A stretch of 64,000 bases of DNA from Streptococcus oralis (GTDB lineage: Bacteria > Bacillota > Bacilli > Lactobacillales > Streptococcaceae): positions 696,553 through 760,552 of the forward strand of contig NZ_KQ969521.1 in NCBI RefSeq assembly GCF_001578935.1. The letters run 5' to 3'. The position numbers and the translations under genes were made by a program. This document shows positions 1-64,000 of this stretch, piece by piece; position 1 is the stretch's first letter; each line of letters begins with the position of its first letter. The notes under the pieces are model-generated. The model worked only from the letters and a program-made list of their open reading frames with translations. It made no database searches and was not told the DNA's origin.

Positions 1-285
1 CATTTGCCCCATCATACTTAAAATCTCACTATTGGCACGTCGGTATAGATCTCCGACTTCATTCACTTTATTGAGCATATCAGCATAGTGGTCCATTGCT
101 TTTGAAGCTTCTCCACCCTCATAATATTTCGTTTCAGATAGGCTCTTTAATTTTGGAGCTAAGTTATTTTGAAATGAAATTTCAATGTTGGTAATGTAAG
201 ACATGATTGTATGCATTTCATCAGGATTCATGGTGATTTCGTTAGATCCACCACCACCCATTACAGTCGTTTCAGTCACTACCAT
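1..285 (-). CDS. WXG100/LXG-like T7SS protein, N-terminal part (cut by window edge)
   Basis: The first 95 codons of a reverse-strand gene that runs off the window. The start is the ATG at 283-285, with AGGAGGATTTT just upstream. The product opens with a short linker carrying four glycines (MVVTETTVMGGGGSNEI), then an alpha-helical stretch ending in ILSMMGQM, with YYEGGEA in the middle. That layout resembles the helical hairpin at the N-terminus of type VII (WXG100/LXG) substrates, but no clear W-x-G is visible. It overlaps the end of the upstream gene by 14 bp, so it belongs to the same operon. It could be another small WXG partner or the start of a toxin; the visible part cannot decide. Confidence 0.6.
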   Translation of the reverse strand, partial: MVVTETTVMGGGGSNEITMNPDEMHTIMSYITNIEISFQNNLAPKLKSLSETKYYEGGEASKAMDHYADMLNKVNEVGDLYRRANSEILSMMGQM

Positions 286-970
286 TTTCAAAATCCTCCT
301 CCCTAAACGGAATGGCAAGCCAGCTATACAATCTCTCAAGGAAATAGTATTGGCTAAAGCGGTATAACTCTTCTTGATTTACATCAAATCCCAATAGTTC
401 GCCCTCTTCTTCAACGAATAGATACGAAGCTGTTAATAATGCTGCGTGTCTGGTCTCGCACATTTGTTCCAAAGGATAATACTGTACCATTAGCGCTTGA
501 ACTGATGCTAAAGCCGTTTCGATATCAGGAGTTAGTTGCTTTCTTTCAGTTAGAAAATCAACCTCATCTTCCAGAGGAATCCTCGTCACCAATGGGAGCT
601 TGTCTTGAAGCAGCAATAAGCGACTCATAGGACTAATCTTGACAAGTTGATATCCCTGACCAGTATCTACGATTAGAATAGAAAAGTTACTGTCTCGGCA
701 TTGCATGAAATAGAAATTATTTAGAATGACCAAAGTTCTACCCAAGCAATATTCTTTTAGAGTCTCAACTATGACAAACCCTGCTTTTGTTAGTGAACCA
801 TCCTCATTCACCAAACCTTTTTTCTCAAGTTCCTCTTTGGCTATCGTCCATATGAGTTCAGAAGCAGTGACAATATCATCTAGCGTGGGCAACCCGGGCA
901 TCAACTCCCCATCAAAGGCACCAATCAAATAATGGAGTTCATGAATAGAAAACGTTTCTTTATGTGACAT
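272..970 (-). CDS. T7SSb-associated protein, resembles DUF5081 family
   Basis: A 232-residue, acidic, probably cytosolic protein with no signal peptide or membrane segment. It begins MSHKETFSIHELHYLIGAFD and has a mixed alpha/beta pattern. I associate this type of protein (DUF5081-like) with type VIIb loci, where it sits beside YwqH- and WXG-like genes and may act as an effector-loading or chaperone factor; that role is inference from context. It starts 2 bp after the WXG gene and overlaps the next gene by 14 bp, so all four genes are probably co-transcribed. The family call rests on recollection of operon order and size, not on a motif I can point to. Confidence 0.55.
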   Translation of the reverse strand: MSHKETFSIHELHYLIGAFDGELMPGLPTLDDIVTASELIWTIAKEELEKKGLVNEDGSLTKAGFVIVETLKEYCLGRTLVILNNFYFMQCRDSNFSILIVDTGQGYQLVKISPMSRLLLLQDKLPLVTRIPLEDEVDFLTERKQLTPDIETALASVQALMVQYYPLEQMCETRHAALLTASYLFVEEEGELLGFDVNQEELYRFSQYYFLERLYSWLAIPFREEDFENGSD

Positions 971-972
971 AT

Positions 973-1272
973 TTACAACCCCTTTATTGATGCAACTTCT
1001 GATGAGTTATTGTAATTATCAATTGATTTTTTCAGACCGGAGACTGCTTTTTCATGTTCGTTCATGATAGATCTTAGATCCTTATGGTATTTATGGATAA
1101 TGTCTAAATAGGATTCAAAAGCTACCTTAGTTTTTCCTGACCACTTGGCAGATTGGAGATAAGTTTTTAATCGAGTAACCGTTTGATAAGAGTTCGTCAA
1201 TTCTTGATTGATCTCTTTTGAAAGCTTAATAGCTGTCTCCAAATCCTTATATTTGATTTTTAAATCCGCCAT
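973..1272 (-). CDS. WXG100-family small secreted protein (YwqI/DUF5344-like)
   Basis: A 99-residue, highly helical protein with a W-S-G motif at residues 44-46 (SAKWSGKTKVAFESY), exactly where the turn of a WXG100 helical hairpin belongs. Lysine- and leucine-rich heptads flank it on both sides. Proteins of this kind dimerise and are exported through the type VIIb (Ess/Yuk) machinery or escort LXG toxins. The ATG at 1270-1272 follows GGAGG closely and lies 5 bp after the stop of the preceding gene. The size and the position directly after a YwqH-like gene match the ywqH-ywqI order of Bacillus. The WXG assignment is firm; the subfamily is less so. Confidence 0.75.
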   Translation of the reverse strand: MADLKIKYKDLETAIKLSKEINQELTNSYQTVTRLKTYLQSAKWSGKTKVAFESYLDIIHKYHKDLRSIMNEHEKAVSGLKKSIDNYNNSSEVASIKGL

Positions 1273-1277
1273 GAATC

Positions 1278-1680
1278 TTACCTCCGTCTTTTATTTCTAT
1301 TTTTACGTTCCTCAGCTTGACGTCTTGCTTCAGCTTCTCGCTCTTTACGCTCTTCCTCAGCTAAGCGGTCATAGTATTTATATCGTTCATAGGCTGCATC
1401 AACAGCACTCGATAAGCTTTTTGCATCACTAGACTGATTAGTTCGCACAGTATCAACTTTTCCTTTTACCCGACCTTCGCTATCACTAAAAACAATCCTC
1501 TGGAATAAAACTTGTACTCATTGAAGGTCGAGAGTTATTATAGCTATCAACTTTTCCTTCCATCTCTTTTAATTTTTCCTCAAAGCTTTTTAATTGACTG
1601 TTCAAGTCGTTATACAATGCTTTATATTGTTCCCTTTTCTTTTCTGTGTCGGTTCCAAACAACGCGTCCCATAATGACAT
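1278..1680 (-). pseudogene. Frameshifted YwqH-like (DUF5082-type) T7SS accessory protein
   Basis: Reading from the ATG at 1678-1680 (preceded by AGAAGGAGG) gives MSLWDALFGTDTEKKREQY and a coiled coil, then stops at 1486-1488 after PEDCF. Past that stop, another frame continues without interruption to a TAA at 1278-1280. It opens with SDSEGRVKGK, contains KSLSSAVDAAYERY, and ends in an Arg/Lys/Glu-rich tail. The 403-bp span is 134 codons plus one base. Deleting one T from the T5 run at 1488-1492 (minus strand) joins the two parts as DCF-SDSEGR into a 133-residue protein, the size expected for this family. It may be a broken gene, a slippage-controlled gene or a base-calling error. It is the first gene of the T7SS operon seen here. 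Confidence 0.75.
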
Positions 1681-1848
1681 ACTGAGTAGCCTCCTTCTAA
1701 AACTTTCTGCATTAAAACAAGCGAAAGCATACCACGAATTCATCAAATAAGAAGGGATAGTATGATCCCTCGAATAAAGTCGGGTAACACTTTAAAAATA
1801 TTCTCATTTTATTTTATCATATTTTCTAATTATTTAAAATCAAATGAA
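1681..1848 (-). promoter_or_regulatory. Leader and probable promoter region of the T7SS operon
   Basis: This A/T-rich stretch separates a strong hairpin terminator from the first T7SS gene. On the minus strand it contains a small inverted repeat, GGGAT-CATACT-ATCCC (about 1755-1770). No textbook -35/-10 pair stands out, so the promoter position is uncertain. An in-frame upstream ATG at 1746 exists, but the strong ribosome-binding site belongs to the ATG at 1680. Confidence 0.35.
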
Positions 1849-1885
1849 AAAGGTTCTAATCCTGTTCCGTACAGAATTAGAACTT
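1849..1885 (-). terminator. Rho-independent terminator
   Basis: A 37-bp hairpin with about 15 paired bases on each side (AAAGTTCTAATTCTGT and its near-complement) around a short loop, followed on the minus strand by TTTTTC. It would stop transcripts coming from the rpsI scar and insulate the T7SS operon. Confidence 0.75.
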
Positions 1886-1960
1886 TCAATGATTTTTTCA
1901 ACTTTTGAAGTAATACATAAAAATCTAACAGTAAGATAGACATTTCAAAAAACACGAAAA

Positions 1961-1991
1961 AAGCACCCATAGGGCAAACCTGTGAGTGCTT
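1961..1991 (-). terminator. Second hairpin terminator
   Basis: Minus-strand stem AAGCACTCACAGG pairs, with one mismatch and G-T wobbles, with a copy ending GGGTGCTT, and is followed by six T. No gene lies between this and the neighbouring hairpins, so it forms part of a terminator series downstream of the rpsI fragment. Confidence 0.6.
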
Positions 1992-2117
1992 GTAAACGTT
2001 GATAGTATCGTATTGATTAAGGTTTTGAGGCAACTGACTTTGTCAGATTGCAGCCACATTTGTAAGCGACTAAAGTCGCAACAACTGTGTCAACTGCACC
2101 AATTTAGTATGAAAATA

Positions 2118-2144
2118 TAAAAAAGAACACCTCGAAAGGTGCTC
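2118..2144 (-). terminator. Terminator directly downstream of the rpsI fragment
   Basis: Minus-strand hairpin AGCACCT-TTCG-AGGTGTT followed by six T, 27 bp after the rpsI stop codon. A UUCG tetraloop and a U-tract make this a convincing intrinsic terminator. It is probably the native rplM-rpsI terminator retained beside the attachment-site copy. Confidence 0.7.
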
Positions 2145-2170
2145 TCTGTAAGTATAGTAATTCTCTCGAA

Positions 2171-2220
2171 TTAACGTTTACTAAATTGTGATGCTTTACG
2201 AGCTTTCTTAAGACCTGGCT
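2171..2220 (-). pseudogene. rpsI: 3'-end copy of rpsI (ribosomal protein S9): integration scar (att site)
   Basis: The minus strand encodes PGLKKARKASQFSKR followed by TAA, the invariant C-terminal tail of ribosomal protein S9, with nothing resembling S9 upstream of it. No complete rpsI or rplM occurs elsewhere in the window. The 3' end of rpsI is, as I recall, a known insertion site of streptococcal integrative elements, which rebuild the gene end and leave a short copy at the other boundary. The fragment is therefore read as an attL/attR-type scar. The native-looking terminator follows it directly. Confidence 0.8.
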
Positions 2221-2323
2221 GGAAACACTTCTATTTGAATACGTTTCAGGATTCGCTTAAAACCAATGTTTTCCCACGTTTTCAGTAAGAACAATTTCAT
2301 CTAATTTGAATAACTTTCATTTG

Positions 2324-2390
2324 AATGGTGTGAATTTTACACTAAAAATACACAAATTGAGCTAGATTTTACCAAAAAGTTCACACCATT
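2324..2390. repeat. 11-bp perfect inverted repeat next to the rpsI scar
   Basis: AATGGTGTGAA at 2324-2334 and TTCACACCATT at 2380-2390 are perfect complements separated by 45 bp of A/T-rich DNA. Short TTACAA repeats follow at 2431, 2455 and 2475. Beside an attachment-site scar, such spaced repeats could be arm sites for a recombinase or excisionase, or part of an origin. There is no direct proof. Confidence 0.5.
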
Positions 2391-2484
2391 TAAATTGTTA
2401 TTGTTTTGTACATTTTATAAAAACAAAACCTTACAAGGAATTCTATGTGTTCGATTACAAGTGTTTACGGGGCATTACAAATTA

Positions 2485-3072
2485 TCACAAATATCTCTCA
2501 ATATGCTCTATAAATATAAAAGGTTCTATATCCTTGTGAGCGAGACCTTTAGATAGAGTAAGGCATTGTTTTGCTGTACCTTTTCCTGGTCGATGGTAAA
2601 ACGTTCTAATCCCTTGAAGGAATATTCCAAAACGCGAATGACGTTCCGAGGCTGTCATCTCATCTAAATATTTGTCAACAGCTAAAGCGAATACATTTCC
2701 ATAATACCTATCATCGTCAAATCTTGTTCTAGTCATATAATCTTGAATGTCATAAAGCATAGATTTCATATTTCGATAATTGGGTGCTCCCACCAATGCT
2801 CGACTAGCTCTATTTATACCATCAACATAACTGTAAGCATCATTTAATTTACCAAAATCCCAAAACCTTTTAGAATCAAAATACTCATACTCCATATCTA
2901 GTTGTGATTTTAATATTCTTAAAATGGACAGTGCTGTACTGTCATCTTTATTTTTTATTGCCACATAAGCTTCTTCTACTCCGGTATTATAAAAATCAAT
3001 GTGCTGATTAATTTCAGAACCTAGAACACCTGTAATATCAAATTGTAATTTATCTTGATTTAAACTAATCAT
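2485..3072 (-). CDS. Uncharacterised protein, third gene of the Gabija operon
   Basis: A 195-residue soluble protein that I do not recognise. It has no signal peptide, no membrane segment and no nucleotide-binding motif. The sequence is mostly helical with many aromatics (WDFGKLNDAYSYVDG; YYGNVFALAVDKYLDEM) and ends in HIERYL. Its ATG overlaps the last bases of gajB (ATGA type, 4 bp), so it is very likely translated by coupling and made together with GajB. Standard Gabija systems have two genes, so this may be an accessory subunit, a regulator or a guard protein, or simply cargo. The gene is intact and shares the base composition of gajAB. Confidence 0.75.
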   Translation of the reverse strand: MISLNQDKLQFDITGVLGSEINQHIDFYNTGVEEAYVAIKNKDDSTALSILRILKSQLDMEYEYFDSKRFWDFGKLNDAYSYVDGINRASRALVGAPNYRNMKSMLYDIQDYMTRTRFDDDRYYGNVFALAVDKYLDEMTASERHSRFGIFLQGIRTFYHRPGKGTAKQCLTLSKGLAHKDIEPFIFIEHIERYL

Positions 3073-4607
3073 ATATGCCGTCTTTCTATAAAATCTTCAA
3101 AAGAAAATTTCTCATTATTGTTGCTTAATAATCTATTGATTTCATCAATATAAATTGTCTGATTATCAATAATAATAACCTTTGATTTTGCTCTAGTAAT
3201 CGCAACATAATGATCTTCAAATTTTAACCCTTGTTTGCGATCAATCAAATATTCTACAAAAATTACTACAGTATCTGCAGCTAAACCTTTTGATCCATGA
3301 GTAGTCATTAATAAATTATTACTCATTAAACCCGTATCAAATAATTTTTTATTATCAAAATTACTTAAAACTTCCAGCAGTATTTGACTTTCTAACTTAT
3401 CTTCATAAATTGTAAGTGAAACATCTAAATACGAAGCTATTTCTTCAACAAGTGACTGTGTAGGTCGTTGACGAAGCCTCTTTAATTTTTTTAAAAGTTC
3501 TTTCCTAAATTCATCGTTATATTCAGGAAAAAGATTATTCAATACATCATACTCAGAAAAGTCTTCAAGAAAGTAATATTGAGCCATAGATTGCAAAAAA
3601 TTACTGTTAGTACAATCTATAAATGGATTTTTTCTAACGTAATCAACTTTATTTGGAAGAATATCATTCAAATGTGTCGCAGTTTCTTCAATATCTTTAT
3701 TAATTCCAATTAAAAAATAATTTTTTTCTTGTAAATTTATATCCCCATTATCAATAAGGTACTTAATAACATCTTCTTTTAAGTAATCCTGATTAGGTTC
3801 TAAATATAGAATTGAACCCTCTTCTCTAATATTATCGACAGTCACTTCAGGAGTCAGAGCTAAAGAGAAATCCACTATTCTAGGCAGACTTCTAAAATTC
3901 CCAATAAATCTCTCTTTTCTAAAATCATTTTTGGTTTCCCATAAATTGTTTATATATTTGGGCGACGCTCCTCTCCACTGATAAATAGATTGCTTATCAT
4001 CTCCTACAATAAATAAAGGAATCCCTAACTCATTTTTTAGATACAGAAATAAATCATTCATAGACTGGTCGCAATCCTGAAATTCATCAATATACAAAGT
4101 ATTAAATTTATATTTTATATATTCCGACGCAGAATCTATTGTCTTCAAAATATCTAAAGCAACTTCACATTTGAAATTCTTGCCGTGTTTAGAAGTAGGA
4201 AAGTCGTAAGTCCCAAAAATACCATCTTGCAATATTTGTTTTATGCCAGTGCTATAGTGGCTAAAATTATGTTCTATCCGAAAGCTAAACTGTACAGATG
4301 TTTGAATTTCGTATTTCTGATTAAGAAAAGGAAGGATTATTTCTTTATCTAAAAACGAATCGATGGTCGATACAACAACGTTGTCCGAAATATCAACTAA
4401 TTTTTGCTTTATTTCCTCCGTTGCATTTCGAGTAAAAGTTATTGCTGCTAATTTTTGATAATTATTTAACCGTTCAGAATCACTTTTAAGCTTTTTAGTT
4501 AAAAAAGTTGTTTTTCCCGAACCTGCGTTCGCTAAAACTAAAATATTCCCTTGGTGTTCCAATAATTCTTTTTTAACATCCTCGTCATGTGTAACAATAT
4601 CATTCAT
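3069..4607 (-). CDS. gajB: GajB-like UvrD/PcrA-family helicase (Gabija defence)
   Basis: A superfamily 1 helicase of 512 residues, close to the usual GajB size. Motifs in order: Walker A ANAGSGKT (residues 26-33); motif Ia AAITFTRNATEEIK; Walker B YIDEFQD; motif III IVGDDKQSIYQWRGA; motif V TTHGSKGLAAD; motif VI YVAITRAKSK. Large accessory subdomains of PcrA/UvrD are reduced. In Gabija, GajB binds GajA and is thought to sense or generate DNA ends that release GajA nuclease activity during phage infection. The start overlaps the end of gajA by 8 bp and the end overlaps the next gene by 4 bp, so the three are translationally coupled. Confidence 0.88.
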   Translation of the reverse strand: MNDIVTHDEDVKKELLEHQGNILVLANAGSGKTTFLTKKLKSDSERLNNYQKLAAITFTRNATEEIKQKLVDISDNVVVSTIDSFLDKEIILPFLNQKYEIQTSVQFSFRIEHNFSHYSTGIKQILQDGIFGTYDFPTSKHGKNFKCEVALDILKTIDSASEYIKYKFNTLYIDEFQDCDQSMNDLFLYLKNELGIPLFIVGDDKQSIYQWRGASPKYINNLWETKNDFRKERFIGNFRSLPRIVDFSLALTPEVTVDNIREEGSILYLEPNQDYLKEDVIKYLIDNGDINLQEKNYFLIGINKDIEETATHLNDILPNKVDYVRKNPFIDCTNSNFLQSMAQYYFLEDFSEYDVLNNLFPEYNDEFRKELLKKLKRLRQRPTQSLVEEIASYLDVSLTIYEDKLESQILLEVLSNFDNKKLFDTGLMSNNLLMTTHGSKGLAADTVVIFVEYLIDRKQGLKFEDHYVAITRAKSKVIIIDNQTIYIDEINRLLSNNNEKFSFEDFIERRHI

Positions 4608-6357
4608 AGTCTAAGAACTCCGCCAAAACTTTAAAATTTCCTGACTCCACAATCTTAAGCGCAATCTCTGTAGTAAGATAATTATCTATATATTCCAACA
4701 TGTTGTACTGTTTACTACTTTGTAACCAATTTACAAAATCAAATTCACTCATTCCACTCCTCTCGCTATCGGATAAAACCTGAGCCAAGTCATTTTCTAA
4801 ATCAACTTCTGATATAAATATTCCCTCTGCATTTAATTGAGATACTAGACTCTGGTTAGTCGAATATAGTTCTTCTTTTTTAGACTTTATATTCTGTTTT
4901 CTCTCATCTTTGGAAGAGAAATCTATACGATAATTATCTAATCTAGGAGTCACACTTTGATCAAGCAAGTCAATACACCTATTCAAACCAATAGGAGAAA
5001 ACACATGTTTATCACCACGACTAGCTTTTAAATCATTATCAGTTTTAATCCAAATATCAATTCCTAATGCTCTATATAGCTCTGAATAAGGTTTAAAATT
5101 TATTCCATCAACTTGTAATAAGTATTTTCCATCAGACTCGAAATCGGGACTTATATATTCAAAAATAGCAGAAAATAGATAATATTCTGATGGACCTTCA
5201 ACCAAAAGAATCCTATCATAAAAGATTGACTGTGCCAATGATTTATTTAATTTTTTCTTTAAATTTGAAAATTCATCAGGAACTGTGTAATAGACTGATT
5301 GCCCCGTTGCATCTTGTTGATTGGTTATCTTAATGAGTTGAGTATTATCCATTTCATAAAGAACTTCGGCTGAATGAGTTGTTAGAAAAAAGTATTCATA
5401 AATATTCTGAACAAAAAGTTGTTTTGAAAGAGAAATTTGAACTGAACGATGTAAGCTATTCTCTGGTTCCTCAATTAAATAAATTATTACCTTGTTGCTA
5501 TATTGTTTTTCTGAAATCAAATGATTAATAGCATATGATAAAAGTTTTTTACGACCGTCTCCCGATGTTGGATAATTGTTAGTATCATCATTCCAGTTAA
5601 TGTATGGCGTAAGATTATCTAAATATCCTGAGATGGATATTTCTGATTGAATTTTAATTTCTAAATTTTCTTTACGATAACTTTTATAGGCTTCAGTCAA
5701 CTGTGATTGAACACGAGTGATTAAATGTAAGTTAGAAATATTCTCATTTAGCTTTTCAATATTATTCTCAATCTCTTCCTCAAGCTTTACATCCTCGCCA
5801 GTTTTAGAATCATCAGAGAACAATAACCTTCTATTTCGCTTAAAAAAGGAATCTAACTCTATAGCGGGATTTACATAAACTATTTGAAATATTTTATCAA
5901 TGTCACTTCTTGTACCATATTGGGGGACTTCAACTAAATTATCTAGTGTTGAACCCCAGCTTAATACCGGATTTCCAAATAACTCTTTCTCATTGTAAAC
6001 TGCTTCTAATGAGATAAAGAATGTGTCTAAGCTAGAGTTATTTCTTGCTCCAGCTACCGTTGAAATTAGAAGGCGAGAATGTGAAGTTTTTAGTAGTTCT
6101 TCATCTCCCTCCATTTTTCTATCAGACAAATCAAGTTCAAGTTGTATTTTTATAGGTCTACTAGTATCATGTTTATGATAATCTGATTTAATGAAACCTT
6201 TATTTCTGATAGTTCTATCCAAGAGGTATCTTATTGCGAATAAGAGATTTGTTTTTCCTGAATCATTCATTCCAAATATTACATTTTTATTTGACAAATC
6301 AATCTCAATAGAACTAAAATTACGAAAATTTTCAATTACTAGTTTTTTAAATTCCAT
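4600..6357 (-). CDS. gajA: GajA-like OLD-family ATPase/TOPRIM nuclease (Gabija defence)
   Basis: A 585-residue overcoming-lysogeny-defect (OLD) family nuclease, the GajA size. The N-terminal ABC-type ATPase shows Walker A GMNDSGKT (29-36), a signature-like TSGDGRKKLL (264-273), Walker B with EEPE (296-299) and an H-loop TTHS (326-329). The C-terminal TOPRIM domain starts at RILLVEGPSEYYL (metal-binding Glu 387) and continues through the acidic KTDND (438-442). Known GajA is a tetrameric DNA-nicking enzyme held in check by nucleotides. It lies 33 bp downstream of pezT behind AGGGGAAGTT and overlaps gajB. Adjacency of an OLD nuclease and a UvrD-like helicase is the Gabija signature. Confidence 0.88.
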   Translation of the reverse strand: MEFKKLVIENFRNFSSIEIDLSNKNVIFGMNDSGKTNLLFAIRYLLDRTIRNKGFIKSDYHKHDTSRPIKIQLELDLSDRKMEGDEELLKTSHSRLLISTVAGARNNSSLDTFFISLEAVYNEKELFGNPVLSWGSTLDNLVEVPQYGTRSDIDKIFQIVYVNPAIELDSFFKRNRRLLFSDDSKTGEDVKLEEEIENNIEKLNENISNLHLITRVQSQLTEAYKSYRKENLEIKIQSEISISGYLDNLTPYINWNDDTNNYPTSGDGRKKLLSYAINHLISEKQYSNKVIIYLIEEPENSLHRSVQISLSKQLFVQNIYEYFFLTTHSAEVLYEMDNTQLIKITNQQDATGQSVYYTVPDEFSNLKKKLNKSLAQSIFYDRILLVEGPSEYYLFSAIFEYISPDFESDGKYLLQVDGINFKPYSELYRALGIDIWIKTDNDLKASRGDKHVFSPIGLNRCIDLLDQSVTPRLDNYRIDFSSKDERKQNIKSKKEELYSTNQSLVSQLNAEGIFISEVDLENDLAQVLSDSERSGMSEFDFVNWLQSSKQYNMLEYIDNYLTTEIALKIVESGNFKVLAEFLDYE

Positions 6358-6390
6358 AACTTCCCCTAATATTTTTAAAAAAAAATCAAA

Positions 6391-7152
6391 CTACTTGATA
6401 TTTAATGAATTCAACCGTTCCTGTCCCACCTTCAGCATCTCTTCCTCCACCTTACTCCATTTTCCGAAGAGGCATGCTTGTAGAACTTCTGCTGCTGAGG
6501 TTTCGTCTACTTGCGAATCATAAACACACGATTGATCTCTTTGGTAAATTTGAATTTGATTAAATAGCTGAACATTTTCTAATTCTCGTAAGTTATCAAC
6601 TAAATGTTCTACAATTCCATCATGGTTCTCTTTGGGAGTCGCTCTAGCTTGACTAGGATCTATAGCATAGAGCTCTTCATAACGTATCAAGGTACTGAGA
6701 TAGGACAATTCTGGCTTGGTCGCAATTAGTGCAAGTGAGACTTGATATCCTTTAGTTATCAATAATTGTGCCGTTTTTCTAGGAACTTCTGTTGTTCTCA
6801 AGGTGCCCTCTATTAACAAATGATAACCTTGTTTACTCAATTCATCTACGAGATGTTCAACCATTTTTCCCGCAAATACTTTGGTATAATCCACACTGTC
6901 TTTTCCATACTTTTCCTGTAGGTCAAGGTAGTTCGGATGAAAAGAACGATAACTATCTCCATCAATGATAATGATATTGCCTTGAAATTCCCTTTGTTTA
7001 ATACGATGAATCGTTGTTTTACCAGCACCACTTTGTCCACCTAGCAAGATGGCCTTGGGCTGAGACGAAGTTGTTTTACCACGAGTTAAAGAACGAACGA
7101 GTCGTTTGGATGCTCGTTCAAAATCATCTTGACTAAATTCTTCTAGTTTCAT
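6391..7152 (-). CDS. pezT: PezT zeta toxin (UDP-N-acetylglucosamine kinase)
   Basis: A 253-residue zeta-family toxin. The P-loop GQSGAGKT spans residues 39-46 with Lys45, and Asp66 in IIIDGDSYRS is the expected catalytic base; both positions match pneumococcal PezT. The enzyme phosphorylates UDP-N-acetylglucosamine, poisoning peptidoglycan synthesis when the antitoxin is lost. Its ATG overlaps the pezA stop by one base (TAATG), with GGTGGTGG as ribosome-binding site. In pneumococcus this pair lies on pathogenicity island PPI-1. Here gajAB follow 33 bp downstream, which suggests one defence operon. Confidence 0.93.
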   Translation of the reverse strand: MKLEEFSQDDFERASKRLVRSLTRGKTTSSQPKAILLGGQSGAGKTTIHRIKQREFQGNIIIIDGDSYRSFHPNYLDLQEKYGKDSVDYTKVFAGKMVEHLVDELSKQGYHLLIEGTLRTTEVPRKTAQLLITKGYQVSLALIATKPELSYLSTLIRYEELYAIDPSQARATPKENHDGIVEHLVDNLRELENVQLFNQIQIYQRDQSCVYDSQVDETSAAEVLQACLFGKWSKVEEEMLKVGQERLNSLNIK

Positions 7153-7628
7153 TAAGCCACCACCAGATGAGTAGCTTGTTCTAGCATACGTTCAATGCCA
7201 TCCAAATAGCCATTGTATCGCTCTACATCCTCAAAAGTTCCTACAAGATAAATCTTCGTGTTAATCAAATCAGAAAGATCATCGCTCATTAGAACCCAAG
7301 GATTATTAGCATCATCAAATGCAATTTCTAGTTCATCTTGTAAACGATAAAGTTGCGCTAAGATATTCGCCCCTCGCTCTTTAATCACTTCAATTTTCAG
7401 AGTTAACTGATAATCTTCTACTGGTGTGAGCATTTTTTCCTCCCCTACGATATCGATATAAGAAACATTAAATTTCTTGCAGATACGATCTATTAATTCT
7501 GTCGAAACTCGACTTGTTCCATTTTCATAACGACTCAGACTATTTCTAGAAATACCAACAATCTTTGCAAACTCAGGCTGGGTTAATTTATGTGTTTTAC
7601 GTAACGATTTTATATTTTCTCCAATCAT
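7152..7628 (-). CDS. pezA: PezA antitoxin / autorepressor (XRE family)
   Basis: A 158-residue antitoxin. Residues 1-65 form an XRE helix-turn-helix (LTQPEFAKIVGISRNSLSRY); the remainder is the acidic helical domain that blocks the PezT ATP site. The protein represses its own promoter with PezT as co-repressor. The ATG at 7626-7628 follows AGGAGGAGTTAC. Directly upstream is a strong promoter overlapped by a long palindrome that fits a PezA operator. It is the first gene of the pezAT-gajAB operon, so PezA may indirectly set the level of the Gabija proteins. Confidence 0.93.
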   Translation of the reverse strand: MIGENIKSLRKTHKLTQPEFAKIVGISRNSLSRYENGTSRVSTELIDRICKKFNVSYIDIVGEEKMLTPVEDYQLTLKIEVIKERGANILAQLYRLQDELEIAFDDANNPWVLMSDDLSDLINTKIYLVGTFEDVERYNGYLDGIERMLEQATHLVVA

Positions 7629-7653
7629 GTAACTCCTCCTTTTATTTATTTCT

Positions 7654-7698
7654 ATTATAGCACAAAAAATAAAAACGCACCAAAAATGGTGCGTTTTT
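7654..7698 (-). promoter_or_regulatory. pezA promoter with palindromic operator
   Basis: Minus strand: -10 TATAAT (7654-7659), 18-bp spacer, -35 TTGGTG (7678-7683). A perfect palindrome, AAAAACGCACC and its complement around six bases (7671-7698), covers the -35 box. Binding there would block RNA polymerase, matching known PezA autoregulation. Flanking A and T runs mean the same hairpin could also act as a terminator. Confidence 0.75.
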
Positions 7699-7700
7699 AT

Positions 7701-7905
7701 TTACAATAGATTCACAATTGTATAATCTTCGCTTTGCAGTAATTCCAAGACTTTTTTTACAAATTGCATTGACAGCAATCCTTCAATCTTAGAGCCATGA
7801 GTTTTAAAATTTTCGTCGATTTCTTGAATTTCTAAATTAGTTTTCTTTTCAGCAATTTTCTCAGAAACGGGGGAATGAAAACTATATTCCCCAATTTCGT
7901 AATAT
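7701..7905 (-). pseudogene. C-terminal fragment of an unknown protein upstream of pezA
   Basis: An open frame of about 68 codons with no start codon and sound codon usage ends in TAA at 7701-7703. It includes YYEIGEYSFHSPVSEKIAEK and ends LLQSEDYTIVNLL. Its upstream limit coincides with the point where integrase coding begins on the opposite strand, so the rest of the gene was probably lost in the rearrangement that joined the two. I do not recognise the family. Confidence 0.5.
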
Positions 7906-9008
7906 AAGAAATATAGATTTAATTCTGCTGCAGAAGCAAATAAGGAATTAACCCGACTGAAATATGAATATCATCAATCTCAAGGTTATTCTAACTACCG
8001 TATGAAATATCGGCAATTTATGGAAGAACATTATATTCCATATTACAGAACAACAGTTGAGCACAGCACATTTTCAGTTCGAGAGAAAAACCTTTTACAG
8101 CTTTGTGATCGTTTTGGTGACACTACACTTCGTTCGATTACCCTCGAACAAGTCCAGAAGTTTCGAACATGGTTACTGACTAGTCAAGATGAGAATGGTG
8201 CCGGATATTCACAAGGATATGCTAGCCTCATCTTTGGCATGTTTAGGAAATCATTAGACTATGCTTTGCAAATGGGATATGTGGAAAAAAACATTTCTAA
8301 GCAATCTAATGCAATTCCTAAAGGAAAAAGTAATGTCCCATATTGGACTAAGAGTGAATTTGAAGCTGTTATTTCGCAAATTTACATTGAAGATGTATAT
8401 GAACATTTAAACTTCGTGATGATTTGGGTATATTTCATGACTGGCGTACGTGTAAATGAAGGTTGTGCCCTTCAATGGAATGATGTTGACTTTGATAAGC
8501 AACGCCTACGAGTTCATCATATGCTTATTGTTAAAAACAAAAAGAATGGACTCGTAATTCCTATACGAAAACTAAAGACGGGAAAAGGATGATTAGTTTA
8601 GATAAAGATACTATTGATGTGTTAAAAAAATGGCGTGAAGCTCAAAAAAAGATTGGACTAGGACACGAGAACGATTTTATCTTTTCATACGATGGCTTAC
8701 CTATGTTGAAATCTACAATCTCAAGGATTATTAAAAGGTACGCCAAGATAGCTCACGTAAAGCCTATCCAAGCGAAGGGGCTCCGTCACAGCCATGCATC
8801 ACTGCTAATTAATGAATTAAATGCTGATGTACTTATTCTATCAAAACGTTTAGGACACTCTTCTCCTGAAATCACCTTGAAACACTACTCGCATCTATGG
8901 GATGGCGCTGATGAAGCTATCACTAATGAAATGGTCGGAATTATTAATGTTTCTTTCCCATCTTCTAGCTTAGTACATTTCAACGGGAACCAATCAATTT
9001 CAAAATAA
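7903..9008 (+). pseudogene. int: Decayed tyrosine site-specific integrase
   Basis: Coding for a phage/ICE-type tyrosine recombinase starts at 7903 without a start codon (KKYRFNSAAEANKELTRLKY), so the N-terminus is missing. One frame runs to the TGA at 8590-8592. The correct frame resumes from about 8548 (…TRNSYTKTKDGKRMISLD) to the stop at 9006-9008. One base appears lost after position 8547. The catalytic domain otherwise has Arg in TGVRVNEG, Lys in the TKTKDGK beta-hairpin, GLRHSHASLL, GHSSPEITLKHY with the nucleophilic Tyr. The first His of the HxxR box is Lys (AKGLR), which I believe is usual in this streptococcal subfamily. The island can therefore no longer move by itself. Confidence 0.85.
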
Positions 9009-9009
9009 C

Positions 9010-9103
9010 ATTCCCACCAAAAACCCCACCAAAGAATTACTAACTCCTTAAAAAGCCTATTATATAGCGATTCTCAAGGAGTCTGCAACCGTTGAGTGGG
9101 AAT
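9010..9103. repeat. Nested inverted repeats after the integrase: candidate attachment region
   Basis: ATTCCCAC (9010-9017) pairs with GTGGGAAT (9096-9103), and ACTCCTT (9043-9049) pairs with AAGGAGT (9076-9082), giving two concentric inverted repeats in the short gap between the integrase stop and ffh. Tyrosine-integrase elements usually keep their attachment site next to int, so this is the most likely remnant att region. No direct repeat partner was found in the window. Confidence 0.45.
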
Positions 9104-9119
9104 AAACCAATCAAACACA

Positions 9120-9152
9120 AAAGAACTCTGAATCCGATTCAGAGTTCTTTTT
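9120..9152. terminator. Bidirectional terminator between int and ffh
   Basis: AAGAACTCTGAATC pairs perfectly with GATTCAGAGTTCTT around a two-base CG centre, with T-rich flanks. It serves the convergent ffh operon on the minus strand and closes the island side on the plus strand. Confidence 0.85.
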
Positions 9153-9178
9153 AAGGTAAGCACTTCTGCTTTCCTTTT

Positions 9179-10750
9179 TTATTTGCGTTTTTTCTTCGCT
9201 TTTTTCATTTTGTTGGCCATGCGTTTCATAGACTGTTTCATGGCAAATTCACCGATTTTACCTTTAAGTCCACCACCGAACATCTGGCTCATATCTGGCA
9301 TGCCTGCTCCTCCGAGACCTGACATATCCGGCATTCCACCTTGTCCCATCATGCCTTCAAGGGCAGACATATCCATCCCTCCCATATTTGGCATATTTTT
9401 TGGAAGGTTATTGGGATTGATTCCCATTTGTTTCATCATCTTGTTCATATCCCCAGACATGACACCTTGCATGAGCTGTTTGGCCTGATTAAAGTCCTTG
9501 ATAAATTTATTGACTTCGACAAAGGTATTTCCAGAACCAGCAGCGATACGGCGGCGACGACTTGGATTTAACAAATCAGGATTTTCACGCTCCTCAGGTG
9601 TCATGGAAGACACAATGGCACGTTTGCGCGCAATCTGGCGCTCATCCACCTTCATATTTTGAAGGGCTGGATTGTTGGCCATACCTGGAATCATCTTGAG
9701 TAAGTCTTCCATTGGTCCCATATTTTGCACCTGATCCAATTGATCGATGAAATCATTGAAATCAAAGGTGTTTTCACGCATTTTCTCAGCCATTTCAAGG
9801 GCTTTTTGTTCATCATATTCCTGAGAAGCTTTCTCGATCAAGGTCAGCATATCCCCCATACCAAGGATACGGCTTGACATACGGTCTGGGTGGAAGGTTT
9901 CGATATCTGTAATCTTTTCACCCGTACCAGTGAACTTGATAGGTTTACCAGTGATGTGACGAACAGACAAAGCCGCACCACCACGAGTGTCCCCATCAAT
10001 CTTGGTAAGGATGACACCAGTCACTTCCAACTGAGCATTGAATTCACGAGCAACATTAGCCGCTTCCTGACCAATCATGGCATCAATGACGAGTAGGATT
10101 TCATTTGGTTGGGCCAGGGCTTTAACATCACGAAGCTCATTCATGAGAAGTTCATCGATTTGCAAACGCCCTGCCGTATCGATCAAGACATAGTCGTTGT
10201 GATTGGCTTGCGCTTGCTCCAAACCTTGGCGAACAATCTCAACAGCTGGCACTTCTGTTCCAAGTGCAAAAACAGGAACATCTATTTGTTGTCCAAGTGT
10301 TTTCAGCTGATCGATGGCTGCTGGACGATAAATATCTGCCGCAATCATCAAGGGACGAGCATTTTCTTCCTTCTTGAGTTTATTAGCCAGCTTACCAGCA
10401 AAAGTCGTTTTACCAGCCCCTTGCAAACCGACCATCATGATAATGGTTGGAATTTTTGATGACTTGATAATCTCAGCCGTATCGGAACCTAAAACGGCTG
10501 TCAGTTCCTCATCAACGATTTTGATAATCTGTTGGGCAGGATTGAGGGTATCAATGACCTCGTGTCCGACTGCACGTTCACGAACTTTCTTGATAAAGTC
10601 CTTTACAACAGGCAAGGCAACGTCGGCTTCAAGCAAGGCCAAACGAATCTCTTTGGTTGCTTCTTGGACATCAGCCTCAGATATTTTTCCTTTTTTACGT
10701 AGATTTTTAAAGACGTTCTGTAAACGTTCTGTTAAACTTTCAAATGCCAT
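9179..10750 (-). CDS. ffh: Signal recognition particle GTPase Ffh (SRP54)
   Basis: A 523-residue protein. The N domain covers about 1-90. The G domain has P-loop GLQGAGKT (108-115), DTAGR and TKIDGD. The C-terminal M domain is rich in methionine and glycine and ends in a Lys/Arg tail. It binds 4.5S RNA and hydrophobic signal sequences of nascent chains and docks at FtsY to deliver them to SecYEG. It lies 11 bp downstream of ylxM, the conserved partner gene, and shares the promoter upstream of ylxM. It marks the right edge of the island. Confidence 0.98.
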   Translation of the reverse strand: MAFESLTERLQNVFKNLRKKGKISEADVQEATKEIRLALLEADVALPVVKDFIKKVRERAVGHEVIDTLNPAQQIIKIVDEELTAVLGSDTAEIIKSSKIPTIIMMVGLQGAGKTTFAGKLANKLKKEENARPLMIAADIYRPAAIDQLKTLGQQIDVPVFALGTEVPAVEIVRQGLEQAQANHNDYVLIDTAGRLQIDELLMNELRDVKALAQPNEILLVIDAMIGQEAANVAREFNAQLEVTGVILTKIDGDTRGGAALSVRHITGKPIKFTGTGEKITDIETFHPDRMSSRILGMGDMLTLIEKASQEYDEQKALEMAEKMRENTFDFNDFIDQLDQVQNMGPMEDLLKMIPGMANNPALQNMKVDERQIARKRAIVSSMTPEERENPDLLNPSRRRRIAAGSGNTFVEVNKFIKDFNQAKQLMQGVMSGDMNKMMKQMGINPNNLPKNMPNMGGMDMSALEGMMGQGGMPDMSGLGGAGMPDMSQMFGGGLKGKIGEFAMKQSMKRMANKMKKAKKKRK

Positions 10751-10761
10751 TTTTCTTCCTC

Positions 10762-11094
10762 TTATTCTCTATTATCAATGCTTGTTAAAATTTCTATCTG
10801 CTCCTGCAGAAAATCATCCTTGGGATAGCGCTCCAAGATCTGGTCAAAAATCTGACTGCGGACAATGTAGTCCGAATACATGTGCAATTTCATCTCATAA
10901 TCTTCTAGAATCTTTTCTGTCCGCTTGATATTATCATAAACAGCTTGACGACTGACACCGAACTCTTCAGCAATCTCAGCAAGACTGTAGTCATCAGCAT
11001 AGTAGAGTTCAATATAGTTCATCTGCTTGTCTGTCAAAAGCGCAGCATAAAATTCAAAAAGGGCGTTCATACGATTGGTTTTTTCGATTTCCAT
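10762..11094 (-). CDS. ylxM: YlxM, SRP-associated HTH protein
   Basis: A 110-residue cytosolic protein with a sigma-70 region 4-like helix-turn-helix ([20 protein letters not shown]). In streptococci YlxM binds the 4.5S RNA-Ffh complex and modulates the SRP GTPase cycle; loss reduces acid tolerance in S. mutans (established for that species). The full family length is present. It is the first gene of the ylxM-ffh operon. Confidence 0.93.
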
Positions 11095-11101
11095 AACTTT
11101 T

Positions 11102-11107
11102 ATTATA
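11102..11107 (-). promoter_or_regulatory. -10 box of the ylxM-ffh promoter
   Basis: TATAAT on the minus strand is preceded by TTGG, giving an extended -10 (TGG-TATAAT) very close to the ylxM start, so the 5' UTR must be extremely short. A second TATAAT lies 20 bp further upstream. Confidence 0.5.
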
Positions 11108-11162
11108 CCAAAAAAACGATTATACTGCTAGAGTAGAAGCACTTTAAATAGAGTAAGAAGAA

Positions 11163-11195
11163 GAAAAAAAGAACCTTGCAAGGCAAGATTCTTTT
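11163..11195 (-). terminator. tuf terminator
   Basis: Minus-strand stem AAGAATCTTGC pairs with GCAAGGTTCTT and is followed by a run of seven T. It lies about 45 bp after the tuf stop. Confidence 0.8.
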
Positions 11196-11238
11196 AGTGT
11201 CTGACTTAAATAATTGTTCTTCTGGGAACTTAATCGAA

Positions 11239-12435
<1,197 letters not shown>

Positions 12436-12506
12436 TTGAGTAAAAGCCTCCAATAAAATATATTTTATAGATAGACAGTAGGCAATACAGTCTAACTTTC
12501 CTTACT

Positions 12507-12534
12507 ATTTTATCAAATTTCTGCTAAATTGCAA
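12507..12534 (-). promoter_or_regulatory. tuf promoter
   Basis: Minus strand TTGCAA (12529-12534), 16-bp spacer, TAAAAT (12507-12512). The transcript leader would be about 65 nt before the tuf start. Confidence 0.55.
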
Positions 12535-12647
12535 GTGTTTTACACATATTTTGTCAATTAATCTAAATCTTATCAAATCCTGTTCTTCTGCTTCTTTATG
12601 GCAATATGAATTCAAACTTCTTTTTGTTTGGCGATAGTCTTTTCATC

Positions 12648-12672
12648 AAAAAAATCAGGTTTCCCTGATTTT
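12648..12672 (-). terminator. Terminator of the AI-2E family permease gene
   Basis: Minus-strand AAATCAGG-GAAA-CCTGATTT followed by TTTTT. The stem begins at the gene's stop codon. Confidence 0.8.
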
Positions 12673-13780
12673 AATTTGATTCTGTTTTTTCCAGTTCTTT
12701 AGCTTCTTTATGGTTTTCATATAATTTCGCTAGGAACTTAGTAATTTCTTTAAAAATGGAGTAAGTAGGTACTGCTACGACCATCCCTATGACACCGTAG
12801 ATATTACTTGACAATAAGAGAAGCACCAAAATCGTAATCGGATGCACTTTCATAACTCCTCCAACGATACGTGGATAGAGAACATTTCCGTCAATCTGCT
12901 GAATAATAAGCATATAAGCAACTGCAATCAACATACGATGAGGATCCGTGAACGCATTGGCAATCACCATTGGAATTAAACCAATACTTGGACCAACATA
13001 AGGAATTAAATTTGCGATTCCAGAGAAAATAGCAAAAACTAGGGCGTACTTTAATCCGATAACGCTATAACCAATATAGGCTAAACATCCAATAATAACC
13101 GCATCAATCGCAATTCCACTGATATAACGTGCTATGGTTGTATTGAGATTAGTTAAAAGGCTAGAAAGATTCAATTTGTCATGTTTTAAGACAGTACGTT
13201 CCAACATTGGTAGCAACTTATGACCATCCAACAAGAAATAAATCAAGAATACAGGGGTCATAATGAGAATCAGAACTGTACTAAACAAGGCTGAAAGAAC
13301 GCTTCCTAAACTGTTGCTGACGCTATTAAGGATATTCTGCAAAATATCCACATAAGAAAGATTTAACTGTTGGATTGTTTGTTGAATATCAATATTCTGG
13401 AAAATTGGATTCATGGACAAATCAACAATCAAGTCTTGCAATCTGCTGTAGATATTTTGACTAGAGATAATCAAGCTAGTCAACTGATTAATCAAAATTG
13501 GCAAGAGATAAACGACCCCTACAACGATAGCACCAATTAAAGCACAAAGAGTAAGAAGTACACCAATTAAACGATTGACCTTACATCTCTTTTCCAAGAA
13601 GGTAACGATTGGATTTGTTATATAATAAAAAAATCCGCCTAACAAAAATGGAATCATGATGGTATTCACAACCGTCACAAAGGGAGTAATAATCGCTCCC
13701 ATCTCTCTCCAAAGATAGAAAATCAGGGTTAATAATAAAATTTCAGCTGTCCAAAAAAATAACTTGTTTCTACGGAACAT
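12671..13780 (-). CDS. AI-2E family transporter (PerM/YdbI-like permease)
   Basis: A 369-residue polytopic membrane protein with about eight hydrophobic segments: two near the N-terminus (ILLLTLIFYLW; IPFLLGGFFYYI), a soluble helical loop at roughly 95-150, then a dense membrane core. The conserved PYVGPSIGLIP motif lies in the second half. The family was named for E. coli TqsA, which exports autoinducer-2, but many members export other solutes, including sodium or small organics, so the substrate is unknown. It is a single gene between tuf and dacA. Confidence 0.85.
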   Translation of the reverse strand: MFRRNKLFFWTAEILLLTLIFYLWREMGAIITPFVTVVNTIMIPFLLGGFFYYITNPIVTFLEKRCKVNRLIGVLLTLCALIGAIVVGVVYLLPILINQLTSLIISSQNIYSRLQDLIVDLSMNPIFQNIDIQQTIQQLNLSYVDILQNILNSVSNSLGSVLSALFSTVLILIMTPVFLIYFLLDGHKLLPMLERTVLKHDKLNLSSLLTNLNTTIARYISGIAIDAVIIGCLAYIGYSVIGLKYALVFAIFSGIANLIPYVGPSIGLIPMVIANAFTDPHRMLIAVAYMLIIQQIDGNVLYPRIVGGVMKVHPITILVLLLLSSNIYGVIGMVVAVPTYSIFKEITKFLAKLYENHKEAKELEKTESN

Positions 13781-13884
13781 CGGTATCCTCCTTCTCTCTA
13801 TTTTACCATATTTCTGAAAAAGATAAGATGGCTTTAGTATAAAAGCGAGAATATTTTTTTTCTTTATGATAAAATAAAGCTAAT

Positions 13885-15144
13885 ATGAAAAAAGTAATTC
13901 TATCTTTAATGACACTATTTATTTTTGGAACAGCTTCTACTGTTTCTGCTCAAGAGTTTGATGTTGCTGCTAAACATGCCATTGCTGTCGAAGCTACAAC
14001 TGGAAAAATCCTCTACGAGAAAGATGCAAATCAGCCTGTAGAAATTGCTTCTATTACCAAACTTGTTACAGTCTATTTGGTCTATGAAGCCTTGGAACAA
14101 GGAACCATCAGCCTATCTACACCTGTTGATATTTCGGACTATCCTTACAAACTTACAACTAATTCTGAGGCGAGTAACGTCCCTATGGAAGCTCGAAATT
14201 ATACTGTTGAACAACTATTAGAGGCTACAATGGTATCCAGCGCGAACAGCGCTGCGATTGCGCTAGCAGAAAAGATTGCTGGTTCTGAGAAAGACTTTGT
14301 AGACAAGATGAGGGCTAAACTTCTTGAATGGGGAATTCAAGATGCAACTATTGTAAACACTACTGGTTTAAATAATGAGACCCTTGGCGATAATATCTAT
14401 CCTGGTTCTAAAAAAGACGATGAAAACAAGTTGAGTGCCTACGACGTTGCAATCGTCGCTCGTAACCTCATACGAGATTATCCTCAAGTTTTGGAAATCA
14501 CCAAAAAACCAACTTCTACCTTTGCAGGACTTGAAATCCACTCAACCAACTATATGTTGGAGGGAATGCCAGCCTATCGTGGTGGTATTGATGGACTAAA
14601 GACAGGTACTACTGATAAAGCTGGCGCTTCATTCGTTGGAACAACTGTTGAGAAAGGGATGCGTATTATTACGGTTGTTTTGAATGCAGATCAACAAGAT
14701 ACCAACCCTTATGCGCGTTTTACTGCAACTTCTGCACTTTTAGATTATATTTCTGCAAACTTTGCCTTAAAAACTGTCGTTCAGAAAGGTGAAGCTTACA
14801 ACGATAGTAAAGTAACAGTTCTGGATGGTAAAGAAGATAATGTGACAGCTGTCGCTAAGTCAGATATTTCCATCGTCCAACGCATCGGAAGCGGTACTAC
14901 ACCAGCCCTCCAATTCACACCGAAATCAACATCAGAAATGGCTCCATTGGAAGAAGGCAAGGTTGTTGGTACTCTGACCTATGATGATCAGGATTTGGTC
15001 GGCCAGGGCTATCTCACTTCCGACAAACCATCTTTTGAAATGGTTTCTGAAAAGAAAGTAGAAAAAGCCTTCTTTTTGAAGGTTTGGTGGAATCAATTTA
15101 TCCGCTTCATCAATGAAAAAACTATAAAAAAAAATCGCGAATAA
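13885..15144 (+). CDS. dacA: D-alanyl-D-alanine carboxypeptidase (PBP3)
   Basis: A 419-residue class C low-molecular-mass penicillin-binding protein with a cleavable signal peptide (to about STVSA-QE). The three active-site motifs are present: SITK (S-x-x-K), SSAN (S-x-N) and KTGTT. It removes the terminal D-Ala from peptidoglycan pentapeptides outside the membrane and so controls cross-linking and septum placement in pneumococcus. After the C-terminal beta domain comes an amphipathic tail (KVWWNQFIRFINEK) that would anchor it to the membrane face. It stands alone between terminators, divergent from the permease gene. Confidence 0.96.
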   Translation: MKKVILSLMTLFIFGTASTVSAQEFDVAAKHAIAVEATTGKILYEKDANQPVEIASITKLVTVYLVYEALEQGTISLSTPVDISDYPYKLTTNSEASNVPMEARNYTVEQLLEATMVSSANSAAIALAEKIAGSEKDFVDKMRAKLLEWGIQDATIVNTTGLNNETLGDNIYPGSKKDDENKLSAYDVAIVARNLIRDYPQVLEITKKPTSTFAGLEIHSTNYMLEGMPAYRGGIDGLKTGTTDKAGASFVGTTVEKGMRIITVVLNADQQDTNPYARFTATSALLDYISANFALKTVVQKGEAYNDSKVTVLDGKEDNVTAVAKSDISIVQRIGSGTTPALQFTPKSTSEMAPLEEGKVVGTLTYDDQDLVGQGYLTSDKPSFEMVSEKKVEKAFFLKVWWNQFIRFINEKTIKKNRE

Positions 15145-15156
15145 TCGCGATTTTTT
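15125..15156. terminator. Bidirectional terminator dacA / etrx2
   Basis: AAAATCGCGA-ATAA-TCGCGATTTT with A and T runs on either side; it serves both convergent genes and overlaps the dacA stop codon region. Confidence 0.88.
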
Positions 15157-15158
15157 CT

Positions 15159-15704
15159 TTATTTCATTTCTTTAAAAGCCGATTCTGCATCAGCGTTGCT
15201 AATAGCACCAAATTGGATTTTTCCGATTTTACCTTGACTGTCAATCAAGTATTCTGTTGGAATACTACGAATTTGGTAGGCTTGGAAGGTAGTTGCTTGC
15301 GTATCATATAGAACTGGAATGTCCTTGTAGCCTTGTTCTTGATACCATTTTGGAAAGTCTTGAACTGTTTTTTCACCTTGTAGACCTGGTGCAATAACAC
15401 TCAAGATTTCAAAGTCTCGATCTTGTTTGGCAGCTAATTCCATCAGCTCAGGCATGCTTTTCTTACATGGTCCACACCAAGAAGCCCAGAATTTTAAATA
15501 GACCTTTTTCCCTTTATAGTCTGATAACTTCACTTCTTTGCCATCCATAGACTGCAAGGTAAAGTCTGGTGCATCCTTACCGACTGCGATTTGTTGTACA
15601 GCAGGCTGTTTGGGACTGCTTGTCTGTTTGGTCTCTTTTTCACCACAGGCAATCAATAAGAATAGAGACATGAGGCTCAATCCAGCAAAAATAACTTTTT
15701 TCAT
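15159..15704 (-). CDS. etrx2: Extracellular thioredoxin lipoprotein (Etrx2-type, TlpA-like)
   Basis: A 181-residue lipoprotein. The lipobox LIAC places the mature N-terminal Cys at about residue 20, followed by a Ser/Lys/Gln linker. The AhpC/TSA-thioredoxin fold carries the redox motif WCGPC in KFWASWCGPCKK and a cis-Pro (SIPTEYL). In pneumococcus such Etrx proteins receive electrons from CcdA and reduce the methionine sulfoxide reductase MsrAB2 at the cell surface. The gene lies 11 bp behind ccdA. msrAB is not adjacent, which matches the etrx2 locus and not etrx1. Confidence 0.88.
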   Translation of the reverse strand: MKKVIFAGLSLMSLFLLIACGEKETKQTSSPKQPAVQQIAVGKDAPDFTLQSMDGKEVKLSDYKGKKVYLKFWASWCGPCKKSMPELMELAAKQDRDFEILSVIAPGLQGEKTVQDFPKWYQEQGYKDIPVLYDTQATTFQAYQIRSIPTEYLIDSQGKIGKIQFGAISNADAESAFKEMK

Positions 15705-15715
15705 TTTTTCTCCTT

Positions 15716-16423
15716 TTATCCAAGAATTCCTGATAAGGCATTTAATTGCCCTAGCATTAATAATAATCCCATCAAAATAATCAAAGCTCCCCCGATTTTC
15801 TTTAGTAGAATCATATGGGGTTTTAATTTACTAAAATAGGGCATAATCCAGCCCGAAGCCAAGGCCAAAACAATGAAAGGAAGGGCCATTCCCAATGTGT
15901 ATACTAATGTTAACACGGCTCCTTGCCAAGCACCATTTCCACCTGAAGCCGCCAGAGCCAAAACCGAACTTAAAACGGGGCCGATACAAGGGGTCCAACC
16001 AAAACTAAAAGTTATCCCAAGTAAAAAGGCTGACAGATAGTGATTAGACTTTGATTGTTTGAAGGTGACTGTCTTTTGAACCTCCAGTTTATTGATATGC
16101 AAGATTTCCATCTGGTGAAGTCCTAAAAGAATAATGACTATTCCCATAGCATAACGAAACCAGTCTGCATAGAGCATGTGCCCTAGGAATCCAGCTCCAA
16201 ATCCTAAAATAAAGAAAATGAGGGAGATTCCTGCAATAAAGCACAAGGTCCGAATTAAGCCCGACCATGCAACGTCTCTTCCAAAAAAGCGAAAGCTTTT
16301 CGAATTTCCCTGATCATCCAGTAAAATACCAGCATAGACAGGTAGCAAAGGAAAGATGCAGGGTGAAAAGAAGGACAGGATACCGGCTAAAAAAACGGAT
16401 ACTAGAAATATAATCGACTCCAA
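15716..16423 (-). CDS. ccdA: CcdA, membrane electron transporter for extracellular thioredoxins
   Basis: A 235-residue polytopic protein with six hydrophobic segments. Conserved cysteines sit in FFSPCIFPLLPVY and in FSFGWTPCIGPVL; these two redox Cys in membrane helices shuttle electrons from cytosolic thioredoxin to the outside. It is the first gene of a two-gene operon with the Etrx lipoprotein, its natural acceptor. Confidence 0.93.
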   Translation of the reverse strand: MESIIFLVSVFLAGILSFFSPCIFPLLPVYAGILLDDQGNSKSFRFFGRDVAWSGLIRTLCFIAGISLIFFILGFGAGFLGHMLYADWFRYAMGIVIILLGLHQMEILHINKLEVQKTVTFKQSKSNHYLSAFLLGITFSFGWTPCIGPVLSSVLALAASGGNGAWQGAVLTLVYTLGMALPFIVLALASGWIMPYFSKLKPHMILLKKIGGALIILMGLLLMLGQLNALSGILG

Positions 16424-16525
16424 CGAATTACCTACTTTCTCAAAATTCTAATCCTATTTTACTACAAAAGAATAAATTTGTAAGAAGTCTGCTACGCATA
16501 TTTATTTTGACTAAATTTGACACAC

Positions 16526-16553
16526 AAAAAAAAGGAGCTTAGCTCCTTTTTTT
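16526..16553 (-). terminator. map terminator
   Basis: A compact hairpin AAAAGGAGC-TTA-GCTCCTTTT with long A and T runs at the end of the murA-GNAT-spxR-map operon. It overlaps the map stop codon. Confidence 0.85.
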
Positions 16554-17412
16554 AATACGTTCCTTCTTCACCTTGACTAGTCAAGATAACAGGACCGTCT
16601 TTGGTAATCACGAACTGGTGTTCATATTGGCAAGACAGGCCGCCATCTATAGTCTTATGAGCCCAGCCAGTCTTCATATCTGTATCAATTTCCCAGTCCC
16701 CAGTATTGATCATGGGTTCAATGGTTAGTACCATTCCTTCACGGAGACGGAGTCCACGGCCTGCAATACCGTAGTTAGGAACCATTGGCTCTTCGTGCAT
16801 TGTTGGACCAACACCATGACCAACCAAATCACGAACGATACCGTAACCGCGACTTTCAGCGTATTCTTGAATGGCTGCACCAATATCACCGATACGATTG
16901 CCGACAACTGCTTGCTCAATTCCTACATACATAGCTTCCTTGGTTACGTCCATAAGGTTTTTCACTTCTTCAGACGGTGTACCAACCGCATAAGCCCAAC
17001 ATGAGTCAGCTAAACCACCAGTATAACTTTGGGTGTATTTTTTCATTTGTTCAACATTGTTGAAGTTGAGTTTAGATACATTGAGGTCGGATTTGGCAAT
17101 CGGACCACCCAGTACCATGTCAACCTTGAGCAAATCGCCATCTTTCAAGATGTAATGACGTGGAAAAGCGTGAGCTACTTCGTCATTGAGAGAGCAACAA
17201 GTGGCATAGGGGTAATCCATGACAGCGCCATCCACACCAATCTGTAAAGGAAGGAAATTCTCCTCTTTACAACGTCGACGAACGTACTCTTCAACTTCCC
17301 ACATATCCACGCCTGGCTTAATCAAATCACGTAAGCCGATATGGATACTTGCTAGGAAATCACCAGCCTTGTCCATGGCTTCGATTTCACGTGCTGATTT
17401 TAAAGTTATCAT
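16552..17412 (-). CDS. map: Methionine aminopeptidase, type I
   Basis: A 286-residue metalloprotease that removes initiator methionine. The pita-bread fold is intact with metal ligands in KVDMVLGG and SDLNVSKL, GHGVGPTMHEEP and LTIEPMIN. As I recall from pneumococcal Map, an insert (here QMKKYTQSYTGGLADSCW) distinguishes streptococcal enzymes from shorter type Ia enzymes. It follows spxR by 15 bp and closes the operon. Confidence 0.96.
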   Translation of the reverse strand: MITLKSAREIEAMDKAGDFLASIHIGLRDLIKPGVDMWEVEEYVRRRCKEENFLPLQIGVDGAVMDYPYATCCSLNDEVAHAFPRHYILKDGDLLKVDMVLGGPIAKSDLNVSKLNFNNVEQMKKYTQSYTGGLADSCWAYAVGTPSEEVKNLMDVTKEAMYVGIEQAVVGNRIGDIGAAIQEYAESRGYGIVRDLVGHGVGPTMHEEPMVPNYGIAGRGLRLREGMVLTIEPMINTGDWEIDTDMKTGWAHKTIDGGLSCQYEHQFVITKDGPVILTSQGEEGTY

Positions 17413-17427
17413 TTTTTCTCCTAGATT

Positions 17428-18705
17428 CTAATTAATTTTAACCGTAACATTTGCTTTTGAAACAATCTGATGCCCATGATAAATATCATAATCAATAATA
17501 GCTGAGCGTCTCGTATGGTGAATAATCCGAGCCTGAATCCGCAGAGTATCATCTATCTGCACAGCCTGCAAGAAATAAATCAACATCTGCTCAATGATGA
17601 GATTACGTCCGCTATTCACAACGAGGTCTTGGGTCATATGGTTGAGAATTTCAGCCAAGACACCATTAGCAAGGACCCCATTTTTCTCCAGCATGAAGGG
17701 CTCAACAGTAATGACGACTTCATCATGATTATAAGAGAGTTTTTGCCCGATTTGCTCTGAGAAAGTCGGCAAAGCAGAAACTTGGGAACGGCTCATCTTT
17801 TCCATGACATCTCGTCGTGTTACGACACCGAGTAAGGTTTGATTACTTCTGACAACAGGAACCATCTCAAAGTCTTCTGCAATCATTCGTTGACTGACAT
17901 TGGCAATATTGGTCGCTAAGCCTGTTACAAAGATACTACGTGTCATCACCTTGTCAATCGTCGTGCTGGGGGATTTATCTCCTGCGTCACGCATAGTAAC
18001 AACCCCAACAACCACTTGGTGTTGGTTAATGACTGGGAAACGACTACTTCTATTCTTACGGACCAAGTCTAAATAGTCTTTGACTGTATCCGTTTCTCTC
18101 AAAAAACCATACTCATGACTGGGACGATAGAGCTTTTCGACTGTCAGAATATCGGTTTTGATTTGAACATTTGAGAGGGCTTTGTTAATCATGGTCGCTA
18201 CTGTAAAAGTATCATGTTTACTTCTTAGAACTGGAATCCCTTTTTTATTAGCCAACTCAAGAACATCGTCCTGGACATGAAAACCACCCGTAACGAGGAC
18301 TGCATTTTCATTTTCCAGCGCCAAAAGTTGAATGCGAGTGCGGTCTCCTACGATCAAAAGACCGCCATCATGGAGATAGGACAGGATATTTTGCTCTGTC
18401 ATAGCCCCAATGGAGAATTTGCTAAACTCTCTCTCTAGCCCTTCCTGGCCGGCTAAAACTTCAGAGGAAGTAACTTCAGCAATTTCAGCATAGGTTAGCC
18501 GTTCAATAGCCACTTTCTTTGGCTTAACTCGTATGGTTCCACTACGCGGTCGAGTTTCAACGATGCCACGATTTTCAGCTTCTTTGATAGCTCGGTAGGC
18601 TGTTCCGTCACTAACACCTAGGTGATTGGAAATACTGCGAACACTAACTCTTTTCCCAATTGGCAACGATTCCAAATAGGACAAGATTTCCTGGTGTTTA
18701 CTCAT
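17428..18705 (-). CDS. spxR: SpxR-type regulator (HTH-DRTGG-CBS-hotdog)
   Basis: A 425-residue multidomain protein. A winged HTH lies at about 1-60 (VRSISNHLGVSDGTAYRAI), followed by a DRTGG domain, tandem CBS domains (SSRFPVINQHQVVVGVVT; FEMVPVVRSNQTLLGVVT) and a C-terminal thioesterase-like hotdog fold. In pneumococcus SpxR raises expression of pyruvate oxidase spxB and appears to read energy or acyl-CoA status through its ligand domains. It sits between a GNAT gene (8 bp overlap) and map, the same neighbours as in pneumococcus. Confidence 0.88.
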   Translation of the reverse strand: MSKHQEILSYLESLPIGKRVSVRSISNHLGVSDGTAYRAIKEAENRGIVETRPRSGTIRVKPKKVAIERLTYAEIAEVTSSEVLAGQEGLEREFSKFSIGAMTEQNILSYLHDGGLLIVGDRTRIQLLALENENAVLVTGGFHVQDDVLELANKKGIPVLRSKHDTFTVATMINKALSNVQIKTDILTVEKLYRPSHEYGFLRETDTVKDYLDLVRKNRSSRFPVINQHQVVVGVVTMRDAGDKSPSTTIDKVMTRSIFVTGLATNIANVSQRMIAEDFEMVPVVRSNQTLLGVVTRRDVMEKMSRSQVSALPTFSEQIGQKLSYNHDEVVITVEPFMLEKNGVLANGVLAEILNHMTQDLVVNSGRNLIIEQMLIYFLQAVQIDDTLRIQARIIHHTRRSAIIDYDIYHGHQIVSKANVTVKIN

Positions 18706-19239
18706 TGAATTCTCCTTTTATATATCGAAATTCAAGATAGTCCCTCATTTTTCGTGTATAGCGATCACTTCCCTTAAACTGTCGGACGATGCTAAAGCCC
18801 GATTTTAAGGCTACTTTTTGACTAGCTTGATTCTCCAGATGAGTGATGATGGATAATTGTTTTAAACCAAATTCTTCAAAGGAAAGCTGACAAAGCTTGG
18901 TAACTACTTCTGTCATATAACCTTGTGACCAAGAATCCTTTTTAAGAAATAACCAATTTCTGCTTCTTTTTTGATTTCATCAATCTTTTCAAATTTAATG
19001 GAGCCAATCATTTCCTGATTTCCTTGGAGACAAATTGCCCAAACACCTAGAGGATTCTTCATAAAATAGTTAGCAAGTGCGTACTGACTTTCTTCCAAAC
19101 TTGCTTGGCTGGGAAAAATAAACTGCAAATTCTCAGGGTTTGAAGCAATCTCGAAAAACGCTTGACTGTCACTAAAAAAGAAAGGACGCAAATACAAGCG
19201 CTCCGTTTCAAAAAAGAAAACATTGCTAATTTGGTCCAA
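18698..19239 (-). pseudogene. GNAT acetyltransferase (RimJ/RimL type), frameshifted
   Basis: The N-terminal frame (ETERLYLRPFFFSDSQAFFE) runs from 19239 to a TGA at about 18913. The C-terminal frame (MTEVVTKLCQLSFEEFGLKQ) continues to the stop at 18698-18700. Adding one A to the A5 run at 18939-18943 (minus strand) joins them as FLKKDSWSQGYMTEV, the usual acetyl-CoA-binding strand of this family (S-x-G-Y-x-T-E), giving about 180 residues. Without that base the acetyltransferase is split inside its cofactor site. Such enzymes acetylate N-terminal amines or antibiotics; the substrate here is unknown. It lies between murA (23 bp) and spxR (8 bp overlap). Confidence 0.82.
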
Positions 19240-19262
19240 ATATTCATAATCACCTCAACGGC

Positions 19263-20522
19263 TTAGTCTTCAACGAGTGTAATATCCGCTCCAAGACTAC
19301 GCAATTTTTCAATAATATCTGAGTACCCACGAAGGATAAACTCAATATTCGTAATTTCAGTCTGGCCTTGAGCCATCAAGCCAGCGATGACAAGTGCAGC
19401 ACCAGCTCGCAAATCTGTAGCCTTTACACTAGCCCCGTGTAAGTTACGACCACCGTTGTAGATAATGTGATCATTTGTAGTCGTAATATCGGCATCCATT
19501 TTTTCTAACTCAAAGACATGATTGACACGTTTCTCATAAATCGTATCAATAATAGTTCCACGACCTTGAGCAGTCAGCAATAACGGAGTTATAGGCTGTT
19601 GCAAATCGGTTGCGAACCCTGGATAGGGAGCTGTTTTGATATTAATAGCCTTCAAATCAGACTGTTCTTCAACGAAGATACTGTCTTCTGAGACCGTCAT
19701 ACGAACGCCCATTTCCTCTAGTTTGGCGATAAAGCTTTCTAAGTGTTCATAGAGAACGTTGTTAATACGAATGCCTTTTCCTACCGCTGCAGCAAGTGAA
19801 ATATAGGTTCCAGCTTCGATACGGTCTGGAATGACTTGGTGACGTGTTCCATGAAGTTTCTCGACACCATCAATAATGATGATATCGGTCCCTGCACCAC
19901 GAATATGGGCCCCCATGTTGTTCAAAAGGGTAGCAACATCGATAATTTCCGGTTCACGGGCCGCATTTTCAATGACAGTACGTCCCTTAGCTTTAACCGC
20001 AGCAATCATGGTGTTAATCGTTGCTCCAACGCTGACGGTATCCATGTATATACTTGCGCCATGAAGCCCCTTACCTTGGGCAGATAAATTCATATTATCT
20101 CCCTCATAGCTGACCTTGGCACCCATGGCTTCAAAGGCTTTTAAGTGAAGGTCAATTGGACGAGGCCCCAAATCACATCCACCAGGAAGTCCAACTGTAG
20201 CTTCACCAAAGCGACCTAAAAGACTTCCGTAGAAATAATAAGAAGCACGCAAGCTATTAATCTTGCCATAAGGCATTGGAATGTTTTGAACACCTCTAGG
20301 ATCAATCTCCAAGACATCATCATAACGCTTAACGGTCGCCCCCATAATTTCCATGATTTCGACAAGACTAGCAACGTCTGAAATATCTGGAACACAATCT
20401 AAAGTGACAATATCATCTGATAAGATAATAGCTGGAATAAGCGCTACAACACTATTTTTAGCACCACTAATGGTGATCTCACCTTGCAATGGACGTCCAC
20501 CATTGATGACAATTTTTCTCAT
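19263..20522 (-). CDS. murA: UDP-N-acetylglucosamine 1-carboxyvinyltransferase (MurA paralogue, MurZ type)
   Basis: A 419-residue EPSP-synthase-fold enzyme that transfers enolpyruvate from PEP to UDP-GlcNAc, the first committed step of peptidoglycan synthesis. Lys22 in SGAKNS and Cys116 in [16 protein letters not shown] are the catalytic residues; the Cys also predicts fosfomycin sensitivity. The length and the GNAT-spxR-map neighbours point to the second streptococcal copy, called MurZ or MurA2 in pneumococcus. It is the first gene of its operon behind an extended -10 promoter. Confidence 0.95.
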
Positions 20523-20564
20523 GTTTTACTCTTTCAAAATTTACTAAAAAGGTCTTTTCATTCC

Positions 20565-20570
20565 ATTATA
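20565..20570 (-). promoter_or_regulatory. -10 box of the murA operon
   Basis: Minus-strand TATAAT preceded by ATGG (extended -10, TGG-TATAAT), about 43 bp upstream of the murA start. No strong -35 is seen. Confidence 0.6.
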
Positions 20571-20651
20571 CCATAATTTCCCATTTTTTCCCATTCTTCT
20601 TGATTAAATTAAATGCCTTCTCTTTTTTGGTAATTCTCAGTAATTTAGGTC

Positions 20652-20677
20652 CTATCATTTCCCTCGGGAAATGATAG
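20652..20677. repeat. Perfect 26-bp palindrome upstream of murA
   Basis: CTATCATTTCCC and its exact complement flank a two-base centre. There is no T-run next to it, so it is not a typical terminator. It lies about 80 bp upstream of the murA -10 box and could be a regulator site or the end of a lost mobile element. Confidence 0.6.
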
Positions 20678-21231
20678 TTCTATAATGAAGTTAAGCACCC
20701 AGCCTATCTAAAGATTAACAACCTAATCTCCCCTAGAGCGCATGATTTCATTTGATAATAGGCCTAAAACTGTTGGACTAATTGCCCAATACTAGGAGAG
20801 TTACTGCGGAAATTTTAACTATCCCTCACCGAATTCATCATGAACAACTAAAAATGACCAAACACGACTGACTTACTGTGTATCCTAGAAGAGAAAAGAG
20901 GTCAAAAGTAACCTATTCCCAACTTTAAATCTAATTCAAAATCCGATTATACTAGATTAAAATCAAAGTGCACTTTTATTAGAATCCTGATTGAATAATA
21001 TCATAGCCCAAGTATATCCTTGTGAATTTACCGTTTCTCATAGACATTGCTTTCTACAGGAAAGTAATGAGATATTCCTAAAAACTATAATATATATATA
21101 TATATATCTGTTAAAAATTTATATGCTTTTTGATTATAAATGAGTATTAATAAGTATCATAAAAATCCCTGAACAATGGTTCTCTCAGAAAATTTATTCT
21201 TGCTGATTAAAAGAACTTTGCTCCTTTATAC
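20678..21231. other. Long intergenic stretch without a supported gene
   Basis: About 550 bp between murA and pyk, read on both strands, show no open frame with a ribosome-binding site and no recognisable protein remnant. The left two thirds look like ordinary-composition DNA that once might have been coding; the right third is very A/T-rich and includes the (AT)9 run. A degraded insertion element is possible but not shown. Confidence 0.4.
21090..21107. repeat. (AT)9 dinucleotide tract
   Basis: Eighteen bases of uninterrupted AT repeat, the longest simple repeat seen in the window. It is likely to vary in length between isolates and lies in non-coding DNA about 180 bp beyond the pyk stop. Confidence 0.85.
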
Positions 21232-21279
21232 AAAAAAGGCCTATCCAACAAGCCGATAAGCTGATAGGATAGGCTTTTT
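21232..21279 (-). terminator. pfkA-pyk terminator
   Basis: Outer stem AAAAAGCCTATCC/GGATAGGCCTTTTT on the minus strand encloses a smaller hairpin (AGCTTATCGGCT) and ends in a T-run; it starts 9 bp after the pyk stop. Confidence 0.85.
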
Positions 21280-21287
21280 AGATTTTA

Positions 21288-22793
21288 TTAACGTACAGTA
21301 CGGATACGCATTGTGTTTGTACGAACTGCTTCGCCAACAGGTACACCTGCAACGATAACGATATCATCACCAGATTGAACAAGACCTGCTTCAACTGCTT
21401 TACGTTCAGCAATTTCAAACATATCATCAGTTGATGATGGAGCTTCTGTCAACATTGGGATAACACCCCAGTTCAACATCAATCCACGTTCAGTTAATTC
21501 GTCGAATGTCAATGCCAAGATGTCAGCATTTGGACGGTATTTAGAGATTAAACGTGCTGTATGACCAGTCTTAGTAAGTGTTACAACCAATTTGATGTCC
21601 ATTGAGTTTGTAGCATCTTTAACAGCTGAAGCCATAACTTCTGTCTTAGAGTTACGTTCGAATGAATCTGAGTTCAAACGTCCGTATTCGTTAAGAAGAG
21701 TTTGAGCGTTCTTGTCGATTGTAGCCATTGTTGTTACTGACTCAAGTGGGTATTTACCGTTTGCAGACTCACCTGAAAGCATAGTTGCGTCAGTTCCGTC
21801 GATAACAGCGTTAAATACGTCTGATACTTCTGAACGAGTTGCACGTGGTTTTTCAGTCATTGTTTCAAGCATATTCGTTGCTGTGATAACAACTTTACCT
21901 GCTGCGTTCACTTTAGTGATAATCATTTTTTGGTAAACTGGAACCATTTCGAATGGTACTTCGATACCCATGTCACCACGAGCAATCATGATACCATCAG
22001 CAGCTTCGATGATTTCATCCAAGTTGTCAATCCCTTGTTGGTTTTCAATTTTTGCGAACAATTGAACATGACCGTTACCAGTTTCTTCACAGATTGCACG
22101 AACTTCGTTAACGTCTTTTGCAGTACGAACGAATGAAATCGCGATGAAGTTGATTCCTTGCTCAAGACCAAAACGAATATCGTCGTTATCGCGTTCAGCA
22201 AGTGCTGGGAAAGGAATCTTAGTGTTAGGGATGTTTACACCTTTTTGCTTAGCGATTACACCATCATTTTCAACTTCTACTTCAAATTCACGAGTTGCAT
22301 CGTCTTTAGCAACAACGCGAAGACCCAATTTACCATCGTCAACCAATACTTGACGACCAACCTCAACGTCGTTGTAAATATCAAGACCACCTGCAACGTT
22401 CAATGCAATCACATCACGAGTTGATTTGATTCCTTGTTTAGTTGCAACACGGATTTTCTCACCAGTTTTGTATGAGTACTCTTTTGCATCTCCTTCAAAC
22501 AATTCTGTACGGATTTCAGGTCCTTTTGTATCAAGAAGGAAACCAACTTTTTGACCAGCGATTTCTTCTGCACGTTTAACCGTTGCCATACGGTCACCTT
22601 GTTCTTGGTGGTCACCGTGTGAGAAGTTGAAACGGAAAGTGTTTGCTCCAGCTTCAATCAATTTTGCAATGTTTTTAGCAGATGCTTCTACATCTAATTT
22701 TTCACCCCAGTAACCATCGTCACCGAATTTTTTACCACCACGGATTTCTACCGCAGGACCTAATGTTGCAACGATTTTAACACGTTTTTTCAT
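21288..22793 (-). CDS. pyk: Pyruvate kinase
   Basis: A 501-residue glycolytic enzyme converting PEP and ADP to pyruvate and ATP. Landmarks are TFRFNFSHGDHQ near the N-terminus, LLDTKGPEIRTE, the KIEN and IMIARGDMGIEVPFE active-site segments, and TRSEVSDVFNAVIDGTDATM. The C-terminal allosteric domain is complete. It follows pfkA by 63 bp in an operon that couples the two irreversible lower-flux control steps of glycolysis, as in other lactic streptococci. Codon use is strongly biased. Confidence 0.98.
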   Translation of the reverse strand: MKKRVKIVATLGPAVEIRGGKKFGDDGYWGEKLDVEASAKNIAKLIEAGANTFRFNFSHGDHQEQGDRMATVKRAEEIAGQKVGFLLDTKGPEIRTELFEGDAKEYSYKTGEKIRVATKQGIKSTRDVIALNVAGGLDIYNDVEVGRQVLVDDGKLGLRVVAKDDATREFEVEVENDGVIAKQKGVNIPNTKIPFPALAERDNDDIRFGLEQGINFIAISFVRTAKDVNEVRAICEETGNGHVQLFAKIENQQGIDNLDEIIEAADGIMIARGDMGIEVPFEMVPVYQKMIITKVNAAGKVVITATNMLETMTEKPRATRSEVSDVFNAVIDGTDATMLSGESANGKYPLESVTTMATIDKNAQTLLNEYGRLNSDSFERNSKTEVMASAVKDATNSMDIKLVVTLTKTGHTARLISKYRPNADILALTFDELTERGLMLNWGVIPMLTEAPSSTDDMFEIAERKAVEAGLVQSGDDIVIVAGVPVGEAVRTNTMRIRTVR

Positions 22794-22856
22794 GATTTAT
22801 GAGACTCCTTTTTATTTCTGACCACTCGGTCTTAATTGTGACTAATTTAACAAAGC

Positions 22857-23930
<1,074 letters not shown>

Positions 23931-23945
23931 CTATTTTCCGTATTT

Positions 23946-26900
23946 TTAACGATAAATCGTTTTCATAGCAATTCCCTCTAATTTTTCCTGTAGAGCAGAA
24001 TCTTTTCTTACAAAATGTTGTGTAGAAACAATCGTTTTTCCTTCCTCTTCATACCTGATAATGACAGAGATTGGGCCTTTGTATTGTTCTAGGATATTTG
24101 AAATCTCTTTATCGTATTCATGATTTTTAACTTGAATCCAGAATCGTTCCGCCACTGCTTCTTTCAAATCTTGTGCAATCATTTGCAGACGACCATCTCG
24201 AGATTGAACTTTGCCATTGATGTAGTAAAATTTCCCTTCGGATAAAATGGAAGCAAATTTTCTATATTGGTCTGAAAATACAGTTACATCCATCCGAGAC
24301 TTACTATCATGAACCTGTAGAAAGGCCATACTCTCGCCTTTCTTGGTTCGAATCACTTTAATCTTTTGAACTTCAACTAGGAGAGTGGCTTGAGCTCCCT
24401 CGGTTAGATTAGTGATTGGTGTGGTCGGATATAGGGCTTGTTTGGCAAGAGTTTGGAGAGGATGGGCACTGATACCTACCCCAATCAGTTCCTGCTCTTT
24501 GTAAAATTTCTCTGCCTCAGTGAAATCATCAGCCTCAGTCCAACTATAGTTTGTATCCGCAAAGAGACCTCCTAACTCCTCAACAAAGACAAATAAGTTT
24601 GGTAGGTTTACTAGGATTTTCTGGCGGTTCTTATCAAATTCATCAAAGAGCCCTAGTTCAACCAAAGGAGTCAAAAGCGATAGTTTCTTGTAATTCTTGG
24701 GGAGACGTGTGACGAAATCTTCAATACTTGAGAAGGGACGATTTTCGATAATCCAGTAAGAAAAATCTCTTGGCATACCCTTAATGGCTTTTAGACCAAG
24801 ATAGATTTTCTTCTGGGCAATCTTATCATGATAGGGAATGCTATTGATTGCTAAGGGAGCTACTTCAAAGCCCATCTGCAATGCATCTACAATGTAATCA
24901 CTGCTTGAATAATTCAACATGACTTGAAAGAAAATAGCAGGATAATGCGTCTTGAAATAAGCTAGCTGGAAAGCCAGTGCTGAGTAGGCATAGGCGTGGG
25001 ATCTGTTAAATCCATAGCCCGCAAACTTTTCCATCACTGCAAAAACTTGGTTGGCCTTTTCTTCTGTATGCCCCAATTTCATAGCTCCTGTGATAAAATC
25101 TTCCCTCATCAAATGCATCTCTTTAGCATTTTTCTTACCCATGGCTCGTCTGAGAATATCGGCTTTACCAAGACTGAAACCTCCAAAGCGTTGAGCTACC
25201 TGCATGACCTGCTCTTGATAGAGCATGATACCATAAGTTGATGAAAGGATGTGCTCCAAGACAGGGTCTAACACTGTCACCTTTTCTTTGCCGTGCTTCC
25301 GAGCGACAAAGTTATCAATATAATCACTAGCTCCTGGTCTGTTGAGCGAGGTTGTGGCTACTACCTCTTCAAAGACTTGCGGCTGAACTCGTTTCAAGAG
25401 TCGAATGGCGCCAGGTTGTTCAAATTGGAAAATCCCCTTGGTATTTCCAGCAGCAAAGAGGGCCAAGGTTTCTTTGTCTTCCAGATCAATCTCTTCGATT
25501 TTCAGATGAATACCCTCTGACTCAGCAAGTAATTCCTGCATTTTTTGGACAAAAGTCAGGTTACGCAGACCTAGGAAATCCATTTTTAGAAGTCCATTGG
25601 CTTCAACACCATGAGCATCATACTGAGTGATCAGCATATCCTCACCATATTTTAGAGGAATGTAGTCCGTCAAGTCTTGGTCACTCATAACGACCCCAGC
25701 GGCATGGATAGAGGTCTGACGAGGATACCCTTCAATCTTTCGAGCAATCTCAAAAGCTTTTTGATATTCAATCTTACTATTGATGACCTGCCTAAACTGT
25801 AAATTCTTTTCATAGGCTGTCGTTAGCGTATCTCGGAAACTGATTTTTTTCGTAATATTGGTTAATTCGTACTCTGGAACGCCATAGCGTTTGAAAACAT
25901 CACGAATTGCTTGTTTTGCCCCAAAGGTCGAATAAGTGACAATCTGTGCCACGTGTTGACTACCGTACCGATCACGAACATAACGAATGAACTCCGGCCT
26001 ATAAAGGTCAGGAATGTCAATATCAATATCAGGCATGGTGTAACGCTCACGATTTAAAAAGCGCTCGAAAATCAAGTTCTTTTCAACCGGATCAATCCCT
26101 GTTATGTCAAGTGAGTAGGCAACCAAGCTACCCACAGCAGAACCACGCCCCATACCCATATAGTAGCCTTGGGAACGTCCAAAACGAAGCAAATCCCAAA
26201 CTACAAGAAAATAGTCATCAAAGCCCATATCATGAATCACAGCCAACTCTTCATTCAGCCGCTCACGATAGATAGCTGAGGTTAGTCCCTTGTCACTCAA
26301 CCCTTGCTCAGCCCTCTCTCGAAGTTCTTCTACTGCTGGTCTTTCAGGATTAAAGCGAGGGAGTTTTAAACTCGGGTCGATCTGGTAGTCAACATTCTCT
26401 ATCAGACCTTGAAGATTGGCAAGCGCCTGAGAGAAGCGATTCATAAAACGTGCTTCCAAGTCTGAGGCAGGTAAAAAAATCCCCTGTTGTGAATGTACAT
26501 CCACTTCTCTCAGGCTGACATTGTCCTTGACCGCTGACAAGATTTGTAAAACCTGTAGATCTTCTTTTTCAAACGAATTGACTTGATAGAGGGGAAGAAT
26601 GGGTCTGGTAAAGACTTCTTGAGGAGTATCTGGACTGACACCGATAAAATAATCATGCCCTAAATTCAGCTGTTCGACCCCATTAAAATAGGGAACAATA
26701 ATAGCAACATCCTCGAGGTGGGGGGTAAAGTCAGACCAGTTTTTTCGTCCAGTCATTTTTAAAGTGGATAACTTCATCAACTCTTGATAACCTTTAGTGG
26801 ATAAGGCTAGAAAACGGAAAGAAATCTCCTTCTCGTCTATAATCAAGTTCATTTCTAGTCCAACTAAAGGTTGAATGCCATGCTTACGGGTCACTTCTAA

Positions 26901-27047
26901 AAAGTGATAGACTCCATAGAGATTATCCACATCCATAATAGCAAGGTGAGAATAGCCATACTCTTTAGCCGTTTGAACGTATTTTTCAATCGAGACCACA
27001 CTTTCCATAAAACTATAAACAGTCTTGGTGTCGAGCTGCGCAATCAT
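23946..27047 (-). CDS. dnaE: DNA polymerase III subunit alpha (DnaE)
   Basis: A 1033-residue replicative polymerase of the DnaE1 Gram-positive type, shorter than E. coli DnaE. An N-terminal PHP domain begins at YSFMESVVSIEKYVQTAKEY. The catalytic aspartates are in MPDIDIDIPD, and GRGSAVGSLVAYSLDIT is the conserved fingers/palm motif. Helix-hairpin-helix and OB-fold segments (VQSRDGRLQMIAQDL) close the protein. With PolC it extends primers on the lagging strand. It precedes pfkA-pyk, the streptococcal order, but has a separate promoter. Confidence 0.98.
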   Translation of the reverse strand: MIAQLDTKTVYSFMESVVSIEKYVQTAKEYGYSHLAIMDVDNLYGVYHFLEVTRKHGIQPLVGLEMNLIIDEKEISFRFLALSTKGYQELMKLSTLKMTGRKNWSDFTPHLEDVAIIVPYFNGVEQLNLGHDYFIGVSPDTPQEVFTRPILPLYQVNSFEKEDLQVLQILSAVKDNVSLREVDVHSQQGIFLPASDLEARFMNRFSQALANLQGLIENVDYQIDPSLKLPRFNPERPAVEELRERAEQGLSDKGLTSAIYRERLNEELAVIHDMGFDDYFLVVWDLLRFGRSQGYYMGMGRGSAVGSLVAYSLDITGIDPVEKNLIFERFLNRERYTMPDIDIDIPDLYRPEFIRYVRDRYGSQHVAQIVTYSTFGAKQAIRDVFKRYGVPEYELTNITKKISFRDTLTTAYEKNLQFRQVINSKIEYQKAFEIARKIEGYPRQTSIHAAGVVMSDQDLTDYIPLKYGEDMLITQYDAHGVEANGLLKMDFLGLRNLTFVQKMQELLAESEGIHLKIEEIDLEDKETLALFAAGNTKGIFQFEQPGAIRLLKRVQPQVFEEVVATTSLNRPGASDYIDNFVARKHGKEKVTVLDPVLEHILSSTYGIMLYQEQVMQVAQRFGGFSLGKADILRRAMGKKNAKEMHLMREDFITGAMKLGHTEEKANQVFAVMEKFAGYGFNRSHAYAYSALAFQLAYFKTHYPAIFFQVMLNYSSSDYIVDALQMGFEVAPLAINSIPYHDKIAQKKIYLGLKAIKGMPRDFSYWIIENRPFSSIEDFVTRLPKNYKKLSLLTPLVELGLFDEFDKNRQKILVNLPNLFVFVEELGGLFADTNYSWTEADDFTEAEKFYKEQELIGVGISAHPLQTLAKQALYPTTPITNLTEGAQATLLVEVQKIKVIRTKKGESMAFLQVHDSKSRMDVTVFSDQYRKFASILSEGKFYYINGKVQSRDGRLQMIAQDLKEAVAERFWIQVKNHEYDKEISNILEQYKGPISVIIRYEEEGKTIVSTQHFVRKDSALQEKLEGIAMKTIYR

Positions 27048-27078
27048 TTCTTCTCCTCCTTGCTTTCGTTTTACTACT

Positions 27079-27084
27079 ATTATA
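27079..27084 (-). promoter_or_regulatory. -10 box of dnaE
   Basis: Minus-strand TATAAT with TGG in front (extended -10), about 32 bp upstream of the dnaE ATG; GGAGGAG precedes the ATG. Confidence 0.6.
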
Positions 27085-27426
27085 CCATTTTAAGTTGGAT
27101 ATTGAAGCAACTCGGATGCTTTCTTTTCAACATCATCAGTTACAAACTTCTTCTCTCCTTACTGTTAAATTCTTCATTTCTCAGAGAAAAGAAACAAAAA
27201 GTTAATATTATATAATATTTTTAAATGTGAATTTAGATATATTTATACCAAACGAAGTATAATAAAGATAGGAGTTATATGCAGTTTTACATATAAAAAT
27301 CTCTAGAAAAAGGCTTACTTCTATGGTATTTATTCAGCGTTTTATAATAACTTACCAAATAGATATGCTGGTTTAAGAAATTTATTTCATTTAAGTTTAT
27401 TTATTCCATTTTTCCCTATTTTTTGA
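27085..27426. other. Divergent intergenic region dnaE / pepX
   Basis: About 340 bp of A/T-rich DNA between two divergent promoters. Another TATAAT at 27258-27263 may be an alternative start point for pepX. A five-codon reading frame after GGAG at about 27270 is too short to support. No other element is seen. Confidence 0.4.
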
Positions 27427-27432
27427 TATAAT
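27427..27432 (+). promoter_or_regulatory. -10 box of pepX
   Basis: TGA-TATAAT (extended -10) 31 bp upstream of the pepX ATG; the -35 is weak. Confidence 0.55.
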
Positions 27433-27462
27433 AAATTTAGTTTGTTTTCAAAGGAGAGAAAC

Positions 27463-29736
27463 ATGCGTTTTAATCAATTCAGCTATCAACCAACCACTAG
27501 TTCTCAACGATTTGAGGAATTAGAAGGTCTTGGTTTAAAGCTGTCACCTCAACTGTCCTTAAAAAAGCAGTTTGAAGACTTCATTCGTTGGAGTTTTTTC
27601 ACTTATTCTAACACGGATTATGCCTTGTCGACTTTGGCTGCGGATAAAGAAACCGATTTAGTAACCTTTTTCCAGTCAGACCGTGAGTTAACTGCGGAGA
27701 TTTTCTACACAGTAGTTTTTCAACTTTTAGGATTTAGCTATCTTGTTGACTTTGAGGATGCCGAACAGTTCCGTAAAGAAACCGGTTTTCCTATTGTTTA
27801 TGGGGATCTCATTGAAAATCTTTATCAGTTGCTCAATACGCGAACGAAAAAAGGAAACACGCTCATCGACCAGCTTGTTAGTGATGGACTCATTCCAGAA
27901 GATAATCACTACCACTACTTTAACGGTAAGAGCTTGGCAACCTTCTCTACTCACAATGTCATTCGTGAAGTCGTGTATGTCGAGAGCTGTGTGGATACTG
28001 ATAAAGACGGACTTCCTGATTTAGTCAAAGTCAGCATTATTCGCCCATCTTACGATGGTCAAGTACCTGTTCTTATGACTGCCAGCCCTTATCACCAAGG
28101 GACCAACGATAAAGCCAGTGACAAGGCTCTCTACAAAATGGAAGGAGAGCTTGAGGTCAAACCGCCCCACATCATTGAACTTGAGAAACCTAAGCTGAAT
28201 TTAGTCGAACCTCATGGTCCAGCAGAAATCGTCTCAGAAGCTGAAGAAAAGCTATCCCATATCAATAGCTCATATACTCTAAATGACTACTTCCTCCCAC
28301 GTGGATTTGCTAATCTCTATGTATCGGGTGTTGGTACCAAGGATTCCCAAGGGCTCATGACCAATGGGGACTACCAGCAGATTGAGGCATATAAAAATGT
28401 CATTGATTGGCTTAATGGCCGTTGCCGTGCTTTCACGGACCACACGCGCAAGCGCCAAGTCAAGGCTGACTGGTCAAACGGCAAAGTCGCAACAACAGGT
28501 ATTTCCTATCTAGGTACCATGTCCAATGGTCTCGCCACCACTGGTGTTGATGGCTTAGAAGTCATCATTGCAGAAGCAGGTATTTCCTCTTGGTACAACT
28601 ACTATCGAGAAAATGGTCTAGTGACTAGCCCAGGGGGCTATCCAGGTGAGGATTTTGACTCACTTGCTGAATTGACCTACTCCCGTAACCTCCTGGCTGG
28701 TGATTATATTCGTGGTAATGGAGTTCATCAGGCAAACTTAGAGAAGGTAAAAGAACAATTAGATCGCAAAACTGGTGACTACAATCAGTTTTGGCATGAC
28801 CGCAACTATCTGCTCAATGCTCACAAGGTTCAAGCTGAAATCGTCTTTACACATGGTTCTCAGGATTGGAACGTCAAACCTCTTCATGTTTACCAGATGC
28901 TTCATGCCCTTCCTAGCCATATCAATAAGCACCTCTTTTTCCATCATGGTGCCCATATCTATATGAACAACTGGCAGTCGATTGACTTCCGAGAGTCCAT
29001 GAATGCCTTGTTAAGTAAGAAATTGTTAGAACTTGACTCAGGCTATCAACTTCCGACTGTCATCTGGCAGGACAATACCAAACCTCAAACATGGCAGAGT
29101 CTTGACGACTTTGGCAAGCAGGATAAACTGCATACTTTCTCACTTGGAACTGAAGAAAAAGTGATTCAAAACCAGTATGATCAAAAAGATTTTGATCGTT
29201 ATGGAAAGACTTACCAGACCTTCAACACAGAACTTTACCAAGGAAAAGCTAATCAAATCACCATTGACCTTCCGGTGACTAAAGACATCCACTTAAATGG
29301 GCGAGTGGAGCTGAAGCTTCGTGTCAAATCGAGTACGAACAAGGGCTTATTGTCAGCCCAACTGTTAGAACTTGGACAAAAGAAATATCTGCAGCCTTAT
29401 CCAGCTGTTTTAAGTGCTAGAACCATTGATAATGGTCGTTACCACATGCTAGAAAATCTCTGTGAACTGCCGTTCACCCCAAATGCCCAACGTGTCATCA
29501 CCAAAGGTTACCTCAATCTTCAAAATCGAACCAACCTCTTGACGATTGAAGAAATCCAACCAAATGAATGGATGGACTTCAAGCTAGAGCTTCAACCAAC
29601 TATCTACAAACTTAAAGAAGGAGATACTCTCCGTTTGGTTCTCTACACAACAGACTTTGAGATTACAATTCGAGACAATACAGACTATCACTTGACTGTT
29701 GATTTAGCACAGTCCGCTATCACCATCCCCTCATAA
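27463..29736 (+). CDS. pepX: Xaa-Pro dipeptidyl-peptidase
   Basis: A 757-residue serine peptidase of family S15 that cleaves X-Pro dipeptides from peptides in the cytosol. The nucleophile is in [11 protein letters not shown]. Catalytic Asp and His follow in [11 protein letters not shown] and FHHGAHIY. The C-terminal jelly-roll domain is complete. The frame opens 7 codons earlier at 27442, but AAAGGAGAG lies directly before the ATG at 27463 and MRFNQFSYQ is the conserved N-terminus. Only 17 bp separate it from ahrC, so the two are probably co-transcribed. Confidence 0.96.
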
Positions 29737-29753
29737 AGGAGTTATTAATACAT

Positions 29754-30224
29754 ATGAACAAATCAGAACACAGACACCAACTTATCCGCGCCCTCGTTTC
29801 AAAAAACAAAATCCACACTCAAGCGGAATTACAAGCCTTGTTAGCCGAAAACGATATCCAAGTTACTCAGGCTACCTTATCACGCGATATCAAAACCATG
29901 AACCTTTCAAAAGTGCGCGAAGAGGATAATTCTTATTATGTGCTAAATACAGGATCTATCTCCAAGTGGGAAAAACGTCTTGAAAATTATATGGAAGATG
30001 CTCTTGTTATGTTGCGTCCTGTGCAACACCAGGTTATTTTGAAAACTTTACCCGGTTTAGCCCAATCATTTGGATCTGTAATTGATTCCTTAGACTTTCC
30101 AGATGTCGTTGCCACCCTTTGTGGAGACGATGTCTGCATGATTATCTGTGAAGATGCTACAAAAGCGCAAGCTTGTTTTGAAAGTCTTAAAAAATATGCG
30201 CCACCATTTTTCTTTAGTGAATAA
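29754..30224 (+). CDS. ahrC: ArgR/AhrC-family arginine regulator
   Basis: A 156-residue hexameric regulator. The N-terminal winged HTH is at about 1-70 ([26 protein letters not shown]). The C-terminal oligomerisation and arginine-binding domain contains [23 protein letters not shown]. Streptococci carry several ArgR paralogues; this one, next to pepX, corresponds to AhrC, which governs arginine transport and metabolism together with ArgR. The GDDV sequence where arginine is bound differs slightly from E. coli GDDT, as is usual in this branch. Confidence 0.92.
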
Positions 30225-30228
30225 AATA

Positions 30229-30260
30229 AATCCCGTGATCAAAAGATTACGGGAATTTTT
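30229..30260. terminator. Bidirectional terminator ahrC / small gene
   Basis: ATCCCGTGATC-AAAA-GATTACGGGA hairpin with one mismatch and a TTTTTT run; it serves ahrC on the plus strand and the obgE operon on the minus strand. Confidence 0.8.
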
Positions 30261-30424
30261 TATTTCTTTGACTGTGTTTCTTCTTGCTTTGTACGTGCCA
30301 ATCGAAGAGCACGTTTAGGATTGAGACGATTAAACAATTCTTCTAGTTTCTTTTCATTCCATACATCTGCTGCAGAAACAAAATTTCCATCTGCATCTCG
30401 GAATGATATCGGTTTATCTCCCAT
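30260..30424 (-). CDS. Small conserved protein downstream of obgE
   Basis: A 54-residue gene encoding MGDKPISFRDADGNFVSAAD and ending in a basic stretch with RALRLARTKQEE. It has GGAG before the ATG and lies 9 bp after the obgE stop, so it is in the obgE operon. I recall near-identical small proteins at this position in other streptococci. It is soluble and of unknown function. Confidence 0.75.
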   Translation of the reverse strand: MGDKPISFRDADGNFVSAADVWNEKKLEELFNRLNPKRALRLARTKQEETQSKK

Positions 30425-30433
30425 ATCAATCTC

Positions 30434-31744
30434 CTAGTCTACAAATTCAAACTCAAATTTACCGATGCGGACCAAATCGCCATCTTTGGCTCCACGCGCA
30501 CGAAGGGCTTCGTCAACTCCCATACCACGTAGCTGACGGGCAAACTTCATAACTGATTCGTCACGGTCAAAGTTGGTCATGTTAAAGAGTTTCATGAGTT
30601 TTTCACCAGAAAGTACCCATGTCGCATCATCATCACGACTAATCTCAAAGGCTTTTTCTTCCTCATCAAAGCCGTAGTATGCCTCTTCTTCCATATCGGA
30701 TTCATCATAAATCGGAAATTCTGGAGTCTTGTCTAACAATTCAGCTGTCGCATCCAAAAGTGTAGCCAAACCTTGCTTGGTTAATCCAGAAATAGGGAAG
30801 ATGGCTGGAAGTTCCTCAAACTCGTCGTAGTTTGCTGCCAACTTTTCCTTGAAGGCTTTAAGATTTTCCTGACTTTCAGGCATATCCATCTTGTTGGCAA
30901 CGATGATCTGAGGACGTTCCATGAGACGAAGGTTATAGGATTCTAATTCCTTATTGATAGCAAGGTAGTCCTCATAAGGATCACGTCCTTCGCTAGCTGA
31001 CATATCGATGACATGGAGGATAACTCGTGTACGTTCGATATGACGAAGAAACTGGGTTCCAAGACCAACACCTTGACTAGCTCCTTCAATCAAACCTGGA
31101 AGGTCAGCTACTGCAAAAGAATCACCTGACTGCGTACGAACCATACCCAAATTAGGGACAATCGTCGTAAAGTGGTAAGCACCGATTTTAGGTTTAGCTG
31201 AAGTGATGACACTGAGCAAAGTTGACTTTCCGACAGATGGGAAACCGACTAGACCAACATCCGCTAGAATCTTCAATTCCAGTTGTAACTCACGTTCTTG
31301 TCCTGGTTCTCCATTCTCAGAGATTTCAGGTGCAGGATTTTTTGGAGTGGCAAAACGGATATTTCCACGACCACCTCGACCGCCATGAGCCACGATAAAT
31401 TCCTGACCATGTTCAATCAAGTCTGTAATGACTTTGCCAGTTTCTGCATCACGTACAGTAGTCCCCTGTGGTACCCGAACACGTAGATCTTCTGCACCAC
31501 GTCCGTGCATTCCTTTGGTCATTCCTTTTTCACCGGAATCAGCCTTGAAATGACGGTTATAGCGGAAATCCATCAAGGTACGTAAGCCTTCGTCTACCAC
31601 GAAAACAACGTTTCCTCCACGTCCACCATCACCACCCCAAGGACCGCCATTAGGGACATATTTTTCACGGCGAAAGGCAACCATGCCATCGCCACCATTA
31701 CCAGCCTTGACCTTAATCTTGGCTGTATCTAAAAACATACTCAT
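30434..31744 (-). CDS. obgE: GTPase ObgE/CgtA
   Basis: A 436-residue ribosome-assembly GTPase. The glycine-rich Obg fold (about 1-158) has repeated segments such as [18 protein letters not shown]. The G domain contains [11 protein letters not shown] and [10 protein letters not shown] and NKMD. A C-terminal OCT domain ends FEFEFVD. Obg proteins bind the 50S subunit and ppGpp and link ribosome maturation to the stress response. It is followed by a 54-codon gene in the same operon. Confidence 0.97.
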
Positions 31745-31815
31745 ATTTTCTTCTCACTTTAAAAAGGCTGGGGAGAACCCAGTCATTAGTTATTGTTTCT
31801 ATCCTCGTAGCTTGC

Positions 31816-31950
31816 TTAGAATCTACTAAAAGCTCCAAGCGCAGTTGCAAAGATACCAGCAAGGGTTACAAACAACATGATGAGCACGACAACAAGTGTC
31901 ACCTTTTCAAACAAAGTTTTTTTACGTTTTCCGTTATCTCCAAAAGCCAT
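31816..31950 (-). CDS. DUF4044-type single-pass membrane microprotein
   Basis: A 44-residue protein: a basic N-terminus (MAFGDNGKRKKTLFEK) then one hydrophobic helix (VTLVVVLIMLFVTLAG) and a short outside tail. AAGGAGAAG precedes the ATG at 31948-31950. The sequence matches the DUF4044 family as I know it, common in streptococci, of unknown function. It stands between the PspC gene and obgE. Confidence 0.8.
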   Translation of the reverse strand: MAFGDNGKRKKTLFEKVTLVVVLIMLFVTLAGIFATALGAFSRF

Positions 31951-31979
31951 AACTTCTCCTTTTTCTATATAATTCTAAT

Positions 31980-32167
31980 TTAATAGTCTGTTGAAACTGG
32001 TGCAATCAACATAAAATGATATAAGCAAGGACTCCTGTCCCATAACAAAATGCAAGAACAGCCCAAATGACACGAACAATTGTTGGATCGATATCAAAAT
32101 AATGAGCAACTCCTGCGCATACTCCACCAATTTTTTGATCTTTGCCACTTCTCATTAATTTTTTCAT
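31980..32167 (-). pseudogene. PspC-domain membrane protein with a C-terminal frameshift
   Basis: A stress-responsive PspC-type protein: KDQKIGGVCAGVAHYFDIDP and one membrane helix (VRVIWAVLAFCYGTG). The frame ends at ILC-TGA (32006-32008). One more base at about 32010, turning TGT-TGA into TGG-TTG, would read on as WLIAPVSTDY to a TAA at 31980-31982, the usual family ending (IILWLIAP). The change removes only the last ten residues, so the product may still work. PspC proteins sense envelope stress. Confidence 0.75.
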
Positions 32168-32187
32168 TATTTCTTCCTCTTATTCTA

Positions 32188-33513
32188 TTATTTGAATTCG
32201 TCTCTCCAATAATCTCTGATGCTAGACAATTGTTTTCGAGACGCTCTTAAAATACGCTTGGATTCTTTTACTGGGCTTGTAACAGCCTGTTGAGGTAGAT
32301 AGAGAATCGTTTTTAAGAAGCGTTGAGTGACAGGTTGTCCATCATGTAACTCATGTTCAAAGTTATTTGAGATAATGGCATCAAGGTAAAACTCATGAAC
32401 TCGTTTCCCAAAATTTTCAGCCGAAATCTCGTACAACTTATCCGCCAACTTTTGTTCAGACATATCAGGAGTAGCGATCAAGGCTTCAAGGATAGCTCCT
32501 GCAAGCTCTCGTTCTCCATAATATAGGGTACCAAACATTTTATCATTGATCAGATTTTCAAGATAGGGGTTACCATGAGCGATAACAGGCGTTCCACTGG
32601 CTAGACTTTCTAGATAGGTTAAACCCTGAGTTTCACTCGTAGATGCTGAAATAAAGAAATCAGCTGCTTTATAGTACAAGGCTGTCTCACTTGGAGCAAT
32701 CATACCTGTAAAAATCACATGTTTTTGTATGTTTAATTTCCCTGCTTGTTCTTTCAGACTATCCAGATAAGGTCCGTCTCCAGCAACAACCAACTTCACC
32801 TTGTCTTCTTCTTTCAAAACCTGCGCAAAGGCAGCTAAGACTGCTTGGATATTCTTCTCAAAGGAGATACGAGAAAGACTCAGCAACATTTTCTCGCCTT
32901 CCTGAATACCTAACTTCGAGCGAAGCTCTAGTAAGTTTTCCTCTTTTATCTCAGGTCGTTCAAACTTAGCCAGCTCAATTCCAGTTGGGATGACACGCTT
33001 TTCAACCTTGACTTTGTATTTAGATAAAAGGTCACGAACAATCTCACTGGGGCAAATCACACCATCTACATCATGAAGGAAGCCACGAACCAAATATTTT
33101 ACCATACTCGGACGAATTAGCATGCCCTTAGCAATGTAATGCACATAGTCTTCATACTGGGTATGGTAGGTATGAATAACTGGAATTTTCAATTCTCTAG
33201 CAATCCAAATTCCTAACAAACCAAGGGAAAATTCTGTCTGGGTATGAATGATATCGAGTTGATACTGCTTGGCAATTTCAAGCGCCTTAGTAAAACCACG
33301 ATAAGCAAAGCGACGATCTTTAAAAGCGAAAAAAGGGATACTTGGGATACGAATAATTTGCCAATCTTCATAGCGGTTCACATCCTTATCCGTTGTTGTA
33401 AAGATAAATACAGCATGTCCTTGCTTTTCAAGTTCCGTTTTTAAAGTCCGAATACTGGTCGCCACACCAGAAACTTGAGGGAAATAGGTATCTGTAAATA
33501 AACCAATTCGCAT
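32188..33513 (-). CDS. Glucosyl-diacylglycerol synthase (GT4 family)
   Basis: A 441-residue GT-B glycosyltransferase that adds glucose to diacylglycerol on the inner membrane face. The N-terminus (MRIGLFTDTYFPQVSGVATS) resembles Acholeplasma alMGS. The EX7E nucleotide-sugar motif is in SETQGLTYLESLASGTPVI. A basic C-terminal tail likely binds acidic lipids. It lies 9 bp after cpoA, which adds the second sugar, so the pair makes the mono- and dihexosyl glycolipids that also anchor lipoteichoic acid. The reaction is inferred from the pneumococcal counterpart. Confidence 0.85.
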   Translation of the reverse strand: MRIGLFTDTYFPQVSGVATSIRTLKTELEKQGHAVFIFTTTDKDVNRYEDWQIIRIPSIPFFAFKDRRFAYRGFTKALEIAKQYQLDIIHTQTEFSLGLLGIWIARELKIPVIHTYHTQYEDYVHYIAKGMLIRPSMVKYLVRGFLHDVDGVICPSEIVRDLLSKYKVKVEKRVIPTGIELAKFERPEIKEENLLELRSKLGIQEGEKMLLSLSRISFEKNIQAVLAAFAQVLKEEDKVKLVVAGDGPYLDSLKEQAGKLNIQKHVIFTGMIAPSETALYYKAADFFISASTSETQGLTYLESLASGTPVIAHGNPYLENLINDKMFGTLYYGERELAGAILEALIATPDMSEQKLADKLYEISAENFGKRVHEFYLDAIISNNFEHELHDGQPVTQRFLKTILYLPQQAVTSPVKESKRILRASRKQLSSIRDYWRDEFK

Positions 33514-33521
33514 AAATTACC

Positions 33522-34550
33522 TCACTTTTTGCCCAAAGCAGCCTGTTCTCGATAAAATTTTAACCAGATTTCCAACAAATGCTCCTCAGAGTACTCTTTG
33601 GAGATTTCGCGAGCTTTTTCTTTCAAGCCTTTTAAAGCTTCAGGGTCATTCTTGTATTCTAGGATTGCTTCTCTCATCTCGGAAACATCACTTGTAGCAC
33701 GATAATTCCCATCAAGAATAACCTTATACAAATCCAAATCCCTCAACATAATCGGAGACTCGCAACTAGCGGCCTCTAGGATGGTCATAGGGAATAATTC
33801 GTTGTAACTTGGTAGCAAGAATAGATCCGCCATAGCGTAAAGTTCCCGCATCCGTTCCGGTGACACAATTCCGGGAAAAATAAGATTTTTGGGTGGATTG
33901 TCCATAATCTTCTTATAGCGTTCATAACCATCTGTCATCCCACCAAATGAAAAACCACCTGCCCAAATAAAGGTAATTTCTGGCAATTCCTCAGCAAGAC
34001 GGATAAAATCATCAATTCCTTTACGTTTCTGAACCTGACCCGCACCGATTACGACAAACTGATCTTCCGCGAGATCCATTTCCTTCCGGAGTTGTGCAAC
34101 TTGTTCAGCTGGTAATGGATGCCATTTTTCTTTGTTTACAAAATTTGGAATATAAGTTACTTTTTCACGCGGAATACCAGCAGCCACTAAATCCTCGATA
34201 AACATGGGATTGACCACCACCAAGTGTTCCATTCGGTTGTAAAAGGAAAAAACATAGCGTTTGACAATTCCTTTTAGGAAAAATGGAATCTTCAAACTCC
34301 CCTCAAGCGTATCAGGCAAAAAATGCACATAGCCAATTTTTCTCCCAGAACGTTTCTTTTGGAAAGTAGATAAATAATAAGGGAAATCAATGGTGTGAAA
34401 ATGAGTTACATCTGCCTCTACAGGAAGATTCTCCGTAACAATCAACTGGTCTTTGGCATCACGGTGAAGGAGACTAACCAATTCTCGATAAGCTCCTGAC
34501 ACTCCTTGACCAGCTACTTTTTCACTTGAACTTAGCATATTAATACGCAA
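33522..34550 (-). CDS. cpoA: CpoA, galactosyl-glucosyl-diacylglycerol synthase
   Basis: A GT-B fold glycosyltransferase of 343 residues from the TTG at 34548-34550 (RINMLSSSEKVAGQGVSGAY). ATGs at 34565 and 34574 extend the frame, but they sit at or next to the -10 box. GGAAAA lies 8 bases before the TTG, so the TTG is preferred. The GT4 motif is in YNELFPMTILEAASCESPIM. CpoA adds alpha-galactose to glucosyl-diacylglycerol; mutants in pneumococcus were selected with piperacillin and have altered membranes and competence. The leader would be only about 16 nt. Confidence 0.9.
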   Translation of the reverse strand: MRINMLSSSEKVAGQGVSGAYRELVSLLHRDAKDQLIVTENLPVEADVTHFHTIDFPYYLSTFQKKRSGRKIGYVHFLPDTLEGSLKIPFFLKGIVKRYVFSFYNRMEHLVVVNPMFIEDLVAAGIPREKVTYIPNFVNKEKWHPLPAEQVAQLRKEMDLAEDQFVVIGAGQVQKRKGIDDFIRLAEELPEITFIWAGGFSFGGMTDGYERYKKIMDNPPKNLIFPGIVSPERMRELYAMADLFLLPSYNELFPMTILEAASCESPIMLRDLDLYKVILDGNYRATSDVSEMREAILEYKNDPEALKGLKEKAREISKEYSEEHLLEIWLKFYREQAALGKK

Positions 34551-34572
34551 TTTTTCGTTTTCCATACCATTC

Positions 34573-34578
34573 ATTATA
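34573..34578 (-). promoter_or_regulatory. -10 box of the cpoA operon
   Basis: Minus-strand TATAAT preceded by ATGG (extended -10), without a clear -35. It overlaps potential upstream ATG codons of cpoA, which argues against those starts. Confidence 0.6.
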
Positions 34579-34606
34579 CCATTTTATTTCCAGAAAATCA
34601 GCAAAA

Positions 34607-34664
34607 GAAAGAAGAGACCAAAGGAAAAAGGATAAATTTACCTTATTTTCCAATCGTCTCTCGC
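34607..34664 (-). terminator. Terminator of the dnaG-rpoD-DUF59 operon
   Basis: A long imperfect stem on the minus strand: AGAGAC and GGAAAATAAGGT pair with their counterparts across a TTTA centre, followed by a pyrimidine-rich TTCTTTCTTTTG tract. Confidence 0.6.
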
Positions 34665-34678
34665 ATTTTTCTTACACT

Positions 34679-35008
34679 TTATTTAATTCCTAGGGCGATA
34701 CGCGCGTATCGGCTCATTTTCTCAACCGTCCAAGCTGGATACCAGACCAATTTAACTTCGGTATTAGTTACCTCAGGCACATCTGTCATCGCATCGTGTA
34801 TCTGGTCTGTCAAAAGGTCAGCCAGTGGGCAGCCCATAGTTGTCAAGGTCATATCAATCTCAGTGTGACCTGTCTCCCCATCAAATCGAATTTCATAAAT
34901 CAAACCTAGGTTGACAATATCAATCCCCAACTCAGGGTCGATGACTTCTTCCAAAGCATTTAAAATGCGTGTTTTGATCGTTTCAATTTGCTCTTCTGTA
35001 TAAGCCAT
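34679..35008 (-). CDS. DUF59/MIP18-family protein (SufT/PaaD-like)
   Basis: A 109-residue protein with the DUF59 signature: DPELGIDIVNLGLIYEI near residue 30 and the conserved Cys in MTLTTMGCPLADLL. Family members help assemble or deliver Fe-S clusters. The start is the ATG at 35006-35008 behind GAGGAATAAC; an ATG four codons upstream has no ribosome-binding site. It follows rpoD by 14 bp and ends the operon, the order known from pneumococcus. Confidence 0.85.
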   Translation of the reverse strand: MAYTEEQIETIKTRILNALEEVIDPELGIDIVNLGLIYEIRFDGETGHTEIDMTLTTMGCPLADLLTDQIHDAMTDVPEVTNTEVKLVWYPAWTVEKMSRYARIALGIK

Positions 35009-35022
35009 GTTATTCCTCACTC

Positions 35023-36132
35023 TTAGTCTTCAATAAAATCACGAAGGGGTTTGCTACGACTTGGTTGGCGCAATTTTCTCAAAGCCTTGGCTTCGATCTG
35101 ACGGATACGCTCACGAGTCACGTTAAAGACTTTCCCAACATCTTCAAGGGTACGCATTTTACCATCATCTAACCCGAAACGCAAGCGCAAGACGTTTTCT
35201 TCACGATCTGTTAGAGTATCCAAGACTTCGTCCAACTGCTCGCGCAAAACGATACGAGTTGTGTAGTCTACTGGATTTTCAATCACTTCGTCTTCGATAA
35301 AGTCCCCAAGATGGCTATCGTCCTCTTCACCAATCGGTGTTTCAAGTGATACTGGTTCTTGAGCGATTTTTAGGATTTCACGGACCTTGTCAGGTGTCAT
35401 ATCCATACGCTCAGCGATTTGTTCAGGAGTTGGATCTTGACCCAATTCCTGAAGGAGGTTCCGCTGTTCACGAACTAATTTATTAATGGTTTCTACCATG
35501 TGAACAGGGATACGAATAGTGCGGGCTTGGTCAGCGATGGCACGAGTGATTGCCTGACGAATCCACCAAGTTGCGTAAGTTGAAAACTTAAATCCTTTTG
35601 AATAGTCAAACTTGTCAACGGCCTTCATCAAGCCCATGTTTCCTTCTTGGATCAAGTCAAGAAACTGCATGCCACGCCCTACGTAGCGCTTAGCGATAGA
35701 AACCACCAAACGAAGGTTGGCTTCTGCAAGACGTTGTTTGGCTTCAATATCACCAGCCTCAACTGCTAGGGCCAATTCTTTTTCCTCTTCGTTGGTCAAG
35801 AGAGGAACGACCCCGATTTCCTTCAAATACATACGGACTGGGTCATTGACCTTAGCCGAAGTTGAGCCAATCAAGTCCTCATCACTGAGTTCTGGTTCTT
35901 CTTCTGCACTAAGCACACGCGCGCTTGGATTTCCTTCATTATCTGTGATAGAAATTCCAGCATCCTGAATCCGTTGCAAAAGGTCTTCAATCCCATCAGC
36001 ATCCAAGGTAAAAGGAATAACCAGACTTGAATTGATTTCGTCGTCTGTTGCTGTTCCTGTTTTTTTGTGGTTACGGATAAAGTCTGCTACTTGCACATCA
36101 AATGTCGTTACTTCTTTTTGTTTTGTTGCCAT
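35023..36132 (-). CDS. rpoD: Primary sigma factor RpoD (sigma-A)
   Basis: A 369-residue housekeeping sigma factor. Region 1.1 is short. Region 1.2-2 contains [40 protein letters not shown] and the -10 reading helix [17 protein letters not shown]. Region 3 and region 4 ([20 protein letters not shown], the -35 reading HTH) are complete. Located 2 bp after dnaG in the classic macromolecular-synthesis operon, lacking rpsU as is usual in streptococci. Confidence 0.98.
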
Positions 36133-36134
36133 TA

Positions 36135-37895
36135 TTACTCCATTCTTCTCTTTTGGGAAATCAATCGTTGCAATTCTTCCAAGGCTGTGTCTGTATCTCC
36201 TACATGACTAGCTTCCTGCACTTTCTTTTTAATTCTTAAGTTGTCCTTGTTGAGGAGGGCACGGTTTCGAGTCGCTTCGACTTCCGCTAGCTCCTGAGGC
36301 GACATCTCAGCTGGCAAATCCAGACTAAGCACGTGGTACCAAGCATTTTCAACCTCAGGCGTCTGATGAGAAAGCTCCTCTGAGCCGATTTCTCCCTGCT
36401 CACTTAATAATTCGTAAAGAATCTGAAATTCTGGGGTATCAAAGAAAAAATCTTCTCTTAATCGATAATCATTCAAAACAGCTGGATTCTCAGCCATCCT
36501 ATAGAGGAGATGAGCCTCTGCTCTCATGACTGCTGTCAGTTGCCGCGTCACAGGTAAACTAATCGCTGCTGGAGGTTGCTCCTCTTTAACTCTTTCCTGC
36601 CTTTGGACAATCCGACTTTCATTTACAATCTGCTCCACCTGCTGGTAATCAAAAGAAGGTAGATTATCTGCTAGAATGTGGATATAAGAATTCTGGGCAG
36701 TGATAGACTTTTCTTTGGCGATTAGGGGCGCAATCTTTTCAATGAACTCGATTTGCGCCTGCAAGTTGTCACTATTTTCTGGCTTGAGTTGGTGAATATA
36801 GAACTCTATAGGACTAATCCGAGTCTTGGTTAAAAGGTAAGCCAGGTCTTCAGCAGAATTCTTTTGCAAATACTCATCTGGGTCCATGGCATCAGGTACC
36901 CGAACAACCTCCACTGAAAAGTCTTTTAACTCCTCTAGAGCCTTGGCTGTTGCTGCCTGCCCTGCCTTGTCGCCATCATAGCTGAGAACAATTTTTTTGG
37001 TAAAGCGTTTGAGGTGATCAACATGCTCCTTGCTTAAGGCTGTTCCCATGGAAGCTACAGCATTTTCTATACCAGCACGGTAGGCTGCGATCACATCCAT
37101 GAAGCCTTCCATCAGATAGAGCTCTGTAATCTTACCTGTTCCCTTTTTTGCCTTGTCCAAATGATACAATTCGTAACTCTTGTTAAAAATTGCAGTCGAG
37201 CGACTATTTTTATATTTGGCAGTCTGACTGTCCGTTTCTTGCCAGATACGACCTGAAAATGCAATAACCTGCCCCTTGTCATTGGTCAAAGGAAAGATGA
37301 TCCGTCCAAAAAAAGTATCATAAAATTGATTGCCATCTGACAGGTAGAACAAGCCCGAATCCAATAAATCCTTTTCCTCAAACTTGTCAGCCAAACGTTG
37401 ATAGAGATAAGTTCTCTCTGCTGGAGCTAGTCCAATCTGGAAGTGCTTCAGAACATCATCTGTCAATCCGCGTTTGTAGAGATAAGCCCTTGCTTCTTCT
37501 CCCATCTTTGTCGTCATGAGGATGGCATGGTAAAAACGGGCAGCTTCTTCATGCATATCGTATAGAGCTTGATGAGGTGAAGTTTGTTGAGGACGAGACT
37601 GTACCGGCGTAGCCAGTTGAATACCGACGCGCTCTCCTAAGAGCTGAACGGCTTCCATGAAGGACACACCTTGGTATTCTTCGATGAACTTAAAGACATC
37701 TCCTGAACGCCCACATCCAAAACAGTGATAAAACTGCTTGTCTTCCACAACGTTGAAAGAGGGGGTCTTTTCACCATGAAAAGGACAGAGCCCTAAATAG
37801 TTCCGTCCAGCCTTCTGTAAAGAAATCACATCACCTATGACTTCCACAATGTTGGCATTGTTTTTGATTTCTTCAATGACTTGCTTGTCAACCAT
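36135..37895 (-). CDS. dnaG: DNA primase
   Basis: A 586-residue primase. The N-terminal zinc finger has [11 protein letters not shown] and [10 protein letters not shown]. The TOPRIM core has [14 protein letters not shown] and [11 protein letters not shown]. The C-terminal helicase-binding domain contacts DnaB/DnaC. The ATG at 37893-37895 is 8 bases after GGAGG; a five-codon longer frame starts at 37910 without a better signal. It heads the dnaG-rpoD operon. Confidence 0.97.
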
Positions 37896-37933
37896 ACACA
37901 ATACCTCCATCTTATCATAGTTTCACGTAAACT

Positions 37934-37962
37934 AGTATAGCTTATTTCTGAAAAAAAGTAAA
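37934..37962 (-). promoter_or_regulatory. dnaG-rpoD promoter
   Basis: Minus strand TTTACT (37957-37962), 17-bp spacer, TATACT (37934-37939), about 38 bp upstream of the dnaG start. Confidence 0.65.
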
Positions 37963-38025
37963 CCATTTCATACGCTTTCCGTAATTCTCTTTGCCTTATT
38001 TTTCTAGATAGAAAGAGGAGATAAA

Positions 38026-38065
38026 AAACTCAGAAACACTTTAATGCTTCTAAGTTTCTCTTCAC
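38026..38065 (-). terminator. trpXYZ operon terminator
   Basis: Minus-strand ACTTAGAAGCA pairs with GTGTTTCTGAGT (two mismatches) around TTAAA and is followed by TTTTTT. It lies about 25 bp after the ATPase gene. Confidence 0.65.
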
Positions 38066-38090
38066 TATTTTTGATGAAAATATGACTCAT

Positions 38091-38849
38091 CTATTCAAAT
38101 AATTGATAGTAATCGGAAATCTTCATCTTAGCTTTTTCTTCTTTATTGAGGTCTTGGATAATACGACCTTCCTTCATGACAATCAGACGATTGCCATACT
38201 TTAGTGCATCCTCCATATGGTGGGTAATCATCAAGGCTGTCAGATGATCCTTGCTGACAAAGTCATCTGTTAATTCCATCAAGGCCACACTTGTTTTTGG
38301 GTCAAGGGCAGCTGTGTGCTCATCCAATAAAAGGAGTTCAGGACGTTTTAGTGTTGCCATCAAGAGACTCAAGGCCTGGCGTTGACCGCCTGATAGAAAC
38401 TCAATCGGAGTGTCCAGATGTTTCTCAAGACCATTTCCCACTTTTTCAATGGTAGCCTGAAACTCTTCCCTATGGCTTGAAAGTCTCCTAGGAAGGAGTC
38501 CTCTCTTCTCACCACGAAACTTGGCAATCAAGAGATTTTCCGCCACCGTCATACGAGGAGCCGTACCCATTTTAGGATCCTGAAAGACACGAGACAAGTA
38601 CTTAGCCCGCTTTTCAGGTGAAAAATGCGTCACGTCCTCGCCCATGATACGGATACTTCCACTTGTTAAAGGTAAGGTACCTGCAATAGTGTTAAAAAGC
38701 GTTGACTTCCCAGCTCCATTTCCCCCTAGAATGGTAATGAAATCATGTTCGAAAATTTCAAGAGAAACATCATTTAGGATGATTTTTTCCTCGTCAAAGC
38801 CATTCGTGATGACTTTGGTAGCATTTTTTAATTCTACAATTGCTGTCAT
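38091..38849 (-). CDS. trpZ: Tryptophan ABC transporter, ATPase (TrpZ)
   Basis: A 252-residue ABC ATPase. Walker A is GGNGAGKST, the signature LSGGQRQALSLL and Walker B LLLLDEHTAALD. An unusual His in the DEH of Walker B replaces the common P (DEP); this is typical for this transporter family. It overlaps the permease gene by 4 bp (ATGA) and energises tryptophan uptake together with TrpX and TrpY. The operon is under T-box control. Confidence 0.9.
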   Translation of the reverse strand: MTAIVELKNATKVITNGFDEEKIILNDVSLEIFEHDFITILGGNGAGKSTLFNTIAGTLPLTSGSIRIMGEDVTHFSPEKRAKYLSRVFQDPKMGTAPRMTVAENLLIAKFRGEKRGLLPRRLSSHREEFQATIEKVGNGLEKHLDTPIEFLSGGQRQALSLLMATLKRPELLLLDEHTAALDPKTSVALMELTDDFVSKDHLTALMITHHMEDALKYGNRLIVMKEGRIIQDLNKEEKAKMKISDYYQLFE

Positions 38850-39712
38850 TTGCTAAACTTGACTCCTTTCAGGTATTTACTTTTGAAGGTTGGAATCATG
38901 AGGCAAACTGCCAAAATCAAGGCGCTGTACAAACGAAGATAACTTGTATTAAACCCAAGAGCAATCACTCCCCAAACGAGGAACTGATAAGCAATAGACC
39001 CTACAACGATGGTCATGAGTCGCTCTGCCAAGGTCAAACTCTTGAATAAAACCTCACCAATAATCAAGCTAGCAAGCCCTACGACAATCACGCCAATTCC
39101 TCGAGAAACATCCGCGTATCCTTCTTGTTGAGCAATTAAGGCTCCTGCAAGCGCGATAATCCCATTTGAGAGAACCAAGCCCATGAGTTCCATACGTCCT
39201 GTATTGATACCAAAGCTACGAGCCATATCGGGATTGTCACCGGTAGCGATGTAGGCTTGACCTAGTTTAGTATCAAGGAAAAAGAGCATGAGACCAATTA
39301 CAAGAGCTACAAAGATTAATCCAGTCAGCAGTTGATTGAAATCCGAATCAAAAGGCAAGACATCCTGAATTTGCTTGGTTCCAAGAAGCCCCAGATTGGC
39401 ACGTCCCATAATCATGAGCATGATGGAATGACAGGAAGTCATAACTAAAATTCCTGATAAGAGGGTTGGAATGTTTCCTTTGGTATACAAAAGTCCCGTC
39501 GCCATTCCAGCTAGACATCCCGCTCCTACTGCAGCTAAGGTCGCTAAGAATGGATTGACTCCCTGTGTTATCAAGGTTACAGCTACTGCTCCCCCAAGAG
39601 GAAAAGAACCTTCAGTAGTCATATCTGGAAAATTCAAAATTCGAAAAGTCATAAAGATTCCCAAACCTAAAATCGCCCAGACCATCCCCTGAGAAATAAT
39701 GGATACTATCAT
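38846..39712 (-). CDS. trpY: Tryptophan ABC transporter, permease (TrpY)
   Basis: A 288-residue polytopic permease of the branched-chain-type fold (COG4120) with eight or more hydrophobic segments (MIVSIISQGMVWAILGLGIF at the N-terminus). GDNPDMARSFGINTGRMELM is the cytoplasmic loop that couples to the ATPase. It starts 65 bp after trpX behind an intercistronic hairpin and overlaps trpZ by 4 bp. Confidence 0.9.
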   Translation of the reverse strand: MIVSIISQGMVWAILGLGIFMTFRILNFPDMTTEGSFPLGGAVAVTLITQGVNPFLATLAAVGAGCLAGMATGLLYTKGNIPTLLSGILVMTSCHSIMLMIMGRANLGLLGTKQIQDVLPFDSDFNQLLTGLIFVALVIGLMLFFLDTKLGQAYIATGDNPDMARSFGINTGRMELMGLVLSNGIIALAGALIAQQEGYADVSRGIGVIVVGLASLIIGEVLFKSLTLAERLMTIVVGSIAYQFLVWGVIALGFNTSYLRLYSALILAVCLMIPTFKSKYLKGVKFSK

Positions 39713-39740
39713 AATCTTTCACTCATTTCTTTCTTTAGTA

Positions 39741-39770
39741 AAAATGGGAGGAGATGTGTCCAGCTCCTCC
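39741..39770 (-). terminator. Intercistronic hairpin between trpX and trpY
   Basis: Minus-strand GGAGGAG pairs with CTCCTCC around a ten-base loop and is followed by ATTTTTA. Located inside the operon, it could protect trpX mRNA or cause partial termination, so that binding protein exceeds permease. Confidence 0.6.
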
Positions 39771-39777
39771 TTTATCT

Positions 39778-40773
39778 TTATTCAATCACTTGTCCTGCTT
39801 CTTTTAGAACGGACTCAGGAATGGTGATACCAAGTTCCTGCGCTAGTTTTTTGTTAATCACTGACTTACCAGTTGAAAAGACATTAACTGGCGTATCAGC
39901 TGGTTTTTCACCTTTCAAAACTTTGGCAATCATTTTACCAGTAGCCACTCCAAGATCGTGTTGGTCAACTACTACAGATGCTAATCCACCTGCTTCTACC
40001 ATGGCAGTAGCACTTGGGTAGATTGGCTTTTTAGCTGTTTGGTTGCTTGAAACAACTGTTGAGAATGCGGATGCGATGGTGTTGTCAATTGGAACCCAAA
40101 TCGCATCGACCTTGCTTGTCATAACATTGACTGTTGAAGCAATTTCGTTAGTCGAAGGAACGGCAAAGGTTTCGACTGTCAAACCTGCTTTTTCAGCATA
40201 AGCATTGAATTCTTCTACCTGTGTTTTTGAGTTATCTTCGCTACTTGAGTAAAGAGCTCCGATTGTTTTGACATTTGGTGTGAGGGTTTTAATCAATTCC
40301 ACTTGCTGTTCAGCTGGGTTGTGGTCTGATACCCCTGTGATGTTGCCACCTGGTTTTTTCAAATCTTTGACCAAGTTAGCACCGATTGGGTCTGTAATAG
40401 CAGCCATGATAACAGGTAGGTCTTTTGTAGCACTAGCAAGTCCTTGAGCTGCTGGTGTCGCAATCCCAACAACAAGGTCATTTCCATTTGCTACCAATTG
40501 TTTACTCATGGTTGCAACCTTGCTCTGATCTCCTTCAGAGTTCATAAAGTCGATTTTTACTTGATCGTCCTTATAGCCTTCTTCAGCTAGTCCATCTTGA
40601 ATCCCTTGATAAATCAAGTCCAAGGATGGGTGACTAACAAATTGAAGGACACCAACCTTAGCGACCTTTTGCTCTTCCTTAGCTGATGGCTTGTTCATAG
40701 ATGAATAAATCAAGCTAGCCACCACCAATACTGCTAATCCAGCGATAATTCCAATTAAACGTTTATTTTTCAT
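39778..40773 (-). CDS. trpX: Tryptophan ABC transporter, substrate-binding protein (TrpX)
   Basis: A 331-residue periplasmic-binding-type protein (COG2984). The N-terminus is a single hydrophobic anchor (RLIGIIAGLAVLVVASLIY) without a lipobox cysteine, so it is probably membrane-tethered by an uncleaved helix, not a lipoprotein. The binding domain includes VGIATPAAQGLASA and GVSDHNPAEQQVELIKTL. Comparative work links this family, T-box-regulated in streptococci, to tryptophan uptake; direct substrate proof is not in the sequence. First gene of trpXYZ. Confidence 0.88.
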   Translation of the reverse strand: MKNKRLIGIIAGLAVLVVASLIYSSMNKPSAKEEQKVAKVGVLQFVSHPSLDLIYQGIQDGLAEEGYKDDQVKIDFMNSEGDQSKVATMSKQLVANGNDLVVGIATPAAQGLASATKDLPVIMAAITDPIGANLVKDLKKPGGNITGVSDHNPAEQQVELIKTLTPNVKTIGALYSSSEDNSKTQVEEFNAYAEKAGLTVETFAVPSTNEIASTVNVMTSKVDAIWVPIDNTIASAFSTVVSSNQTAKKPIYPSATAMVEAGGLASVVVDQHDLGVATGKMIAKVLKGEKPADTPVNVFSTGKSVINKKLAQELGITIPESVLKEAGQVIE

Positions 40774-40815
40774 ATTCTTTCTCCTTTTAAATCACTTGTA
40801 TAATACTCTTTTCAC

Positions 40816-40848
40816 TCAAAACAAGCGACGCCATCGTTTAAATTTCAT
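40816..40848 (-). CDS. Ten-codon ORF between the T-box and trpX
   Basis: ATG-AAA-TTT-AAA-CGA-TGG-… encodes MKFKRWRRLF and stops at 40816-40818. GGGAGG lies 8 bases before the ATG, a stronger ribosome-binding site than many true genes have. It follows the T-box terminator and precedes trpX by 42 bp. The peptide is highly basic and contains one tryptophan. It might be a leader peptide that adds translational control, or a membrane-active micropeptide. No known family. Confidence 0.45.
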   Translation of the reverse strand: MKFKRWRRLF

Positions 40849-40863
40849 AATCTTTCCTCCCAT

Positions 40864-41101
40864 AAAAAAATCCTCACACAAAAAACTTGTGTGAGGACGT
40901 CGATGCGCGGTGCCACCTCAATTATAGGGAATATCCCTATCGCTCTTTCTCGCAATAACGAGTTGCACTGTAAGGTGTGCTCACCGAATTTTTATGATTT
41001 CAAATTCTTAAGTACATTCAGCCCAATTTCATCAATTTCATCTATCTGCTTTCACCAACCACAGACTCTCTAAAAAAATGAGCATGATTACTTTCTGAAT
41101 G
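40864..41101 (-). promoter_or_regulatory. T-box riboswitch (tRNA-Trp type) upstream of trpXYZ
   Basis: The minus-strand leader contains the T-box core GGTGGCACCGCGC (40905-40917), which pairs with the uncharged tRNA acceptor end. Stem I is closed by CATTCAG (41095-41101) and CTGAATG (41015-41021). The Stem I apical motif is in AGAGAGTCTGTGGTTGGTG. The terminator GTCCTCACACAAG…TTGTGTGAGGATTTTTTT spans 40864-40899. A TGG triplet just before the closing strand (41023-41025) is the likely tryptophan specifier. When Trp-tRNA is uncharged, antitermination lets trpXYZ be read. Confidence 0.9.
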
Positions 41102-41106
41102 TTTAA

Positions 41107-41134
41107 ATTATATCATTTTTCAACTACTTGTCAA
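41107..41134 (-). promoter_or_regulatory. Promoter of the T-box/trpXYZ transcript
   Basis: Minus strand consensus TTGACA (41129-41134), 16-bp spacer, TATAAT (41107-41112): a near-perfect sigma-A promoter, the strongest in the window. Confidence 0.85.
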
Positions 41135-41162
41135 GGCTATTTTTAGAATTTTTTAAACAATT

Positions 41163-41196
41163 CAAAAACTTCCCCTTGAAAAAAGAGGAAGTTTGT
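41163..41196 (-). terminator. ppc terminator
   Basis: Minus-strand AAACTTCC-TCTTTTTTCAAGG-GGAAGTTT followed by TTG and a weak T-run, just beyond the ppc stop. Confidence 0.7.
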
Positions 41197-41202
41197 TGAA
41201 TA

Positions 41203-43899
41203 TCAGCCTGAATTACGTAAACCAGTTGCAATTCCGTTAATAGTTGTATGGATCAGTTTTTCTTCGTCAGCCGACAATTCGCCGCGACGTTGACGTTTGA
41301 TCAACTCCAACTGGATGTAGTTCAGGATATTAAAGTAAGGCATACGATAGTTTAGACTGTCTTTTAGGTAAGAGTTTTCTGCCAAGAGTTCGTCATAACC
41401 TTCGATAGCTAAAATAACGTCCTTAGTCAACTGCCATTCATCTAAAATGGTGTAGTAGATAGCTTGTACTTCTTCGTCTTCACAGAGCTTGGCATATTCA
41501 AAAGCAATGTTCATGTTAGACTTAGATAAGACCATGTCCACATTGGAAAGCAGAGATTGGAAGAAAGGCCAGTTTTGGTACATGTCTCGAAGGAACTCGA
41601 TATTCTTTGGATCTTGATCAATAAACTCTTTAAAGCTTGATCCCACACCATACCACCCAGGGAACATGACACGACTTTGTGACCATGAGAAGACCCAAGG
41701 AATGGCACGCAAACCGCCAATTTCAGTGATGGTCTTACGAGCTGCTGGACGCGAACCGATATTGAAGCTTGAAATAGCCTTGATTGGACTTGATTCAAAG
41801 AAATAGTCATAGAAATGTTCATTTCCAAAGACCAAATCACGATAGATATCGTAGCTACGGTCCACTACTTGATCCATAATAGCTTCGTAACGATTTGACG
41901 TATTGGTATCACTCTTCTTCTTGGTAATCATACGGTTAATGGCTGCAGAAACCAACATTTCAAGGTTATAATAGGCAGCGTCTTTGTTACCGTATTTGTT
42001 TCCAATGACTTCTCCTTGCTCAGTCAGACGGATGCGGTCTTTGATAGACTTGAGTGGTTGAGATGTGATAGCTTCATAAGTTGGTCCACCACCACGACCC
42101 ACAGTACCACCACGACCGTGGAAGAAAGTGACTTTAACGCCAAATTCATCTCCAATAGCAGTCAGTTGTTGTTGAGCTTTATAGAGAGTCCAACACGATG
42201 ACAGGTAACCACCGTCTTTGTTACTATCAGAGTAGCCAAGCATGATTTCTTGGTAGTTGTCTTTTGAAGCAATCCATTTTTTAGCCAAAGGTAGAGAGAA
42301 ATATTTTCTCATGGTTTCTTCCGAATGATCCAAATCTTCGATCGTTTCAAAGAGGGGAACAATCTGAACGCGGGCTTTTTGGGCATCCACCAAGCCGACT
42401 TCCTTAAGCATAATGGCTAGCTCGAGCATATCGGATACACTTGTTGCGTGAGAAATGATGGTTTGACGAATGACATTTTCACCTAGTTTGTCCTTCAACT
42501 TACGCGCAGCTTTAAAGATAGAGAGTTCTTTTTCAAGCAGTTCTGACTTTTCAGCATGAGTCGCTGAGAGGATACGAGGATCTTCTTCCAACTCTTTTAA
42601 GAGGAGGGCACATTTTTCGTCTTCAGAAAGGTCGCTATAATGGTCGTTAATACCAGCTGATGCTAGCAATTCAGCCACACAGGCTTCGTGAACACTAGAA
42701 TCCTGGCGCATATCAATAGAAGCAAGGTAGAAACCAAAAATTTCGACAGCTTGCATCAACTCGACAAATTCTCCTGAAATCAGGTATTCTCCTTTGTTCT
42801 CAAGGAGAGAGTCGCGAATGGCCAACAAATCTTGATAAAATTCATCTGCAGTGGCATATCTAGGCTGAAGGTCCTTGTCTTCAATCAAATAAGCCTTGGT
42901 TGCCTGCATCTTAGCTTGGATGTCAAAAAGGGCACGGCGATAGAGTTCTTTTTCACGATAAATCGAGTTGTCTTGTGACTTCAGCGCCATCTCACGGACC
43001 TTGTCGCTGACATTCACGATGCTGGTTGACAGTGAAAATTCACGATAAAGATTATAAATCTTTTCATCATAGTAGTTCATGATGACTTCGCACTGAGTCA
43101 AGGCTGATTTGTTGAGAGTTTCCGCAGTTACGAAAGGATTTCCATCACGGTCTCCTCCGATCCACATCCCCATAGTAATCGGTTTTGGATGTTGGAGCTC
43201 GATACCTTGTTCTTTAGCTAATTTTTTATACTCAGCTGTCAAACGCGGAACAGCATTCAGGAAAGAACTTTGGTAATACTCCATCACGTTGGTGATTTCG
43301 TTGGTTACCTTCAGTTTCTTCTCACGAATCATGTCCGTTTGCATGATAATTTCAATGTAACGGCGGAGATCTGCGTGCCATTTTTCTTTATTAATCAAGC
43401 CGAGTTTGACATCACGGTACTTGCGCAAAAGCGTATGGATATGGTTGGTCAAATCCAGCATACTCTTGCGTTGTACTTGCGTTGGATGGGCGGTCAAGAC
43501 AGGAACGACATTTAACTTTTCTAAAATTTCAGCTGCATTTTCTTTTTCAGCTACCATCTTAATCGTTGTAGATAGTTTCCCTAGATAGTCTTGGTCCACA
43601 TTGTTTTGGTGATTGATTTCATAGGCCAAATCCACATCCTCAGAGATATTAATCAAAAGTGGAAGGATAGAGAAATAGCGTGAAATGTAAATCATTTCTT
43701 CATTCGAAAGACTGGTCACTAGGTCATTGAGCCCTTGATAATTCTCGCTAGTTGATAATTCCTTCAACTGGATAATCTTTTCAAAGGTTTCTGGCGCTAG
43801 CATATTTTTTGTGATATCTTCTAATAAATCAGTCAGAATCAAGACTTCTTCTTGGACGACTGCTTTATTACTGTAGTTTTCTAATTTTTGAAGAGACAT
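41203..43899 (-). CDS. ppc: Phosphoenolpyruvate carboxylase
   Basis: An 898-residue anaplerotic enzyme that carboxylates PEP to oxaloacetate. Catalytic His is in [27 protein letters not shown] and [11 protein letters not shown] are the other two active-site loops, and the conserved C-terminus ATGLRNSG is intact. Without a full TCA cycle, streptococci use it to supply aspartate-family precursors. It lies 23 bp downstream of ftsW; the two may be co-transcribed. Confidence 0.98.
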
Positions 43900-43922
43900 A
43901 TACTTTCCTTTCCATTCAATCC

Positions 43923-45146
43923 TTACAGACTTTCATCGGTTTGATTTTCGTATTCTCTGATAAGTTTGGCACGTTTTTCACTTGCATCAATGTTTAGTAC
44001 AAGCGCGATGGCTACAGATAATACCAATAGACTGTTCCCACCTTGTGAAAGGAAGGGGAAGGTTACCCCTGTAGAAGGAATCAACCCTGAAATCCCACCG
44101 ATATTGACAAAAACCTGAACTAGGATCATCCCTCCGACACCAATAGCAACCATGGAGTTAAAGGGATCCTTGGCTCGAATACCAACCAAGGTGATTCGCA
44201 AAATCAAGAAGAAGAGTAAAGCCAAAATCATACCGGCTCCAACGAATCCAAACTCCTCGATGACAATCGAAAAAACGAAATCTGTATGGGCTTCTGGTAG
44301 ATAACCACGCTTCTCGATAGAATTTCCTAATCCAAGTCCGAACCAGCCACCATTTACCATTGCATAGTAGGAATTTGCGAGCTGGTGTCCTGCCCCCGCC
44401 AAGTCATTAAAGGGATTAAAGAAGGCACTGAAACGTTTAGCAACGTAACCAAATACAGGAATTTGAGAGAACTTTTCAACCCCAACGAGACGAATGACAG
44501 ACAAGACTAACATTGAGCTCCCTGCTAAGAGAGCCAGAATGGTCGAGAACCAACGGTAGGCAATCCCACTTACCGTATACATGATGAGCGCCACCAAGAT
44601 CAAGATGGTCGCATTTCCCAAGTCGGGGAAAATTCCCAAGCTACCAATCAGAACCAGCAAAACAAAACGCCAGTCGTTAAAGGCTCGAGGTAGCCACTGG
44701 TTCTGTGTCAAAACCTGGAAGTCATAAACCGCAATCTCATCCTGTTCCTTTGAAAATCGATGTGCCAGATACCAGATGATGATAATCTTAAGGTACTCCG
44801 CAGGCTGAATCGTTACAGGTCCTACAGAAATCCATCCATATGCTCCATTGACAGGTGTTCCGACCAGTCGCGCCAGAGCTAAAAGAACCATCTCCACAAT
44901 CATTACGATAAAGATGAGACGCCCATTTCTTAGGAAACCTAATTTTAATTTATAGATTAAGGCAATCAGAATCAAACTAGCTACCCAGAAGATTCCCTGG
45001 TTACGCACCAATTGAAAAGCGCTTTTTCCTTCTTCGATCAAGGTTGCACTCGTTGTCGAGTACACCACAATCAGCCCCAAAATCGATAAAAGGAAGTAAG
45101 GAATCAAAATGGAATAGTTTAGTAGGTGCCTTTTACTAATTTTCAT
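43923..45146 (-). CDS. ftsW: FtsW, septal peptidoglycan polymerase (SEDS family)
   Basis: A 407-residue membrane protein with ten hydrophobic segments. Family motifs include [13 protein letters not shown] and [20 protein letters not shown] and the C-terminal [19 protein letters not shown] proteins polymerise glycan strands with a partner class B PBP at the septum. The frame opens at 45185, but ATG 45144-45146 ([16 protein letters not shown]) matches the streptococcal start. In pneumococcus ftsW borders island PPI-1; here no island is next to it. Confidence 0.95.
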
Positions 45147-45293
45147 ATTCACCACTCTAATAGGAACAGACACTTCTGTTCCCAATTCCGTTTTATTTTC
45201 TAGTTTTGATTGCTATTATACCACTTTTTCAGAAAGAAAAAAACTCTTATCCTTTAATCCTTCGAATTTTACTCATTTTCTAGTATCAGGTAT

Positions 45294-45327
45294 AAAAAAA
45301 ACAAATCTCTTTTGAGATTTGTTTTTT
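45294..45327 (-). terminator. prsA terminator
   Basis: AAAACAAATCTC-TTTT-GAGATTTGTTTT: a 10-bp stem flanked by A and T runs, 7 bp after the prsA stop; it also protects against read-through from the opposite side. Confidence 0.88.
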
Positions 45328-45333
45328 GCTTTC

Positions 45334-46275
45334 TTAGTTAGATGAAGAACTGCTACTTGAGCTTGAGTCACCACCACCGATGTATTGGGTGAAGATGTTT
45401 TGGAATGATTGGTCTTTAACCTTGATGTTTGCTGCTTGCAATTCTTTACCAATTACTCCTTGAACAAAGGCTGAATCATTTTGTTTTTGAGTCAAGATGA
45501 TGGTCTTCAATTTTTCTTTGTAATCCTCTATATTAGAAGATTTTTCTGTTTTCTTCGTTACTTTGATGATGTAGAACTGACTACTGTAGGCTTGTGTTCC
45601 AGTAGCTGTAATCACATCAGAAACCCCGTTCACATCCAAGGCAAAGGCTGCCTTCTTGACTTGTTCTGGAAGTTCTGTAGAAGCAGAGTCAAAAGTGATT
45701 TCTCCACCATTTTCTTTGGTCTTGTCGTCGTTAGAGTTATCTTTTGCCAACTGAGCAAAATCTGCACCTTCTGCTTTAGCTTTCTCAAGCACTTCTTTTG
45801 CCTTGTCTTCATTATCCAAACGGATGATTTGAGCTGTTACATCTGGTGTGTAAGACTCAAAAGCTTTTTGGTAGGCTTCGTCTGTCAACTCGCTCTCTGC
45901 AGCCTTTTTAACCGCTAATTCAACCAATTTGCTGGTACGGATTTGAGCTTTACGAGTCTCAGGTGTCATACCTGCACGTTGAAGCACGCTGTTGTAGCTA
46001 TCGCCGTATTTCTTTTGTTCTTCAGCAACAGCGTCATCCACATCTTTATCCGTTACTTCTGACCCATATTGTTGTTCAAATACTTTTTGGATGGTCATAT
46101 TGAGCAAGACTTGTTGTGCAGTTGGATTGTTCTTTACTTCTTCAAAGAATTGATGCTCTGTAATCACATCGCCCTTCATGCTGATCAAATCTTTTCCTTC
46201 AGAACTGTTTGAACAAGCTGCAAGTGTTGCTACTGATAAAAGTGTGATGGCTCCTGCCATAAGTTTTTTCTTCAT
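45334..46275 (-). CDS. prsA: PrsA foldase lipoprotein (PpmA type)
   Basis: A 313-residue lipoprotein with lipobox LAAC (mature Cys at about 21). An N-terminal chaperone domain is followed by a parvulin-like peptidyl-prolyl isomerase domain at about 145-250 (TAQIIRLDNEDKAKEVLEKA, then ENGGEITFDSAS). It helps secreted proteins fold outside the membrane; PpmA is a pneumococcal surface vaccine candidate. The tail is GGGD followed by nine serines and an Asn, encoded by mixed Ser codons, so selected and not a slippage artefact. Active-site residues are degenerate, as in other streptococcal PpmA. Confidence 0.93.
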   Translation of the reverse strand: MKKKLMAGAITLLSVATLAACSNSSEGKDLISMKGDVITEHQFFEEVKNNPTAQQVLLNMTIQKVFEQQYGSEVTDKDVDDAVAEEQKKYGDSYNSVLQRAGMTPETRKAQIRTSKLVELAVKKAAESELTDEAYQKAFESYTPDVTAQIIRLDNEDKAKEVLEKAKAEGADFAQLAKDNSNDDKTKENGGEITFDSASTELPEQVKKAAFALDVNGVSDVITATGTQAYSSQFYIIKVTKKTEKSSNIEDYKEKLKTIILTQKQNDSAFVQGVIGKELQAANIKVKDQSFQNIFTQYIGGGDSSSSSSSSSN

Positions 46276-46342
46276 TTTTACTCCTTTTACGGTAAGTGTT
46301 ACCTTATCTATTTTACTATAATTTCTTAAATTTTTCTGAAAA

Positions 46343-47056
46343 TCATTCGCTCTCAGGAAGCTCTACTTCTGCTACACTCTTTCGTAGCATGAGAATGCCG
46401 TCCCCAAGCGGAACTAGAGTTGCTGTTAGACCTGGATTGTCCAAAGTTGCGTCGAAAAGTCTTTGCAAACCACGGTAAATGGTGCGTTGACCTCGGCGGA
46501 CTTCCATGATGTCCTTGGCAACATCTCCTCCTTGAAAAATATCATCCAAGACCACCACTCCACCGACTTCCAAATGTTTGAGGATTTCAGGCAGAAAGGC
46601 GATGTACTTGGACTTGGCTGAGTCCATAAAGACAAAGTCATAAGTTTCTGTCAAAGTAGATAAAACATCGACTGCATCTCCCTCCAAGAGTGTGATTTGC
46701 TTACGACTGTCAAACTGGGCAAAGTTTTCCTTTGCAAAGCCTATCATTTCTGGATTACGGTCAATGGTTGTAATCTTGGCATCTGGCGCATGTTCCGCCA
46801 TCAAGAGGGCTGAAAAACCAATTGCCGTCCCAATTTCCAAAATGTTCTTAGGCTGTATAGTCTCCATGAGAAATCGAAAATACGCGACCGTTTCATGGGG
46901 AATAATGGGAATGTTTTCCTTGCGAGCGAAGGTCTCCAATTCTTTCAAAGAACCTGTCACCTGCTTTTGACGCTGGCGCATGAGTTCTACGATTTCTTCC
47001 TTGACGACGGGACGTCGCATATTGTGATTGGCATTTTTACTATAAGACTCTACCAT
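46343..47056 (-). CDS. Class I SAM-dependent O-methyltransferase
   Basis: A 237-residue methyltransferase of the catechol O-methyltransferase type. The SAM-binding motif I is ILEIGTAIGFSALLMAEHAP, followed by TTIDRNPEM and the metal-binding FVFMDSAKSKY…VVLDDIFQGG. Family members methylate small phenolics or hydroxylated tRNA bases (TrmR of Bacillus). It lies 1 bp from pepF and 67 bp from prsA, the conserved pepF-methyltransferase-prsA order. Confidence 0.85.
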   Translation of the reverse strand: MVESYSKNANHNMRRPVVKEEIVELMRQRQKQVTGSLKELETFARKENIPIIPHETVAYFRFLMETIQPKNILEIGTAIGFSALLMAEHAPDAKITTIDRNPEMIGFAKENFAQFDSRKQITLLEGDAVDVLSTLTETYDFVFMDSAKSKYIAFLPEILKHLEVGGVVVLDDIFQGGDVAKDIMEVRRGQRTIYRGLQRLFDATLDNPGLTATLVPLGDGILMLRKSVAEVELPESE

Positions 47057-47057
47057 C

Positions 47058-48860
47058 TTAAGCTAGTCCTAATTTTTCAACAAGGGCTTCAAACTCGTTT
47101 AAGCGACGTTCAAAGACTGCAAATGCATCGTTAAGATAGTCTTCTTTTTCCATATCAACACCCGCTTTTCTCATAACATTGAGTGGATAGTCAGACTTAC
47201 CAGCCTTGAGGTAGTCGATATAGCGGTCACGGTCTTCTTGGCTACCATGAACAATCTTCTCAGCCAAGGCTGAAGCAGCTGCAAAACCAGTTGAATACTG
47301 ATAAACATAATAGTTATAGTAGAAGTGTGGAATGCGCGCCCACTCGTATTGGATCTGAGGATTGTCTTCCTTGCTGAGTCCATAGTACTCTTGGTTCAAG
47401 TCAGCGTAGAGTTTATTGAGGAAATCACTTGTCAAGACTTCTCCATTTTGGTCTGCTTGGTGGATAGCGTGTTCAAACTCAGCGAATTGAGTTTGACGGA
47501 AGACTGTTCCACGGAAACCATCTAGGAAGTTATTGAGAATAGCAAAGCGCGTTGCGTCGTCTTCTACTTCTTCCAACAATTTCTCTGTCAAGATATTTTC
47601 GTTAGTCGTTGAGGCAATCTCAGCCAAGAAGATAGAGTAATCCCCGTAAACATAAGGCTGAGTTTCACGAGTATAGCTTGAATGCATACTGTGACCTGTT
47701 TCATGGACAAGGGTAAAGAGATTGTCTAGATTGTCCTGCCAGTTGAGAAGCATAAAGGCATTGGTATCATAAGAACCACCAGAGTAGGCACCAGAACGCT
47801 TGCCTTGATTTTCATAGACATCAATCCAACGCTCGCTGAAGGCACGTTTGACACGGCTCAAGTAATCCTCACCTAAAACCGCCAAAGCTTCTTCTGCCTT
47901 TTTCAAGGCTTCTTCGTAGGTAAAACTGTATTCTACTGAAGACAGTGGAGTGTAGACATCGTACATCTTGAGATCAGAAATACCCAAGATTTTAGAACGA
48001 AGGTTAAGATATCGATGCAAGAGTGGCAAATGTTTGCGAACTGCTGCCACTAGATTGTCATAGACACTTTCTGGAACAAAGTTTGCTGCGAGGGCTGCAT
48101 GGCGAGCGCTCTTATAATTGCGAACTTTGGCACGGTAGTTTTGCACCTTAACATTTGTCTGCAAGGTCTTAGCATAAGTGTGTTGGAATTGCTCATATGT
48201 CGCATAAAGGGCTTCATAGGCACCACGACGCACTTCACGATTTTTAGACTCCATCAAACGAATGTATGTACCGTGTGAGAGTTGCACTTCCTTGCCTTCG
48301 TCATCAAGCACGTATGGGAAGCTAATATCCGCATTGTCCAAAATAGCGAAGGTTTCACTAGCAGCGCCAAAGATTTCTCCTGCTCCAGCAAGCAATTCTT
48401 CCTCACGTTGCGAAAGAACATGGTCTTTCTTTTGCAAGAGCTTGTCAAAAAAGTGTTTGTAAACTTGGAGTTTTGGTTGAGCTTCTAGGAAGGCCGTATA
48501 CTGCTCTTCGCTAATCTCCATAAACTCAGGTTCATAGAATGAAAAGGCTTGTTCTAACTGACTGTATAGGGTCATTGCCTTAGCATAGTACTCTTGATAC
48601 TTGGCTTCACGCGTGTCCTGGTCATTTTTCATATGTGCATAGACATAAAGCTTTTCAACTTGGCGTTCCAAGTCAAGTGAGAATTCTGTAATCTCAAGCA
48701 AACTGTCTGCGCTATCCAAGAGATGCCCCTCATACTGGGCTGCTGTTTGTACTTTTTCAGTTAAATCTTTCAAGGCTTCTTCCCAAGCCTGGTCTGTTGG
48801 GTAGATTGTCGAAAGATCCCATGTATCTTTTTCATTTATTTCATGTCGTTGTAATACCAT
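47058..48860 (-). CDS. pepF: Oligoendopeptidase F
   Basis: A 600-residue M3 zinc metallopeptidase that cleaves peptides of about 7-17 residues in the cytosol. The HExxH zinc motif is in [14 protein letters not shown], and the third ligand Glu lies in [14 protein letters not shown]. The full length is present. GGAGG precedes the ATG by 7 bases. It sits directly after coiA (18 bp), so late competence transcripts may extend into it. Confidence 0.95.
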
Positions 48861-48878
48861 AAGATTCCTCCATCCTTT

Positions 48879-49835
48879 CTATTTTACCACATTTTTTGAG
48901 AAATATAAGTGATAAAAAGCTGGTGGATAGAGCTTTTGGCGATTATTTTTCGGATTTTTTTGATAGTAAGCCTGAAAATTTCTATAATAGCTAGTCAAAT
49001 CCGTTTCAATCTGCAAAAAATCACCTGACTCTATCGGTCTGACCTGGGGATACCAGTCATCCAGTTGACGGTTTAATAGATTGTCTCCTCGATGATAAGC
49101 TTCCTCCTGCTTCTTCATCCAGTAGGACGTTTGATAGTACAACTGTTGGCGAATGTAGTGACAGATAGTGGAATCTTGCACAACTGCAAAACGAGGTAGT
49201 TTTTGTTTTTGATAAGGAAATCGTAGAATTTCCAAGAGATTTCCTTGGCCATAGGGAAATTCTTTGACCTGAAAATGAAGCTTGCCACGTAGGTCCTGAT
49301 GCAAAAGATATTTGAGTCTCAAAATTTTCCTTTTGAGATCCAGTTCCCAAACAAAGAAACCCATATTTTGACTCAAATAGAGAAATCCCCTTTGCAGTTG
49401 TGTTAATCGCTCTTTTAACCAGAGCTTTTCTCCCAGTAGCCAGATAACCTGATAGCCCTGGCTACGGTAGCCTTGACTTCTATTGCCTAAAAGCTTTTGA
49501 GACAAGGGACTGCACTGGACCTCCAGAGCTAATTTCTCATTGACAAGAACATCCGCAACCTGCTGAATCTCGGGCAGGCTATATTCTAAGGAGACCTGAC
49601 TGTCTTTCTTGGCCCAGTGATAAAGGGTCTCTTTGTTGCCCAAGTGTTCTGGACTTTCATTCTCGAAAATAGCGATGCAATCTCTTAACCTTTCATGGGC
49701 AAAATGCGTTCGAATACTCTGTCCCTGACGTAATCGTAGTCCACCCCCACAGGCTGGGCAAGTATAAGCTTGCTTGGTCACATCTTTTTCAAGGGCATTC
49801 ACCAAAATTCCCTTGGCATCTTTGGCTACAAACAT
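48879..49835 (-). CDS. coiA: Competence protein CoiA
   Basis: A 318-residue late competence protein needed for recombination of imported DNA. The N-terminal zinc-ribbon-like segment is YTCPACGGGLRLRQGQ, then HFAHERLRDC. The central nuclease-like core contains KLALEVQCSPLSQKLLGNR with E-x-Q. CoiA promotes RecA filament spread at the D-loop during transformation. It has a competence cin-box 22 bp upstream of the ATG, so it should be induced by SigX. Confidence 0.94.
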   Translation of the reverse strand: MFVAKDAKGILVNALEKDVTKQAYTCPACGGGLRLRQGQSIRTHFAHERLRDCIAIFENESPEHLGNKETLYHWAKKDSQVSLEYSLPEIQQVADVLVNEKLALEVQCSPLSQKLLGNRSQGYRSQGYQVIWLLGEKLWLKERLTQLQRGFLYLSQNMGFFVWELDLKRKILRLKYLLHQDLRGKLHFQVKEFPYGQGNLLEILRFPYQKQKLPRFAVVQDSTICHYIRQQLYYQTSYWMKKQEEAYHRGDNLLNRQLDDWYPQVRPIESGDFLQIETDLTSYYRNFQAYYQKNPKNNRQKLYPPAFYHLYFSKNVVK

Positions 49836-49856
49836 GGTCTACCTCCTTTTCTCATT

Positions 49857-49864
49857 TATTCGAA
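49857..49864 (-). promoter_or_regulatory. Competence cin-box (SigX/ComX promoter) of coiA
   Basis: Minus-strand TTCGAATA, seven of eight matches to the streptococcal cin-box TACGAATA, lies 22 bp before the coiA start and behind a T-rich stretch. This is the expected position of a -10-like SigX site. Confidence 0.75.
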
Positions 49865-49873
49865 AAAGAAGTT

Positions 49874-49898
49874 AAAAAAAGCTGGAATTCCAGCCTTT
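49874..49898 (-). terminator. Terminator of the Card1-like gene
   Basis: Minus-strand AAGGCTGGAATTCCAGC is palindromic and is followed by TTTTTTT; it lies 15 bp after the stop and separates the gene from coiA. Confidence 0.8.
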
Positions 49899-49912
49899 CA
49901 TGATATTATTTC

Positions 49913-51061
49913 TTATCTTTTTTGTCTCTTAGAATATTTTTTTAGCATGGGTATGAGATTGGGAATCTGCTCACTTCTAATGACCAGCACGCCGTATTCT
50001 TGACAGCGGTTGGCATAAACGGGATTGATTTTCCCCGTACAGACAATTAACTTGAGGCAACTTTCCCCAGCAAAATGATTGGCATAGACTTCTAGTTCGT
50101 TGATGGCTTCAACTGATAAATCCGTCATCTTGCAAGAGATAAAGGTAATCGAGCGTCCCTTTCTCAGAATGACATCAATCTCATTTTGAACATTGTCTGC
50201 CTCTGGAAAGATGCCATTCCAATCAATCTCACCGCCTATCATGCACTCATCAAACAGCTGAGACTCAAGCGCCAAGAGATAGAGATATACCTCTAAAATA
50301 TGCCCCTTGTTGCGACAAAAGACTTGAGCTTCTTGACTTGGAAAGCTGTATGCTACTCGCTCCTTGTCCTCGCTTTCAATACAAAGCATCCCCGCTTCCA
50401 CAAGTAAAGGGATGAGGGATTCTGGATAGTGATAATACTTGCCGTTGTTTTCCAGTATCTTTTCAGTTTCAGCATGAAGGTCATTGGTCTTAGCTAAGGA
50501 GAAAAATTGGGTCACTTGATACCAGTGGGTGGGATTGGAAATGGCAGAGCTGGCTAGTTTTTTGATGGCTGCAACTTGCTGAGCTGAGTGGATAGGGCGT
50601 TTTGATTTGAGCATTTTTCCACCACGTAAGGCTATCAGCTGTTGGATGCTTAGTGTTGGAATGTCCAAATCTTCTTTTTCTAACTGGCCGGCTACCCACT
50701 TGTATTGTTTTCCTCGCTCGACATCCATGGCAACGATGGGGAGCTGCCGATCCAAGCCGTATTGATAGAGAGATAAGGCTAGTAGCGAATCCCCACCAAA
50801 AACATCGAGAAGGACTTGGTCATAGCCTGCTAGACAATAATCTAACTGGTCTGCTAGTTGTTCTAAGGATAACTGACGAAAGGTCACTCGTTGGATATGA
50901 GGCACCTCTTCCATGATAAACTGACGGAGAGATAGCTTCTCTTCATTGCTTATTTTCGTCAAAGATAGAAAAAGAATCTCGTCACAATCACTGATAAAGG
51001 CTTGGTAGACATTCTTTTCCAATACATGCCGATCATACAATTCTACCAAAAGACTCGTCAT
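49913..51061 (-). CDS. Card1/Can2-like DUF1887 protein (CARF-like plus PD-(D/E)xK fold)
   Basis: A 382-residue protein. Residues 1-150 form a Rossmann-like domain (QVLLDVFGGDSLLAL; LPIVAMDVERGKQYKW) as in CARF sensors of DUF1887. The C-terminal restriction-nuclease fold has GHILEVYLYLLAL (Glu257), NEIDVILRKG (Asp296) and FISCK (Lys311). In Card1 the catalytic triad, as I recall, is D-(x)13-ExK; here the Glu two before the Lys is Ser309, so activity is uncertain. Card1 is switched on by cyclic oligoadenylate from type III CRISPR, but none is here. The ATG at 51059-51061 follows GGAGG. It is monocistronic, between tehB and coiA. Confidence 0.75.
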   Translation of the reverse strand: MTSLLVELYDRHVLEKNVYQAFISDCDEILFLSLTKISNEEKLSLRQFIMEEVPHIQRVTFRQLSLEQLADQLDYCLAGYDQVLLDVFGGDSLLALSLYQYGLDRQLPIVAMDVERGKQYKWVAGQLEKEDLDIPTLSIQQLIALRGGKMLKSKRPIHSAQQVAAIKKLASSAISNPTHWYQVTQFFSLAKTNDLHAETEKILENNGKYYHYPESLIPLLVEAGMLCIESEDKERVAYSFPSQEAQVFCRNKGHILEVYLYLLALESQLFDECMIGGEIDWNGIFPEADNVQNEIDVILRKGRSITFISCKMTDLSVEAINELEVYANHFAGESCLKLIVCTGKINPVYANRCQEYGVLVIRSEQIPNLIPMLKKYSKRQKR

Positions 51062-51187
51062 TCGACCACCTCCATCATAAAGACTTTCTTGCGCTGAGAA
51101 TATCAGCAATACAGCCCTACTGCTCAGATTTCCTACTTCTAGTATAGCATAAAATCCTGCTTACCCCAATCAACCAACTCAAACAAA

Positions 51188-51224
51188 AACGAATAGAAAC
51201 CTTGCAAAGTGGTTTCTATTCGCT
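51188..51224 (-). terminator. tehB operon terminator
   Basis: Minus-strand CGAATAGAAACC-ACTTTGCAA-GGTTTCTATTCG, a perfect 12-bp stem with a TTTTTG tail. It ends the long ybeY-to-tehB run. Confidence 0.88.
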
Positions 51225-51238
51225 GGTATAGGTTTGAT

Positions 51239-52099
51239 TTACTTGACTTTTTTGGCTAACATAGTCGCAAAGCGTAGTTGAATGCGATTACCATTTTCAT
51301 CACGACGGTGCAGATGTCCTGGGTTTTCATTATACTTGACCAATTCCCAATCCTTGTAGTAGTCCGCCAACTCCCCTTCTTTAAAGGTGAATGGAAAGTT
51401 GACTGAGCAAGGATAATCCTCCGTATCCATAGCACAGACGATAAGGTTATAACCACCGACCGTGGTGTGCTCCTGCATATTTTGGATAATAGCTGGAATA
51501 CGGTCCGTTTGTAAGAACATCAGAACAACAGTTGATACGATAAAATCATAGTCTTGGCTAATGCTGGCTGAATTGATATCATAAAGTCCGACAGACATGT
51601 CTAGATCCTCTTGTTCCACAATCCTTTGCAAGATTTCAAGGGACAATTCATTTTGATCCACAGCTGTCACATCAAAACCATTCTGTGCAAGAAAGAGAGA
51701 GTTACGTCCTTGACCACAACCCAAATCCAAGGCTCTTCCTGGTTTCACCGTTTGCATAGCTTCTAGGACCTCTGAATGGACTGGATTTGTCTGGTATCTC
51801 TTAGGGAAATAATCCTCAGGTTTACAATAAAATTCCAAGTACCATTCTACATCATCTGTGGATGCCTCTACTCGGTGCCAAGCTTGCGGTTGTGCCATAG
51901 GGTTATCTGCTCCTGCTTCAAAGAGGTGTTCAGCTAGAACCTCACCATCTTCAGCCAGCTCAATAAACTTGAGTACCCCTTTCAAGACAGTAATTTTTCC
52001 CCAAGTGCCGACTTTAGTATTGTGCTTTTGCTGAACTGCTTCAGGCATGGTCTGTTTATTCCACAAGGGCATCCGTTTATAGGCAATTAATTTTTCCAT
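51239..52099 (-). CDS. tehB: TehB-type SAM methyltransferase
   Basis: A 286-residue protein with an N-terminal cupin-like TehB domain (about 1-90, TKVGTWGKITVLKGVLKFIE) and a class I methyltransferase domain (RALDLGCGQGRNSLFLAQNG). Long-form TehB proteins confer tellurite tolerance by methylating oxyanions in other bacteria; the natural role in streptococci is unclear. It lies 14 bp after smpB and ends the run. Confidence 0.88.
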   Translation of the reverse strand: MEKLIAYKRMPLWNKQTMPEAVQQKHNTKVGTWGKITVLKGVLKFIELAEDGEVLAEHLFEAGADNPMAQPQAWHRVEASTDDVEWYLEFYCKPEDYFPKRYQTNPVHSEVLEAMQTVKPGRALDLGCGQGRNSLFLAQNGFDVTAVDQNELSLEILQRIVEQEDLDMSVGLYDINSASISQDYDFIVSTVVLMFLQTDRIPAIIQNMQEHTTVGGYNLIVCAMDTEDYPCSVNFPFTFKEGELADYYKDWELVKYNENPGHLHRRDENGNRIQLRFATMLAKKVK

Positions 52100-52113
52100 T
52101 TTACTTCCTCTTC

Positions 52114-52581
52114 TTAACGCTGGTTGACAGCTTTCATCACACGCGCGATGTCGCGGTTTTGTTCACGACGCTTGATTGACTCTCGTTTGTCATAGTCATG
52201 TTTCCCTTTAGCAAGTCCTAAAAGGAGTTTAGCGTAGCCATCTTTGATATAGACTTTGAGGGGAACAAGGGTCATTCCTGTCCCTTTGGTCTCTTGTTCC
52301 AATTTTTGAATTTGCTTCTTATGGAGCAGGAGTTTACGACGGCGTTCTGGTTCCTGGTTCCAGATATTGCCCTCTTCGTAAGGGGCGATATGAACATTGC
52401 TCAGCCAGACTTCCCCATTTTTTACTTGGGCAAAGCCGTCCTTGAGATTGATTCGAGCAGCTCGAACGCTCTTGATTTCAGTTCCAGTCAGGACCATCCC
52501 TGCCTCTAGCGTATCTACGATTGTATAGTCGTGGTGCGCCTTTTTATTTTGTGCGACGACCTTTCCCTCGCCCTTTGCCAT
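52114..52581 (-). CDS. smpB: SsrA-binding protein SmpB
   Basis: A 155-residue trans-translation factor. It binds the tRNA-like part of tmRNA and delivers it to stalled ribosomes. Landmarks are the OB-fold start [34 protein letters not shown] and the basic C-terminal tail ([18 protein letters not shown]) that enters the mRNA channel. It overlaps rnr by 38 bp; SmpB recruits RNase R to tmRNA, so the coupling is functional. Confidence 0.97.
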
Positions 52582-54898
52582 GCTTGGCTCCTTTCTTAGC
52601 TACTTCTTTGTAAAAAGGTTTCTTGCCTTTTTTCTTCTTATCTTTTTGTGAATGCTTAGGCTTCTCTTTAGAATGACCTTGTCTTTTCTTGTCTTCCTTC
52701 TTTTCTGAACGACGACCAAAGCTACGTCCTCGGTCTTTGCGGCCAGCTTGTTTCAAGCCTTTTTCGATAACATCAAACTCACTTGGGAGATAAGAGAAAT
52801 CAATCTCTCCTGTCATCTTGTCTGCTCTTTCAACCCGAATGCGAATTTGCTGTCCTACACGGAAAGTTGTTCCTGATTTTTCCCCACGAAGAGTCAAATC
52901 ACGTTCATTAAAATGATAAAATTCAGGCAAATTGGTAATGTGAATCAATCCTTCGACTGTATTTGGCAATTCGACAAAGAGACCAAACTTGACAATGCTG
53001 GATACAACAGCGTCATACTCTTCACCCACGTATTCTTCCATGTACTCAGCCTTTTTCATGGCTTCGACTTCACGCTCGGCCTCGATGGCACGACGTTCAC
53101 GATTGGAAGACTGGGTTGCAATCTCTGGAATCACTTGCTCAAAATGCTCAGCTATTTCCTTGGAACGGCCGTAATCTCGAATCATTCGATGGACTAGAAG
53201 GTCAGGATAACGGCGAATAGGGCTGGTAAAGTGAGTGTAATAATCAGCAGCAAGACCATAGTGACCGTGATTGTGCTCTGAATAGCGAGCTTGTTGCATA
53301 GAACGGAGAAGCATCATGGACAATACATCCGCATAGGGTTCTCCCTCAACAGCACGCATGATGTCTTGAAGAGCCTCCTGGCTAATCTCACTAGCAGTCC
53401 CATAAATTCGCAAACCAAAGCTCGAAGCGTAATCAATGAATTTCTGAACCTTTTCAGCCTTGGGCTCCTCGTGAATCCGATAGATAAAAGGAAGGTCCAG
53501 CTTACTAAAGTGTTCGGCAACCGTTTCGTTGGCAATCAACATGAAGGACTCGATCATCCGCTCAGCAACACCACGCTGACGAAGAACAATATCAACTGGC
53601 TTGCCTTTTTTATCCACTAGAATCTTAGCTTCATTAGTATCAAAATTGAGGGCACCACGCTTCTCACGCATGCTTTCTAGCCTTTCATGAAGCTTAGCCA
53701 TAAGCTCGATACTAGGAACAATTTTCTTAAACTCTTGTCTTTTTTCCTCGTCACCTGCTAAGATATCATTAACAGCGCTATAGGTCATCCGAAAACTAGT
53801 CTTGATCACTGTTTGTGTAATGGTGTAATTAACTACACGACCGTGTTTATCAATTTCCATAATAGCAGACTGGGTCAAGCGATCTACTTGAGGGTTGAGA
53901 GAGCAAATGCCGTTTGACAAACGCTCTGGAAGCATTGGCACCACACGGTCTGTCACGTAGACAGAAGTCGCGCGGTTAAGGGCTTCCTTGTCGAGGGCAG
54001 AACCCTCAGTCACGTAGTAGGAAACATCCGCGATGTGAACTCCGAGTTCGATATTGCCATTCTTTAAAGGCTTGATGTGGACCGCATCGTCCAAGTCCTT
54101 GGCATCCGCACCGTCAATGGTAAAGGTAAGCTCATCTCTCAGGTCCAGACGACCTTCCATATCCTTTTGAGACGGAGCTTCTGGTACACTTTCTGCCTCC
54201 TTGAGAACAGCTTCTGGAAATTCTGAAACAATATCCATGGATTCCAAGACTTCAAGAACGTCAATCCCAGCATCAGTCGAGTGCCCCACCACATCAAGGA
54301 CACTAGCAACAAAGAAATCATGTTTCTTACTTGGGTATTTATCGATAAAGACCTTGAGAACTTCAGTACCTTCCAACTTGATAGCTGGTTTCTTCACATA
54401 GATCGGTTGGCTGATTTTCTGATTTTTTGAACGAATGTAGCCAGCATACTTAGGTTTTTCCTGATCCAGAACGATTTTCCCGACAACTGTCGTCAGGCTG
54501 TGTTCTAAGATATCAATAATTTTAGCTTCGGCAGCTGTTCCCTTGTTGCGGTCAGCAACTTTCTTGATGACCACCTCTACGGTATCACCATCAATGGCAT
54601 AGTTGACATCGTTTTTTCCTACAAAAAGATCGTCCTCTTCGCCTTCTAGACTGACAAAGCCAAAGCCGTTTTTATGGGCATGAAAAATCCCTTTGAGGGT
54701 AATTTCATGTTTCTTCTTTTGGTCCAGACATAAGCTACCATCATCTTCAAAACGAATCTGGTGCTTTCTTTCCATCAGAGACAGGGTTTTAATCAACTCA
54801 CGGAAATCCTTGGACCCATCCTTTCCGAGAGCCTGAGCCAGGTCATTTACCGTTACTCGCCCCTTCTCTTGCAAATATTCTTTAATTTTATCTTTCAT
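52544..54898 (-). CDS. rnr: Ribonuclease R
   Basis: A 784-residue 3'-5' exoribonuclease that degrades structured RNA. Order: winged HTH at the N-terminus, two cold-shock domains, the RNB catalytic domain ([16 protein letters not shown] with the metal-binding aspartates; [14 protein letters not shown]), an S1 domain ([18 protein letters not shown]) and a long Lys/Arg/Gly tail. It overlaps smpB by 38 bp. Confidence 0.97.
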
Positions 54899-54957
54899 GT
54901 TTTCTTTCTAGATTTTTAAAATTTTTTTGAGTGATAACTTTAGTAAACATCATTCAA

Positions 54958-54992
54958 AATAAAAATAGGCTAAGACCTAGTCTCGCCCATTT
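54958..54992 (-). terminator. Hairpin between secG and rnr
   Basis: Minus-strand GGGCGAGAC-TAG-GTCTTAGCCT followed by ATTTTTATTTT. It is modest in strength and just behind secG, so rnr may depend partly on read-through. Confidence 0.6.
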
Positions 54993-54993
54993 C

Positions 54994-55227
54994 TTATCTA
55001 CTTGATAATACTGTCAATGCTAAGGCAATGGCTAGCCAGAAAAAGACTAAAATACCTGTCAAACGTTGCATCACAGCTTCAAAACCACGCGCTTTACTAC
55101 GTTCAAACAAATCACCTGAGCTGGCATCAAATACATTGCTGGATTGGTTCTTAGTTGGCTGCATGAAAATCGCAATCACAATCACAACAGATAATACTAA
55201 TAAAATGGTTAATAATAGGTTATACAT
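54994..55227 (-). CDS. secG: SecG, preprotein translocase subunit
   Basis: A 77-residue protein with two membrane helices (LLLTILLVLSVVIVIAIFMQ; LTGILVFFWLAIALALTVL) joined by a loop SSNVFDASSGDLFERSKARG, the SecG pattern. It assists SecYEG by inverting or stabilising during export. It lies 39 bp after rpmG. Confidence 0.95.
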   Translation of the reverse strand: MYNLLLTILLVLSVVIVIAIFMQPTKNQSSNVFDASSGDLFERSKARGFEAVMQRLTGILVFFWLAIALALTVLSSR

Positions 55228-55266
55228 ATCAAACTCCTTAAAATCCCTATTATTTTACCATAAATT

Positions 55267-55416
55267 CTACTTAGATTCAAGATGTAAAGTTACTTTTCTT
55301 TCCTTTGGACAATATTTTAACACCTCAATCTTGTCTGGATGAGTTTTGGAGTTCTTACTGGTTAGATAATTCATGCTGCCACAAGAGGAGCACTTGAGAT
55401 TGATTTTTACTCGCAC
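55267..55416 (-). CDS. rpmG: Ribosomal protein L33 (RpmG paralogue)
   Basis: A 49-residue protein starting with GTG ([20 protein letters not shown]) and ending KVTLHLESK. One CxxC is present, but the second pair is reduced to a single Cys (KYCPKERK), so zinc binding is probably weak. Streptococci carry several L33 copies that swap with zinc supply. Its GTG overlaps the pmrA stop as TAGTG, so translation is coupled to pmrA. Confidence 0.93.
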
Positions 55417-56615
55417 TAGATTTCCTTTACTTTTAATAATGATCTAAATTGCACTATGTTACATAAACAACTGAAAGCTACACAGGCTGCTGTCGCATAA
55501 AAGACAGCATGGTAGCCCAAATATCCTGCAACTGCGGATCCCGCCATAGGTCCAATCACTCCACCGAGGTAAAAAAAGACTTGGTTGAAGGCGAAAATCC
55601 TTGAAATACCTGATTTTGGAGTCATTTTGCTAAGAAGGGCATTAACTCCCGGGATGAGAGCACCTGTTCCCAAACCAAAGAGAAAACGATACAAGCCAAG
55701 TTGAAGGGGGCTGGTTGCATGAGCACAAAGGAGGTAAATGATGACGGAATAAATCTGCGCTGCGACCAACAATCTATGATTCCCTACCTTATCGCCAAGT
55801 TTTCCTAGAATTCCAGCACTCATCATGCTAGAAAATCCCATGCTGGATACAATCAATCCTGATACAAAGAGGAGATTCTCAGTCTGCCCTAAGTCCCGCA
55901 CATAGAGAGCCAGAATGGGGCCAATTGATTGAGCTGAAAATTGAATGACAAAGCTCGTCAAAAATAGGTTTACTAAGAGCCTAGGATACTTGAAAGAAGA
56001 AAATACTTCTTTCGTTGGGATGGCCTTCTCCTTAGCCACTGGCTGAAAATCTTCCTTGATAAAGAAAATGGTTAGGATTCCAGCTAAAAATAAGAAAGCA
56101 CCGACCAATAAAAAGACATTACGAATGCCAAAAATTTCAGCAATAAAGCCTCCAACAAAGGGACCCGTCAGTGTTCCTGCAACAACACCTGTAGATAGAG
56201 TCCCCAGAGCCGCTCCAGACTTATCTTTAGGTACCTGACTAGCAATCAAGGCTGTTGCATTGGGGACAAAACCAGTAAATACACCATTGAGCAAGCGCAG
56301 AAAGAGTAGCCAATAGATATTGGGTACGAAGGCCAAACCTCCCATAGTGATGGTCATGGCAAGACCCGCTCGAATCATCATGGGTTTTCGACCGTACTTG
56401 TCAGCAAGAATACCCCAGATAGGAGAAACTAGAGCTGCTGAAACAGCCGAAACTGAGATGGCTAATCCAGCATAGAAAGCAACTTGGTCTCCTTCAATTC
56501 CCAACTGCTCTACAAAGATAGGCATGAAGGGAACGACCAAGGAGATACTGGCTCCCGTTAGAAAACTACCGAACCAGGCGACACGAAGATTCTCTTTCCA
56601 ACTAATCTCTTGCAC
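55416..56615 (-). CDS. pmrA: PmrA, MFS multidrug efflux pump
   Basis: A 399-residue, 12-helix major facilitator of the DHA1 type. The A-motif [16 protein letters not shown] and antiporter motif C ([17 protein letters not shown]) are present. In pneumococcus PmrA exports norfloxacin and dyes. A GTG at 56613-56615 preceded by AAGGAGG fits better than the ATG at 56633, which overlaps that ribosome-binding site; the GTG start overlaps coaE by 14 bp. Confidence 0.93.
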
Positions 56616-57207
56616 AGCTATCGCCTCCTTCAAGTAACTTCATTACTTGACTCACAAGCTGATCACGACTGCCATTATTGTCTAATATATGGCTCGCCAA
56701 TTTTTTCTTTTCTTCTAAAGACCACTGGGCGGCCAAACGGGACTCTGCTACTTCCTTAGAAAGATGATCCCGTTTCATGAAACGTTCCACCTGAACATCA
56801 CGGTTCACATAAACCAGCCATGTCTCATCAAACCAAGCACTGTAGTCCTGTTCAAAAAGCAGGGGAATATCCATGAAAAAAACCGTTTCTGTATGAGCTA
56901 ACTGGTCTCTCAGTGCAGCCAATTCCTCACGAATAATCTCTCCTTGGGTTTGCTTAGACCATTCCCGCTCCTCAGGATTTGAAAAGATGAGACTAGCTAG
57001 GAGAGGGCGATTGAGTTCTCCATTTTCGAGGATGATTTCCTGCCCAAAGTGTTGAACCAAGAGCTGATAAAGACGTCCACCAGGTCTTTGTAGTTGGTGG
57101 ACGACTGCGTCAGCATCGACTACTTGAAAGCCTTGCTCTCTTAGGAAATTTGTCACAGTTGACTTACCTGAGGCAATTCCTCCTGTGATTCCGATGATTT
57201 TTCCCAT
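56602..57207 (-). CDS. coaE: Dephospho-CoA kinase
   Basis: A 201-residue kinase for the last step of CoA synthesis. P-loop GITGGIASGKST is at about 7-18; DADAVVHQLQ and the lid RFMKRDHLS follow. The ATG at 57205-57207 overlaps the mutM stop (TGATG) and has AAGGAGG in front. The frame opens further upstream inside mutM, but that start is unsupported. Confidence 0.95.
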   Translation of the reverse strand: MGKIIGITGGIASGKSTVTNFLREQGFQVVDADAVVHQLQRPGGRLYQLLVQHFGQEIILENGELNRPLLASLIFSNPEEREWSKQTQGEIIREELAALRDQLAHTETVFFMDIPLLFEQDYSAWFDETWLVYVNRDVQVERFMKRDHLSKEVAESRLAAQWSLEEKKKLASHILDNNGSRDQLVSQVMKLLEGGDSCARD

Positions 57208-58031
57208 CAGCCCCTCCTTTGACACTGAGGACAAAAATGAGTTCCTCGTCCACCGAGCTGGAATTTCTCAATGACTGTCCCACAGCGCGAACATGCTTGC
57301 CCAGTCCTATCATAGACCTGATGAAAATCCTGCATGGTTCCGTCTTCCCCAAAGGTATTGGTGTAAGTGCGAATGGTGGAACCGCCCTTTTCGACTGCCT
57401 GTCCCAAAACAGCAATGGTCTGGTCATGAATAGCTGACGCTTCTTCTGCCGTCAAAGTCTGGGAAAGTCTAGCTGGATGAATCTGAGCTCGCCAAAGAAC
57501 CTCATCCACATAGATATTACCAAGGCCAGCTACCAAGGTTTGGTCTAAAAGGTGAGATTTGATAGGCTTTTTAGACTTGGCTAGGGAAGCTTGAAAGACC
57601 TGCAAATCAAAGTCCTGATCTTTGGGCTCAGGGCCTAGTTTCTTAGAAATAAAGTAGGCATCCAAAAGGTCTGGCGCCAAGAGTTCCATCGTACCAAACT
57701 TGCGTACATCCTCGTAAACAAGCGTACCACCATCCTCAAACTGGAAGAAAATATGAGCATGCTTGCGTTCAGGAACCTGATCCAGATAGTAAAAATACTT
57801 GCCCTCCATCCGTAGATGCGAAATCAAGACTTTGTCTGTTAGGTAAAAAAGTAGATATTTTCCACGGCGCCCTATGAACTCAATTACTTGTCCAGGCACT
57901 TCCCTTTGAAATTCGTCCAAATCTGTCTTAATCATCTTGGGATAACGAATCTCTAGGCTAGAAATCTTCTTTCCCAAGATCAATTTTTCTAAGCCACGAC
58001 GAACCGTTTCAACCTCAGGTAATTCAGGCAT
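57207..58031 (-). CDS. mutM: Formamidopyrimidine-DNA glycosylase (Fpg)
   Basis: A 274-residue base-excision repair enzyme that removes 8-oxoguanine. The catalytic N-terminus is PELPEVETV (Pro1 after Met removal, Glu2). The C-terminal zinc finger is CSRCG…CPQC. The frame extends 14 codons upstream, but the mature N-terminus fixes the ATG at 58029-58031. It is translationally coupled to coaE. Confidence 0.97.
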   Translation of the reverse strand: MPELPEVETVRRGLEKLILGKKISSLEIRYPKMIKTDLDEFQREVPGQVIEFIGRRGKYLLFYLTDKVLISHLRMEGKYFYYLDQVPERKHAHIFFQFEDGGTLVYEDVRKFGTMELLAPDLLDAYFISKKLGPEPKDQDFDLQVFQASLAKSKKPIKSHLLDQTLVAGLGNIYVDEVLWRAQIHPARLSQTLTAEEASAIHDQTIAVLGQAVEKGGSTIRTYTNTFGEDGTMQDFHQVYDRTGQACSRCGTVIEKFQLGGRGTHFCPQCQRRG

Positions 58032-58079
58032 AAGTCCTCCTTCTGTAAAAACAAGAAGCAGGCATGCGCCCACCTCTAC

Positions 58080-58979
58080 TTAGTATTCTTTCTCATTATA
58101 GCCAAAGTCAGCCAAATCTAGCTTTTTATCACGCCAGTTTTTCTTGACCTTGACCCAAGTTTCTAGGAAAACCTTATCCCCTAGCATGAGTTCGATATCA
58201 CGACGGGCCATAGTCCCAATTTTCTTGAGCATAGCGCCACCTTTTCCGATGATAATGCCTTTTTGGCTATCTCGCTCCACCATGATGGTTGCACGGATGT
58301 GAACCTTGTCTGTCTCTTCATCCCGTTTCATAGAGTCAACCACTACGGCAACTGAGTGTGGAATCTCTTCACGTGTCAAATGAAGAACCTTCTCACGAAT
58401 CATTTCTGAAACCAAGAAACGCTCAGGATGATCTGTGATTTGATCAGCTGGGAAATACTGGAAACCTTCCTCTAGATTTTCACTCAAAATATCGATTAGT
58501 CGAGAAACGTTATTTCCCTGAAGGGCTGAGATAGGAACAATTTCCTTAAAGTCCATCTGGTTACGGAAGTCATCAATCTGAGCCAAAAGCTGGTCTGGAT
58601 GAACCTTGTCAATCTTATTCACCACCAGAATCACAGGAACCTTGGCAGCTTTCAGACGCTCGATAATCATGTCGTCGCCCTTACCACGTGGCTCATCAGC
58701 TGGCACCATGAATAGAACAGTATCCACTTCACGAAGGGTACTGTAGGCAGATTCCACCATGAAATCTCCAAGGGCTGTTTTAGGCTTGTGAATCCCTGGT
58801 GTGTCGATAAAGACGATTTGCTCCTTATCTGTGGTGTAAATCCCCATGATTTTATTGCGCGTTGTCTGCGCCTTGTCACTCATAATGGCAATCTTTTGCC
58901 CCATGACGTGATTTAAAAAAGTTGACTTCCCAACATTGGGACGCCCTAAAATGGCTACAAAGCCTGATTTAAATGTCAT
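58080..58979 (-). CDS. era: GTPase Era
   Basis: A 299-residue ribosome-assembly GTPase. G1 [13 protein letters not shown]3 DTPGIHKPK and G4 NKID are present, then a C-terminal KH domain ([17 protein letters not shown]) that binds the 3' end of 16S rRNA. It follows dgkA by 16 bp; the ybeY-dgkA-era order is conserved in Firmicutes and joins two 16S maturation factors. Confidence 0.98.
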
Positions 58980-58995
58980 AATTTCCTCTTATAGT

Positions 58996-59391
58996 TTAAA
59001 ATAATAAATCCCAAATGCGTGGGAGAAAGATAAGTGCACCTGTCACTGCAGCAAAAAGAGAGACTACTAGCACGGCTCCTGCTGCCATGTCCTTGGCATT
59101 TTTAGCCAGCATGGAAAAGTGATAGTGACTGGCTAAATCCACAACATTTTCAATAGCAGAGTTAATAATTTCAAACGCTACTACCAAGAAAATGCTCATT
59201 AGGAGAAAGAGCCATTCAATTCGTGACACCTGAAAAACAAAACCTGCAAGGATGACTACTAGAGCCGTCACTGCATGTTTTCGCATATTGCGTTCTTCCT
59301 TGAAAGCAGTCAGAATTCCTGTAAGAGCAAATTCTAAACTGGATACAAGGTCACGATTTTTCCATTTTCGTTTATTGTCTTGTGAGTCCAT
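58996..59391 (-). CDS. dgkA: Undecaprenol/diacylglycerol kinase (DgkA family)
   Basis: A 131-residue membrane kinase with three hydrophobic helices. The active-site motif [16 protein letters not shown] is intact. Gram-positive members phosphorylate undecaprenol, recycling the lipid carrier of wall synthesis; in S. mutans it is needed at low pH. It overlaps ybeY by 20 bp. Confidence 0.93.
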
Positions 59392-59869
59392 AGGCTGTCA
59401 AAATTTCTTCTTGTAAACCGAACATCTCCGCTTCTTCTTCCGGAGTGTAGTGATCGTAGCCGTTAATGTGTAAAAAGCCGTGTACTGCCAAGAAGCCCAT
59501 TTCACGCTCAAAGCTGTGACCGTATTCCTCAGCCTGCTCATGCGCTTTATCGATAGAGATGAACAGTTCCCCAATATAAGCATCAAATTCAGACATCATC
59601 TCTGCTAATTCTGGATTTTCAAGCAAATCCTCTTCGTCAAAGGCAATGTCCAACTCTGGTTTATACTCAAGGCTGATAACATCTGTCGGACGATCGGTAT
59701 CACGGTACTCCAGATTGAGTTCGTGGCTACGCTCGTTGGTCACAAAAGTAACTGCCATCTCCTTGTCTTCTTTTCCTATTTTTTGGGCTGCAAATTCCAA
59801 AATTTCTTGGGTTTGGTGCAAGATTTCTTGTGAAACTTGACCAGTTTCATCTACCATTTCAATATACAT
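59372..59869 (-). CDS. ybeY: Endoribonuclease YbeY
   Basis: A 165-residue zinc ribonuclease for 16S rRNA 3'-end maturation and 70S quality control. The three-histidine zinc motif is [25 protein letters not shown] is the other family signature. It heads the long minus-strand run that ends at tehB. Confidence 0.96.
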
Positions 59870-59898
59870 GTACTTCTCGATTCTCTTTACTTGGCTTT

Positions 59899-59904
59899 AT
59901 TATA
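59899..59904 (-). promoter_or_regulatory. -10 box of the ybeY run
   Basis: Minus-strand TATAAT preceded by TGTGG (extended -10), about 30 bp upstream of the ybeY ATG. Confidence 0.6.
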
Positions 59905-59937
59905 CCACATTTCCATGATTTTATTCTACCTTTTTGA

Positions 59938-59943
59938 TATAAT
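59938..59943 (+). promoter_or_regulatory. -10 box of pavA
   Basis: TGA-TATAAT (extended -10) 31 bp before the pavA ATG, divergent from the ybeY promoter. Confidence 0.6.
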
Positions 59944-59973
59944 ACTATGGAATACAATCACAAGGAGAGAACG

Positions 59974-61629
59974 ATGTCATTTGACGGATTTTTTTTACAC
60001 CACATGGTTGAGGAATTGCGAAGCGAGTTGGTCAATGGTCGCATTCAGAAAATCAATCAGCCTTTTGAACAAGAGTTGGTCTTGCAAATCCGCAGCAATC
60101 GCCAAAGTCATCGCCTGCTCCTCTCTGCCCATCCCGTTTTTGGGCGCATCCAGCTGACCCAAGCGACTTTTGAAAATCCAGCCCAACCTTCGACTTTTAT
60201 CATGGTTTTGAGAAAGTATTTGCAGGGTGCCCTGATTGAGTCGATTGAGCAAGTGGAAAATGATCGTATTGTGGAAATCACCGTTTCCAATAAAAACGAG
60301 ATTGGGGACCACATTCAGGCTACCTTGATTATCGAGATTATGGGCAAACACAGCAATATTCTACTAGTCGATAAAAGTAGCCATAAAATCCTTGAAGTCA
60401 TCAAACACGTTGGCTTTTCACAAAATAGCTACCGCACCTTGCTACCAGGATCGACCTATATTGCTCCGCCAAGCACCGAGTCTCTCAATCCTTTTACTGT
60501 CAAGGATGAAAAGCTCTTTGAAATTCTGCAAACCCAAGAACTAACAGCAAGAAATCTTCAAAGTCTCTTTCAAGGTTTAGGTCGTGATACGGCAAACGAA
60601 CTGGAAAGCCTATTGGTTCATGATAAACTGTCCACTTTCCGTAACTTTTTCAGTCAAAAAACCAAACCATGCTTAACAGAGACTTCCTTCAGTCCAGTTC
60701 CGTTTGCCAATCATTTAGGAGAGCCTTTTTCCAGTCTTTCTGACTTGCTTGACACCTACTATAAGGACAAGGCTGAACGGGACCGTGTCAAACAGCAAGC
60801 CAGTGAACTGATTCGTCGTGTTGAAAATGAACTTCAGAAAAATCGACATAAGCTGAAAAAACAAGAAAAAGAGTTACTGGCAACAGACAATGCTGAGGAA
60901 TTTCGCCAAAAAGGGGAATTGTTGACAACCTTCCTCCACCAAGTGCCTAATGACCAAGATCAGGTTACCTTGGACAACTACTACACCAATCAACCTATCA
61001 CCATTGCGCTTGATAAGGCCTTGACTCCCAGCCAGAATGCTCAACGCTATTTTAAACGTTACCAGAAACTCAAAGAAGCTGTCAAATACCTTACTGAGCT
61101 GATTGAGGAAACCAAGGCTACCATTCTCTATCTGGAAAGCGTGGAAACGGTTCTCAACCAAGCTGGGCTGGAGGAAATCGCTGAAATCCGTGAGGAATTG
61201 ATCCAAACCGGTTTTATCCGTAGAAGACAACGCGAAAAAATCCAGAAACGCAAAAAACCAGAACAGTATCTGGCAAGCGATGGGAAGACCATTATCTATG
61301 TCGGTCGAAACAATCTTCAAAACGAGGAACTAACCTTTAAAATGGCCCGCAAGGAGGAACTTTGGTTCCATGCCAAGGACATCCCTGGAAGCCATGTCGT
61401 CATATCAGGAAATCTTGACCCATCTGATGAAGTTAAAACAGATGCGGCAGAACTGGCTGCCTATTTCTCCAAAGGGCGCTTGTCAAATCTCGTGCAGGTG
61501 GATATGATTGAAGTGAAAAAACTCAACAAACCAACTGGTGGAAAACCTGGCTTTGTAACCTACACAGGACAAAAGACCCTCCGCGTTACACCAGACCCAG
61601 AAAAAATCGCATCTATGAAAAAATCCTGA
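59974..61629 (+). CDS. pavA: PavA / RqcH, NFACT-family ribosome quality-control and adhesin protein
   Basis: A 551-residue protein, the length of pneumococcal PavA. An NFACT-N domain, a helix-hairpin-helix, a long coiled coil (KQQASELIRRVENELQKNRH) and an NFACT-R domain (ELWFHAKDIPGSHVVISG) follow in order. PavA was described as a fibronectin-binding virulence factor without signal peptide; its family (RqcH/NEMF) adds C-terminal alanine tails on stalled 50S subunits. The ATG at 59974 is preceded by AAGGAGAG; a frame nine codons longer lacks this. Confidence 0.95.
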   Translation: MSFDGFFLHHMVEELRSELVNGRIQKINQPFEQELVLQIRSNRQSHRLLLSAHPVFGRIQLTQATFENPAQPSTFIMVLRKYLQGALIESIEQVENDRIVEITVSNKNEIGDHIQATLIIEIMGKHSNILLVDKSSHKILEVIKHVGFSQNSYRTLLPGSTYIAPPSTESLNPFTVKDEKLFEILQTQELTARNLQSLFQGLGRDTANELESLLVHDKLSTFRNFFSQKTKPCLTETSFSPVPFANHLGEPFSSLSDLLDTYYKDKAERDRVKQQASELIRRVENELQKNRHKLKKQEKELLATDNAEEFRQKGELLTTFLHQVPNDQDQVTLDNYYTNQPITIALDKALTPSQNAQRYFKRYQKLKEAVKYLTELIEETKATILYLESVETVLNQAGLEEIAEIREELIQTGFIRRRQREKIQKRKKPEQYLASDGKTIIYVGRNNLQNEELTFKMARKEELWFHAKDIPGSHVVISGNLDPSDEVKTDAAELAAYFSKGRLSNLVQVDMIEVKKLNKPTGGKPGFVTYTGQKTLRVTPDPEKIASMKKS

Positions 61630-61651
61630 TCTCACTTGAAATCAGGATTTT
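61619..61651. terminator. Bidirectional terminator pavA / deoD
   Basis: AAATCCTGAT-CTCACTTGAA-ATCAGGATTT with flanking A and T runs between convergent genes; it overlaps the pavA stop. Confidence 0.85.
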
Positions 61652-61661
61652 CTCTTACATT

Positions 61662-62372
61662 TTACTCTGCAATCAAGGTTTCCAAACCAACCTTCATCAT
61701 ATCGGTGAAGGTATTTTGGCGTTCTTCTGCAGTGGTGTCTTCATCTGGATTAACCAAGCTATCAGAAATAGTCATGATAGCTAGCGCATCAACATGGTGT
61801 TGGGCAGCAAGATAGTAAAGAGCTGCTGCTTCCATTTCTACAGCTTTAACTCCCCATTTACCAAGCTCAATGTTCTTTTCAAAGTAGTTTGAGTAAAAGA
61901 CATCTGATGACAAAACGTTCCCAACGTGGGTGGTCATACCAAGATCTTTAGCGATATGGTAGGCCTTGTCTAGCAAATCAAAGCTAGCGATTTGTGGGAA
62001 ATCATACTGTGGCCAGTCGTTGCGGATGATGTTTGAGTTGGTTGCAGCTGCTTGCGCCAAAACCAATTCACGGACGTGGACATCTTCATTCAAAGAACCA
62101 GCAGTTCCCACGCGGATCAATTTCTTTACACCGTAGTCCACAATCAACTCACGCGCATAAATCGAAATGGATGGCATCCCCATCCCAGTTCCCATGACCG
62201 ATACACGGTGACCCTTGTAAGTACCAGTGTAACCAAACATGTTACGCACTTCGTTAAAACAAACAGCATCTTCAAGGAAATTCTCCGCAATAAATTTCGC
62301 ACGAAGAGGATCCCCGGGAAGAAGAATTTTATCAGCAATTTCACCCTGCTTAGCAGCAATATGGATAGACAT
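61662..62372 (-). CDS. deoD: Purine nucleoside phosphorylase DeoD type
   Basis: A 236-residue hexameric nucleoside phosphorylase. [20 protein letters not shown] is the typical N-terminus; phosphate-binding GTAGSLN and SDSLVNPDE are intact. The frame runs 8 codons further upstream. No strong ribosome-binding site precedes either start, and the leader is structured. Works with PunA in purine salvage. Confidence 0.96.
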
Positions 62373-62576
62373 AATATAAGATACCAAACCCGTCAAAAAG
62401 CGAAGGGAAAATAGGAGTTGGGTGCAGTGAGCGATGCTCGCTAGACCAACTATCTTTTTCCCACTGCTTTTAGGGTGGGTTCAATTCCTTTCTTTCTTGA
62501 TTTTAAATTTAAATATTTTGCAGAATAGTTAGCCCGAGTTTGACTATAACTCAGATACTCTGGATTTCTGTAGTTC
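62373..62576 (-). other. Structured leader or remnant between amidotransferase and deoD
   Basis: On the minus strand an open frame of about 45 codons without a start codon reads NYRNPEYLSYSQTRANYSAK and ends at AVGKR-TAG near 62450. Beyond it, AGTTGG and CCAACT enclose a small hairpin (AGCGAGCATCGCT). Whether this is a decayed gene, a repeat element or a regulatory leader for deoD cannot be told. A GGTTCAATTCC string looks tRNA-like, but no cloverleaf forms. Confidence 0.35.
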
Positions 62577-63287
62577 CTAGTTTACCAATGAATCTAAAAA
62601 TGCATACAGTTTTGCATTCATTTCAGAATAATCGTTTCCACGTAATTCTTCTGGTGTTTGAACAAAAGGCAACTTTTCACTTTGCTCTCTTAATTTCTCC
62701 TCACCATCCGCAGTAATTAAAAGTTCTACTGCGTCTGGATCAAATTCCAAATGAGCCTGAAAGGCATAATGTTTCGGACTGAAGCGAATAATCTGACGTG
62801 GACAACCTTGACTCGTCGCAAGAACAACAGCATCCTCTATCAGCCCTGGCATATCACCATGCCAGTGGCCGGTTTCTATGTTTTTTCCGAGCAAGCTGAC
62901 ATGAGGATCTGTTAGGCCTTGCATCGTCAATGTCACAGGATAAACACCGATCTCGCGCTCAGGACTGTGCTCATACTCCGCGCCATAGGCAACAGACAGG
63001 AGCTGCGCACCAAGACAGACACCAACAATATAGATATCCGCAGCAATCGCTTCTTTCATAAAAGCAAGCTCAGCCTTAGGGTCATAGTATGGGAAGTTTT
63101 CTCTATCCTCATCAGGTGATTGAGGACCACCCATAACAATCAGAAAATCAATCCCGTCAATTGTTTCAGGAAGAGGTTCTTTTTCATAAACCTTTGTTGA
63201 TGTAATGTGATGACCTCGTTCTAGAGCCCATTTTAGATATGCGCCTGGAACCTCAAATGTCTCATGAAAAATAAAGTGAACTCTCAT
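62577..63287 (-). CDS. Class I glutamine amidotransferase-like protein
   Basis: A 236-residue GATase1 protein. The nucleophile is in VGVCLGAQLLS, and catalytic His/Glu are in FQAHLEFDPDAVEL. It resembles GMP-synthase-type glutaminase domains (YgaU/GuaA-like) but has no synthetase domain; it may be a stand-alone amidase or gamma-glutamyl peptidase. The ATG at 63285-63287 lies 4 bp after the punA stop, without its own ribosome-binding site, so coupled translation is likely. Confidence 0.82.
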   Translation of the reverse strand: MRVHFIFHETFEVPGAYLKWALERGHHITSTKVYEKEPLPETIDGIDFLIVMGGPQSPDEDRENFPYYDPKAELAFMKEAIAADIYIVGVCLGAQLLSVAYGAEYEHSPEREIGVYPVTLTMQGLTDPHVSLLGKNIETGHWHGDMPGLIEDAVVLATSQGCPRQIIRFSPKHYAFQAHLEFDPDAVELLITADGEEKLREQSEKLPFVQTPEELRGNDYSEMNAKLYAFLDSLVN

Positions 63288-63291
63288 GACA

Positions 63292-64000
63292 TTACAATTC
63301 AGCAAGAATCGCTTTAAGCAAGCCTTTGAAGTCACCTTTGACACGTTCAGTCACTTCTACAACCTCTTCATGATTGAGTTCTTCTTGGAAGCCTGCAGCA
63401 TGGTTAGTAATACATGAAATACCAAGGACTTTCAAGCCTGAGTGGGCTGCCACAATCACTTCAGGAACAGTAGACATACCAACTGCATCTGCTCCCAATG
63501 TCTTATAGGCACGAATTTCTGCAGGTGTTTCATAAGTCGGACCGGTAACACCGATATAGACACCTTCATCAAGCTTGATACCGAGTTTTTTAGCCACTTC
63601 ATGGGCAGTTGCACGGTATTCCGGTGTGTAGGCTTTAGACATATCAGGGAAACGTGGACCAAAATCATCCAAGTTTTCACCCATCAATGGGTTTTGTCCC
63701 GTCATATTGATATGGTCTGAGATTGCCATCAAGGTACCAGGTCCATAGCCAATACCACCAGCTGCATTGGTTACAATAACACCTTCACATCCGAGAACTT
63801 TCATCACACGAACTGGGAAAGTCACGACTTCCAGAGGATTTCCTTCGTAGAAATGAAAACGACCTTGAAGAGCCAAGACCTTGCGGCCTGCAAGTTCACC
63901 ATATACCAATTTTCCAGCGTGACCAACTACTGTCGAACGGCCCCAGTTTGGAATGTCTGCATAATCTACTACAACTGGATTTTCGATTTCTTCCGCCAAT
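63292..64000 (-). CDS. punA: Purine nucleoside phosphorylase PunA (N-terminus beyond window)
   Basis: The last 236 codons of a trimeric inosine-guanosine phosphorylase. VVGHAGKLVYGELAGRKV, QGRFHFYEG, VTNAAGGIGYGPGTLM and VGMSTVPEVIVAAHSGL are PNP signatures. The frame is open at the right edge, so the start lies outside; the leucine TTG near the edge is not a real start. Followed closely by the amidotransferase gene. Confidence 0.96.
   Translation of the reverse strand, partial: LAEEIENPVVVDYADIPNWGRSTVVGHAGKLVYGELAGRKVLALQGRFHFYEGNPLEVVTFPVRVMKVLGCEGVIVTNAAGGIGYGPGTLMAISDHINMTGQNPLMGENLDDFGPRFPDMSKAYTPEYRATAHEVAKKLGIKLDEGVYIGVTGPTYETPAEIRAYKTLGADAVGMSTVPEVIVAAHSGLKVLGISCITNHAAGFQEELNHEEVVEVTERVKGDFKGLLKAILAEL

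Follow-up and report, generated by a model that had tools for sequence, protein, structure and literature searches.

Small HTH repressor genes are known to head defence operons, as CapH/CapP in CBASS and BrxR/CapW do, and CreTA, a small-RNA toxin-antitoxin pair controlled by Cascade, guards CRISPR-Cas. In pneumococci, the TvrTA and phd-doc pairs adjoin type I restriction-modification loci and have been proposed, in the relevant passages of PMC4263131 and PMC4257102, to prevent cassette loss. PezAT, the epsilon-zeta type II toxin-antitoxin of S. pneumoniae PPI-1 and Tn5253 and, as SezAT, of S. suis ICEs, is treated in the passages concerned of PMC4997998, PMC4263131, PMC10383233 and PMC4257102 as a two-gene operon within a variable region, and the first of these describes that pneumococcal PezA/PezT bind an inverted repeat over their single promoter. 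Among the literature matches listed, a scope outside which the 2023 PezAT review (PMC10532202) falls, there is no report of pezAT heading exchangeable defence cassettes.

The pezAT locus described here lies in a window of 64,000 nucleotides (the whole stretch of DNA that was analysed) from Streptococcus oralis and comprises the following features:

7675-7694, no strand: predicted operator core ACGCACCA-N4-TGGTGCGT, covering the -35 region, inside a longer palindrome at 7667-7702
7654-7662, minus strand: extended -10 element TGCTATAAT of the operon promoter, read from the sequence
7152-7628, minus strand: pezA, repressor/antitoxin with HTH_3 and epsilon-antitoxin domains
6391-7152, minus strand: pezT, zeta toxin family, by family a UDP-GlcNAc kinase; the cassette is joined at its 3' end
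6358-6390, minus strand: pezT-gajA spacer of 33 bp with ribosome-binding site AGGGGAAG and without a terminator-like site
4600-6357, minus strand: gajA, 585 aa, AAA_15 ATPase with OLD-like TOPRIM nuclease, termed Gabija subtype I here
3069-4607, minus strand: gajB, 512 aa, UvrD-like helicase
2485-3072, minus strand: orf5, 195 aa, an orphan
2122-2147, minus strand: terminator-like hairpin 3' of orf5, from a consensus scan only, a possible end of the operon transcript
8002-9008, plus strand: tyrosine integrase in two overlapping ORFs (8002-8592 and 8589-9008), divergent from pezA

The head-to-tail arrangement of the five ORFs in the original prediction is borne out by their coordinates, with overlaps of 1 bp (pezA/pezT), 8 bp (gajA/gajB) and 4 bp (gajB/orf5) and a gap of 33 bp between pezT and gajA. 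PezA (302.4 bits) and PezT (496.5 bits) score above the respective NCBIfam equivalog cut-offs of 290 and 470. GajA and GajB match the PADLOC models PDLC00081 (E 3e-255) and PDLC00122 (E 2e-180), and their domains were assigned to PF13175 (E 3e-20) and PF20469 (E 4e-15) in the former and PF00580 (E 6e-27) in the latter. The best solved relatives are 8wy4 for GajA, 8jqb for GajB and 2p5t for PezT. The locus thus shares with described PezAT the same two proteins, the antitoxin gene in first place, the 1-nt overlap and an inverted repeat over the promoter, but its pezT leads straight into a defence cassette. Likewise, it has the adjacent genes of Gabija, a GajA with ATPase and OLD-like TOPRIM followed directly by a UvrD-like GajB, but is headed by a toxin-antitoxin pair and includes orf5, a third gene common to two distant Gabija subtypes. 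The tyrosine integrase is an island relic, and an rpsI-like fragment and WXG100-like genes lie 3' of the operon. No Rfam match at the gathering threshold was obtained for positions 1-12000, and no att-like direct repeat pair was found in 1-11500.

The arms of the palindrome at 7675-7694 show no mismatch, and it is the sole match in the window at up to three mismatches (0.10 expected) and the sole match with fewer than three across the 2.0-Mb genome. An operator with at most three mismatches and a 4-nt loop was present in 134 of 136 loci, against 0 of 136 shuffled sequences, and TGNTATAAT stands upstream of 132/136 pezA genes. The idea that the -35 box lies in the palindrome held insofar as the palindrome overlies the -35 region; however, no good -35 hexamer is found there. 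The promoter scan gave no promoter at the pezA promoter region, and the terminator scan no terminator-like site on the minus strand between the pezA and gajB starts, while two weak terminator-like sites on that strand lie inside gajB (3281-3265) and inside orf5 (2649-2627). Promoter-like hexamers in window positions 1-10000 (35 found, 41 expected) are not above chance, so this count speaks neither for nor against an internal promoter.

A pezT match was obtained in 128 of 284 genomes of the genus, and the genes on the downstream side of pezT were surveyed in 145 loci, 144 from the window's genus and one from another. Representatives were run with PADLOC and the remaining loci were assigned by BLAST. 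In 49/145 loci the next genes after pezT form a PADLOC-named defence system, and six different systems occur: Gabija (19, in four subtypes), Lamassu (12), CBASS (7), SIR2-HerA (7), Hachiman (2) and Dodola (2); since the cassette families were defined from genes behind pezT, these counts are no blind enrichment test. A Ppl-like ATPase follows pezT in 10 further loci, an unclassified protein in 2, and UmuDC-like genes, not counted as defence, in 8 (5 full, 3 partial). Partial or remnant defence genes were found in 14/145, and nothing recognised in 62, 30 of which belong to a lineage of 65-80% identity. An upstream control, on about 400 nt per locus and thus over too little sequence for a fair comparison, gave a match in 2/145, both UmuDC-like. 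The gene after the defence run had a PADLOC match in 1/20 cases, and a second was LmuA-like by blastp. Of ten genomes with LmuB-1, only six have it behind a listed pezT that is intact. When ten hand-picked proteins from 8 of the 62 cassette-less loci were checked, restriction-modification-like genes turned up further away in L078 and L085, a divergent DRT3-like pair in L122 and a PDC-M68/LmuB-like gene in L095; the other proteins had no match, and none joined the 49 loci. On two streptococcal plasmids pezAT is followed by an integrase, without a cassette. On an enterococcal plasmid and a vagococcal one, examined for contrast, no defence cassette is annotated directly behind zeta.

Close GajA-I orthologues (at least 84% identity, the window's own included) occur in three of the 284 genus genomes, in all three behind pezT, as does a copy in one genome from another genus of the order. 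Gabija III was found in six genomes of the 284 and follows pezT in 6/6. The co-occurrence of pezAT with gajAB, for which a survey had been proposed, therefore recurs in other species, but Gabija pairs without pezAT exist as well: Gabija II lacks it in 2 of 8 genomes (G065, locus L003, and G252, locus L212), and Gabija I-like pairs of 44-55% identity have no nearby pezAT in L012, with only 1.1 kb upstream, and L074 (GajA 50-55%). A function specific to the combination of Gabija and PezT, as suggested earlier, finds no support, given that Lamassu, CBASS, SIR2-HerA, Hachiman, Dodola and three other Gabija subtypes also stand behind pezT. Judged by these neighbourhoods, PezAT is not tied to Gabija alone. 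Full-length orf5 is present in 10/284 genus genomes, always after Gabija I or II. It has no significant family match, a profile search of the PDB gave nothing significant, and one homologue has a weak PHROG match (E 0.0096); an AlphaFold2 model from nine sequences predicts a mostly helical protein at low confidence (mean pLDDT 58). Viral contigs held no confirmed relatives of GajA or orf5, and plasmids no orf5. In L072, a gene distantly similar to orf5 (134 aa, 32% identity) lies outside any recognised defence cassette, and a C-terminal piece occurs without Gabija in L071. We therefore make no claim that orf5 is a defence protein.

Outside CBASS, the cassette starts between -20 and +63 nt from the pezT stop (ORF-based range, preferred over distances of -26 nt taken from alignment starts). 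CBASS starts 102-135 nt after pezT, which would leave room for its own promoter. The PezT tails differ by cassette and often overlap its start, several cassettes overlapping the stop codon each in its own way, and different cassettes occur behind pezT genes that are 95% identical. In pairs of Gabija III loci, the pezT bodies are 69-71% identical and the tails, as far as the start of the cassette, 83-91%. On the pezT tree, no fewer than 39 changes are required to explain the cassette labels, where the minimum possible is 12; shuffled labels needed 50.8 on average, and 0 of 200 shuffles were as low as observed. The labels are thus partly clustered, and part of the pattern is common descent. Compared with the Gabija II loci L002, L004 and L005, the window has DNA identities of 92-98% in orf5, 92-93% in pezT and 91-97% in pezA, and no DNA match for gajA or gajB. 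It fits the proposed class in having the same operator, pezA and pezT and a close defence cassette that varies between relatives.

At the level of sequence, these loci have a constant head, a variable body, a tight joint outside CBASS, a shared operator and repeated exchange. We take PezAT to be a common autoregulated leader and anchor of exchangeable defence cassettes in streptococci, of which the window holds one example, and put the probability of this reading at roughly 0.6. The head comprises the operator-promoter and pezA-pezT; the body, which adjoins the final codons of pezT, is an anti-phage cassette, in the window Gabija I with orf5. Antitoxin, toxin and defence genes would share one transcript from the pezA promoter, held low by binding of PezA, alone or with PezT, to the shared palindrome and rising when PezA drops or is titrated. 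Such putative tuning of the downstream genes by PezA, generalised from Gabija to many cassettes, fits the anatomy. Loss of the operon would be costly through PezT, so that the cassette is retained, and cassettes may be exchanged through homologous recombination at two flanks: between copies of pezAT at the head, and at an anchor downstream, for which orf5 would serve in the window and ICE mobilisation genes at many of the other loci. In Tn5253, pezAT-containing repeats recombine, as stated in the pertinent part of PMC4257102.

Whereas CapH/CapP and BrxR/CapW are repressors, the pezAT repressor is also the antitoxin of the toxin encoded with it, and one operator goes with at least six systems, the head being constant and the body swapped. 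CreTA also links a toxin and antitoxin to a defence system, but PezAT consists of two proteins, has its own operator and is not known to be controlled by its cassette. TvrTA and phd-doc also stand next to a variable defence locus; there, however, it is a single restriction locus with a recombinase, whereas pezAT combines one head, many defences, a shared operator and the joint at the toxin stop. What chromosomal toxin-antitoxin pairs do, and how horizontally acquired defence genes stay quiet until needed, are open questions. A head common to at least six defence systems links both and allows simple tests, with one operator, one repressor and many bodies. Placed in front of compact streptococcal operons, it may act as a switch and anchor that different bacterial immune systems have in common.

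Mere neighbourhood could also produce this picture: pezAT would mark a cargo slot of ICEs and islands, where cassettes arrive by recombination and use their own or read-through promoters, without useful control by PezA. A Tn5252-type Orf9 or relaxase homologue lies within eight genes behind pezT in 45/145 loci, and the slot itself (cassette, then Orf9 and relaxase) is present in the annotated records L216 and L217, though neither follows the cassette in the window. Pneumococcal PPI-1, which holds pezAT, has a 3' variable region with restriction-modification in some lineages (passages of PMC4263131 and PMC10383233), pezAT without a recognised cassette is common (62/145), and the CBASS gaps could fit promoters. 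Yet all other cassettes either overlap the pezT stop or begin no more than 63 nt after it, and cassette-specific overlaps with different PezT tails are not demanded by recombination alone, which makes this account rather unlikely. We also doubt that PezAT is only an addiction module protecting its cassette or ICE, its promoter being incidental; SezAT with AbiE stabilises an S. suis ICE (PMC11062541, in the part concerned) and a stabilising role in pneumococcal elements is described in a passage of PMC4997998, but the large number of cassette starts at or over the pezT stop codon is left unexplained. That PezT is an abortive back-up, also suggested earlier, killing by phosphorylating UDP-N-acetylglucosamine once a phage disables the nuclease/helicase or host expression and PezA decays, would agree with a full-length PezT near the solved 2p5t and with one toxin linked to several defences, as a general back-up would require, but is improbable, as no sequence feature connects the stability of PezA with any cassette product, many pezAT loci lack a recognised cassette and the toxin link is unspecific to Gabija.

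If PezAT is such a leader, large genes joined to the pezT stop codon become candidate defence genes, among them the Ppl-like ATPase and the unclassified proteins of 529 and 572 aa. Tentatively, a single PezA regulon may run much of streptococcal accessory immunity, the pezT stop codon serving as the standard socket for anti-phage systems. Where a genome carries two such operons, as G028 does with CBASS and Gabija IV, the cells would then induce both together, and losing either one would expose them to PezT poisoning.

As the original prediction had proposed, five minus-strand genes (pezA, pezT, gajA, gajB and orf5) lie head-to-tail, and their overlaps and gap were borne out by the ORF calls. 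Both PezA and PezT passed the NCBIfam equivalog cut-offs, and GajA and GajB matched the PADLOC Gabija models (E 3e-255 and 2e-180, respectively) as well as solved Gabija proteins in a PDB search. For orf5, no significant match was found in Pfam, PADLOC, NCBIfam, PHROGs or PDB. The promoter and palindrome agree with the description of the pneumococcal pezAT promoter in PMC4997998. A consensus scan for terminators returned no terminator-like site in the pezT-gajA interval and one behind orf5.

7654-7662, promoter of the operon with extended -10 box TGCTATAAT, read from the sequence
7675-7694, palindrome ACGCACCA-N4-TGGTGCGT over the -35 region
2122-2147, terminator-like site behind orf5

When named genomes were scanned for orf5, six loci were obtained. 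L002, L004, L005 and L006 have pezAT and orf5 without window-type gajAB (Gabija I), the middle being occupied by another GajA-GajB pair, which we named Gabija II (PDLC00079 and PDLC00135 by PADLOC in L004). The S. infantis locus (L003) carries Gabija II and orf5 without pezAT, and the S. hyovaginalis locus (L007) is arranged as in the window. When the window DNA was compared with L002, L004 and L005, orf5 was 92-98% identical (560 of 588 nt aligned), pezT 92-93% and pezA 91-97%, and no DNA match was obtained for gajA or gajB. Between pezT and orf5, the operon body has been swapped. A further pair resembling Gabija I (GajA 50-55% identical; L074:2559-13438) has neither pezAT nor orf5 and sits inside an apparent type I restriction-modification operon. 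A distant stand-alone orf5 relative (32%; L072:9844-10248) lies near genes that we take to be cold-shock-like and comG-like.

A pezT match was present in 128 of the 284 genomes of the genus (E 1e-10). Loci were taken from the pezT places among the matches listed, keeping the strongest; six fragmentary places were left out (two each in genomes G199 and G271, one each in G256 and G239) and genome G355, of another genus, was added, which led to 145 loci with a callable pezT, window included. PADLOC was run on representatives of most cassettes (the genes joined behind pezT), and the remaining loci were assigned to these by BLAST. A PADLOC-named cassette stands directly behind pezT in 49 of the 145 loci: Gabija I (4), II (6), III (6) and IV (3, including one whose pezT is interrupted), Lamassu (12, among them L141 and L142 with only ~28% identity to the representative), CBASS (7), SIR2-HerA (7), Hachiman (2) and Dodola (2). 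A few of these contain a stop-split gene (e.g., L007, L086, L148 and L090). A Ppl-like ATPase of ~830-850 aa was found at 10 loci, unclassified single genes at 2, UmuDC-like genes, kept outside the defence count, at 5, and partial or remnant copies at 17 (14 without the UmuDC-like ones). Nothing was recognised at 62 loci, of which 4 end less than 1000 nt past pezT and 8 have a pezT of below 65% identity. In several genomes two pezAT heads coexist, each with a body of its own; examples are G028, with CBASS and Gabija IV, and G050, where the bodies are Gabija II and Ppl-like. Three large proteins close behind pezT are candidate new defence proteins:

L137:6433-8973, Ppl-like SMC/AAA protein
L115:7382-8968, 529-aa protein, no Pfam or PADLOC match
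L129:7205-8920, 572-aa protein, no Pfam match

As a control, 48 cassette loci were put through a seeded shuffle and the first 20 with a gene of at least 100 aa in view behind the run were scanned; that next gene had a PADLOC match (1e-10) in 1 of 20. A second, absent from the PADLOC matches, was LmuA-like by blastp (75%). Since the cassette families were defined from the DNA behind pezT, this control gives support and is no blind test. The locus of the LmuA-like gene, L083, is itself a cassette tandem, with pezT followed by four CBASS genes and, ~1 kb on, by Lamassu-like genes (d6-d7).

The palindrome, with at most three mismatches and a loop always of four, was recovered in 134 of the 136 loci that extend upstream of pezA, missing from one Ppl-like and one unlabelled locus, and every one of the 13 labelled cassette types has it. 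Single-base shuffling of 136 sequences gave four mismatches at best. At the other end of the head, cassettes other than CBASS begin from 20 nt ahead of the pezT stop to 63 nt past it, as measured at their first gene, and CBASS begins 102-135 nt past it. The pezT stop often overlaps the cassette start codon. The compared PezT proteins are alike to about ...EEEMLKxGQERL, beyond which the tail differs by cassette. For Gabija III, pezT bodies are 69-71% identical and the tails to the cassette start 83-91% (L076, L086 and L096 versus L150 and L152), and SIR2-HerA 1 follows the same pattern (77-78% and 94-96%). This pattern is absent in L116, a Gabija III locus with a different tail, and likewise when distant pezT genes are compared for Gabija I or for Dodola. 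The mean effect over all pairs whose bodies are 60-75% identical is weak (0.668 for the same cassette versus 0.576 for different ones), as the labels pool cassettes having unlike joints.

A quick tree was made from 70 pezT genes, with labels also given to remnant cassettes. The 13 labels require 39 changes on it (the minimum being 12, and the mean for shuffled labels 50.8), and none of 200 label shuffles was as low, so the labels are also partly inherited. Identity between the window pezT and the pezT of a CBASS locus, L080, reaches 95%, and the next relatives of the window pezT by tree path are carriers of Gabija III, CBASS and Gabija II. Gabija III, found in 6 of 284 genomes (E 1e-40), is directly behind pezT in all six, and Gabija II in six of eight (exceptions G065 and G252). 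Lamassu-1 LmuB of at least 69% identity was found in 10 of 177 genomes (relatives of 30-32% in G005, G089 and G104 were kept outside the ten); among the matches listed, six are behind an intact pezT and those of G214, G128 and G166 are not directly behind a full one, and that of G239 follows a pezT fragment.

From this sequence pattern, PezAT is taken to be a common leader of cassettes. The shared operator would keep the transcript low under PezA control, PezT would make losing the operon costly, and pezAT copies could act as handles for recombination, as reported for Tn5253 (PMC4257102). Chromosomal Dodola and Thoeris delayed growth of S. thermophilus (PMC12322248), and the cost of expressing cassettes would plausibly explain such control. 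No report of defence genes joined to pezAT was among the best-ranked literature matches, and subscription journals may have one. The nearest published ideas that we found, both in PMC4263131, are the variable region behind PPI-1, with a restriction-modification system in some lineages, and the stabilisation of a restriction locus by TvrTA.

Regarding the genomic setting, two phage-labelled records show the order pezA-pezT-cassette-hypothetical-Orf9-relaxase, of the Tn5252 type, and their cassettes match the representatives of SIR2-HerA 1 and Ppl-like at 100% identity. Among the eight genes behind pezT, 45 of the 145 loci have a homologue of Orf9 or of the relaxase, and 41 have both. The window copy is outside this Tn5252-type slot, flanked by an rpsI-end-like fragment and a split integrase:

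8002-9008, tyrosine integrase, split between two frames that overlap

With its integrase in two frames, the window's island is probably immobile. The gene beside the integrase is presumably ffh, and the fragment past the operon end (2170-2276) resembles the 3' end of what we take to be rpsI. Partial copies of this stretch occur in the window's own genome (G000:C1:650892, 1241134, 1242961 and 1247243), possibly as att remnants of several elements. Also past the operon end, a WXG100-like gene, scoring under the curated cut-off, and its neighbours (272-1746) possibly represent type VII secretion.
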